A stretch of 64,000 bases of DNA, from assembly GCA_903813345.2 (NCBI GenBank), contig CAIIXF020000005.1, positions 34,599,375-34,663,374 on the forward strand. Direction: 5' to 3'. The notes below the pieces were generated by a model. That model was not told the origin of the DNA. It searched no databases and saw nothing but the letters and a program-made list of their open reading frames with translations. Both the position numbers and the translations under genes were made by a program. Positions 1 to 64,000 of this stretch are shown here, one piece after another. Each line of letters opens with the position of its first letter. The first letter of the stretch is position 1. Source of the stretch: Owenia fusiformis (Eukaryota > Annelida > Polychaeta > Sabellida > Oweniidae).

Positions 1-1119
1 GTCAACACTTTAGAATAAAAGAAACTTAGTGCAAAATATCCCAAAAATTGATCCCCATCTAGTTAGTTGTATTGTACATGATTAAGACACTTTTTGCTTA
101 CATGGTTAGCTTATATTGCTATAAAAGATGCAAGAAATCATCAATTAAAGCATGTGATATCAGTTTTGTAATCTAAAAAGCAGAAGAGCTTCTTATGTAC
201 AAATCAGCTGTACAAAATTCCCAAAATGTAATTAATGCCTGTTCTTTAGATTGAACAGCCTGTTCTTTTGATTGAACACTCTACCTTTACATAATGCAAA
301 TTTCCAAATTATTCTGATCAAGATAAAGCAAAAGATCGAAAGCGCATATTAATATTATAGGCTGGATTCCCAAATTCTTGCAAAAATGAGAAATATCACA
401 GTTTTGTAAAGTTTGACCTAAGTCTCATGTCAACCAAATGCAAAAGTTTCAACATTTTCTCAAAAAGTCTTCAATGGAGTGCAGTATGTCACAATGGTCA
501 TACCTCAGACCCTTGCAGAATGGGATAAAAAGATATCTCGGGTGGTGGTAAAATCTTGGATGATAATTATACTAGTTTAGTATGTTTATCCCAGGCATTG
601 AGATATTTTGACACAGAAATGACCCGAGGCACCTTTAATGCTGAATATTGAGAGTTAAAACATGTTATAAAGGCCATCGGGATACAATTACAAATATGTG
701 ATATTTCATACTGAAAGTAGCATACCTAAATCAGTTCTCTTCAAACATAGGAAAGATAGTGCTTCTACTCAATTGAGCCTAAATTACTTCCACCATATTT
801 CAGTTGAAATAAGAGGCCAAGTTGATATATCAATGGTTGTTTATTTCTTAAAACTAAAGTAAAGGCTCAGTCATTAAAGAACTTGTAAAACAAACCAACA
901 ATACATTGATAATTGCAAGAGATCACTTAATACATCAGGAATTTTAAAGAACATAGTTTCTCATAAATCTTAGGGAAGAAGATGAACCATGTTAAGCTAT
1001 GCTACTCTCAAATCCCATAGAGGCTTCTACTTCAGGGAATCCCAAAAGTAAAGACAGAACCAGTCCTGTTACTTTTGGGACACCCTGTATACTACGCTTA
1101 CAGTTAAGATTAAGGAACA
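1..1119. other. 3' flank of SUCLG1, no other gene seen
   Basis: This stretch lies downstream of the SUCLG1 stop codon on the minus strand and probably contains its 3' UTR. I see no convincing coding exon on either strand. Near 1045-1095 is a small hairpin built on CCCAAAAGTAA and TTACTTTTGGGACACCCTGTATA. The second half resembles the end of a Tc1/mariner-type element, and related ends occur near 38,140 and 38,985. Candidate AATAAA words on the minus strand exist (for example around 837-842), but none could be chosen as the real poly(A) signal. Confidence 0.4.
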
Positions 1120-5309
<4,190 letters not shown>

Positions 5310-6210
5310 GTTGAGTAGATCAATAGTACGCACGATATAGCGCCAATGCCGGGGATCATTAATCACGAAATAAATACCACTGAAACCCTATTTTATAACC
5401 CAGTTCTGGCAGTATAGATAAAAAATACTTTACAAATCATTTAAATGTCATTAATTTAGAACCATTATACAATACAGGTGTCAATTAGTATTTTAGTAGG
5501 TCCATAAGAATTCGTGATACCTCTCACTCTCCCTCATTTAACTTCACAAACTTGCGCAAAAATAACATGTGAAAAAATAAAGACAGAAAAGGTGAACACT
5601 TTCTAGTTTCAAAAGCTCTACACATTACTGATATTGAACAGAGTCATGCCAACTGAAGAGTGTATTAGAATTCCAGGTATGTCATTCCCCTCATCAATCA
5701 CGTACATAGCATAGTATTTCAACGGTGAGTTGAGTTTCACTGAAAAAATCTAAGAAAAAAAGGAAATGTTTTTTGAATCAGGCTTCTAATCTATGTACAT
5801 TGTAGACTGTTTTATTCGTCTAAATTGGACAATGGCCATTGGTTTCACCCAAGTTTTCCCAAAATGCTCCACTAGAGTCCATTTCACTGTTTCATTGCGT
5901 CAGTAGAACGGCAAAAATAAGAAATTGGGAGACCATTGTGCAATAAGCTAATACAGTATATGGAAAAGTTTATTCATAATGTATATTTGAATATTTCAGA
6001 TTTTTAGCTTTTTGTGCAATAAGCCTGTGCCGTCTTGTAATTTGAAGAATTTCAGCCATGTTAAGGTGACTGTTACTATTTTTTTCAAGGCCTGTCTGCG
6101 TCGCTAACATGCTAAATATAAGAGTTAGCTGACGTTTGGGAGTCTGACTTACCTTCTAAAGGTTAGAACCCGAATCTTAATGAAACCATATCAACTTTGT
6201 TCCGTCAACC
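5310..6210. promoter_or_regulatory. Head-to-head promoter interval of SUCLG1 and EXOSC1
   Basis: About 900 bases separate the start codons of two divergent housekeeping genes, so both promoters must lie here or overlap it. No TATA box sits at a sensible distance from either ATG, which suits housekeeping promoters. The right part, from 6072, is the left arm of an inverted repeat that encloses EXOSC1 exon 1. That a single bidirectional promoter serves both genes is inference from the arrangement. Confidence 0.45.
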
Positions 6211-6905
6211 ATGGAGCATTTGCCACAACATCCAAGAGGTAAATCATGGATCGAGAAAATGAATGATTTCCTTGTAAGTTCCGGAAGTTTCAATACGAAA
6301 AATTACCGAACATATGTGAAAACCGAATATTTGTTCGTTGTTTTCACGATTTACAGGTTCGTTTGTTCTTCAATGTTTTGGTCTAAATTATAAAGCATCA
6401 CCAACAGGTCTTTCTCTATTAATCGACTAATACAGCAGACGGCTCATATTTCTACGTAGCATTTCATTCAGACCAATAGTGGGAGTGTAGATCACGCAGT
6501 TTCGTTCGTTGCGTACTTCACTTGAAATTGGTAATTTTTAATATTGACTACTTCACTTAGCTTGGCGGATGTAGAACATTGCTTAATATTCTTTTAATTT
6601 TCACACCAGACATGCTTGGTTGACACGTCAACAAAGTAAAGTTCAAGGGTCAATGCGTTATTTCGTGATAACTACAACGCCTTCCCGGAAGTCAACATTG
6701 ATGAAAAATGAAAAAGTCGGAAAAGCATTTACGCTAATTTCTATCAAATGCTATGTTTATGCATCATCATCGACGCAACAAAGGTGATATAGTTTCATTA
6801 AGATTCGGGTTCTAACCTTTAGAAGGTAAGTCAGACTCCCAAACGTCAGCTAACTCTTATATTTAGCATGTTAGCGACGCAGACAGGCCTTGAAAAAAAT
6901 AGTAA
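6072..6905. repeat. Inverted repeat (~120 bp arms) enclosing EXOSC1 exon 1
   Basis: The left arm (about 6072-6193) and right arm (about 6786-6905) are reverse complements over about 120 bp with very few mismatches, sharing CAAGGCCTGTCTGCGTCGC and GGTTAGAACCCGAATC. The roughly 590 bp between them contains the proposed first coding exon of EXOSC1 and its promoter region. TTAA lies just outside or at the end of both arms. Read outward from the centre, each arm carries AGAAG|GTAAGT, a consensus splice donor. It could be a terminal-inverted-repeat element or an inverted duplication of promoter DNA. Confidence 0.75.
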
Positions 6906-9900
6906 CTTAATCGATTTTCAGAAAAAATTGAAAATTTCACAATCTTGAAATTTTCAAACTCTTCCTGAGAAGTCGTTTTTATTATTTCACATATGCTTGT
7001 GCACTGTAATCATTACAAAGACATCAAAGAACAACAAAAAACTTTAGTTTGAGAAAAAAGTGCCGTTTAAAGAATTTGAGAAGATTTTTTTCTAGGAGTA
7101 GCCCGTGAAAAACCGCTGATTCAAAATATCTGAACATTTCAGAAAATATACTTCAAACATATATCAAAAACGAAGGAGCAACGAAAATTTGAAAAATTAC
7201 CCGATAAAAAAATTGGGATCAAAATAAGGAAAAAAGTACTTTTCTCAAATTGTTTTTTTCTATTTTTTTTAATTTGTATGAGAGATTTCAAAATTCTAAA
7301 GCTCCTTCCATTTTGGGCTATATTAAAGGGATGTTTCAGAGAAATAAGAAAAAAAAATGTTCAGGGACCTTTGCCATGCTACTCTTTTTGTCAATTTTTC
7401 TGTCACATTTTCAGAGGACTCAAATTCCCATTCCAAAATGTTTACTGTTTCTATTTGCATTACCACAGTGAGCCTGGTTATATAAATGATAAGTGGAACT
7501 AAAAAATTGAGAGAAAATCCAACCAAAAGACAGTTAATTTTGATGGTCAGATTATACTCAAATGCCATGTGCTTCCTGGTTTCGGGCATCTTGGATTTTT
7601 TGATTAAGTTATAAGTTACCTTAATCTTATTGAAAATAACATGGCAGAGAAGCATCCAAATATAAGAGGCCACACACTTTATAAGCCAAACTAGAAGCAA
7701 TCCAAGATATACAAAAGTCATTCATGTACATTAGGAATATATTTTTCCACATATTATTGCAAAATGATATTTTGATTTCTTATTTTTAAGCTTTTACTGA
7801 CGCAATTAAACAACGAAATGGACTATACAGTATCTACACAGAAACCTGCATCAACACCTGACAGTGACATCTATTGGTGACAGAACCCTGGGAATATATC
7901 TCTTATACAACATGTATAAGAGATAAAGTGATATTTCCGGGGTTTGGTCACCAATAAATGTCACTGTCAGGTGTTGATACAGGTTCCTGTGACTATCTAT
8001 TAGTGTTGTCGCGATGTGCCATAATCGTACATCGATGCATCAGCAATTTTCAGTAGTAAACATCGATGCACATCGCGAAGTACATCGAGAAAAAGTCCGA
8101 AATAAGTGCACTGAAATACCGAACACTAATGCACTAAAATACTGGTACATCCGGGAACTTCTAGTAACCGTGAAATGAAAGTAAAGTAATTTTTTTTTTA
8201 GATTAATGGTTCATTTCGACGAACTAAAACCGTTTTAAAGCGAAACAATATCAGAAAACATTGGAAAATGAAATAAGACATGAGAAAGCTAAGCGATTTG
8301 CGTCAAAATAAGATAAGAAAGGGTGATTTTTATCAAATTTAATTTTTTTGAAAAACATCGATGTTTTGTTTCAGACATCGATGCATCGCCAGAATCAGCT
8401 TTGGCGATGGATATCGCGATGCATCAATTAATCGCGACAACACTACTATCTATAGGGCTGTCATACCATATTTGAAAAAGGGTGAGTTTTTTCCAGAAAA
8501 TACAAATGTACATGTACAGGCGGAGTGGCAAGTGATAGTCGTGTGGTTAAAGCCGCACATCTCTAGGCATAAGGACATGGTCCCAGGGATTTTTTTGGGG
8601 GAATGTTAAATGGTGCAATCTGTTATGACTAAAGAACAACATTTTTTGAAGTTTCACAGAAATAATGCACCCCCTGACACCTATGCATTAGGCATACACT
8701 CATGTGTGTAGAAAGACAGTAGGCCTAGGGAATCGTAGAAGTAATCTGGGTAAAATAAAATATATATGTATATATACTAAGCTTACCACTACTTTTTTGG
8801 CTTATGATTATAGGGCAATATTCAGGGGACAATCAACAGTGAGCACAAGCTAATAATTACCCAAAGTGAATATTTTGTCTCCTTCCTGAAAATCTGAGAG
8901 TCTTTCAAACCAAGGCCTAAATATTTCCTGAAATTTAATTTGGCCATTTTCTCAAAAATAACCTTGCCCAAAAAGGCCCATTTTTAGACCCAGATTTATC
9001 TACCCAGATGTAATACAGTGGGAATAAAAATCTATAATCTAATTCTGTAGTATTATTTCAACAAGTTTGTCATTGCCTTAAAACACATGACTCAGTCCAA
9101 CAGGGACATGGTGATTGCTATACATTATATTATGTTGAAACACAGTGAAGTTTCTGAAACTCATCTTTTTGGTTGAAAAAAGACAGGTAGTTGATACTGA
9201 ACAATGATTGCCATTATTAATTGATATTACAGGTGAGAGAATCTGTAGGACGGACAAGGGTCTTGTAGCTGGGAGAGGCACATATGAATGCAATGGACAA
9301 ATTTACTCATCTGTTGCTGGTATGCAGCTTAAGAGTGATAAAGATGGAAAGGTATATAAATTATTTATTAGTACTTGATTCATTGAAAGATGGCAGGGTA
9401 AATTGAACATCTGGGTATAAACATGCATGTAATGAATAAAAGTGAACGTATCTCATACTTTTACATAAGAATCTTAACTAGTAAACTAGGCTAAATACAT
9501 ATATGTACATAATCTTTAAAAGAAAATATTTGTAACACCTTGCAGGACAAATTATTAAATCCGCAAGTATCATTTTTGACTTCAGGTTCATATAGAAGTA
9601 CAACGCGAAATGAAGCAAAATGTTTTACCAGAAATTGGAATGATTGTTACAGCTAAGGTAGGTACAGCATAGTTACAGCTAAGGTAGGTACAGCATGGTG
9701 TGAAATGAAATTGGAATGATTGTTACAGCTAAGGTAGGTACAGCATGATGTGAAATGAAATTGGAATGATTGTTACAGCTAAGGTAGGTACAGCATGATG
9801 TGAAATGAAATTGGAATGATTGTTACAGCTTAGGTTGGTACAGCAATGTTACAGCTAAGGTAGGTACAGCATGATGTGAAATGAAATTGGAATGATTGTT

Positions 9901-12642
9901 ACAGCTAAGGTAGGTACAGCATGATGTGAAATTAAATATTGGAATGATTGTTAATGCTAAGGTAGGTACAGCAATGTTACAGCTAAGGTAGGTACAGCAT
10001 GATGTGAAATTAAATATTGGAATGATTGTTAATGCTAAGGTAGGTACAGCAATGTTACAGCTAAGGTAGGTACAGCATGATGTGAAATTAAATATTGGAA
10101 TGATTGTTAATGCTAAGGTAGGTACAGCAATGTTACAGCTAAGGTAGGTACAGCATGATGTGAAATGAAATTGGAATGATTGTTACAGCTAAGGTAGGTA
10201 CAGCATGGTGTGAAATGAAATTGGAATGATTGTTACAGCTAAGGTAGGTACAGCATGATGTGAAATGAAATTGGAATGATTGTTACAGCTAAGGTAGGTA
10301 CAGCATGATGTGAAATGAAATTGGAATGATTGTTACAGCTAAGGTAGGTACAGCATGGTGTGAAATGAAATTGGAATGATTGTTACAGCTAAGGTAGGTA
10401 CAGCATGATGTGAAATGAAATTGGAATGATTGTTACAGCTAAGGTAGGTACAGCATGATGTGAAATGAAATTGGAATGATTGTTACAGCTAAGGTAGGTA
10501 CAGCATAGTTACAGCTAAGGTAGGTACAGCATGGTGTGAAATGAAATTGGAATGATTGTTACAGCTAAGGTAGGTACAGCATGATGTGAAATGAAATTGG
10601 AATGATTGTTACAGCTAAGGTAGGTACAGCATGATGTGAAATGAAATTGGAATGATTGTTACAGCTTAGGTTGGTACAGCAATGTTACAGCTAAGGTAGG
10701 TACAGCATGATGTGAAATGAAATTGGAATGATTGTTACAGCTAAGGTAGGTACAGCAATGTTACAGCTAAGGTAGGTACAGCATGATGTGAAATGAAATT
10801 GGAATAATTGTTACAGCTAAGGTAGGTACAGCAATGTTACAGCTAAGGTAGGTACAGCATGGTGTGAAATGAAAGTGGAATGATTTTACAGCCACGTTTA
10901 GTTTGACTGCAATGTGAGTAAAATAATGAAATAGAGGGTAGAACAACAGAAGGTCCCATATGAATTATTATTAAACTTTTTTCAAAAAACATCACCGACT
11001 ATGAAAGCTAATGAAATGTAGTCTGATAGGGCTTAGCTACCAAGAGTAAATTGAATTAAAATAACAGTATTTTATATAATATGATTCAATCACAAGTTTG
11101 GCTTTTCCTTAACCTTAAATCATGGCCTCCACCTATTGCATTTTATAATCATATTCATATGCATGTCCACATTATTTATTTATTTGTACTGTTTCAGGTA
11201 ACAAATGTCAACCCGAGACAGTGCAAATGTGCAATCATAAGTGTGGAAACAACCAGTCTATCAGATCCATTCCGTGGAGTCATAAGGTACAGTAGCATTA
11301 GTGAATTGCAATAATACCGAAAGGCAATAATGCTGAATTCAGCCTAAGCCCTGTCATACATATGTTAACTTTTTGCAATTTTGAATAAAGAAATCATAAA
11401 AACTAAAAATATTAGAAAATTGTACTTTATTAAAGTTATTTAGCTACCAATTTCAGCTACATGACGTTACATCGGCATTATCGATAGCCTGTATCCAGTA
11501 TATTTATAGTATTTCACTGCTGTGTTTGTTATTTACTCATACATTCTCCATCTACAGGAGTGAAGATGTTAGGTCAACAGAACGTGACAAAGTTGAAATG
11601 TACAAATGCTTCAAACCTGGAGATGTTATCTTGGCTCGTGTTTTGAGTCTTGGGGATGCTCAGTCTTACATCCTCACCACCGCAGAAAATGAACTTGGGG
11701 TGGTTATAGCACTCAGTGAATCAGGTAAAGTATATAAACATTTGTACTTGTTCATCCTTCCACAGGTGGACTGTCTAAATTGTATACCTCTATGTCTTAC
11801 ATCCTCACCACCGCTGAAAATGAACTTGGTGTGGTTATAGCACTCAGTGAATCAGGTAAAGTATATAAACATTTGTACTTGTTCCTCCCTCCAAAGGTGG
11901 ACTGTCTGAATTGTATACCTCTATGTCTTACATCCTCACCACCGCTGAAAATGAACTTGGTGTGGTTATAGCACTCAGTGAATCAGGTAAAGTATATAAA
12001 CATTTGTACTTGTTCATCCTTCCACAGGTGGATTGTCTAAATTGTATACCTCTATGTCTTACATTCTCACCACTGCAGAAAATGAACATGTGGTAATTAC
12101 ACTCAGTGAATCTGATAATATGTATAAAAATTTGTATTTGTTCATTCTCCCACAGGTGGACAGTCTAAATTGTACACCTCAAGGCAATCACAGTGGTACC
12201 ACTGGTGTACCTCTAGATCTACTATGAATTGAGGTGTCAGTTTTGATTGAACTTAAGGCTAAATAATGGCAATTTGTTGCTTACAATCCCAAGTTTATAT
12301 CTGAAAAACTATTCAAGATAGCTCATCACATATGAATACAGTAAAATGTATATCTGATCATCTCTTTAACTGAACATCTCTTGATGTAAACACTTTTTTG
12401 GACTTGCCATAGACTTCCATGATGAAATACCTAAAATTGTGAACAAGTGCCAATATGAACACTTTTGGCAAATACAAGTTGGATTAAAATTAGACACCTG
12501 GCTTTACTGTAGTTTGTTGTGTTTTCCAGGTGCTACCATGGTACCCATCAGTTGGAATGAGATGCAGTGCCCCGCCACATATGCTAAAGAATACAGAAAG
12601 GTTGCCAAGGTGCAGTCCGATCATATAACACAAAATGGATGA
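6211..12642 (+). CDS. EXOSC1: Exosome complex component CSL4
   Basis: Cap subunit of the RNA exosome, which degrades and trims RNA from the 3' end in nucleus and cytoplasm. Six exons join in frame: 6211-6238, 9233-9351, 9586-9657, 11198-11286, 11558-11724 and 12530-12642. They give 195 residues, the human length as I recall it. Exon 1 is only 28 nt (MEHLPQHPR plus one base); the ATG is in strong context, ACCATGG, and its phase-1 donor completes the glycine before ERIC. Signatures are [15 protein letters not shown] (N-terminal domain), [29 protein letters not shown] and [11 protein letters not shown] (S1 domain), and [12 protein letters not shown]. Exon 3 and exon 5 ends have both been tandemly amplified into the following introns, so alternative products are possible. 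Exon 1 is the least certain part. Confidence 0.92.
7837..7991. mobile_element. Short foldback element in EXOSC1 intron 1
   Basis: A nearly complete palindrome of about 155 bp. CACAGAAACCTGCATCAACA at the left matches the reverse complement of TGTTGATACAGGTTCCTGTG at the right, and pairing continues through GACAGTGACAT and TTGGTGAC to a TATAAGAGATA hairpin centre. No coding capacity. It is probably a miniature inverted-repeat transposable element of unknown family. Confidence 0.7.
8001..8445. mobile_element. Non-autonomous hAT-like element with 8-bp target duplication
   Basis: Terminal inverted repeats TAGTGTTGTCGCGAT begin at 8001 and end at 8445. They are flanked by the perfect 8-bp direct repeat CTATCTAT at 7993-8000 and 8446-8453. 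An 8-bp duplication with TAG-type termini is the established hallmark of the hAT superfamily. The 445 bp interior has no transposase reading frame but carries sub-terminal repeats of CGATGCATC. It sits immediately beside the 7837-7991 foldback element. Confidence 0.85.
9631..10890 (+). repeat. Minisatellite built from EXOSC1 exon 3 end and its splice donor
   Basis: The main unit is 50 bp, with shorter 26-bp units mixed in. It contains GGAATGATTGTTACAGCTAAG followed by GTAGGTACAGCATGATGTGA. The first copy overlaps the true 3' end of exon 3 (codons for GMIVTAK) and the genuine donor GTAGGT at 9658. By eye there are roughly 25-30 copies of the AAG|GTAGGT junction. Unit lengths are not multiples of three, and TAG or TGA follows the junction within a few codons, so using a distal donor would frameshift or truncate the protein. 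Confidence 0.95.
11664..12190 (+). repeat. 131-bp tandem repeat of EXOSC1 exon 5 end plus intron start
   Basis: TCTTACATCCTCACC recurs at 11664, 11795, 11926 and, with one change, 12057: four units at an exact 131-bp period, then a partial fifth. Each unit holds the last 20 codons of exon 5 (residues about 139-158), the donor GTAAAG, and downstream intron including a pyrimidine-rich acceptor. Copies 2 and 3 keep acceptor and donor, making 90-nt in-frame pseudo-exons at 11766-11855 and 11897-11986. Copy 4 has lost three bases of coding sequence, and its donor reads GATAAT. Confidence 0.95.
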
Positions 12643-13007
12643 TAAAAACTGAAGGACATATTATAAAAGAAATAGTAGATAAAAAATGTTGAATATGTTT
12701 GATCTGAAGTGACAATGTTTTAAAGTGTTTTATTCTTTTTCATCAGTAAAACGAATAAGGATAATTCCAGCAGTGAAACATTGTATATATAGCATGTATG
12801 AGATATTCTTAGAGTTTATTGTTTGAAGTGCCACCATTTATTAACTGACATTGTACCATTTTAGTGAAGAAAATTATATCCAATAACTGGATATAGATGA
12901 ATGTCTGGAGGTCCCTTGGATTACATTAAATCTATTTGTATAATGACACTAGTTAGTTCAGTGTTTAGTATAATGAAACTCAGTAAATCATTGGACCAAA
13001 CTTGAGA

Positions 13008-13013
13008 AATAAA
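13008..13013 (+). promoter_or_regulatory. Poly(A) signal of EXOSC1
   Basis: AATAAA lies about 370 bases after the EXOSC1 stop codon, in AT-rich sequence with a T/G-rich stretch following. It is the first canonical signal I noticed downstream of the gene. Confidence 0.55.
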
Positions 13014-13189
13014 CATATTTTTATACAAATAACTTGTTCTGTACTTTGTGTATTAAGTTGCAGGTTTTCAATTCAATTCATGTCATGTCATTATTTAGAA
13101 GTTATAGATCCCAGATTCTGTGACAGTTTTTGGCATTTGCCGTCGACGCTTGTGAAAAATTAGATTCTCTAACGAATGTTACATTTTTA

Positions 13190-13262
13190 TGTCACGCTAG
13201 AAGTGTTGGTACAATGATATAGTCTCCGACTATGTGGACCGTCTTCGGCGGTCGGCGTTTAA
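13190..13262 (+). repeat. Dispersed repeat, copy 2 (diverged, partial)
   Basis: The stretch from TTTTATGTCACG through GGACCGTCTTCGGCGGTCGGC resembles the copies at 3145, 23,445 and 35,645 (inverted relative to the first two). It is shorter and more diverged, and one end is missing. Confidence 0.35.
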
Positions 13263-14338
13263 AAGCCAACCTAGAAAGTGAATTAAAAGACTTAGAGGTC
13301 TATTTACGACATACACGTACTTTACATTTTCCTGTAGCTTACTCAGAGATTAATGTGCTCATTTGAATTAAGAGGAAACAAAAGGGTTGTGTCATTTTTT
13401 GGTGGGGCAAAGTGGAGCCTTTTGGGGAATTTTATAACAAGTTGGAAAGTCATTTACTGATATTATTGTATTGTGCATACATGTACATTTATTGTGAAAA
13501 CAGCAGCTGATTTTCTAAGACCAACGGCTGTTTATCTTAAACTTTCTAATTATTCTATTGTATCTGATAACAGAAATGATATACTCAAACAGTAGGCTTA
13601 TAGATGGTAGAAAAATAGGCAATAGAGGTAAAAGGTCAATTTTTCAATTTTTCTTATTTTCTCCCAATAATTTACCATTTATTCATTACTCTTAAAACTA
13701 ATTGCCTACATTCAAGTTGCAGTAAGGTCAAAATTAAAAAAGAAATAAACGTCCACAAATGATCATTTGCCATGGAATCATCTTTGTTGTATTCAAACTT
13801 ACTCCATTAAGAATTTGATAAGATATATTGACATTATATTGTTTAATTTTAGTTTCACATTTCTAGTGCTATCGTAATGTATACCCCTTTAATGAATAGA
13901 GTAATTCCTTTAGGGGTTTCAAAGATATCCATTATGCGTGACCAACATTAAGCGAAAAGCAATGAATCGCATGAGTTTACCTATGGGAAAATAATATATG
14001 GGAAATATTGTTTTCCGCTTTATTTAAAGGGGTGTCAAAACGCAACATATTGATGCAACAAAAAAACATGTAGTGGGTTATTTGCATCTTCTCTGTCTCA
14101 AAGTCGAAATTATTTTATCCCCTCTATGAGTGCTTTTCCTCGAGGTAATGCAATGGCCTAACATGTGCAGCTTTTTAAAATCCTCAGAAAATTGCCAAAA
14201 CCCAATGTATGACTGTCCAAAATCCGTTACTTTCTGATACTTTTCCTTCTCCTTTCGGGTCCAATTAATTTCGTCAAAATGTCAGCATTCTTTCACAAAT
14301 TGGAAAACGTTTTATCTCTTATCTAAAACATAAGACTA

Positions 14339-15181
14339 GGGGAACATGGGGCAAAACGGCCCTCTGGGGCAAAGTGGCCCATCGAAATATCTTTTGAACT
14401 ATAAAAAGATGGTTCTTCAAAAGTCACAAAATCGAATTTTGAAATATCTGCCACCTTCTCGACCGTCCATTTTTAACCAAGCAGCGTCTCGCTTTACGTA
14501 AGAGGTAATTCTACTTTTCACCCTCTTTTTGGAAATTACCCCTCTCACGAGAATCTCTAAAAAATCCGGCAACAATGGAATATCGTTTTGATTTAACATT
14601 TTACATAGAGTGTGCACATTTATTCTTTATTTGTAAAAATTTCGAGCTTCAAATATTAGGCAAATTAAAATGACGTCTATTTGAAAATTCACATGTCTTT
14701 GGGGCAAAACGGCCCACACATGTTATTACATACAAAAATCTTATTGTGCAAGAACAATTGGTTTTCAAATGTAACAATTTTAACATCTGGCTTGTGCCTT
14801 ATTTCCTTCCGACAAATATCGAATGACTAGAATAATGGTAGGGGTTAAGAATACTTTATCTGTCAAAGGTTTGAACGTCTGAGATAAGATGTTTGTGGAC
14901 GAGTCTTGTAATTGATTAATTTTGGTTTCAAAACCCATGTAACAGAGGGTTGGCCGTTTTGCCCCACCCATGGGCCGTTTTGCCCCACTCTCGACAATAT
15001 TTTTGACCATTGAAAAATCACAGAAGATAGTCCTAGGAAAGTATAAAACACTCGAAAAATGTAAACCACAAACCATTAATAAAGTGGAACATCAAAGTGC
15101 GCGATGATTGACAGATACGAAAATACCCCGTACAGAACAACTTAAAATTAAATGTTTTGGGCCGCTTTGCCCCATGTTCCC
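14339..15181. mobile_element. TA-flanked element with GGGGCAAAACGGCCC ends
   Basis: The left end GGGGAACATGGGGCAAAACG is mirrored at the right by GCTTTGCCCCATGTTCCC, each flanked by TA (14,337-14,338 and 15,182-15,183). TA duplications are typical of the Tc1/mariner/pogo superfamily. The GGGGCAAAACGGCC word also occurs internally near 14,698 and twice near 14,955-14,990, suggesting nested or internally duplicated termini. The 66-codon minus-strand reading frame at 14,417-14,617 has no recognised transposase motif. About 843 bp; probably non-autonomous. Confidence 0.75.
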
Positions 15182-15329
15182 TATTGCATTTGTACTGTTA
15201 CCAAACCACATCCTTGGTTTAAGAGTATTTCTCCTAATTCTGCAGAATTGAGAAATAAATGAATCCATGAAGGATGACCAAATAAAACCAAAAGTAGTGT
15301 TCATACAAAAACATTTCCATAATTGCCTC

Positions 15330-15372
15330 GTATACGAGGGGTGATTCAAAAGTAATGGACAAGTTTTTATGG
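15330..15372. mobile_element. Possible mariner-type terminal fragment
   Basis: TATACGAGGGGTGATTCAAA followed by AGTAATGGACAAG resembles the terminal inverted repeats of mariner-family elements as I remember them. No partner end was found nearby, so this is at most a solo fragment. Confidence 0.3.
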
Positions 15373-16442
15373 GCATGCTTACTCGCACCCAATTTGCATG
15401 AAAGTAATATGAGCATATCATGAACAATGTTGTAAAATCTATGATGGAATGAGAGATCTAGATTTAATATTTACGATCAAATCTATAAGTCTCGACGTGT
15501 GACTTTATTTACTCATCGTATCGTTGGAAGCGTCTTTCGATAAGATAGCACTTGGCAAGTTTGTATTTATTCGTCAGCTGCTAAGTTTTCACAATATGTC
15601 CCTCTCTCAGCCACCAAGACCTTATCTACACATGGGATAGTGTTAAACGGTCTTGTATACGGACAGGTGCATGGGTTCTCGTCTTTATGAAGATAGCTAT
15701 AAAACTCCATACGTTGACATCCTTGGCATTATATCATATTCAGTATGGGAGGACGGACGGGGGACAAATCGGGCATGCTCGTTTTGCTCCGGAGAAAATA
15801 TTCGGAGGGGACATTTAGAGAGAGACACTGAGAGGTTTCAACATTTAAGGATATCTGCACTGCACAACCTGCTCTAGTTGTAGTAATGATTAAATTCTGA
15901 ATGTTTGGTTCAAGAAGATAAATACGAATATTTACAAAACGGTGGAAACCAAGGTTAGTATGGTATGACCAGATTTTATCTCTAAATGAGAAGGAATCGT
16001 TTTTATGAAAATTACAATAATCACCGCGTTCATGGACAAGTTAAGAATGAAGTCCGAAAAAACTATCAAAATAGGCCTATTAAAATAATTTTTGTTCTCA
16101 TCGTTCTACTTTATTTAGAATCCTAAATGGTTTTAAGGTGTCTGGCCTATAGTAATAGTAATGTCTATTTCTCCTAACCCGAATGTCTCCAACTTCGTGA
16201 CTGTGACCTCTCTAAAGGTGTGACGTTGATAAGATATATAAATGTTAACCCAATATTAACAATTTCAGATGTTCTAGTTCCCACCAACTATTCTTAGCCC
16301 TGTCCTATGCTCGACTGCCACGTTTAGAATCATACCTCATAGACGATCGATGTGGTACTATTTCGAGATTCTTGTAAGAATGAACTTTATGGTATAAACA
16401 TTTTTAGTTACGTTTGAGCCACAAATTGCCAAAACTGGCATT

Positions 16443-16492
16443 ATGGATTGGCCACAAGAATTAAACTTTTTAATGGACATAACAAAAGCAAG
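16443..16492 (+). CDS. Possible isolated first coding exon (MDWPQELNFLMDITKA)
   Basis: A 50-nt open segment begins with ATG and ends at the consensus donor AG|GTAAGT. The spacing W..E....L in MDWPQELNFLMDI loosely resembles the start of MADF/Myb-like DNA-binding domains often found in transposon-derived genes. No in-phase downstream exon was found: the acceptor after ACAATAG at about 16,680 would read into a stop. It may be a relic or chance. Confidence 0.2.
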
Positions 16493-16859
16493 GTAAGTCA
16501 ATTCAGGTAATGATTGCATTGTGTCTATATTCAGGGCGATCTGTTCAAATTTTGAATTTTGGATTAAATTCCTTCTTCACTTTGGTATATGATCATTTTC
16601 CCTTTTATGCAGCGCTGGGTACAAACATAATGAGTTGGCTCAAATATTGAATATAGTGATTTACTGAATTTTACAATAGCCCTGGATAAAGAAACCCAGA
16701 TTGGACGACACCAAGAACGCCGAGTAATGGCGTAAAGCACTGAAATTCACCCGAGCCCATCAAACAATGCGTTACAAGAACTGCTTTGTTCGTTCGGCTC
16801 GCGTTACAAAAAGTGCATTCAACCAGACATGGGGTGATGAAGACAACACGATTCTCCAA

Positions 16860-17053
16860 GATGGCGCTTTAATGCGACGTGCAAAGCCGCTTTGCACGCC
16901 GCATTTAAGCGCCATCAAAGCGCCGTTGGTGTGAACTTAGCTGTAGTCAAACTAAAGCTAAGTTCACACCAACGGCGCTTTAATGCGGCGTGTGAAGCGG
17001 CTTTGCACGTCGCATTAAAGCGCCATCAAAGCGCAGTTGGTGTGAACTTAGCT
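16860..17053. repeat. Foldback MITE family, copies A (truncated) and B
   Basis: Copy B (16,956-17,053) runs from AGCTAAGTTCACACCAACGG to its inverse ending GTTGGTGTGAACTTAGCT, with a GCGGCTTTGCACG hairpin core. Copy A (16,860-16,942) has the same core and right end but lacks the left end. The family is a short self-complementary element rich in GCGCTTTAAAGCG words; further copies lie near 17,230 and 20,385. Confidence 0.8.
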
Positions 17054-17148
17054 TAAAAACCATATAGAAAAGAATTGACAGTGGGGGATGATCATGAACT
17101 ATCGATGCATGACCACGGCCAAATAAATGATTTGGTAAGTATGAAGTA

Positions 17149-17427
17149 CACTCCCCTCCAAAAGTTAGGCAACGACTACAATAATTGAATAGCCTGTTTA
17201 TTTTGATTTTAATTGATTTCCTTAGATTGAGCTAAGTTCACACCAACGGCGCTTTGTTGACGCTGTAAAGTGGCGTGCAAAGCGGCTTTGCACGGCGCTT
17301 TAAAGCGCTATCAAAGCGCCGTTGGTGTGAACTTAGCTTTAGAAAATTACAACTTAAATATTTTCGTTCAATTTATACACGTTGTCCGATATAGAAGTTA
17401 GTGTTCCCAAACGTTTAAAGGGGAGTG
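17149..17427. mobile_element. TA-flanked MITE (CACTCCCCT family), copy 1, interrupted
   Basis: Ends CACTCCCCTCCAAAAGTTAG and the inverse CCCAAACGTTTAAAGGGGAGTG are flanked by TA on both sides. The element is split by a foldback MITE at 17,230-17,338. Removing it leaves about 170 bp, matching the 169 bp intact copy at 25,749-25,917. TA target duplication fits Tc1/mariner-type mobilisation. Confidence 0.8.
17230..17338. mobile_element. Foldback MITE, copy C, nested in another MITE
   Basis: A complete palindromic copy from AGCTAAGTTCACACC to GGTGTGAACTTAGCT with core GTGCAAAGCGGCTTTGCAC. It lies inside the 17,149-17,427 element, so it inserted after that element did. Confidence 0.85.
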
Positions 17428-17440
17428 TACGCCGACCGTA

Positions 17441-17485
17441 TATGATATGATTAAAATATGATATGATATGATATGAAGATATGAT
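17441..17485. repeat. GATAT microsatellite
   Basis: A short run of ATATGATATG-type pentamers, interrupted. It lies just beyond the end of the nested MITE pair. Confidence 0.7.
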
Positions 17486-18929
17486 TAAAATGTAAGATGT
17501 ATTCCCTAAAACGAGACATTGATATGTAATAATTCCCTTTTATTTGTGTTTGTCTTTATTCTATAGGCCTAATAAGAAGATGATTTTAAATTTCAACAAT
17601 TGTACAGAACAGTTGTTATATCTTATTAATTAAATTATAGAATTTCATGAAAATATTTATAAATGATTTGAATTGATTATAGTACACTGGCCAGATGTTG
17701 TATATAATAAATGCGATGCAACAAATTCACTAGTTTATTTACAATGAGATTCCTACATAATATTGACAATAAAATCCAAGTCGTAAGAATAAGTGTGGGA
17801 TTGAAAATTACCAAAGACAAAAAGTTGTTTCAATTTAAGATACATTTTGGCAGGTCAGACTCATCAAATAATATGAAGCTACCAGTTCAATACCCTTTGC
17901 ATTCGTTTGACTTCACTTCTTAGAAGAGAGCTTCGTCGTCTGTAGTTTAACTAGACTCTGCGCGCAGGGTACCAGTTCAACGCATGGCCTCAAGAAATGC
18001 GACGCTTCTTTTCAGTTTTGCAATGTCAAGTCGTCAAATATAATTTTAACTATGTACCAGACTGTGACTAAATATAGTCTTTGGCATGTAGTTGTTCAGT
18101 TACGATCTAGTTTCAATGTTCTCAAATAGATCCAATGATCACGTGTTCTGGAACAGTCATTTCAAGCTCTCCATGTATCGCATCTGCTGGGACCGTATAT
18201 CTAGCAAATCAGCATTTCGCGGTGTTGGAACTTTGTTCAATGCTCTTGTAAAATATCTTGCGTAGAGATTTCATTGGAGTTTGACAAACCTAACATTGCC
18301 TCCGCCTGCTGGTATTGTTTCAAATATATTTCTCATATCGAAACAACTTAAGCACACACTCTTAAATAGTAAATGATAAATTGATATGATGATGACGGAG
18401 ATGTTGTCGACCTTTGACCTGTAAGTTTTGGCTAGTGAATCTGAAAATAGAATGCATCAAAATAATGTAATATCATTGAAATGAAGGTTTATTTGTTAGT
18501 CAAACTATTTTGAAACAGTTCAATTCAACCTACCCACATACGTGTATAGCCTGCGACTCTCTATTCCCTTGTTATTATGCCGATAGCCCATTTCCTTTTA
18601 AGTTAATTTACACAGTCAGAACCAGGGCCAGTTAGGGCTTTATACGCTAAAAAGTTTACCACTATTCCCTGGGTATCATAATTTCCTTCATTTAACTGAA
18701 TTACTTTAGATCGATCAAAGAAAAAAAATTATTTGCTGTTACCTTTGACTAATAATAACTTTATCAATAATTCTATTAATAAGGCTGCTTCCACGCTCTG
18801 AGATCTATATCACCCCCTACATCTCTGCACCTTTCTCTAATGTTGTAGTTCTTCTGCCAAAGGGTATTGAACTGGTTGTAGTCCAAGTTGTACCGAGATG
18901 CTGTGCCGTGACTGCAACAATAATGAGTT

Positions 18930-19210
18930 TATGTGATAGAAATGTTGAGAAACAATTGGTTTATGTGTCTATTTTAAGCAAGAGTTGTAGCTTTATGTGT
19001 CTATTGGTATGATTGTTGAGTAACAATTTAGTTGGTTTATGTGTCTATCATTTTGACTGTTAAGCAACAGTTATAGGTTTAAGTGTCTACTGGTATAATT
19101 GTTGAGTAATGAATATGTGTCTATCGTTTTGACTGTTAAGCAAGGGTTGAAGGTTCATGTGTCTATTAGTATAATTGTAACATTTGGCTATGTGTCTATC
19201 GTTTTGAGAA
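18930..19210 (+). repeat. Degenerate minisatellite around TATGTGTCTAT
   Basis: The word TATGTGTCTAT, with small changes, recurs at alternating spacings of about 33 and 44 bp, giving a composite unit of about 77 bp that also contains TTGACTGTTAAGCAA and ATTGTTGAGTAA. About three and a half units are visible. It lies just downstream of the peroxidase gene, possibly within its 3' UTR. Confidence 0.75.
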
Positions 19211-19312
19211 AATTGTTCTCTACACGCACAGTATTGGAGGAAAAAGATACAATACAAAAAACGGGTGTTGCAAATTGCAATGATTTCAACTCATTACTTA
19301 ATTAACACATGC

Positions 19313-22300
19313 TTACTCGTTGGTCGGGTATGCCTCCCTGAATGGGACCTCCATTGTGTATGGCTGAATAGTGTTGATGTTGTCCCCATTTTCACAAATC
19401 ACCTTAGAAAGACGCACTTTTCTAATTGCATCCAGCTGGGCTAAAGGAATAAAAAAATTAAATGCATTTATTCTGAAAGTCCACAATTCACCATTCTGAT
19501 ACTCATCACGTCTCTCTGCCTTCAACTACTTAGACTTACTTCGAGCTTAAATGTACCGTGCGAAAGAATTTAAATGATCACAAATAAACCATTATAAAGT
19601 TAGATCATGCGTCCAACCTACCTGTAGAGAAGGCTTGAGGTCCGCTGTTTTCATACCAGAATCTATCTCCACGTTTGAGATCGCTGAACTGTTTGGCTAG
19701 AATGCAAGAGAAAACTGGACCAACCATCGCACCATTAGCTGGTGTTTCTGCCATACCGCCTGGGAAAAGGTCGATATCGTCGACGTGCCTGTAATATCAT
19801 TCGAAGAAAACACTTGTAAAATGGCCCAAGTTTGCAGAATGTAGTGGGAATTTTGGAAATTTTATTTTCTTCTTTACAGAAGTAAATATGTCGCATGATA
19901 TCCACGTTCTTATCTTTTATGCGGTCTTTGTTGAACCACGGGCTTTCAATTAGATATCTAGTTCAAAGCCCATGGTTGAACCATGTGACCTTTAATTCAG
20001 GCTAAAGGGATTTTTTTGCCATGTTATCAATCTCGAATCAGTCACCTTGTGTTGAACATGATAACTACATACCTAGTCGCATCTGGGTAATTGTATCCAG
20101 TTATTGTGTCTATTCATTTATCTTCATGCGTACATGTCTGTGTTAACATCAATGTTTTCTCTGATACTTACTTGTAGACTTGGGATAATTTCCTCACGAC
20201 TTCTTCGTCTTTGATTGTGTCCCGAAGCTGTTCGAATGAGTAGGCATATGGTAATCCACAGAATTGTCTCCATGCATTGTAACCTAAATTAAATTAGTTC
20301 AAAGTATTGAATTAAAAGGTTCTGAGAATTTCCAAATCAATATATCACAATTTATCTGCTCGTATATTATATTGCCGAATATCCCGCTTTACTCCGAGCT
20401 TTTCTACGACCTATTACGACCCCGACGCTTTAATCAAGCTTTGTTACGCTTTGGTGCCGCTTTACAAGCCGCTTTAAAGCGCCATCAAAGCGCCGTTGGT
20501 ATGTACAAAAATGACAAAAATGACGCTTTGCTCGCCGATTTAAAGCGTGTCATTCGCCGTTGGTGTGAACGTAGCTTAAATAAGATAAATTGTGATATAT
20601 TGGAATTCGTTAAATAGATGGCAGCACTTGTTCTTCTTATCGCAAAATGTGTGTGCCTTTTATCATGGTTTATGTATTTGACTATCAACAAGCATGTGCA
20701 ATGCAGTTTTTACCTGGTAGACCATGCTCTCTGCCTCTTTGTATATTAAGTGAGGCAAGATCTGTACCCAAACCATGAGGTGGGTGTTCGGCGAACAAAT
20801 GTTTTGTGACCTGTTTAGTCAAGAACCTATCTTGCTTCTCCATGTTTTGATCGCAGAGACCTTGTATGAAGCCATCCACTCCACCGTCAGCTTTGTTGTA
20901 AATGTTGCGGGGACGGAAGAAGAGCTAAAATGAGGCGTAGAAATAAAATATAGAAATGTTTTTTGCAACAGTCTCCTATTGATTTGGTAGATTTACATCT
21001 TCTAGGTTCTTCCTTTCTGACTTTACTGTGTATGCTTTCTAGCGCACAACGTTACAAAGTACAATAGAACATGTCTGAGTGGAACAGCTTTGGTACCTCT
21101 AAAAGTGTTCCACTTGGAAGGTGTTCCACATATTGAGATTTATTTCAACATTAAGTCAGTTGGTCTTGGGACTCTGGAAAGTGTTCCACTTACAGCGGTG
21201 TTCCACTGTACGATATTATCAACAAAACAGTACTGTGATAAAAAACATGCCTTTACATTATAGCATAATTCATAATACAACCCCCAAGTATCTGGAATAT
21301 TTGTAAGCAATCATCCTTTCGAACAAAAGGTTCATTTCATACCTCGCTCAGGTCCTTATCAGCTTCTCCGGCGCTAATCTTCTTGAAGATCATACTGTGA
21401 CCAAACCTCATTGCGGCAGTGGCGAATTCATTAGTAACACTTGGGTTCACTCTGCTGTCATAATCTGCAATTTCAAGTTCGATATGTTTATATTTACCTT
21501 CATTGTGTCATATTATACGTGTTAGCTTTTGTCCCCAGTTATATTCTCATTAACTGGTAAGTTATTGGGTAACATGTCAGTAAAATTTATAGGGGTTCAG
21601 CATTTATTCCTTTTCAACTCATTTCTTTATTTTGGAACTGGTTTGGACTAGTTTGAAATATTAAGGGAAATAATGAAAAACCGGAAAATATCTAAGATTA
21701 AGAGCAGGATGAAATTACACACCAAATTGAGAAAAAGAAGCAGCATATGATATTTAAAAGACGAAAAGCAACGAACTTGACAATAAAAGAAAATAGGTAT
21801 AGGTGATATTAGCATAGGCTACTCACGAGAATATCCTGATTTCAGGAGTTCTAATGAATATTTTCTCATTTCATGTTTGCCAAGAACAACCGGAAGCCAT
21901 TCCTTGTACGTAATATGTTGCATCATAGCACCGACAATCTTTCTCGCTTCTTGGTACACCTTGTCGCTAGACCAGTGCGGATTGAGCTTGTATAGTGCTT
22001 CGGAGATTCTGTTGTGCTGCCTCAACCAGATTGTGTGCATGGCTGTCAAACCAGAGTGTTCATTCACTCTTACATCCCCAGCCATGAAGCATTTAAAGCC
22101 CTGACCTTCTTCTTCACATTCCTTTTCCTCATCCGTCTGTGGAAGGAGGTATTTGAGGGATCTCGAGTTAGGATGATCAGTAACATTTAGGCGTCCATTT
22201 CCTACAATATCAAAGTCGTTAGTGTTATGGTCTCAATCTACATATACGATTGGCCAAAGCTCAGAAAAAAGAAACAGTTAACAGTATAACCAGTCATAGG

Positions 22301-25300
22301 GAAACAATCCACAATATCCATAAAACATACCAGTACATTATCTGAACTATATAGAAATAGCTTACACGTATTATTGATGTATTAATGGTAATTAAAGGAA
22401 CACTTCTTGCCAGCCCATTCTCTCTATATATGACAGCTTTAACTGCATTTTAAATGATCAATTTTGACCATATTAAAACAATTCCCCATGTTTTGCTGAA
22501 TACGGGCAAAATAAAATGGAGCTACAATATCAAGAAAGAATTGGGCTAACAAGGAATATCCCTTTAAGGGGTGTAACTTACTTGAGATCAAGTCTCTCAA
22601 AACCTTTGCCTCTTCTTCAGAAGATCCATACACGTTTGATGCGTCAATGTAGGATGTAATTTGGTTTACTTGCTCTCGTGGTCCTGGCAAAAACAAACAC
22701 AACGCAAAATAAAATTTATGTATAATTTTTTTTGCAATGAACATTTTCCCCAATGCTTTCTTTCGTCTATCTCTGATTGTATGCGTAACTGTATGCGTAA
22801 TTGTACGTGTAATTGTTGAAGAATGCCGACTGCTAGACAGGAAGAGAAACCCATTGACAATTTGGGGTAAATGAATAAAATGAATTAAAACAAATATGCA
22901 CTCTGACTCAATACTGTCAATTTGGTGACGTTTTGAAAACCATTTGTAGTATCAAAAGTCCTAGTTTAGGAATAAATAAGTATTTAGGATAGTCATTGTT
23001 TTGCCCGACATGCAAATCAAAATGGATTTCCTGCTTTGTGTGTCCAAGTGCTCGTTTTTATTTGTTCTTGTGTATATGTCTCTAGGAAGCCCATGATTAA
23101 AGCTATGGGGAGGGTGCTTCTTTAAGAGGCAGGTATTTGTGTTTTTAATAATTGCCTTTCTATTCAATTCCAATTCGTCCAAAAATAATTAACTAACTTA
23201 CCAATTGTGCATTTTGAGTTTGGGACCTCCTGGGATCTAACAAATTCGAGACATTTCTTAGGTCCGAAGTCTTTATCTCCAGCAGGAATCTTAATGGGAA
23301 CACATTCTTTAATTGAGTCATCGCATCCATCGTCACCACATTCAATATCCATAGTCTCATCAACTGTAAGATAGTGAATGTAAGAGTTATTTATACCATA
23401 TATACTAATAGGCATTCCTCTATCCCAATGTAATGCAAGGCAAAATGTTACCACTAGCCATTTGTTACAGGTGCCGACCGCCGAACACTAACCACAGAAC
23501 ACCGTCCACAAAAAGTTGGATCTAATATAACTTCTGGTGGTGACATAAAAAACTGTAAAATGTTTACTTATTCAATTTCCAGGCATATATTGTAAGACCA
23601 TGATTGTTTCATGAAATATTTCTTTTTTTTCTCGTAATGGTCTTTTGGGGTTGAGTTGTTCATGTTCAATTCACATCACACACTCACCACTACCATCCTT
23701 TGATATCTTAGCTACAGCCGTATGGGAGAGATCGTGATCGAGGAACTGTCCCCATTGCATCACCATCAATGTGTGAATATGGTCTGCGGGTTGGCCGTCC
23801 TCATGGATCACACTGCTTACCAGTCTAGCTGATGGGAGGCTGCCACCATGTTTGGCTTGACGTAGAAGTTCAATACCTGGAACGTATGATATCAAAATTC
23901 TATTGTAGGGTGTATTGCCTATTGTGTTCTCGGATGAGAATGAAGAGGGGAAGTGTCCCTTTGAATAATCATCACTCACTCAAAATAGGTGGCGAAGATT
24001 ATACACCACAGTCAAGCAGAAAGATATGTGTGATGCAACACTATTTTTCAATTTGGAAGAATACACAGTACCAGTTTACATCTTCTTTATGGCTCAGCCT
24101 AAAACATGATGGAATTACCGAAATCGGTAATAGTGTTCTGTGTTACCACATACTTACCATCGGCATAATCAGGGGCAATGTATCTCTTGAGTGGAGTGAA
24201 AGATCGTCCCCAGAGTGGGTTATAAATGTTGTTACATGCTCCAGTGTATGATCTGTAAAGCTCAAGGCCTGTTCCGCAATCATATCTAGGCCAGGGGCAG
24301 GTGTTGGGGTCGGGATCAGGGTATGCGTCGTCAGGCTTTAGCAGATGTGAACTTGCAGGAATGGGAGAGTGGATGTCAGAGAAGATATTAAGCGCTGTGA
24401 CTTTGTCCAGTTTGAAGCTAAAAATATATGAATATAGGAAGAGTTGTAACTGTCAATAAGTGTGATAGTAATCATTTACCTTAATGCCAAAACATTACAT
24501 AATAGGCATTGTATTTAACAGCAGATATTAGAACAGGCACGTGTACACAAGTTTTATGACCCCACTTAGATGTAATATGAGCTGGGATGAAAGATCTCAA
24601 AAATCGTCAATTTTGGGTTCTCCTGGATCGCCAAACCAAGCTCATTATATCATGGTATCTCAGGGCTGAGAAAAAATGAGATGTCATGGTTTATCATGAT
24701 GACAAATGTGAAAATAGTGATTGTGATCATCTTATTTTTTATTTCCCTTTAAGGAGCAACATCATTTTACATTTTACCTATTGGTAAAGTCATATAGCCT
24801 ATATCAATAGGCACACACACATGTGGGCATGACATCGTGTTGTACGATTTCAAATTAGAAAAAAGGAGCTGAGACGAAACTCATACAAATGATCGTGGCA
24901 TGAGAGGTCATGGTTCAAATAATGCAAAGATGTCACAGTTTTTTTAAATCAGTCGACTTACTAATCCATGAGCACCGTGGACGCGTTGCAGAGTACATGG
25001 GCGCACTGAGACAGTTTCTTGGCCATGGGCCTGGCAACGAGGAAACGCTGGACCTTCTTGAATGGTCTATTGGAGTTTCCTATAACATAATTAATAAATA
25101 CCAAATCATAATTGGACTGAACGATGAGAAAAATTCTTCAATAGTTAATTTACTACAAGCTTCCATCCATCCATCTGGCTCATATTTTCTTATTCTTCTG
25201 CTATATCAAAATTATTTCTCTTTGATAGAGCTAGGGAACAAATCGAATATTAGATATTAAGGAGTCGATGTACTGTTTAAAATCAGAAGTAAATAAAATG

Positions 25301-28300
25301 CCCAGTTGTTTGGAAGAAGACTAAGTACAATTTAATACAAGTTTCCGTAGGTTTTGAACCGAGTCTGAAGAAAAATTAAGAACCCAACTTACCTACAGAT
25401 CGAGAAGCAGTTTTCTCGTCGTCCATCTTGGTAATGAGAGATTCCATGGCTTTGTTCATGACGGATGGCAGCATCTCCTCAATTTTAGATTTCATGTCAT
25501 CATTATCTGTATTACCCAGAAAATAGTCAGGTTAGACATCAATCAAAAGTGCTGTTGTTTTCATAAACATGTCAGAATTTTGAACAGTTGAAAATCGTTT
25601 CACTTAATTTGCTCGTTTGTAAAACCTCCCTCTCTAAATACATTCTCATATGTACGTAAATTCTCGTAATGATAGGGGTGATTTATTTCATAAAATGTCC
25701 TGGATTCATTACGATGTAGGGGAAAGAACGAACAAACTGACATATATACTCCTCTCCATAAGTTTGGCAGTCGGAGGTCTCCTTTTAAATCACTTATAAA
25801 AGCCTGTTTATACCATTAAAATAGTTCATTGAATTTGTCATAGATTCCGGACAATTATAATTAAGGAACAAAATTGTGATTCAAATTTTCCAGTTGCCAA
25901 ACTTATGAAGGGGAGTGTACAGATTGTTCAGCCTTGGTCGGAAAATAATCTTGAATTTCGCGTACCTGATGAAGAATGGGTTGCCTGGTAAGTCTCCTCA
26001 ACAGTAGTCTCGACGTAATTTGTTGGCACAACGTGATTGTTTTCTTCACGTGCTTTTTTGGGTACATATCCTAAAGCAGAACATTTTTTCAAACTTTACA
26101 AGAAATGTTAACGTTGAAAAACGTTTTCTTAGAAATATTGATTTGCCTGGATGAAATGGCAATCTCCCGGAAAATTGAACAAATAACTTTATTAAATGGG
26201 ATTATTGTTAAAAATACGTGAAGAATATCATAAAAGCTCCGTTGATTAGAATTAACTTGAACCTAAGACAGAATACATATTGGTTGACGTAAATTTGTTT
26301 CACGACTTAAACAAAAGTTTCCTAACAGGCCCGTAGCCAGGGGGGCGGGGGGCAAAAATTCTTTCAAAATCAAGTAGTTTTCACCATTTTGAGCACTTCT
26401 CAAGTGATTTTAGCCATATTTGGGCCAAAATTGTCAAATGTGAACCCCCCCTGGAAATTTTTGAAACTGAACCCCCCCTTGGCAAATCCTGCATGGCTAC
26501 GGGCCTGCTTATCAATTAGAAACTGGAACTTCATACCTTGAGCGTTCTGGGGACAGGAGCCAAAGTCGCAACCACCTAGGTCATGGTTGTAGACGAGGGA
26601 TCCAGGACACTTCTGTTTGTAGGGAACGCCATTGGCACAGTAGATGTAGTTATGGCAATCATATGGGTCATGGTGTGTACCATCCGATCTGAACTTGCAA
26701 TAATCATCTAAAACAGAGTGAAAGGACAACTTAAGAGAAACATAGTTCAATAATGAAATATGGCAGTTTGCTGCATTCTGCTTGTACATAACATTCTGCT
26801 TGTATAAGGTTATCAAGAGGGGTTATCCCAGAAATATGATTGCAATAAGATTCAATAGATCGTAAATATAGGCATACACCCCCTAGAAGTTTGGCAACAG
26901 GAAATCCCATATGATCACGTCTTCGCCATATAAACATCGAGAAAACTAGTGAAAACCTGAAGTACATGAACCAGTGAAAGTAAATTATTTTAAAATGGCT
27001 CGGTCCAATTTGTCATATATTCGACCAACGGTAGCTGGTGGTTAAGATTAAAACAAAAATGGGATGTAACATGCTATCAAATGGGGGTTCAGATTGACAA
27101 ACTTTATAGGCGTGTATATCAGCATAAAATGTTACAGCATTTTCTCGTGAAGATTATTGGAGGTGATGTCATGTGCAAACTCATTACCATTGTAGGTTCT
27201 AATGCAAAAAATTCTATACTGGATGATGCAAAATAAAATACCGCAACTGGTGCTCTTACTTATGATTTGGAGAAGGACCCACCACCTACAGAAGAAGAAA
27301 TAACTATTAATATTAATACTGTAAGAGATGCTACGTGAAGTGCTTCTAAATATAAATAATAAATAAAAATGAATAAAAAATAAAGGTCGTGCTGTTTTGG
27401 GAAAGGCTGTGAAACATAAACACTGGATGTTATGAAAATAAAATTGAAGGACTTGAAAAAATAAAGTAAAATAACATTAATCAAAACTTGTGCTGAACAC
27501 CTTAACACCATTTGTGAACATCTGAGAAACTGTGACAAACAAATTCCATGCAAGATCCAATTTCGGGAAAATAAACATAACTACAATGTGAAAACCCCGA
27601 CATCAACTCTTCTCCACCCATATCAAAATCAATGATGGTGTGTACATAGTGGATACCTTTACAGGAGCCTTTTATACACGTCTGGTATCCGTCCTTGAAG
27701 ACAAGCCCAGATGGACACGCCTTAATGAAGGCAGTCCCATGGTCACATTTGATGTAGTATTGACAATTGAGAGGATGGGCATATCCCCTGTCATCCTTGT
27801 TTAGGCAAACGTCAGCCTTCACAGAATCAAAAATGGCTGGAATAAGCATATTGGTAACTTAAAACCATTTCTAATATGTCTTAAAACTAAGTGAATGTCT
27901 TGATGACGTGACAGCCTGACAGCAAACATGTATTATAGATCTGTATGACGGTCATGTGACCTCGATATGTTTCAAAAAGTGTCAGTGTCTTGAGTTTGAC
28001 ACACGACCTTAAAAAACAAAACATATGTTTGTTCCGGTCGTTGTCGATTGTCCAATCTAAGACATCTGCCGATCAATTATTAGGACATAAAATTATGATG
28101 AGAATTCTGACGTTTACTATACTCATTTGTACCTCTTGGTATCTTTTGGTATTTGCTGGTGCGGATGCCTATCTCCTCCACATAATCTTTTTTCCGAGTA
28201 TACTCAGCTGTGCCCACTTCAATTTTGGATGGATTTTGGATTTTGGTATGCTTTGTATGGTGGGTTTCCACAACACCTGTAGTAATTGTTTGTTTGACTA

Positions 28301-31246
28301 ATTTTGTAAATGATTTTGGCGAATAGTGCATACTTTGGGTAGTTGGCTTGGCCTCTTGGACACGTTCTCTAGGGTTGAGCAATGTTTTGTACATATCTTC
28401 TGGATTGACATATGAGGCATGAGTATGATGTGTGTATTTTTGATTGTACTTTTGATATGTTTTGCGAGACTTGGACGGATTCGTACAATTACCACGTTTG
28501 CAAAAATTACGTTTGGCATCGAAACTTGTGTGTGAGGGACATTTGAGAATATCATAATAATATTTGGAGAAACAAATCACGTAGAATCGACAGTATTTTG
28601 GATGAGGGTAGGAAACAAAGAACTTCTTTCCAAAACAAAACCTTTCAGATATCGTCAGATCAGGGTTACCTGTAACACAAAATGAATTTTAATTAGACTG
28701 CATATTTTTTCAATTAATTAAAGGGGAGGTGTGTTCTACAGGTGGCAATGTGACATGACTCTCGCGTTGATTGCACTTCGACCTATAATGTCATGATCCA
28801 TTATTAGGAAGACCAATTAGTATTCCTCTCTCGTGGCCGCTAATAGCAGCTTGGTAACAGCTTGCGTTTTCTTCATTTCTACACTGTTCATTAAGAGATG
28901 AATTACATTAGATTCATTAAAACATAACATACACCGAAAATCTTTTAACAGGTGCGGATTCTTGAACTTAAGTCGTAATGTTGCTCAAAAAATATGAACT
29001 CAATTTCTTATTACATAATAAAACATTACATTTGACCAAGGACGTCCTTGATATGACAGACTAATAATTAGGTATTTAAGGAATGTTAAATATAACTGAT
29101 GCTAGTATACGTGCAAATATTCGCTTATTAAAACTAGTTGTCTGACAATGCCTCTCGGTGCATTAATGTCCCTACCGAATGATTCCGTTGATGGTTCTCT
29201 GTATTGTGTGACTGGTGCAACGTATTCAGTTGGTGCAACATACTCAGTTGGTGCAACGTATTCGGTTGGCGCAACGTGAAGATTTGCCGTTGATCGCTTC
29301 TCTTCCCGATTCTTTTCTCTATGGCCATTATCTTCATACACCTCATTGGTGGCTATAAATAAAATTTAAGTCTAAATCGTTTTATTCAGAAACAATGATA
29401 TGACATAATATCGCAAAATGATTGCAAAAACCTAGTCTGTACCAATACTGTAATCTTCGTCTCGCCTTTATATTCTAAATATATTTCAGAAAAATACTCT
29501 TTTTAGTTCAACATAAGTTAGGGATGATGTTTTTTGCTTTGTCTTATGAGTTTTGATATACTTTCATAGGTGATATCAACTTTCGGAGTATTTTCCCAGA
29601 CATATGCACTATCAAAAATGACACTTACATTCTGGTGCTTGAGCAGTGTTACACTCCCCATAGTCGCAGCTATTTATTATAGGGTTAAACACAAGTCCTG
29701 CCTGGCATATCGCTCTGAACTGGTACCCACCAGTGCAATAGATATAATGGTAGCAACTAGTAGGATCGGCGTTAATGCTGTGGTCAGCTTTACCTCTGCA
29801 GAATCCATCTACAATTGTAAATACTCATATTTTACTTGAAGTCCTGACTCTATTTAATGATGAATCCTGAGTAAATCGTCCCATTGTGACCCAGTTACAA
29901 CTTTTTGTTTATACTCAAGGGCCACTTTTTTCAAGACACTGTAACTTTTTTATTTTCCAACGTACATACCCCAAATTTTGCAGTTGTATAGTTCAAAGGG
30001 TTCTTAGTAATAATATAATGTAACAAGTCCTTCAACTGGGATTATATTTGATCTAAAAGAGGAGTTCGGTCAATTGGTCCGCCACCCTATTTGATGATAG
30101 ATTTTAGTTTTAGTCGCCTTGCTGATATAGCAGTATCAATGAAATGTTAGCTAAAATTTTTTTCAACATGTCTTAATTGCCAGCTTTAGTTGAGCAATTT
30201 TTTAGATTGGGTGCCTTCATACCATCTCCTGGAGACCTTCAAATACCCTATACCCACTGGGGTTTGTATTAGGGCTATAAGCTTGGCGGTCATCAGGCCG
30301 TATCAGTTCAGTACATTTTGCAAATTATGCTTATTTCTCATGGCGCACCACGTGTTTAAGTGAGACGCCGGTGACATATTTTATTCAAGTAAAAGTGTAA
30401 TAATTCATGATCCATGGCTAGGTAACAACCTCAAGTTTCATTTGCCAAGCAAATTATGATTTTGCATCAAAAATTAAAAAAGTCATAGCATTTTGAAAAA
30501 AGTGGCGATTTTTGGCCCACCCTGTATAACGAGAGAACAATTATCCTTTTGAGTTTAGGAACTAGTAAATTGTTTACACCAGGCTTGTTTAGAAAAAAAT
30601 AATTATGGGAGCCTTATATACTAACACTGTATTTTTCTTTATTGATATAGTTTGGTATATTTTCCGCCTCGATTTGACTTGTAATTGAATACTACTCCAT
30701 GCACCACCTGCACAAGATGTAATGTTGCATTGGGGTAATTAAAATGTTTGAAAAATGAGTTCTTACCTACGTCTCTCTTCAATCTCGAAGAGGTTGATAA
30801 TGAGATTGAAATAGCTAAAACCAGCAGCAGCGTGGATACGGAACCCCTAAAAATGATACCAAATTAAAAAATTATTTACAAATATTCACTATTTCTACTA
30901 ATATCCTGAGTTCGAGTCCAATTCTTGGAAATCTCCCGGGAAACTCGTAAACTAAAAAGATTCTCCTTTGTTTCGATGTGACTGTTGAATGAACAAACAA
31001 ACAAACAAAATAATTCCTAATAAGTCACATTTTCGTCAGTGAAGCACTTTTGATGATAATTCTATTTATCTATATAAATGTCATACCTGTTAAAACGAAT
31101 CATAAAATGTGCATAAAACGATCTTACTAAAATATAATTAATATATTTTTAATCGAATATCAATCAAATGATACATATTCACGATATAATCAATATCTCG
31201 TAAACGTCAAATTTAAAAATGATACTCACATGTGAACGTTCTTCAT
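19313..31246 (-). CDS. Secreted haem peroxidase with four chitin-binding (peritrophin-A) domains
   Basis: Animal haem peroxidase fused to chitin-binding domains; a likely role is oxidative cross-linking in a chitinous matrix outside the cell. Twenty minus-strand exons join in frame to about 1168 residues: 31230-31246, 30767-30846, 29629-29808, 29176-29352, 28133-28669, 27657-27836, 26537-26707, 25966-26070, 25393-25506, 24962-25079, 24158-24417, 23688-23876, 23202-23363, 22582-22683, 21827-22201, 21343-21464, 20714-20924, 20172-20283, 19622-19788, 19313-19440. A signal peptide ([11 protein letters not shown]) is followed by LKRDV, a possible dibasic cleavage site. Six-cysteine CBM14-type domains lie near residues 36-85, 163-213, 341-389 and 394-442. 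Peroxidase signatures: [10 protein letters not shown] (haem-linking Asp 693, distal His 694), IDASNVYGS (calcium loop), AGDVRVNE (Arg 842, Glu 845), MRFGH (proximal His 945), [13 protein letters not shown]. All catalytic residues are present. The donor at 28,133 and acceptor at 27,837 are the least certain junction. Confidence 0.93.
20385..20576. repeat. Foldback MITE family, copy D (degenerate) in peroxidase intron
   Basis: It shares AAGCGCCATCAAAGCGCCGT and CGTTGGTGTGAACGTAGCTT with the copies near 17 kb, but is longer and imperfect, with an internal duplication of AAAATGACAAAAATGAC. An open frame of 81 codons across it comes from its repetitive composition and is not a gene. Confidence 0.65.
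23445..23556 (-). repeat. Dispersed ~110 bp repeat, copy 3 (peroxidase intron)
   Basis: It runs from ATGTTACCACTAGCCATTTG to GGTGGTGACATAAAAAAC. It shares CATTTGTTACAG, CCGTCCACAAAAA and the inverted ends with the copies at 3145 and 35,645. Confidence 0.55.
25749..25917. mobile_element. TA-flanked MITE (CACTCCCCT family), copy 2, intact
   Basis: Ends CTCCTCTCCATAAGTTTGGC and TTGCCAAACTTATGAAGGGG are inverted repeats flanked by TA. It is 169 bp, with interior AGCCTGTTTAT shared with the interrupted copy at 17,149. It lies in a peroxidase intron. Confidence 0.8.
26326..26507. mobile_element. MITE with CAGGCCCGTAGCC ends
   Basis: CAGGCCCGTAGCCAGG at the left is mirrored by CATGGCTACGGGCCTG at the right; the 182 bp interior has internal inverted AACCCCCC/GGGGGG tracts. 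No convincing target duplication is visible. A related half-site, AGCCGTAGGCAGCGGGGGTT, occurs near 51,246. It lies next to the fourth chitin-binding exon. Confidence 0.7.
26877..27114. mobile_element. TA-flanked MITE (CACTCCCCT family), copy 3, diverged
   Basis: Left end CACCCCCTAGAAGTTTGGCA and right end GACAAACTTTATAGGCGTG are degenerate inverted repeats flanked by TA. At 238 bp it is longer than copies 1 and 2, so it either belongs to a subfamily or carries an insertion. Confidence 0.5.
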
Positions 31247-31287
31247 TTTCTCAATTTTTACACACTGAATGCGAACTCAAGGTTTCA

Positions 31288-31293
31288 CTTATA
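31288..31293 (-). promoter_or_regulatory. TATA-like box of the peroxidase gene
   Basis: On the minus strand AGTATAAGTG lies about 42 bases upstream of the start codon at 31,246. That would give a very short 5' UTR. Position and sequence are reasonable but unsupported by other elements. Confidence 0.35.
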
Positions 31294-32158
31294 CTCTATT
31301 ACACAATATATTTTCATGAGTGCTATACCATGATTATTTTAATATAATTATGGCATATGTTTCAATAAAGGTGTCCTGTTTACGGCAAGTTGTGAGGTAA
31401 CATATGTCTGTCATACAGATGTCTAGTACCATCCTTCCAAGGATATACAATCAAAGAATTAATAATATACACCCCCGAAAGTATGACATTGTTTTAGATG
31501 CCCACATGTCGACGATTGAAAAGTCCAATTATAACAAAAACATAAATCCAATTGGATTAATATCTACAAATTATATTCTAAAATATGTATGAAATTAAAA
31601 TAAATTTAGTACTCTCTAAATTATAGTTCATTTTGGTGACATTCTAAGCATAAGAATACATAATTTGTGTTTAAAAAATGCTTTCATCAACTATTCTGGG
31701 CATTGGCATTTTAGAGGTCAACGAATCGTGCCAGTCAATGTAGTTTTTACTATGTATTTACTTCAATTGTTTTACATTGTTATATGGTGGAACCGTACAA
31801 GGCACAAATAAGAGGATATTGTTACAACAGAGCAAATACATTATTTATTCACCTAGGTTATTTCACAGGAATATGTTATATCTTTCATGGCAAAGGAATT
31901 ATATATAAATCATAAATTGTGTGATTATTGAAAAAGTAAAAATAAAGAATACTGTGTTTTGACGAATCAAAAATACAGAAAACAAACAAAATGAAACAGG
32001 TGTAAAACTTTATGTTTTGCCCTGTATTATTGTTTGTACTCCCAAGATTCCTCAAAAATACTTCAGGGAAAATGGAATAAAATGAAATACATGCCTTTTA
32101 TTTTATAATCAACTTATCAAAGAACACGGTAGATATCAAATTAGACGTATATCCACTA

Positions 32159-33132
32159 CAGTGTGTCTCAAAAAAATGTTACACTTACAAAAAGTTCAAT
32201 ATCTTTCATAATTTTGACTTTTTACCAGAAATATACTTTACAAAAGACAAATCTTTCTCGAATAATTTGACACAATCAGATTCAAAATCTGTCCTTGATT
32301 GACTCCACAGGACAGCTTTTAGTGTCCCATGGTAAAATCTGACTTGTGCCAACTTCTAAGTGATTGGATGGACCAAATGACAAGAGGAACAGTTTCTTTA
32401 ACATTTAACTTTCTTCTGAGTAGAAGCTTGACCTTTAACTGAGTCATTCTGTAATTTTCCTATTTGTCTTACATACATGTATGATCAATGGGTCTATCCA
32501 CATAAACATGCGGTCCCCTCAACATGTTCTCCAAAGCAAATCTGAGGTACCCTTGCCCATGCGCACATGCATTGTAATATCACACTGATTCCATCAATTA
32601 TTTTTTTGCAGAAGTTCATTTAGGTCAGTTTTTGATGCTGTAAAGTGCTTTCAGAGGCCCTTCAAAAAACCAAGGGTGCAAAGTGGGATGACCCTGGTGG
32701 CCAATCCATCGGGTAATTCAATGCTATCTTCTGATTTCCAAAGAGTTCTACCAAACGATCTGCCACAGGCATCCTTGTTGCCATCATACGTAGCAAAATT
32801 GAACACTCTGACAGTGAAATCTTGTATTTCTATCCAGGAAAGAAACAACTGGATCATTGATCATATCAAGATATCGCTGTCCACAGCATTCACACCAAAA
32901 AAGAATTGATCACCACATGTCCAACCACTGAGAAATTGGCGCAAATCAAATTTCACATGCGTCTATAAAATCTGTCCTGTACAGTCAATCATGGACGGAT
33001 TTTCAATCTGATGGTGTGGATTTATTCGAGAAAGACTGGTCTTTTGGTATCTAAGTATATTTTAGGGGAAACGTCAAAATCATGAAAGATATTGAACTTT
33101 TTGTAAGTGTAACATTTGTTTGAGACACACTG
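32159..33132. mobile_element. Decayed Tc1/mariner-like element with long inverted ends
   Basis: Ends CAGTGTGTCTCAAA are flanked by TA on both sides, and the inverted arms continue for about 150 bp (TGTTACACTTACAAAAAGTT, CTTTCATAATTTTGAC, TTTCTCGAATAA). Total 974 bp. A minus-strand open frame inside carries a transposase-like relic. Confidence 0.75.
32651..32857 (-). pseudogene. Relic of a Tc1/mariner-type transposase C-terminus
   Basis: The 68-residue frame contains CGRSFGRTLW, then ELPDGLATRVIPLCTLGFLK. The order resembles the WIGRGGP...WPPRSPDLTPLDFFLWGYLK segment of mariner-like DDE transposases as I remember it, with many substitutions. It lies inside the TA-flanked element in a compatible position. 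Not functional as seen. Confidence 0.45.
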
Positions 33133-33829
33133 TAGTGGAATAATCTTTGAATCCCTAATTAAATACAAAATGTAACACGCTGTGTAACTATAGGTGCATG
33201 GTAAAAATATTGAACTTTTTTAACTTGAGTTTTCTGATTAATTACCAAATGTAATACTATGTAATACTATGTAATTAGTAATTGTATTTAATACAATTAG
33301 CTTACAAAAAGGAAATGAGCCACCATAGGATAACCCAACACACGATTGTTTGAAATATACAATTCTTTGCTGGAATACCTACGTCTCATAATCCCAAATT
33401 CATTTTTTGAATATATCTTTACCAGGCCAAAAGCCTGGCAAAATAAAATCGCTCTTTCATTTTGGCAATGGGTAAATCAAACTTTAGGGCATAGCAACAA
33501 GTGTCTTGCTATAATACAACGGACTTCGTTAAATGTGAACTTGGAATCACATATACGTGGGAGATTTAATATAATAGGGCTAATCGCTAATACCCCCGTG
33601 TCTATATAGAATTATGTATTGACTTGCTGTTTAAATTATATTTCATTGTCGATATTAACTTTCTAATCCATGTAATCGAAATAATGTTATGGGACCCACT
33701 TTGCAGTCAGGCTGGGGAAAGTAATCGATTTTCACCAAGATACCTGGTAGAAATGCCAAATATAAAAATGCGAATCTTATGTTGACACTTTAAATGAAAT
33801 TCTAAATCAGTTGCATGGTTCTCAATCTC

Positions 33830-34510
33830 ACTGGAAAAACTTGGCAGATAGGGTCCATGGCAACGCTCTAATATTCTGAAATGTTCGTAGTGGTACTGTT
33901 AAATAGAGACTTATATCACACCTACGTAAGACTGTCTATTTGAAAAAAGAATTAATAGCGACACACAATAGAATCTCAATTAGGTCCATGAGCACGCTTC
34001 AATATTCCAAAAAGTCTAGAGAAATTGGGAGATTTTTAATACCTAAACCATGCCTATTGAACGAAGGAGTCCAAAACAACACACACATATTCCAAAGTAA
34101 ATGATAGATACTTATATACACTTATACAAGCAAGAACTTGAGACATGCCTATCGAAGAAGGGGTCCATAGCAACACACCTTTCTCCCAAAACTCCAGTAA
34201 CCTATACCATGGGCATTGAAAGCCCATGCCTATACCTTTAAGTTAGAACGAAGGAGTCCATACCACCATATCCAAATTTCAAAAAGTCTTATTGTACAGT
34301 AGTCACTGATAATATTCAACAGTTAGAACATAAGAAAAAAAGAACATAGTTACATTCTCATATTCCCTAAAAGTCAAAAGTCATTAATAGATGGCGCTAA
34401 TTTATTACACGTGAGAACTTGAAACGTGCTTATTGAAAAAGGAATTATAGCAGCACACTTGAATTCCAAGAGTACGTCGTTCTTATAATGTGGGGTTCAT
34501 GACAACATAA
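33830..34510 (+). repeat. Diverged tandem repeats around GGGTCCATAGCAACACAC
   Basis: Motifs such as AAGGGGTCCATAGCAACACA, TAGGTCCATGAGCACGC, GGAGTCCAAAACAACACAC and ATTCCAAAAAGTC recur at roughly 100-150 bp intervals over about 680 bp. The copies are too diverged to give an exact unit. Confidence 0.5.
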
Positions 34511-35358
34511 CCATATTTGATTCTAGACTCAGAAATGTGGGGGAGTGGGGGTGGTTCAGGGGTCTGATGCAAAGGTAGACGATAAATATAGTGGATACAG
34601 TGTTCCTTTATATTTACCCGTTTTCAACAAATTGGATTTTGGATTAACTTTCTTTCTTAGTGAAACTCAAAGAGGCTTTCTTTGTAAAGTATAATTGGAG
34701 ACCCCTCATAGTTTTGGATTTTGGAATCAACAACACTATTTATAGCCTAATTGCCCTATTTATCCAGGCCATTCAAAATTTGGGAGTTTTTCTCAAAGTC
34801 AAATATTGAAAATTTGTCCCTTGAGCAAGACTTTAAGAAAAAATTGAAATCGAGAAAAATTGCCCAGGTAGTTCCAAAAATAGGACATTATGCTCCATAT
34901 CCAGCCTTGTTAATGAACAGTTATTGGACGGAACCATCAGATCTCTGATATTATTTTCATTCAAATACAGCATTCCTTATTTAAAAATCAATACAATTAG
35001 TAACACTTATATTCGATAATCCATTCATAATCCGATCAACTCTATTAAACCTTTCTATATAATTATGATACACAAAAGAACATAAAATTCTTGTATTTCA
35101 ATCAAGACTAGCCACAAAAGTCACTTATCAGAGGGGAATTATTTTGCTGGAATAAATTGTCCGAAATGCTGTGACCCATGAGTCCAAGCTTCTGTCTAAA
35201 GGGCCACACATTCTCCATTTTTGTTTTCCTAAATATTTAACTTGAATCCTTCTTAACTGCAAAGACTAGTTTATCCCCATAGTGCTTGGACTATTGGTTT
35301 GAGTACATTCCCAAAGCCCATTGTTCACTTGTATTAGTCAACGACAATATTTATCTTG

Positions 35359-35367
35359 TATAAATAG
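35359..35367 (+). promoter_or_regulatory. TATA box of caveolin A
   Basis: TATAAATAG lies 164 bases before the start codon at 35,531. This predicts a transcription start near 35,390 and a 5' UTR of about 140 nt. Confidence 0.5.
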
Positions 35368-35530
35368 AACTTTCCATTTCCCTGTAGTCGCTATAACTAC
35401 CACATAACATTGGTACTCCCCCTTACTACCCCCTACAAACAGACATTATTAGACGTCTTCCAGAAAGGAATCAAACGTTTAGATATTCAGAAAGTCTTCG
35501 AGATAAATAAATAGATAAAATAATTTTAAG

Positions 35531-37287
35531 ATGAGTGACGCAGAAACCATCCCACAAAGTGATGTCGTGGATTTATTGCATCGAGATCCTAAAGGCATCA
35601 ACGCTCATCTTCAAGTAAGCAATTTTGAATGACGCATCTATTTTCTATGTCACCACCAGAAGTAATGGCATATTGTTATAGTCTATAATTTTTTGGATGG
35701 TGTTCGGAATTCGTAGGTTTGTGTTAAGCGTTCGACGGTTGGCGTCCGTAACAAATGGCAGGTGTTGACATTTTCCTTGTTTTTGGTTGTTATGTAGAAG
35801 GGTTGGGTCATAGTCATACACTAGAGCTTTTTGTTTAGATTAGTTTATTATCGTCTAAGAGATTTAAGGGTTTCTATATATGAGCCAGCAGGCCACAGGA
35901 AAAGGGGTCTTATCACAGATTTTTTAAATTAATATTCTGATTTTTTGTTTATCTTAGAAAGCACAAAGAGACTTTTCAAATGAGCCATGGCTTATGTCTT
36001 AACTATATTTTCTTGCATATATAGACCAAAAAGTCGGATTTGAATTTAGGACATTTTCCTCTTAATCTTGGGCACATTTTTGGCTCTGTAGCACAATTCA
36101 ATTTTTTGTGATAAGACCGGTTATCCTATGGCCAGGCTCATATTTTATTTTTCTAGTTTTTCGTAAAACTGGTTGTTAAGAAGTTTTTGGAAAAAATATG
36201 CACGTGTCATTTACCCTCCCTAAATATGGTTTGTAATTATGGACTCTCAGAGCTTATTATGTCGCAATAGTTATTGAACGAGCCATGAAGTGATTGTTGG
36301 TTTCAATTGATTTTGTATTTCATTAGTTTGTGTTCATTGATCTCATATTTTCTTTGCCCTTTCTTCAAATATGGAAACTTCGTTAATAACATTTGCTGTA
36401 GTTCTGAGTGTACGTTTGGAATGTTTTAATGACTTTTTGAAAGTTTGTCAATGGTTATTAGCTCACGTAAAAACTTTGTAAAACTTTGCAAAATTTTGCA
36501 TTGGTTTGAGTCTGCTTTCATTAATGTTGGTCATATTAAACTTTCAATTGAACATCTCTAACTGGTTTCTGTTTGTTTGATATGATCAACAAATATGTCG
36601 AGTAAACACAAATCGACGTCACTCCCTATAGTAGTTCCGTCGACTACTTTAAAAGTTGCGAAATGAAATGGCTTACAGTACTAAATTTCAAATAGCCATT
36701 AGTTAAACTTTAATGTCTAGTTTAAGAACCTTTATTCTTACTATTGAAAATGAATTCTAGCAATACTATTCTACATGAATGTACTTATTGAGATTCGATA
36801 AACTCGAGTTCTTCTGAGAAAATGAGGATTGTGTTTGTTTACTTATAGTGACATACATGATGGTATCCATCCACCAGACCATGAATGCTTGATGTATATC
36901 TAAACATAGTATTGATACATATTTCTGATACATATTTGTCTCCTTTTTCAGGGAGTTGCCTTCGATGAATGCCTTGCCGAACCCGATGCCGCCCATTCCA
37001 TGGACTGCATCTGGTCCAACTCCTACAAATGCTTTGAATGCGGCAAAGGTCTCTGCTACAAACTCCTGACCTGTCTCTGCGGCATCTGCATTGCCTTGTA
37101 CTGGGGATGCACCTTTGGAATTATCGCATTTGAGCACGTTTGGTGCATCACTCCCAACCTGAAGGTCCTTGACATCAACTGTAACGTCTGCCAGAGGATC
37201 TACGGTCTGTGCGTACATTGCATGTGCGATCCTTGCTGCGATGCATTCGCTATCCTCTTCAAGTACTTTGGCAAAGGAGGCGAATGA
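35531..37287 (+). CDS. Caveolin (paralogue A)
   Basis: Caveolin, the integral membrane scaffold of caveolae. Two exons, 35531-35614 and 36952-37287, join in phase 0 to give 139 residues. The N-terminal DVVDLLHRDPKGIN matches the DLVNRDPK region of caveolin-1; FDECLAEPDAAHSMDCIW matches the family signature FEDVIAEPEGTHSFDGIW. The membrane hairpin (about CGICIALYWGCTFGIIAFEH) and IYGLCVHCMCDP follow. The protein is shorter than human caveolin-1 (178 residues from memory), mainly at the N-terminus. Striking feature: 17 cysteines in exon 2 (111 residues), where caveolin-1 has three palmitoylated cysteines. A poly(A) signal lies at 37,589. Tandem paralogue B follows 3 kb downstream on the same strand. 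Confidence 0.93.
35645..35775 (+). repeat. Dispersed repeat, copy 4 (caveolin A intron)
   Basis: In opposite orientation to the copies at 3145 and 23,445: TATGTCACCACCAGAAGT at the left and CCGTAACAAATGGCAGGTG near the right. Confidence 0.5.
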
Positions 37288-37588
37288 GACTGACGTGTAC
37301 GTATCAGGAAAGACCAAGCTAGGTGCAAGGACTCTGGACAATTACTTTCCTACGTATATCATTACATACATTATAATGAATACATAGTTGTATATATGTC
37401 CCACTACTTATAAAAGTGGCGTTCCACAGGGATTTATGTCCGGACCACCAATGTTTATTTAGAAGACATGGACTAGTTCTGTGTGTATATTTTTGTAAAT
37501 TGTTAATAGTGTTTTGTCCTAACATGGATATAAGAATAGCATAAATGTTTTGTATTCAAGCAATTTTTAACCTGTTTTTATGATACTT

Positions 37589-37594
37589 AATAAA
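37589..37594 (+). promoter_or_regulatory. Poly(A) signal of caveolin A
   Basis: AATAAA lies about 300 bases after the stop codon. Confidence 0.55.
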
Positions 37595-40203
37595 TTATGC
37601 CGTACTTATTTATACAAAAAGTTATCTTGCTTAATTACACTTTTTATTCCAACGAACGAAGTTCGGTAGGGATATAATGAAGCCTTTCGCCCGTCAGAGG
37701 CGTGTCACAGAGGCGTGTACCCTTGGTTTTAGATTAATTGTTATAATTTTGTCGAAAATAGTGGGTTGCTTTCTGGTGCGAAATTTGTCATTCCAAATGC
37801 CCTCCTATTATACTATTGTACTATTAGACATGATCTCAAAAACCATTTGTCCAATCATCCTTAATTTTGGCGTGATAAATGACCTAGGATGTATCAACAG
37901 GTCCTGAAACTTTCAGAAAAATCAGAATAAATTTTAATAATTTTTTGAGCCAATGCCTCGAATATTTTTTGAATAAAATTATTCCCAGCTTCAGACCCAA
38001 AACCATGCATTATGTACAGCCCTTTGCAGGAATTGTCATTATCCATAATCTGAGGGACAATTCAGTTTCACGAGGTCAGCTATGTTCTTGTAATATCGGT
38101 CCGTTGTCATAACTGGATCAACTTTTTGCAAATGTCACAGGGTGTCCCAAAAGGTGCCGGTGCTTGAATTTTGTTAACATCGCACCATTTATGTTCAAAT
38201 TTTCCAATAATCTACTACCATGGGACTTGAACTGCAGTCTGAAATCACTTTATGAAGCGCAGCTAAAGTTATGGTTTCTTGGGCAACATTTATGACACTG
38301 GTGGTCATCCGCAACAGCAACTTCGTAAAGTTAAAATTTCCTAAAGCAATTGTTGTAACCACGGATTTAATAACATTCTCTCTCGATATTGTCATATTTT
38401 ACTTCACGTCAGTCACTATTTTGAATTAAAAGCTAATATGTAAGGTCAGATCGTTGTGGACGAATGAGAACCTTTTCTAACCTTGTATTCGCGAATGCAA
38501 CAAACGCCTGTCGGCTACCGGATGAACTTACTATCTTATTGGCAACTCATTTAAATATGTATAGTACCTGCCACTATTCCATTCATAGTTAAATGGGTTG
38601 GTCGTAAAACAGTAGGTTAATCTGGTAGTCGCTAGTCGCTATTTGCATTTGTGAATACAAGCTAAGTTGTCAAATCGACATGTCAGCTAATTTGTATGAG
38701 TTTTAGCTGTAACGCCACTATATAACATGCCAGTTTAGACAAAAAATGATTCTTTACAAAGTAGAGAAGTGTAATAATATAATTTATAATTGTTTCATAC
38801 TCAACTGATTGGAAAACATATTTATTAAAATACTCTGGCACTCATGTTATTAATATAGCCACTACAACCTGTAAATATGTTACATTGATTTCAATTTAAA
38901 AAAAAAAAAAAAAAAAAATATACACGTTGCCCCGAGTTCTTTGACGTTATGTTATCACAGCAACCATTGCTAAAACAGCGTATTGTTACTTTTGGGACAC
39001 CCTTTACATGTAAGGCCAAAATTCCAATGCGATTATGAAAATGAATAAGTTACACTTTTGAGCCCCTAACTACTAACTACACTTGGAGAATATTCCTGCT
39101 TTAAAATCTTTACTAGAGCTTTTAAAATGGTTTGTATCGTCATTTCAAACATTCGATTTTGATTCCAATATACGATCATATCGTTTGTTGTATTCTTGTA
39201 GTGTTTGTGATGGATTGCATTTTCTATGATTGCGCCATTCACAATTTCTCTGTAGAGAGAACGACCAGTCGAATCATGGTGCAATAATTGATCATATCGG
39301 ACAACATATTGGCGTTAATCTACCATTTGAAAGCCCCAACAAACCATATGTATCAATTAAACCAGCTATCAAAGTCAGCACTACAATATTAAAAGAGACA
39401 CTACTTAAAAATCTCTCTGTAGAATTCTTCGAAAAGAAGGGAAAAGAATGTAAGCGATAAACATAGAAACACACATCAGAGGGAGAAATCAATTCTCGAT
39501 TCACTATTGCACTTAAATTATCACTTTTCCTGACATTGGATTTTCAAGTGTTTCGGTTCGAAATATTTACGAATATTTTGTTTGCCGAACCACATTACAC
39601 CCGACATGTATTCAATATTACTGAGTCCGAAGATTAAGGGTTTGTTTATGACAACCCCGACTCCTGAACCTCAGAAAGCGCCTTTGTGAGCTTAAGAGAT
39701 TATCTAAATCACGCTAGCAAATAAATTATTCCATGGACAGAAGGGATTGCTCAGTTTCTATGGATAAATTACTTCTTTTAAATAGAATAAATACTGTTTT
39801 AATCGAATATATCAATTCTATAAATAACGAAGACATGTTTCTAAATAATATATTATGCCACATTAAATGCTCTTAAAAGAACAAAGTAACTTTTAATTCC
39901 GAATTTAATTTATCTAAATTGATCGGTCCCTACTTGTCACTATTTGTACCTGCTTTAGCGATACTACCAAGCATTCACTTTCAACAATAGGTTACGTAAT
40001 ATAGGCTATAGACTTACCATTTAAATATCGGAAAATCTATTGAATATTCATGAGTGGTCGACAAGGAAAGACTTAACATTTAAAATCATGGTATTGTCGT
40101 TGCCATAATACTAAATACGATTGCCACAAACGACCGCCATTTACGGGAAAAGCCACAGCGTGTACAGAAGTCTTTCCAGGAGCGACGAAATAAAACAATA
40201 AAA
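37595..40203. other. Intergenic DNA between the two caveolin genes
   Basis: No gene recognised. It contains a possible transposon (38,139-39,003) with a poly(A) run of about 23 bases near 38,899. The short open frames around 39,066-39,504 have no family signature I know. Confidence 0.45.
38139..39003. mobile_element. Possible TE with AGGGTGTCCCAAAAG ends
   Basis: AGGGTGTCCCAAAAG at the left is mirrored by CTTTTGGGACACCCT at the right, 865 bp apart. Similar ends occur near 1060 and, weakly, 42,615. Such ends are common in Tc1/mariner-like elements, but the target duplication is unclear and no transposase motif is visible. Confidence 0.45.
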
Positions 40204-41297
40204 ATGTCTAGTGACGTCGTGGATTTATTGAACCGTGATCCCAAGAGCATCAATGCTCATCTTCAGGTAAGTCAATTTTAACAAAATCGAGTATTTTAGC
40301 GTTTTTCCGCATTTTGATCTTTGTTTCGGGTAACTTACTTTCTTGGAAGCCCTTGCCATAACAACGAATGGATTTAAAGTATCTAACTAATGTTTTATTT
40401 TCAACTGCGGAAAATACTATTTAGTACCACTGAAACAAACAAATTGTTTGAGATAACGAATGATTTGCCATAATTGCATGAAAACTTTTAATTTTAATTT
40501 ACCTAAAGATAAATGTATCGAAAATCCATGATCTCAAACAATTTGTTTGTTTTAAACACTTATTAACATTACAGTTCCATCAAGGTAGTCTGTTGTTGAT
40601 ATCTACTGGAATCATTCAACTATTTTATTCCTGCCATTTTCATTTCATTTTACCGGTTGCTATAACGACCATTATACTACAATGTATATATGTTTAAAGT
40701 CGATATTTGATGATCGTCTAGGAAACGTGATTGTTTAAAAGAACTTTGCATAAAACTTTTGGTATAGAAATTCATTAATCCAGCCAAAATATTTATCTAA
40801 GATGAACTTAATATTTGATTCATGAAGTCGTTTTAGCATTTTCAAATTCAAATACAATGGTAAACTTAGAATGACTCTAATTATCAACTAAGAGATCAAA
40901 ATCTGTTAACTAATATTTTTGTTTATGTTTAGGCATATTACTTATACTTTTCATATGATTCTCCTTTCAGGGAGTTGCCTTCGATGAATGCATCGCCGAA
41001 CCCGATGCCGCCCATTCCATGGACTGCATCTGGTCCAACTCCTACAAATGCTTTGAATGCGGCAAAGGTCTCTGCTACAAACTTCTGACCTGTATGTGTG
41101 GTATTTGCATTGCCTTGTACTGGGGATGCACATTCGGAATTATCGCATTTGAGCACGTTTGGTGCATCACTCCCAACCTGAAGGTCCTCGACATCAACTG
41201 CAACATCTGCCAGAGGCTCTACGGTCTGTGCGTGCATTGCATGTGCGATCCTTGCTGCGACGCATTCGCAATTCTCTTCAAATATTTCCAGAAATAG
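40204..41297 (+). CDS. Caveolin (paralogue B)
   Basis: Second caveolin, two exons: 40204-40266 and 40971-41297, phase 0, giving 129 residues. It starts MSSDVVDLLNRDPKSINAH, so it lacks seven residues found near the N-terminus of paralogue A and ends FKYFQK instead of FKYFGKGGE. The signature FDECIAEPDAAHSMDCIW, the hairpin and all 17 cysteines are kept. Exon 2 is about 94 percent identical to that of A by eye, whereas intron 1 is unrelated, indicating tandem duplication with strong selection or gene conversion on exon 2. A poly(A) signal lies at 41,537. No TATA box was found. Confidence 0.93.
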
Positions 41298-41536
41298 ACA
41301 GGGTATTGCTGAAAAATGATGGACAGTTCAATCGGACTATGATGGACATGATCACCGGACACTGAACGTGATTATTGAGCAAACATAATGTATAACACAA
41401 ACACATGTATACATGTGAACAGTATTGACTACATGTGATGTATTCATCGACTGTAGGAAAAATTGAAGCAGCATGGTGTACTGTATTTGTAATGTGGAAC
41501 TTAAGTTCGTTTCTATCTGTAAATACGTCTTTCACT

Positions 41537-41542
41537 AATAAA
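41537..41542 (+). promoter_or_regulatory. Poly(A) signal of caveolin B
   Basis: AATAAA lies about 240 bases after the stop codon. Confidence 0.55.
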
Positions 41543-44500
41543 ATGTACATTTCATTGGCCAAATCAGATTTATTTTAGTTCTTTGTTTGATTTTCTCCAA
41601 TTCTCTTAAATTCCATTCTGATCTGGACTATCCTTTAGCAACTACTCTTATAGTAGATTCTCTCAGGCCGTCAAGAGGACCCGAGTAAACCTTACTAAAA
41701 TTAAGTCAGTTTGTATCGTTAGTTCATCAGTTAAGCTTGTCCATTCTGATCTGGTTAGGTGCGGTCAATAATCTTAATAATTGACCGCAAAATGCACCAA
41801 AGGGGAATGTTGACGGAATTTGCCGAGGAAGAGTGTCCACCTTTCAGTTATATTTAAGAATTGTTGATCTGTAATTGGTTTACAGTATCGGAATATATTT
41901 TTGACAGTCAATCTTTGGATAGTTCAATGTTTGTATCGGGTTGAATAAGTCAAAATTGGGCACACCAGGGTTATCACTAAAGTCCGACTAGAGGTGTAGG
42001 TGAACAACGTCGAAATGCGCGGCACCCCTTGTTAAATAGTTTTGCCTCAAGACTGTGTACCCCCAAGTGTGTTGGGAAGTCGAAGTACACGGGTTGGGGG
42101 GGGGGGAGTACACAGTCTTTTGGGAAGATAACTTGTTAAATGGACAAAGTCACATCAGAATTGCCCAGATAACACCACAGATAAATTAAGTTCTTCAGGG
42201 ACACCTCAAAAACCTATTCCCATTCAAAAGATATGCAAATCGACATAACGGACTTCAAGGAGTCAAAAAACCAAACCTGAAGTCTTACGACAGACACAGA
42301 TGCCCATTGAGCCCATTGAGATCAATCTCCCTAGCAGTACAAGTTAATAGTTTGTAGTTTATACATTGGGTTGATTTACCAGATTTCTCTATTAGTATTT
42401 ATCAATTCAAGGTTAGTTAGTGCCAGATATTATATGATAATGTAGGACAACTATTCACGGGGGACAACTTAACCTGTCACATCGATTGAAATGTCACGTC
42501 ACTATAGTAACCATAACTATACCTGCAATTTATAATGTTTTTTAAACGTTACATTGTTAGTCGCAATACTTGTAAAAATTGAAGACACTTGGTGCAGAAT
42601 TAACATAATGCCAGCACCTGTAACTTTTGGAACACCTGTATTCCAAATTACAACTATTTTTCAAACTAGTTTGAAATTTCAGCTTAGAATGGATGGTTGA
42701 ATTTAGGAGAACGAAATTTCTAATAAATCAATGTGAGCATCCCGGGGTGAGCATACACAAACACAGACACAAATACTCATTTCAGGTGACTTGTAGAAAA
42801 ATGCAGAGCCACAAACAGTACCAAGTCTCTTTTTCAAAGTATGATCATGACTTACTGTACCATTAACAGGTAAAAAAGGTATGTTAGAATATCAACTATA
42901 TACATATTTTAATCCTATAATCGGGTTAATATCATTTGATATTCATCAATAGTTAAAAAAATACAATCTATATAAAACGCGACGGGACCGGGGCGACATA
43001 ATGTTACAGTATTTAGAGTCAAGATCGTGACTGCCATCTATTTTTAAGACTACTATAAATACGATATTTGAAGTTTCCCGATATATCTTACCCCCTATCA
43101 CACCAAACTAGTTCTTACCCGTTCTTGCCAGTCCTACGAAAACGTCGTAAAACGGGCTCAATCTGGCTGTGGTCGGGAAATATATCTAAAATAATTAGCT
43201 ACTTCGTTCATAAACAGTCTTCAATACGTTCATCTCATTCACAGTTCGTTCAGGTCGCACCTAGTCGGTGTGCAACGTCGTATAACACGTCCCTTAATCT
43301 AGAAGTTCATCATGACATGATTACAGAACGGTATGGTCGCCATCGAATTTTGAATCGATTCAAAATTCTAAATCACATTCCCCGTCCGGGAAAGTCCATG
43401 AAGTTCGTAAACAGACCGTAGAACGTTGTAGCTACGTTCATTCCGTTCACACACAGTTTAAAACCAGTTTTGAAGAACGCAGTGGCAACTTGCTTGGTGT
43501 GATAGCTATATTTTGACTAATTCGTTGATAAGTACGTTCTTAATCAGTTTTAACCCGTTTGCAATTAATTCTACCTCGTTCTCAATACGTCCTCAGACAG
43601 TTCAACTCGTTGTAAAAACGTCCTTAGTAGGATTGAAGTGCGACGGTTCCGTTCGTAGTACGTCCAGCTCGTCATTAGTAGGTTGTCACTCGGTCTAATT
43701 GTAGAGCGTGACGACCAAGAGAACATTTTGAGCATCTTCTAAGTTCTAGAGGACCTACCCGTTCGAGTACGTTCGATGAAGTTTGTAAATAGACCCCAAA
43801 CGGTTCTAAGTACGTCCAGTCCGTTCGTACACAGTTGAAGCCCGTTTTCGAGAACGTAGTGAGGACTAGTTTGGTGTGATAGTAGGGTTAGTTACAAGAC
43901 AAAAGATTACTTTTCTTTTATTCATAATTTTAGAACTGCAATATTAGAAATGTTTTTTTTATATTTGTCACTAATATTTCACGAATCATTTGATATAATC
44001 AATGAGTTATTTCACTTATTCGATATTGGCAATTGACTATTTCTACATAAATGGAAATATAGATGGCAGCATGGGTGTTAGAGGGGAATAGTTAATGCAT
44101 TTATCAATACCACAGATACAATGTACATGGGAACAGTTCAACTAATCTACAATATAAAACAATGGCATATTGTATGCGCTGAGATGAAATATTAATACAA
44201 ATGGTCACCAAAAATGTCTTAACATGAGCCATATATCACCCTGTCAAAAGTAATGTCTTGTACTCACTAGGAGTATATGATTCCGAATCATGCAATTCAG
44301 TGTGATCTGTAAATCTGGAGTCGCCGTGATCTTAGAAAAACCTAGAGGTTCTAACATGTTTGTTAACTTAAAGTCAGATTCATTAATTTTTCTCATTTGC
44401 TTAAGTTATCAATTCAAACCTGTGTTCAATAACTATATTTCATTCCATTAACAAAGGTAGCACTGACAATATTTTGCCACAGACTTTTGTTATTCCTTTT

Positions 44501-44621
44501 TCTCGATAATGGTCCATTATGGCATGTAGATTATTACAACATTTGGTGATTATTGTCAATTTAAACTTATTTTCATTTTCTGATTAAACTGAAAATATTG
44601 CGTATCATCATAAACATGCAG
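41543..44621. other. Intergenic DNA upstream of the fibrinogen-domain gene
   Basis: Contains a 74-bp palindromic element at 42,048-42,121 (CAAGACTGTGTACCCCC and its inverse, with a G run of about 11) and a larger element at 43,095-43,882. The missing first exon of the fibrinogen-domain gene may lie here, but I could not identify it. Otherwise nothing recognised. Confidence 0.4.
43095..43882. mobile_element. Element with CTATCACACCAAACTAGT ends and an internal duplication
   Basis: CTATCACACCAAACTAGT starts it and ACTAGTTTGGTGTGATAG ends it. A third end-like copy, GCTTGGTGTGATAG, occurs at about 43,492-43,505. About 115 bp before each of the two right ends are homologous (ACACAGTT, GAGAACGTAGTG-like words), so the right terminus was duplicated. 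The interior is unusually rich in ACGTTC and ACGTCC words. The open frame of 117 codons across it shows no protein family signature. Confidence 0.6.
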
Positions 44622-47114
44622 CGTGCCATAGTATACGGTTGGGCAAGAAACAAAGTGGTGGCGGTGGCCAGGGGATCGTACAAGGAGTCATTCAAGCTGA
44701 ATTTGGGAACCTTAAAGAAGCTATTCAACTCTTGATTGAAAGCCAGGCTGCCCTGAAAACAGATCTGAAAGAAGATTCTACAAGTCTAAGAGACGAGGTG
44801 TCAAATCTGAGGGACGATGTGTCCAATTTGAGAGATGATTTGTCCACTTTGCGAGATGGCGAATCTGATAAAATTTCGAGTATTAGAGACGAGTTGTTCA
44901 ATCTAAGAGTGGATGAATCCGATGTTCGTGATAATCTTGTGGAACTGAAAGAATCGATGCTAGAAATGAGGAGACAGTATAGTGAACTATCAATTAATGA
45001 CAACACCGAGAAAGCTGACACTGACGACACTGAGACCAATGTACCACTGTTTGTCTCAGAAGGTGAGATTACAATGTTTACCTACTCATCCAAGAAAACA
45101 ATTTATCAAACGATTTGTTATAAGGTTCTCGTTTCATACTTTTTCATTGTAATATAAGCGATTCGACGTACATTATATGTTTAATTCTTCCTCATTTGCA
45201 GTTTGTAACAAGTCATCTACAATGTTTCAAGAAATTAAAGATCAGCTGAAAGGGTGCCAACATGATGTGTTATCAACTGAAAGTGACACCAGTGTTCTCG
45301 TCAAATCTGAAGGTAAGAATATTTCGTGCACCAGTACGGCTTTTTCTTTTCAGTGTTTCTTTTCGATAGCAACAAAGTATAACACGTGCATATATGGCAT
45401 ATCATCTCATTAGCACATTATAAAATGTAATTGTTGTAATATTTTACAGTACTCATGTATTTGCAGTTTGTAAGATGTGTAATAAATCATCTAGGATGTT
45501 TGAAGCCATTCAAGAACAAATAAAGAGCTTTCGACATAATAGCCTGGAAACAACGGAGAATGGTATTACTCGTAAATTGTTTTATTATATTAGTGTAAAA
45601 CGTATGAAACATATACTTCAACTTGATATACTTTTCATTTGATATTATCTATAATAAGGTGAGATCTAACGACCATAGGTACCCCCTTTATTCAAATTAG
45701 GTAAAGAACGATTGGAAAAAAGATCTGCAACTCGTCGAAAATCAATTTTGATGTACAGTGTACAATAACATGTAAATACGTATTCGAAAAATCAATTAAG
45801 ATGTAACAAATCATTCTATGAAGTTCGAAATTAAAGGAATAAACGTAAAAATTGAACTGAATAGGCTAAAACGACGGCAAGCAAACTTAAGTTTCTCATT
45901 GTTATTTGTCGGCTTCTAGGAAAGTGTAACGAGTCGATAACGGGGATAGAAACATTGAAAGAAGATCTTGAAATGATGATTCAGGAACAAATGAAGAAAA
46001 TTGTAAAAACGTGTCAGGCAGGATCAGATGATCAAACAAATCCAGGTACATTACATGTAAACAACTTGAAAATAGGCCTATACAGAGAGTGTAAAATGAT
46101 GGAACCGAGCGCGAGATTTCCTTTAAACTTACAAACATGAAATCAAATCAAATCAGAACTGCTTTTTAAAAAAAAAGGAATGACAAGAAATACTGTCAGC
46201 CAATAATTGATAAACTGTGCCAACTTTACTAACTCATTCTTATTTGTCTCTTTAATTGAATGTACAAGATTTTCTCAAATGGACTGGGTGGGTAAAAGTT
46301 AAATAGATTTTAATCAATCAATCAGTACTTACAAAAAATATTGTAAAAAGGTCCTTGGAATCTCGCCATTTCAAACAAATCAGCAGATGGTTTAACTTGG
46401 TTTAAATCTTATCCTTATTCACTTCCAAATGTTTTTGCTATTGGTTTTCCAGAACTTCGTAACAATGTCACAATTTCTGTAGCAGAAGATTGCAGTGGGC
46501 AATCGGATGGAGTCCACATAATAACCACAAGGACTGGTAAACGGTTTCTTGCAAGATGTGAAAGCGGTTGGCTCATACTTGCACACCGCTTCGATGGAAG
46601 TGTCGAGTTCAACCTTGAATGGGCTTCATACAGACAGGGTTTCGGCAATATTTTAAGAGAACACTTTATAGGAATGGACAACATTGTTTCTGTGTTACAA
46701 CAGAAGAGGTACAAAGCCAGGTTTGACCTGACAACATGGGAGAATGAAACAAGATACGCAGAATACATGACATTTGACATTAATGATGAAAAGGACAAAT
46801 ACAGATTAAACATTGATGGTTACAGCGGCACAGCGGGTGATTCGATGCTTAATAACAACCATGGGCAATTCTCCACAAAGGATTCGGATAATGATGACTA
46901 CAGTGAAAGTTGTGCTGTGTATTATCGTGGTCCATTTTGGTGGCGGGCTTGTGGTCCACAAGGCTCTGTCTTTGGCATTTACTCAAAAAGCTCAAAATGT
47001 ACAGAGCCATATGATTGTATAACTTGGCATTATTGGCCTGAGAAACTCCCTGGAGTAGTTAACAATTCTTATTATTCTTTTAAAAAAGTAAAGCTCAAAA
47101 TCCGACCAATTTAA
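44622..47114 (+). CDS. Coiled-coil fibrinogen-related domain (FReD) protein, 5' incomplete
   Basis: Probably an extracellular lectin-like or matrix protein; FReD proteins often act as innate-immune recognition molecules in invertebrates. Exons 44622-45062, 45202-45312, 45467-45562, 45920-46045 and 46453-47114, all joined in phase 1, give about 478 residues without the start. The first listed exon has no in-frame ATG and should be preceded by another. It has a GGGG stretch, then heptads with repeated SNLRDD units, a coiled coil. The next exons each start with a cysteine motif (VCNKSSTMF, VCKMCNKSSRMF, GKCNES). The last exon is a complete FReD: WLILAHRFDGSVEFN, YRQGFGN, DKYRLNIDGYSGTAGDS and the calcium-site region FSTKDSDND, followed by SCAVYYRGPFWWRAC. 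No signal peptide is visible because the 5' end is missing. Confidence 0.88.
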
Positions 47115-47963
47115 ATGAAGTTTTCAGAAATATCATACTACAGATTTCAAGAACGTAGTGAGAAAGTGTTATGTGACTTAGGTATTGGGTAGTGGGTATT
47201 AGTTATATATTATAAAATCTGTAATGCAAATGCGTAATTTGCAATAAGACTTCACTCTTACGTAAACGCCATTTTTAAATGTTGAGAGTATTTTCGCTTG
47301 AACAAGATTTAATTAAAATTAAACCTCATTATAATCTAATGTTAATGATTTAATAATGATGCTCTGTCTTGATGAAACGATCATTAATATTCATGACATG
47401 TTTCATAATGACGACTATATATGGCGGTATCGACATACTGATGTTGACCGGCCATTGATGGACTTAAATAGTAAATTTCATACGTCTCGCATCTTGAAAC
47501 TAAAAGATTGTATGAGAAGCCTTCTATCTAGTTATAGATTCGATGTCATTATATTCTTGTTGTTCGTCAAAATACATCGTCTCATGGTTTCGTTCTTTGG
47601 GATTGTGACTGGTAGTGATTGCTGATTGGTTGGGGATGAGGTGCTAGTCTTGCTTCAAGACCCTGGACTATCTAGTGTTGGATATGCTTGTTTCTACTAA
47701 AGGTGCAACAAAAACTAGTGTAGAGAAAGTGGAAAGTAACTTTGTGACAAATTGTGGCAATACTAATATACTTTAGTCAGTCAGATCGACTAACAAAACA
47801 GTCATTCTCCGATCTCAGTGCATCACATACATGTACACATCATTATTATTAAGTACGTTCATTCTATCTATGTATGGCCTTGTGTTTGGAAGTTGTCAGT
47901 GTATTCGAATTAAAAATATTTAACCGTGACACAGAACATAAGTTTGAAAAGTACAATTAACAT
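47115..47963. other. Intergenic DNA between convergent genes
   Basis: 3' ends of the FReD gene (plus) and the Asp-tail gene (minus) converge here. A small ATTAAA-rich stretch near 47,310 could be the FReD poly(A) region. The 89-codon open frame at 47,356-47,625 has no recognisable motif and is probably chance. Confidence 0.4.
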
Positions 47964-47969
47964 TTTATT
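47964..47969 (-). promoter_or_regulatory. Poly(A) signal of the Asp-tail gene
   Basis: AATAAA on the minus strand, about 230 bases after the stop codon at 48,200. Confidence 0.5.
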
Positions 47970-48199
47970 TTAATCATTTGAGACCATTGGCAGGAGATCA
48001 TGAATACAACGATGCTAAATCAAAAAGCACGCCCATTATAGAGAATAAAACGAATACTTTTTGATTTGATCACAAAATAGTTTCAATTTTGCATGATCGG
48101 TTGTGATAATGTTGTAAGTAGCACATCTTGCTTGTAAATGGATTATGCGACAACTGCAGGTCACATGAATTATAAAATATCCAAAATGTACTTTCGATT

Positions 48200-48341
48200 T
48201 TAATCATCGTCCGAATCGACGTCATCACTATCCAAGTCAAGGCCATATTTCTTCCTGGCCTTTTCGAACAGATCGTCGTCATCATCATCGTCGGAATCTT
48301 CACTTAATCCCAATGACTTCATAGAATTAGAGACATCATCA

Positions 48342-48388
<47 letters not shown>

Positions 48389-51300
48389 ACTGTCATTCTC
48401 CTCGTCATCGCTGCCCGTGTTATCTGAAGCGAAAAGGGATTTTACACGTGTGTAGTATAAGACGTCCTTCATTTAAACGAACGACATTCCATTACGTTTA
48501 TTTAAACAATGAAACCAAGAACAAGGGCCAACCTTGGAATACTTTTAGCAGTTATGTCCCTATCATTGAATATATGCCTAAGGTCTGTCACCAATATAGC
48601 CTGAGCTTGCGAGGGTTATATTACGACAGACCGAAGGCATATATTCAATGATACGGACATAACTGTTGTATTACATACTTTATATCATGTCTACGTTATA
48701 TCAATGACGCCACGTGTCTGTGTGCGAGTGAAAGTAGGAAGAAATGAAACATGACGTCCCGATGAAGTCATAAGATTGTCATGGTAAAAGATTTGGCGGC
48801 TATACAGGAATATATTGCCGACCTTCAGCTCCATTGACTTCAATACAAATGCTTCGCTGGGTATGTACTATGTAATACTGTAGAATATTGCTCAATTGCA
48901 CGTTTTTAAATAGGTAATATGGCTATATTACTATGAATGCATCAGATATGTTCTATATGTGATGTGCAATTCTTGCTATTTGATTTTTTGATTAGAATTA
49001 TTTGAAACAAGATCATGAAACACATGTTGTGAGCTGGTTCCAGTAAAGATGGCATCATAGTGAAGATTGAGTTAGCATTTATAGCACGTATTCCAGCTAG
49101 TTTTCGGTTCGAATCCAGCACATGAATGAATTCTTTATTACTTGTTTTAAACAAAGGGTTCAAATAATAAATTAAAGGAGTCACTTACCTTTCTTTAGTA
49201 TTGCTTTGATATCTTGTAACTCCTTCTTCACATTCACTTTCTTTTTGACCTTCTTACCTATAAGATAAGGCATACAAATGAGATCTCATTTGAATATAAT
49301 CGAGTTCGTACAAGACAAAAATGGCAGGTACTAGCTAGGGATTCATGCAGATAATTTTCTCAAATATGTATCCAATGATTTAACTCGCTCGATCGAAATT
49401 ACACATTACAAATACATATATACATAGGGAGTTTAAGCTAGCATAAAAATCGAAACGCCAACCTATACGTATGACCAATCGCCCATACAAATGCATCGCT
49501 TAAATATTTTAGGCTGTGATAAACATTGCAAACTTAAACTCCCTATTGTGATTTTTACACGATGGTTGTCGAATAAAGTTTCAATCGCTGAATTATTGGA
49601 TTTCAAATACCTACTCGAATTCACGCTGGCTCATTTCAGTTGGGAATTTGAGGTGTCTGGAATGGTATCAAATACACACTTACCATAGTTATCGATCGTA
49701 TCTATTGAAGTGATATCACGAGTCATCTTTGGTTCTTTATAATTAGGATCCCATACAGGTCCTGTGTTAATGTCAAACATAGCTGCGAATTTTTTCATAT
49801 TTTTAACACGTTGTACTTGTTCGACAAACTTATCATATGCAGGTTTCTTCTTGCGTTTTAATTTTGCAACATATTCAGGATTGTTATCAAATTCATCTGG
49901 TAATCCATAATCATGTCTATCTATTCGGAATTTTTCCATATTTTTGGACGAGATATATTGCTTCGCCCAGCGTTTGTTGCGCTCTTTCTCCCAGTTTTGC
50001 CGTACTCTAAACAATTGCTTTTGCTGCTTCATCTTTGTTTGTGACTTTTTTAGTTGGTCTTGCCTTAATGTCTCGTTATATCGTTTCATCTCTTCTAATT
50101 GCATCTTTTCCAACTTTTTGTAGAATCGTAGTTGTCTTTGTTTTTGCTCACTTGGTCTATCATATATCGACTTACAAAATTTATACATTTTGGCCTCATT
50201 TCTCGTCAATGTATAATTCTTCCGCCACGGAGGAATTTTTGTTATTTCGGGAGTTTCTTCGCTATCAAGCTTTTTGCTACTATTACTTTTTAAGTCGTTC
50301 TTACACAGCGTCGTAGCTGCTGCAGTATAAATATTACATGCTTGGAGATCGTGTTCATTAATATTCCGTTTTGATAGAAAATCCATCCTAGTTCTTTCTA
50401 ATTCTTTTTGAAGCCTAACACGAGTAATTGTTCTTTCCAATTTTATTTCTTTGTTTGCAGATTTAGCCGTTTGGTTCTTCGTATTCTGTTTTTGACTTTT
50501 GGCACTTTTGTTTGAGTCGTTCTTACTGACTTTTGCAGGCTTTGCATCTGTAGATTTATGAGATGCGGCTGATTTTCTTGGAGAGCGGACATCGTCTGTT
50601 GATTTCTTTGGAATCTGGTCCTCCTCTCCCCTGAAAAAACAACGTACACATCAAGTACAGGGTAACCTTTTACATAAAACGGTGTTGGGAACAACGATAC
50701 AGGGGAAATCCTGAAGCCATTTCCCACTAGCAACACAAAAGTTGAATCAATCCTTTTTTGTCAGGATTATACCAACATCGTACTGGCAGCATAATGATGT
50801 AAATTAAAGAGAACCCACTCATTCGTGCTGATAAAAAATGCTATTAGTCAAAATAATGAAAGACAGAAAGAGCTACATTTAGTTTATGCCTACCATCTAT
50901 TTCTACGTTTATGTTTTGCAATCTGGTATACCCACCAATCAAACGATTTTGATAATGAACTTCAAAACTAACGGATGAAATTCATTTTTCCAATTCATTT
51001 TTCTTCTTTTGTAGAACAGAAGTTCTCTTTATTTAATGGAAGGTTACCTTGGTGTGGCGTCGAGACCTATGTTTTGTTCTGCCCTCTGTGTGGCCCATGC
51101 TGTGGCGAACTTCGACCTGGACGTCTTGATATGATTAGCACCTTGCGCCCTTGTTGATATTCCCTGTGGACCTAAAATAATGTACAACTAATGTGAAAAT
51201 ATACATCCTAATGGTGAAAGCTATTTGGGCATTATAATAATGCATAGCCGTAGGCAGCGGGGGTTCGGTGGGTTCGAACGAACCCCCGGTCAGGATTTCC

Positions 51301-53157
51301 CAAAATATCATTTTGGTGAAAATAACCAGAAACATTAAATAACTGTGCTATTTGAAATATATGAGCAATAAATGAATTGATATTTGTTATGGTGAACACG
51401 AGAGCCTTATTTTGTTAAAAACATGTCAAAACGTATGAACTTACATTGCTTCTGTGTGGCACTAATATACGTACTTTATATTATATCAAGCAAACAAGCA
51501 TCACTAATTAGTATATGTACAATGTCTATATTGCAATAAAAAGCGTGTTGCTTCAGAGATATAGAAAAACAATCTAGACAATCAGTTTCGTGTTTTCATG
51601 CACTCCCTCTATAGGCATATAACAAGTGCGTACAACCCACAACTACCATGCATTTTTATTTTCAACTCTACAAGATCTCTTACCACAGTTTTTTAATATT
51701 GGCACAACCCTTTCAGATGTACTCAGATTACTTGGTTTGGAATTCCCCTCGCTTTGAATGGGTCCATCGACTAGAGTGTTTATTTTTGGTAATGGCTGGT
51801 CATTTGCAGCGCCCTGTTGTTGCGGGGCGGAGCTAACTTGTCTTTGAACGTCAGCTATATTTCAAGAAAAATTAGTAAACTACGTAAGTCATGTGTAAAT
51901 TCTACTTAGTGCCGAAGCAAAGAATAAATAGTATAGAATAAATGAGACCAAATTAGACTTCAAGCTCATCATAGTGGCCAAACTAGTTCACTTTGTCTCA
52001 TTTTACACTAACACTATTTATTTGTTCTTTGTGGCAATCGTGATTTTCCACACTGCAAGGATTTCTCTAAGCAAGAATCACTTAAGAGCTACTGCTAATT
52101 TTAAGGCAAAATATCACACACACACAAGTTACGCAACTATGAATGCTAATATTCGGAAACACCATTCTGATAAGATAAGCAATGGTGATCCACTCGATTA
52201 CGCTGGTTACCAAAACGGTTGGTTTCGGTAACAAAATGTCGTACCTTCGAGGTTCCGACATTTTGTTACCGAAGCGGTAGCCAGCGTAATCGAGTGGATC
52301 CCCAGTCATTGAATGTGAGCCCGCGTGAGACGATGTCAAAGCGATTGAGAATCTATCAAATAATTGATTAATCATCGAGTCATAATTAATCTATTATCGA
52401 TCCTTAATCATTTATCGATTTAATCAAATACCATACCCTGACTATTACACAATGCAGCCTTACTTTTGTCTTTAGTTCGACTACCCGGGAGTGACCTATG
52501 GCCCGGCCTTGACCTTTGTCCTTTTGACCCATGGCCCCTCTGATTTCCAGTGGTAGAGTTACTTGTGAAATGGTTTGACGCAACAAGACCATTTCTGTTA
52601 GCTGGGGGCAACCTCTCTTGTGGAGCCGATTTGCCATTTTTATCTAAGCTGAAAATATAAAAAAGGAAATACTGAAAAGGTGTGAATTAATAAAAATGGG
52701 CGGCTTATGGTAATTCATTCTTCAGAAGTCAGACCCTGAATTCTAGCTCTGGTTGATCAATAGTTTGGTGACTGCGGTGTATTGAAATGCTGTCATTCAG
52801 GTGATGTATTTCATCCTATGATGCATGGAAACACAAAATATCCAGCTAAATATCTCATCTAAATCATTTATTCCATGGACCTTATATTTAGCATAAATAC
52901 TGATCATTGGAGTTCATGATGACATTTAGTGTTTAATTGTTACCATGGTTTTTAATTACCGCAGTAACTTACAATGGGTTTACGACCAAGGAATGCCTGA
53001 TACCGTTGCCTCTTGCGCCAGCTGGAGCGCTCAAGCCCCGTTTGTCCGCGGTTGAGAGCAACAGGGGAGCGTTCACTTGATTTAAATTCAATCGGCCTCC
53101 ATTTTCAACGGATTGGATTGAAATTTTGTAGTTTTGAAACCAATGTGCTTTTGTCAT
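48200..53157 (-). CDS. Unrecognised basic coiled-coil protein with poly-aspartate C-terminus
   Basis: Function unknown. Seven minus-strand exons join in frame: 52973-53157, 52437-52648, 51732-51854, 51048-51171, 49684-50630, 49189-49257 and 48200-48423, giving 627 residues from the ATG at 53,157. The N-terminal third is disordered and rich in Ser, Asn, Gln and Lys. The 947-nt exon encodes a long charged helical region (LRFYKKLEKMQLEEMKRYNE, then LFRVRQNWEKERNKRWAKQY), then YGLPDEF and GPVWDPNYKEP. A KKVKKKVNVKKELQ segment precedes an acidic tail with a run of 18 aspartates and a second DDDDDDD cluster. Nuclear or RNA/chromatin-associated location is a guess from the basic and acidic blocks. 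TATATAGC at 53,232-53,239 may be its TATA box. All phases agree; the donor GTAATC at 51,731 is non-consensus. Confidence 0.8.
48549..48665. mobile_element. Short MITE-like palindrome
   Basis: CAGTTATGTCCCTATCATTG at the left and its inverse CAATGATACGGACATAACTG at the right; pairing continues through AATATATGCCT and GGTCTGTC. It is 117 bp, in an intron of the Asp-tail gene. Confidence 0.75.
52180..52306. mobile_element. Small foldback element (short copy of the 60,951 element)
   Basis: Shares GGTGATCCACTCGATTACGC, GGTTACCAAAACGGTT and GTAACAAAATGTCG with the large element at 60,951-61,492, but lacks its central arms, so the two ends are almost adjacent. It lies in an intron of the Asp-tail gene. 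Left end begins CAATGG instead of CACTGG. Confidence 0.8.
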
Positions 53158-53239
53158 TTTGATTCTACTAACTTTATTGACTATTGACTCCTTACAACCT
53201 TTTCTATGTTCATATTACATTGTCATATTCGCTATATAG

Positions 53240-56200
53240 CCGATGATCTTTCAAGAAAGAAATCGTATGGTAAGTTATGTTGCAACATACGTGTGACTAA
53301 GTCACTATTTTTGTCATAAAGAATATCCTATTCGTTAATAACGTTAATGCTATTCATATCATCCGCAAATATATGGTTTGGTAGAATGCCTTTAGCTATT
53401 TTTTATAGTTGTTTCTAGGCATGGTTTTGGCTTGAAACCAGAGTCTATCAACAATTGCTTAGATTATCCTCATGAAATTTTTATGTTTAATCCAATAGAA
53501 TTGACTCCAAGCCTCTTGCAAATTCACATTTTTATTGAGTAAGATGTATCCCTACAAGATCAAGCCATTGCTCAAAGAGAACCATGTCGTTACTATGGCC
53601 TCTAATTCAAATAAGCGCATTTTATCCAGTTGCACTTAGCATTTGACTTAACGATTCGTATCATTTAGAGTTTAGGGCATGGTGAATATGTTGTTTACAT
53701 GGAGACTTAGTTTAAGTCTAATCCTTAGCTTTACTCAGTCTAAGTGTTCTGTGAAAAATAACAATATTATAATTTTTTAAATGTACAAATAGTAGACAGC
53801 CTCGATTGTCATCAGTGACATTTCCTTTTGTTCTAATCATATTGAAAAAAACTGTTGAAAAATGAGCTAAAATGTAAAAAACAGAACTAGGATTATGAAA
53901 CGTGTGATGTAACCACGTACATCGCAACTTAACTGTAAAGACAGCATCTAATTACAATTATCATAAAACTTTATTACAGATTTACATCTTTATAAGCAAG
54001 TTGTATATTCTTTGTTTATCCATTTTCATGTTGAATTATGGTTGTCATTCATTTCTCTACCTAGTAACGGTGTTTATTTTCGCGCTCGCTATTGCTATCC
54101 ACTCGAACATAAAATAGGAATTTATTGCCATCTCTGTATTAGTCCATTGTCATATGACACATAAAAATGTTCTGAGGCAACTGGGGGAATCAATACTGCC
54201 TTCTTTTGCTCAATATTGATTTAGCTTGCTATTAAGTGATACACATTAAGACGAAAATTACAAACAAATAGAAAGATAAAGACCCTTATCCTATGTCAAG
54301 TAGAGTTTTAGGGAGATAAGTTGGTAAGATATATCCCGTATCCTGATTTGAGGTTTCCATATCCAGAACCTTCAGATATCCAGAAATCTTCCCGCTTCGG
54401 GGCATATCTTCCCGCTTCCAATAAAAGTGGAAATGCAATAAAATGACTTTGCATATGAACGATTTGTTTATTTTTACACCTTGTACTATTGAAATGGCCA
54501 TATGCCCCTGAAAACTTTATTACTGAAAATTTTAGTCCCTACGGTCCCTCAGGTAGATATGCATATCTCCCTCTGGATAAACCCCATATCCAAAACCTCC
54601 CAGTACATAACCCTTATTTATGTTAATAACATTGTGATGCGAGGAAACGCACATGGTGTACTATATTCCACGACATCATTCGGTTATTACAAATTACCAC
54701 AATTAGTTTAAACATCTCACTGCAGACAATTCATGAACAGACACACGATTGATTTTTAAATTCAATCTAAGAAAAACGAATGCATCTTAAATGCCAGACA
54801 TCAGTAAGAGGAAAATTTCAAATGTATTTAGTTGCCAAAACACAACGTCACCTAACATTTTACAAACATTCCAACCAAAACAAAATTCGGATTCGGAAAT
54901 GGAAATATTATATTGCTTGAATAGCTCTTCCTAACCCAATCAAGCTTACACGCTGTGCACAATGACAAGTTGCAAAGTGCTTTCCAACGATTATGCAACC
55001 AATTCAAGTATTTCTTCACTTTAAAAGACCTTGTTTTCCTACTAAATTCTAATCCAATATTTTCATAGTCAGATTATTTTTCGAAAATATTTCGAAAAGC
55101 GAGAGATTAATCTCGAGTTAGGGACTTCTATTCAGCGAATGAAAAAAATTATTTAATATTGATGTATACCCTAATATCTTTGAAGATAAAATGCAAGTTT
55201 ATTGATGAATCTGACGGCGTCGTGTCAACATTACTTTTGTAACCAGCGTTTACATGAAATTATTCTCTTACCGAGTTATCGTCACCTGTATAACATTTGT
55301 ATTGTTGTACTGCATTGAGAAATCGTCAAATCTCGAATTTTGTGTATCAGTCATTTAGTGGATGTTTTTTCTGCTACAATTATTTACACATTTTCATTTT
55401 CTCAGGCCCTGTGTGTTATGTCTGTGTGTTAATTGTCGACAAGTATATTAGCCAGGACCATGATCTTCATGTACGGAAAGGCGGACTAGTACACCCGGTG
55501 TTTTTTTGTAAACATTTTCAAGTTCATTGGGTTTGTTCAGTCTCTCATTGTCAATTATGATTTTTTCATGTTTTTGATTCTATTTTGATTTTAATATCCA
55601 AAGTCCTTTTGATTATGAGCATCAGCAGACACAAAATGTAGGCTATCACACGTCTTAGCCAACATTCCAAGGAACCATCTTCTTTAATTCAACGTTATTC
55701 CATCGTTTATTTCCGTAATATTGATCACAGAGCTGAGGTATCTTTATATTAATAGGGATAAATCGAATTTATGATCCACATAATATTTAGATTTAGCGAC
55801 TATGACTTTGCAAATGATTGAACTAGAAAGCTTGTTGTAAGCCTGCAGTCTATACTAAGAGTCGTACGCATGTCTCGAGCACATTTAAAAGTTGCAGCAG
55901 TTTCCATTTCGGAGTTATTAACCTAACAATGGAATATTGGGACAGTATTAATCTGTTAATCGACAATATTATCATGTTTTCCGCATTGGCTGTAACCATG
56001 GTAACCGGAAACGAACACACCTAGGTTAACGGGATTTACTTGATTAACTGCACAATGGTTAACTTAAAGTTAGCATGCGAAAAAAACATTCATCAGTCCA
56101 GAGCTGTTGAAAAACAAGCTATATCAAAAACTATTGGATCAAGTGATATCGCCAACTCTGGGCGTCATTGTAAAACGCAAACGATGAGCTTTTTTCAAAC

Positions 56201-58203
56201 CATCTCGGATTTTGGGCAACAGTTTTGTAACTTCATTGATGTGAACGCTGCATATATAGGCTGAAACAATTTTCTTCCTATGAGCTTTACCTAAGTCGTT
56301 TCATTAGCCGAGCTACTCACGAGGTTCTTTGAAGCAACATGAAAATCTAAAATCTTCATCATTTTATAAGCGTATTATAATTTCATTGGCAAACCACAGA
56401 TTTTGTGCTACAGCCAAGTTCAATAGTACCTCCAATGGCACCTTTCCATAAAATCATGCTAAAAATACATTTGTTTCGGTTTATTTGCCACTTGGGAAAA
56501 CTTTGATTCATTTTAATTAACCTTAATTTAATAAACCGTGTAGCACAGGCTCCGGATAAATAATGAATTAAATGAACGCCATTCGTAAAAGACGCCAAGG
56601 CATGGAACCATTGAATGAATCAACCTTTATTTGATAATACAGGCTCCCTGCAAAGTTTGGCCTATCCAATTTTGAAACAATGTTTTATATATCACATTTT
56701 GATGACATAAGGTAGAACTACAATTTAAGCCATGTAGTAAGCAGTCAACAAAACAATTTACCCCGTATCGATTAAAAGAAAGAATCATAGAGTAAGAGCG
56801 TGACAGAATTACGAACTAAATGTACATCGGAACACCTACATTTATAGGAAATACGAATACATAAATATCAAAAAATCTCTTAATTGTCTGCTTATACCTT
56901 TTTACAAATTTAATATCTTGAAATTGAGGCAATTTTGGAAAAGTTGCTTTATATATCTGGAAAAGAGGTCCATCTTATATGACTTTTGTCGTCCTTCTGT
57001 TTAATGAGGCGAAGATCTATCTACAAATTTATATTTTCTTTAAATGTCCCTGCCCGAGTATGAGGGCTTCCATGATCTGTCTAAGGTGCTGTTACAGTGA
57101 AAGCTTTAAATCCTGCGACTTCAGTTCTATCTAATATACTGAGATATGCGTTTGACTGTAATCTAGAAGTATGTTTGAAGGATGACACAATCAAACGATG
57201 ATATGGTATCATTAAGAACTGGTACCAATCCAATTACGCAGGCTTACGCGGATAAACCACCTATTCTGAATTATGTACTGACTCCTACCTGGACATGATG
57301 TATGTAAATTATTAATTCAGTTTTTTCACGCTGGCCTTGTCCCTGTACGGTTCAGTCAACTGTTTTTATTTGGTTTCAATGCATTGTTGTCGAGGCGAAC
57401 ACACCGTTATAGCAAGTTTGCATTAATCCAATTATTTTTCTCTCTTTTAAACGCTGAAACAACTTAAGATGTGTTATCTTAGCATCGGTTCACAAAAAGA
57501 TTGAATTTCAAGTCTAAGATCATATTTAACAAATATTTAATTTTTAAATTGAAAAAGAATTGTAGGGCCAGTGTAAACAATACGACCTAGTTGCTATGTT
57601 ATTTGGCTTTAATCACATTTTTTGTGACATATGATACATTACTAAATTTACATATGCAAAAGTATATGCCTAGTCTGTAAAAATAATGGGTTTTGGTCCA
57701 CATTATGTATATCGGAGATTTATCTTTCTGACAAGTTTGAATTGGTTGATATCAAAAATAAGTCGTTCGCTATCGCTCTTTATAGAATCATATTGAGATA
57801 GGGCAGCTATTTAGGGTCAGAAATTAAACCGTGTAAGAAGTATAATTTATGTGAATTGAATTTCTTACTTTTCGAAATTTACCGATTGTTGTGCTACAAA
57901 TGTTTCGAAGTCATTCCGTCGAGCAACTTAAATTAGTCCAAAATCCACATGATTACAAAGCGAATTTATTACTGAGAATTGGCTCAAATGAATAACATGT
58001 GAGACATCTATTTATCGTTGAAAACATTTAATGAATATAGCTTCATATTGAAAAACATGAAAAGCTCGGAAAATTACAATTGAGTAATTTTACGAGAATT
58101 TTGTAATGCTGCCCCCGATTCTGTTTTCAGTGAGTGTGATTTATCTATTTGATGGAATCATAAAAACCATTTGCATCAAAATGAATAGAAAAAATATTGG
58201 CGA
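53240..58203. other. 5 kb without a recognised gene
   Basis: AT-rich sequence with scattered short open frames (for example 54,286-54,501, 55,297-55,560 and 56,383-56,598) that lack domain signatures and supporting splice structure. If the exon at 59,626-59,879 belongs to the Asp-tail gene, this is its first intron. I see no RNA gene or clear repeat here. Confidence 0.4.
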
Positions 58204-58275
58204 TGCCGTTGCCAGGATTCGAACCTGTGTTACCACGGCCACAACGTGGGGTCCTAACCACTAGACGATTTATAT
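58204..58275 (-). pseudogene. tRNA-His (GTG) pseudogene
   Basis: The minus strand reads a tRNA-like sequence: A box TCTAGTGGTTAGGA, a perfect anticodon stem CCACG/CGTGG around loop TTGTGGC (anticodon GTG), T arm with GTTCGAATCC, and 3' acceptor strand CAACGGCA. The 5' acceptor strand should be close to GCCGTTG but is ATATAAA, so the acceptor stem cannot form; the T stem also has one mismatch. A decayed tRNA-His, or a tRNA-derived repeat. Confidence 0.75.
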
Positions 58276-58467
58276 TAGAAATAATTGTCCATTGATTGTT
58301 CAATACGAATTTTGTGGTCATTGTTAGGACCCCGAAGACATGTTGTTAATTACTTTATACACGACCTTTTATTATAACATTATACCACAGGAAGCTGAAA
58401 TGGGGATGGCCGTAGACAAAAGTAAGAAGCAATTAAAAATAAAGAGATAATTTAAGTCCACTACTAA

Positions 58468-59480
58468 CACGCCCGGTGATCGTGAATATGGGACGGAGGG
58501 GGGAGCAGGCAATTTCTGCTAGGAAATTCAACAAATCTGGAAGATTTATTTTTTCAAGAAAAAGTTTACTATTGAATTGCTAAATGGATAGGCGCACGGT
58601 ATGGTAGAATATGTTAGGTTTTCTGGGATTTTTTCTAAAACGATACGCATCTAAGGTATGAGATCTATTAAAAAAGGCGCAAGGCCATCAACAGGCACAA
58701 ATCAACGTTTTTGCTATAAATTAAGCAACAATGGACTACACGACCTGTAATAAATACTTGTAAGTGATGTTATCATAACTAAATTAATGTCATTGCTGAA
58801 TTCATAAAATAAGTTTCCATACGTAAAATAAAAAATAATCGAAAATAATTAAAATGGGACGGAGGGGGGGGAGGGGACGGAGGGGGGGGGGAGTAATAAT
58901 TCTATAAAGTGAAACAACTTCACACGAATTCTTGTATTTGAAAAATGAACTCATTAACTTAGTAAGAAACTGGATGATATACCCCTGGAGACTGAAAAAT
59001 GGGGACATTTGGAGTAAAAGGACTTAAAGTCGCGAAACATCTCTCATCATGTCTTATATACATATTGCTCCCCCCCCTCCGTCCCAAATTCATTATTTTC
59101 GATTATTTTTTATTTCACATATGGAAACTTATTTTATAAATTCAGCAATGACATTAATTTAGTTATGATAACATCACTTACAAGTATTTATTACAGGTCG
59201 TCCAGACCATTGTTGCTTGATTTATAGCAAAAACGTTGATTTGTGCCTGTTGATGGCATTGCGCCTTTTTTAATAGATCTCATACCTTAGATGCGTATCG
59301 TTTCAGAAAAAATCCCCAAAAACCTAACATATTCTACCATACCGTGCGCCTATCCATTTAGCAATTCAATAGTAAACATTTTCTTGAAAAAATAAATCTT
59401 CCAGATTTGTTGAATTTCCTAGCAGAAATTGCCTGCTCCCCCCCCCCCCCTCCGTCCCATATTCACGATCACCGGGCGTG
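58468..59480. mobile_element. 1 kb palindromic element with G-rich borders
   Basis: Two arms of about 400 bp (58,468-58,875 and 59,067-59,480) are near-perfect reverse complements around a spacer of about 190 bp. Termini are CACGCCCGGTGATCGTGAAT and its inverse. GGGACGGAGGGGGGG tracts occur at the outer and inner border of each arm, at about 58,489, 58,857, 59,075 and 59,440, plus an extra one at 58,876. No coding capacity; probably a foldback transposon. Confidence 0.85.
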
Positions 59481-59625
59481 AATAACAGCAGTATACAGTT
59501 CCGTTATAATATAATCTCAATGTACCTTTTTAGTAGAACCTTGAAAATCTTAAGTCACTTTCGAATTTGTAAATGTTCCCTTAACTCCTTGAAAAGAAGA
59601 CGAATTATAAAGGCTTTAGTCTTAC

Positions 59626-59879
59626 CGTTGCCCAGTTTTCATTCCCGATGCCGCAGAAACCATAGTCACGTCCGCAGCCAATTTAACATTTTGTCTTCTT
59701 TGTCTCTTTTGCTGGGGGAAATATAAACCGTTCGCATTGGGTAATTTAAGAAATGTGTTTTGAGCTGGCCTTCGTGGTGGAACTTGTGAAGTCGCATTCA
59801 CCATGAAAAACCCCGAATTAGATGTATTCAATTGAGGCAGTTTTAAAGTTGATTCGTTATTTCCTGCTACAGACACCAT
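59626..59879 (-). CDS. Candidate first coding exon, possibly an alternative start of the Asp-tail gene
   Basis: A 254-nt open segment starts with ATG at 59,879 and ends at the consensus donor CAACG|GTAAG. It encodes 84 residues plus two bases: MVSVAGNNESTLKLPQL, then a Pro, Gln and Arg-rich stretch (VPPRRPAQ, FPQQKRQRRQN). No domain recognised. Its phase-2 end fits exactly the acceptor of the exon at 52,437-52,648, giving GQRLDKNGKSAPQ, so it could be an alternative first exon of the downstream gene. Equally it could belong to a separate gene whose other exons I missed. Confidence 0.4.
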
Positions 59880-60950
59880 TTTGCAATATATTGATAAGTT
59901 TTGTATATAGTTTTGTTCTCAATTGATATCTGAATTATTCGCTCCTTATAGTATTACATCTGGTTTAATATTGTGTAATTAGTTTTATATCATTGCATCC
60001 ACAGTCCTTCTCCAACTTTATGGAAAGCGATCAACAATTTGCACTCGTTGAAGTTGTGCATTATGCAAATACAGCAAGGATACCTAAATCTTGAACCACA
60101 ATAATTCAACTTTTCCCAATAATATATGTTTAGGGATATTTATTATTTTGCTTTCACTATTGTAATCTGGTAATCCGTCTTTAATGTTTGCAATCCATGA
60201 TTACTTATATCCAAATTAAGTCCGTGACATTGTCCATGCCCCAATCGAAGCATATTTAACTACTGTTGATCCTTTTAGAATCATATCGGTTTTTGAACAT
60301 ATTTTATTTGGTCCTGAGAAAAGATAGTTGGCTTAGCATGGTGTTATTCCCTGTCTACGAGTTCATTAAGTTTGAGCAATTTCTTCTCAATTGCTACATT
60401 TTTCTCGGAGCAAAGCGTCGATTTCCTGTACATGAATGAATTATTTCCGGCCAACATGGACAGTGTTTGAACGCTATACGATTATGTCCGTTTTCCCCCT
60501 TTGATATTGTGATAGTCGGTCCAATGTATAAGTTCGTAGTGATTATATCTCTAGCCTTGGACATGCATTCAGTACGGAGTGTTTTCTCCATTGGAGACGA
60601 AAAAGTTCAAACATAAAAAACAAAACATGCAACTGCATCAAAAGAAACAGGCTTTCTGTCGATCAGGTCAAATATTGACTATTCTACAAAAGTTTTGACT
60701 AAAATGAATAGCGTGCAAATATCCCTTCTACAAGTAAGATTCTTTTTAGTTTATTGACATTTTGCTTTCTCTTTTACCTTTTATAGGCTTGAGTCAATGA
60801 TCTCGATAACGAGCCTTATTAAATGACTTATTATCCTTCACCTCTTGTCCGGATATCGAACTGTTTGCTCAAGTGTCAAAATTATCCGTAACTTAAAATT
60901 AATTTTTCACAATTATTGTTTAGAAAGGGCTTCTCGTGGCTTGAAGTCAT
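59880..60950. other. Region upstream of the 59.8 kb exon
   Basis: Would contain the promoter if the exon at 59,879 is a first exon. No TATA box or other named motif is convincing, and no other feature is seen. Confidence 0.3.
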
Positions 60951-61492
60951 CACTGGTGATCCACTCGATTACGCTGGTTACCAAAACGGTTCGTTTTGGT
61001 AACAAAATGTCGGAACGTCGAAGGTACGATTTTTCTTTGTTCCTTATTTCACGCGTTGTAGGCAGAATCCCCACGACGTTTTTTCTCACAAACGTATATC
61101 AGTATCATATGTTTTAGAAAATGTTCATGTTTGCGAAAAAATAGCTCAGAAGCTAACAGAATCGTCGATTTAATTCCTCACTTAAGTTACATAAACGGTT
61201 TTGGTTAAAAGTGCAGATCTTAACTGTTTTTCGAAAAACCGTTTATGTAACTTAAGTGAAGAATTAAATCGACGATTCTGTTGTCTTCTGAACTATTTGT
61301 TCGCACATAATTATGTACATTTTCTTAAACATATGATACTGATACACGTTTGTGTTAAAAATGTCGTGGGAATCCTGCCTACAACGTGTGGAATAATAAG
61401 GAAAAGAGAAAAATCGTACCTTCGACGTTCCGACATTTTGTTACCAAAACGAACCGTTTCGGTAACCAGCGTAATCGAGTGGATCACCAGTG
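60951..61492. mobile_element. Large foldback element with 6-bp target duplication
   Basis: A 542-bp near-complete palindrome with ends CACTGGTGATCCACTCG and its inverse, flanked by the direct repeat AGTCAT at 60,945-60,950 and 61,493-61,498. Each arm is about 240 bp, and the centre forms a tight hairpin around AAAACGGTTT. Overlapping open frames on both strands encode the same residues because of the symmetry and are not genes. A short relative is at 52,180-52,306. Confidence 0.85.
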
Positions 61493-61498
61493 AGTCAT

Positions 61499-64000
61499 GA
61501 GGATTGCCACATGTTTGGTTCTTGTATTCTTTATGTTTATAGGTAATATATGATGTCACGATCACCCCAATGTAACAAGTCAGACAACCGCGATATGATT
61601 ATAAAGGTAGCATTATAAAGAACCCAAACAAAAGGTGAACTGTTATTGACTAATACGTGCAGAAAAACCTTTTTTTGTCCAAATTCCATGAGTAAATGTC
61701 AAAAGCTGTTATTCACGAGGCGCTAGGATTTTTCTAATACAATCGGTATATACTTAAAAGCATCATGTGCTGTAGTAGTTCTCAATACTTGCATACCTTT
61801 TGACATACTAACGAAATTTTGACTTTTTGATGTAAAAATCGCATTCTTTAAAAGCTGAGTAAATTCGAGGTATTGCAATTAGAAGAAAAATAACTGTTAT
61901 GGATAAACGTGATAAATGTTTCGAGAAGCCAAAACGAAATGTTTTTTTGAAACAATTTTCAAGCACAACCTCCAATTGACTCAGTACATGTGAAAAGCTC
62001 CCTGAAAATGACGAAGATAATCCTCGCACTTCTTTCAAAACTGATTCGTTGACTAAAAAACCATCAATGCATAAAAATCTGAATGAAGGAGTTCAAAGAA
62101 GCAGAATCAATACCAATCAGGTAGTCAAATATCTTATCAAGACAAAAGGTTTTCTTCAAATAGTACAATCCGCAATCAATAATGTTTTAATAAGATGACT
62201 CAAGTATCTAGCCAGTCTTTAACATTGAACATACACCGCGTGGGTCTCTAGATCTCTCTTCTGGGGGGGGGGGGTCGAACGAAGGGGTCAGGCACGGTTC
62301 CCTTGTACGTAGGATCATTGCGTGTGACGTTCGTTTATTTGCACAGCTTAAATATTTCTTTTTTTCTAACTGTGGCCATGGTTTAAACATTTTTGTCTTT
62401 CCTTTTGGCAGGTGCATAATATACACATTTATGGGGTTCTAACGATTTATTTTTCATTTTTCATTACGGATCAGTCAAGGAAGACTGGAAATTACGGTTC
62501 GTATTGTTTCCATTTGGTTCATATGATTTGTATCATTTTCTGTTGCGCTCAGTGATCAAATCTTTGTTACAAAGATTACGTTTAGATTGCTCCGGTGGTC
62601 TATAGTTCCACATTCCGTTACGGAATCTATGACAAATGTATACATTGATGACACGGGGAGGGGGTCAGTATTTATGTATATGTGCTTTAAGGAGATGCGG
62701 GTTTTTATCATTTGGTTTCTCTAGTCGAGTATATTATTAAAACCTGAACCTCTATCCCCTCCCTCAAAAAACTTTTTTCCAAATCAAGATGGAGTTTTCC
62801 CAGTTGGTCTGGTCGAAAAGTGAAACACCCTAATGTATACCCGTTGCAATTCCTACAACTACAATCGGGGTTTGAAATTGCGGAGCATTTATCTCATATG
62901 GCTACTTTAAGAATTGCTATCACAACTGGTATATGGTGGTTGTCCTGGTCTTTTTCTTTAGGATACGACCACGCATAATATTTACAAATTGTTTATATAA
63001 CACGCATGTACCAGAAACAAATGCTCTTGGAGTTCTCTATCGCATTCTCAAAATTATTTCAAAAGTGGATCTTACCTTTTACGACGTGTCCTTCCTGCAA
63101 AATGCTTAGACTTTTTAATTGTTGGTAAACTAAAGTCTTGTGTTTTTCGTTGCAATTGTGTTTTTGTTTTGGCATTTGAGTAATCCCTGTTGCTATAGTG
63201 TCTCAGTATGTATCCTAATGAAGTCATCTCTCCTTATTGTATGTTCCTCTTAAAGGACTTTTATAAACATAAACATTTATATTGCGTAAAAGAGGATTAT
63301 CGGTGTCAATTTCATAAATCAGGAAACTGTTCAATTTTTCTAGGTTCTTTTCTTCATCCTAGAATTTTTAAGAACTGCCGTCCATATTGCTTTAATAGCT
63401 ATCGCTCCTAATTTCTATTATAACGCTATATTATCTTTCACCTCCTCAATCCCAATACCAGTGTTACCTAATACCATGTTTTTCCATTGTAAAAACAGGT
63501 GCTTTCGATAAGCTCTGTGAAAGCAATTTAAGATCCAATCGAATAAAGTCTATTAATCTCTACGAGTTATAGGGGTGAACTTTGATTAATTCTATAACAT
63601 GGCAACCGATCCAATATGGTGGACAAAATCTAGCGATTACTTGTCTCTCTATTGTTATATTTGTTTATTTGAGGTTCATTTGCTATAAATGTGAAAGTCA
63701 GTGCTTGTATGGAAACTATCTCCATGGTATTTACGACGCGTCATAATGTTTTTCGAATACCAGTGCCAGCCAATAGGTCTTAAAGTATAACTCCTTTTTT
63801 GCTATGTTCATTAACACATACTGTATATTTCCTTATATTTAGTTCGTATATTTTTGGATTTCCTTACAGTAACGATGGTAAGACGTCTAAATCATTTTTT
63901 CATTCGTCTAACATAATATCACAGGCTGGTATCAAAGATTTGTCCGCTGTGACGGAGCATGTTATTTTTCATAAAAACACTAAGAAAACCACACAATTTA
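61499..64000. other. No recognised gene to the end of the window
   Basis: AT-rich DNA with a G run near 62,263-62,272. Short open frames (61,808-62,038; 63,208-63,411) show no family signatures. A 19-nt segment at 63,076-63,094 on the minus strand, bounded by TTTTGCAG and GTAAGATCC, could be a micro-exon. Confidence 0.4.

Follow-up and report, generated by a model that had tools for sequence, protein, structure and literature searches.

Minisatellites spanning exon–intron boundaries in EXOSC1 and at other conserved exons of Owenia fusiformis

The window analysed here is a 64,000-nt stretch of the Owenia fusiformis genome with a G+C content of about 35%, and its plus strand carries a gene for the exosome subunit EXOSC1/CSL4. 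The gene model covers exons 2–6, located at 9233–9351 (exon 2), 9586–9657 (exon 3), 11198–11286 (exon 4), 11558–11724 (exon 5) and 12530–12642 (exon 6, including the stop codon); exon 1 was not located. Exons 2, 3 and 4 were assigned by reading of frame and splice sites together with the continuous spliced translation. Exon 5 was assigned by its boundaries and its matches to the Pfam EXOSC1 profile and to CSL4 chains, and exon 6 by the spliced translation and by its acceptor, which has the highest score among the 3,252 plus-strand AGs of the window. Exons 5 and 6 encode a 93-residue peptide whose matches in the PDB include exosome CSL4 chains (6d6q_I, with an E value of 2e-38, from an entry that we take to be human) and which also matches the Pfam EXOSC1 profile, in agreement with the initial annotation of the gene as EXOSC1. 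Elsewhere in the window, two similar open frames on the minus strand (36766–37341 and 40938–41327) share stretches that include HAMHAQTVEPLADV and VGVGPDAVHGMGGIGFG and look like a local gene duplication.

The end of exon 5 is repeated at the start of intron 5. The array, hereafter array 2, was detected by TRF at 11663–12180 of the plus strand with a period of 131 nt, 4.0 copies, 91% matches and a score of 840, which is far above chance. Each unit consists of the last 62 nt of exon 5 followed by 69 nt of intron 5, the latter starting with GTAAAG. Copies 1–3 are in exact register, with between 3 and 6 differences over the 131 positions, and their donors start at 11725, 11856 and 11987. The acceptor AGs within the array end at 11765, 11896, 12027 and 12155. 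Copy 4 shows 85% identity across 91 nt and carries ATAATA at the donor position; read from its own acceptor, this donor-less copy stays open from 12028 to a TGA at 12225–12227. The initial annotation had described four repeats at exactly 131 bp. The four copies are there, together with the GTAAAG donors kept in copies 2 and 3, the acceptors derived from intron sequence and the donor lost from copy 4, as that annotation had them; the last spacing within the unit is 128 owing to a 3-nt deletion in copy 4, and the others are 131.

Within the exonic part, copies 2 and 3 show two changes relative to copy 1, both synonymous. Copy 4 differs from copy 1 by five synonymous and two non-synonymous changes besides the deletion, and its amino-acid changes and the deletion look derived when set against the CSL4 chain. 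Since copy 1 is a constrained exon, the synonymous excess cannot be assigned to copy 4 and weighs neither way; for this reason, coding constraint on the array copies was discarded as an argument. The duplicated residues begin at residue 37 of the exon 5–6 peptide and the Pfam EXOSC1 match stops at residue 32, so that they lie outside the S1-like profile, which does not support the repeated S1-domain strand for which they had been taken. Presumably, they are part of the C-terminal zinc-ribbon-like region of CSL4. Intron 5 also holds three weak long-range inverted repeats.

A second boundary array of EXOSC1, absent from the initial annotation, is located at 9631–10892 of the plus strand (array 1). 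It repeats the last 27 nt of exon 3, ending in GTTACAGCTAAG, joined to the donor GTAGGT and the first part of intron 3. According to TRF and the donor list, 29 donor copies occur at 9652–10850 with spacings of 26, 50 or 52 nt; 27 of them are exact, and the other two have GGTTGGT. When arrays 1 and 2 were searched in the 498-Mb assembly, the sole match of each was its own locus, in a kind of search that can miss repeats. Both introns 3 and 5 of EXOSC1 open with arrays of exon end plus donor. The reading spliced via the first copies of both arrays gives a continuous frame that matches CSL4, and the coding frame is unbroken via the first array copy only.

Copies 2 and 3 of array 2 each contain a would-be cassette exon of 90 nt, at 11766–11855 (cassette A) and 11897–11986 (cassette B) of the plus strand. 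Both are stop-free and symmetric in phase 1-1, exactly at the coordinates first proposed, and their length preserves the frame. What has been copied is just the 3′ 62 nt of exon 5, without the exon 5 acceptor, rather than a whole exon as in tandem exon duplication. An open symmetric frame is weak evidence for an exon, since one length in three is divisible by three by chance, the exonic portion inherited its open frame, and cassette B is itself a copy of A. Splicing from exon 5 to cassette B would remove a workable intron of 172 nt, and splicing to cassette A would require one of 41 nt (11725–11765). To put these lengths in context, myosin, PRPF8, CCT/HSP60 and kinesin matches gave 102 adjacent exon pairs and 81 resolved introns, which range from 126 to 2,218 nt with a median of 330 nt; none is shorter than 126 nt, a minimum that is strong rather than absolute because the survey could overlook short introns readable in frame. 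An earlier set of 41 intron estimates (36 pairs fetched, 28 resolved) has the same minimum of 126 nt and a median of 328 nt.

Acceptors were scored with a pooled model built on 25 reference sites, three of the 28 available sites being left out for a large profile gap or for belonging to locus L010; it replaced per-position weights from the 28 introns, which were overfitted. The cassette B acceptor, CCAAAG, scores −4.72, lower than all 25 reference acceptors. The acceptors of cassette A and copy 4 both score 1.33 and rank 3 of 25, a value attained by 243 of the 3,252 plus-strand AGs of the window (3.8 per kb). By a plain count of pyrimidines, the cassette acceptors (12 and 13 of 15) look normal beside that of exon 6 (11), and this counts against the reading that they are not used. 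Copies 1–3 have one and the same donor sequence, with a score of 17 of 28, and hence the donor itself gives the first copy no advantage. A transcript spliced from a later donor, with no cassette acceptor used, would run into a stop (for exon 3 the TAG at 9670, for exon 5 the TAG at 11838). With a 41-nt intron set against a 126-nt minimum, and with weak acceptors, new cassette exons at EXOSC1 appear unlikely from these sequence features. The birth of alternative exons suggested in the initial annotation is further opposed by the frequency of boundary arrays across the genome and by unit lengths that ignore the frame, as described below.

Arrays at exon edges are not special to EXOSC1 and are common in the Owenia fusiformis genome. 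Among 228 other conserved exons with 456 boundaries, 17 boundary-spanning arrays were counted (about 3.7%), each of which was read individually; 10 are on the acceptor side and 7 on the donor side. In myosin genes, one array repeats the exon end VLIRPLTMHQ plus the donor as 41 nt × 4 (L014), one is 34 × 4 and includes only about 4 exon bases (L012), and one is on the acceptor side with 61 × 4.5 (L016). The CCT/kinesin gene set contributes arrays of 83 × 9 (L027), 96 × 4 (L029), 53 × 4.6 and 28 × 16.6 (both L030), 57 × 17 and 76 × 4.2 (both L045) and 87 × 3 (L050); the array of L025b, like that of L012, takes in only about 4 exon bases. At a kinesin exon start (L034, G000:C2:23266345–23269188), a unit of 159 nt is repeated 17.9 times, with a stop at the end of the earlier copies and an in-frame read-on by the last copy. 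The unit length is divisible by three in 7 of 22 arrays, which is the chance level; these 22 comprise the 17 counted arrays, L014, one array of L045, L034 and the two of EXOSC1, the commonest or smallest period being taken where periods are mixed. Indifference of unit length to the frame is expected if the arrays leave by splicing and are untranslated.

Two further counts of this kind were made. A first boundary scan flagged one of 28 introns (the L005 donor, with a 29/36 copy at +367, a candidate for the “mirage” minisatellites known from lancelets), and it was dropped in favour of TRF arrays because it overlooked short exon shares and the relevant introns were outside its list. An intron-based count gave 12 arrays, 5 on the acceptor side, 2 on the donor side and 5 in the interior, and includes L034, which had been seen beforehand, and L054, which is false. 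Some other features deserve mention in their own right. A 136-nt × 7 array with 99% matches (L032, G000:C222:10813–11765) lies between two CCT-type gene matches on a 25-kb unplaced contig. A muscle-type myosin gene (L017, G000:C9:37986009–37994334) has 12 tandem matches to one stretch of the motor domain, at about profile positions 18–84, which suggests a large alternative-exon cluster. Two Hox genes (L019 and L020) have a UbdA-type tail after the homeodomain. Such a tail is a mark of protostomes, and its presence here suggests a protostome and not a lancelet.

Is the number of arrays at boundaries higher than expected by chance? The discovery set comprised 48 loci with 150,248 bases and 188 exon matches, in which 32 merged arrays had a period of at least 20 and a score of at least 80. 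Coding matches have 25 arrays within 300 nt, and by a 10-nt rule 14 of these span a boundary, against 3.4 expected from random placement on collapsed sequence, and 0 of 20,000 trials reached 14. When the arrays were read singly, one of the 14 was false (L054) and one near miss (L028) was real. A replicate with the same thresholds drew on 40 myosin and kinesin exons outside the discovery set (40,665 bases, 10 arrays) and gave 4 of 8 spanning arrays by rule and 3 of 8 after reading. It is weak by itself, with 3 of 8 against 0.82–1.39 expected and P ranging from 0.01 to 0.12 by setting. For the combined sets, corrected after reading and taken with 300-nt flanks, a 3-nt threshold gives 17 of 33 boundary-spanning arrays where 5.99 are expected, and a 10-nt threshold gives 16 of 33 where 4.05 are expected, with 0 of 50,000 trials reaching the observed number in either case; with 200-nt flanks, the corresponding values are 17 of 30 against 6.73 (1 of 50,000 trials) and 16 of 30 against 4.62 (0 of 50,000).

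Several assignments define these counts. L034, chosen after being seen, and L017, the Mhc exon cluster, were excluded. The array of L014 and one of those of L045 are genuine, but their exons are outside the hit list and they were counted as “far”. For L054 and the second array of L079, the profile match ran into the intron; these are false and were counted as non-spanning. L028 is real with a match overlap of just 5 nt and was counted at the 3-nt threshold only. Arrays fall on boundaries at roughly three times the rate given by random placement, with both donor and acceptor sides affected, in a sample of four gene families where profile matches approximate the exon ends and one reader judged the arrays by eye. 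This excess of arrays at exon–intron boundaries is the new point of the present work.

Exon end, donor and intron start are repeated at two exons of EXOSC1, and this supports the reading that introns 3 and 5 start with mirage minisatellites, the first donor being used and the array being spliced out, which from the sequence we regard as highly probable. A tandem duplication that straddled the 3′ end of the exon and the donor would have provided the seed. The arrays would later have expanded and been homogenised, up to 29 donors after exon 3 and four units after exon 5; copies 2 and 3 of array 2, almost the same as copy 1, would be young, and copy 4 at the edge would have decayed. Splicing would run from the first donor to the strong acceptor at the start of the next real exon and remove the entire array as intron, with the in-frame cassettes as by-products of the repeat. 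Tandem duplications of this sort would be tolerated because splicing uses the outermost site. The frame of copy 4, which stays open with its 3-nt deletion, counts against this reading.

Could cassette B, or A and B exclusively, instead be a functional alternative exon that lengthens CSL4 by 30 residues close to its C-terminus? Gaps of 41 nt would then bar joint inclusion, as with mutually exclusive exons governed by steric interference, a known mechanism with 57 human cases described (PMC5740500). The open frames in phase 1-1, the intact GTAAAG donors, the pyrimidine-rich acceptors, the workable intron from exon 5 to cassette B and the differences of copies 2 and 3 from copy 1, purely synonymous in the exonic part, would all fit such a role. 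Nevertheless we consider it quite unlikely, given an acceptor of cassette B below every reference, the 41-nt intron needed for cassette A, synonymous changes too few to show constraint, and similar arrays at many other exon ends, the acceptor side included. Occasional inclusion of cassette B, or of copy 4 as a terminal exon, may still occur. The spare donors might also act as decoys that compete with the first donor, run into the premature stops named above and thereby reduce the output of EXOSC1, perhaps through a leak that is tolerated or regulated. Exon 3 is followed by 28 additional donors, 26 of which have the exact sequence of the first copy, and exon 5 by two identical ones, and read-through stops at once in both introns; lancelet mirages, however, are reported without disturbance of splicing (PMC3087553), and a decoy role seems very unlikely. 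That both arrays are false repeats created by assembly is scarcely credible, as the array copies carry private differences, and unrelated boundary arrays with other units are found on many chromosome-sized contigs.

Mirages have previously been described from a handful of lancelet genes, and repeats of this build here occupy several percent of the sampled conserved boundaries in a protostome. Two questions that RNA-seq can answer are raised. How does the spliceosome choose one among up to 29 near-identical donors? And do boundary duplications feed the birth of exons and introns? In genomes with boundary arrays, gene prediction may yield false tandem exons. It is conceivable, though we hold the idea only tentatively and think it rather less probable than its opposite, that tandem duplications arise preferentially at the exon–intron junctions of this protostome, which would then be a mutational hot spot. 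In that case, a junction-linked process (connected with splicing, R-loops, nucleosomes or base composition) would supply spare splice sites throughout the genome, from which new exons and introns would arise.

Repeats that multiply or copy splice signals are found in other systems. An interferon-induced human transcript reportedly owes multiple splice donors to a minisatellite (Nucleic Acids Res, 1995); there, as in EXOSC1, a splice donor is multiplied, but going by the title the donors of that transcript are used. In potato RdRp, an intron was gained by tandem duplication across an intron–exon boundary, which copies splice signals as in EXOSC1 (PMC4974935); two copies made a new intron there, whereas the EXOSC1 repeats are long arrays inside existing introns. 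The tandem repeats of UBC hold dual-specific AGGT splice sites, so that units could act as donor or acceptor and expansions are removed by splicing (PMC10809524). This resembles the present case, except that the UBC units are coding and in frame and the unit lengths of the Owenia fusiformis arrays ignore the frame. Internal tandem repeats also occur at exon–intron boundaries in human segmental duplications, where minisatellite expansion likewise alters gene structure (PMC2812944); those are recent paralogues with transcripts, in contrast to the single-copy conserved genes considered here.

The closest counterparts are the mirage minisatellites of lancelets, which span exon–intron boundaries, on either side, in Adh and globin (BflGb6 and BflGb9) genes, carry AG/GT signals in many units, are unstable in length, have homogenised inner units and a diverged edge unit, and leave regular splicing undisturbed by RT-PCR (PMC3087553). 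A mirage is also described in TnC, and similar repeats in PGBD5 (PMC3902484). The authors of the lancelet work proposed that a mirage unit may turn into a real exon, which is the very idea of the initial annotation. For mirages outside lancelets, no report was recognised among titles and abstracts of the open literature, subscription journals being largely uncovered. The EXOSC1 arrays share with the lancelet mirages units that span the boundary, in both arrays; donors within the units (29 in array 1 and those of copies 1–3 in array 2); a real boundary at the outer edge of the array, where the coding frame is continuous; and, in array 2, homogenised inner copies with a diverged copy 4 at the edge. 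What sets them apart is a host genome whose Hox genes are of protostome type, their position at two donors within a single housekeeping gene, and the company of arrays at 17 of 456 other conserved boundaries.
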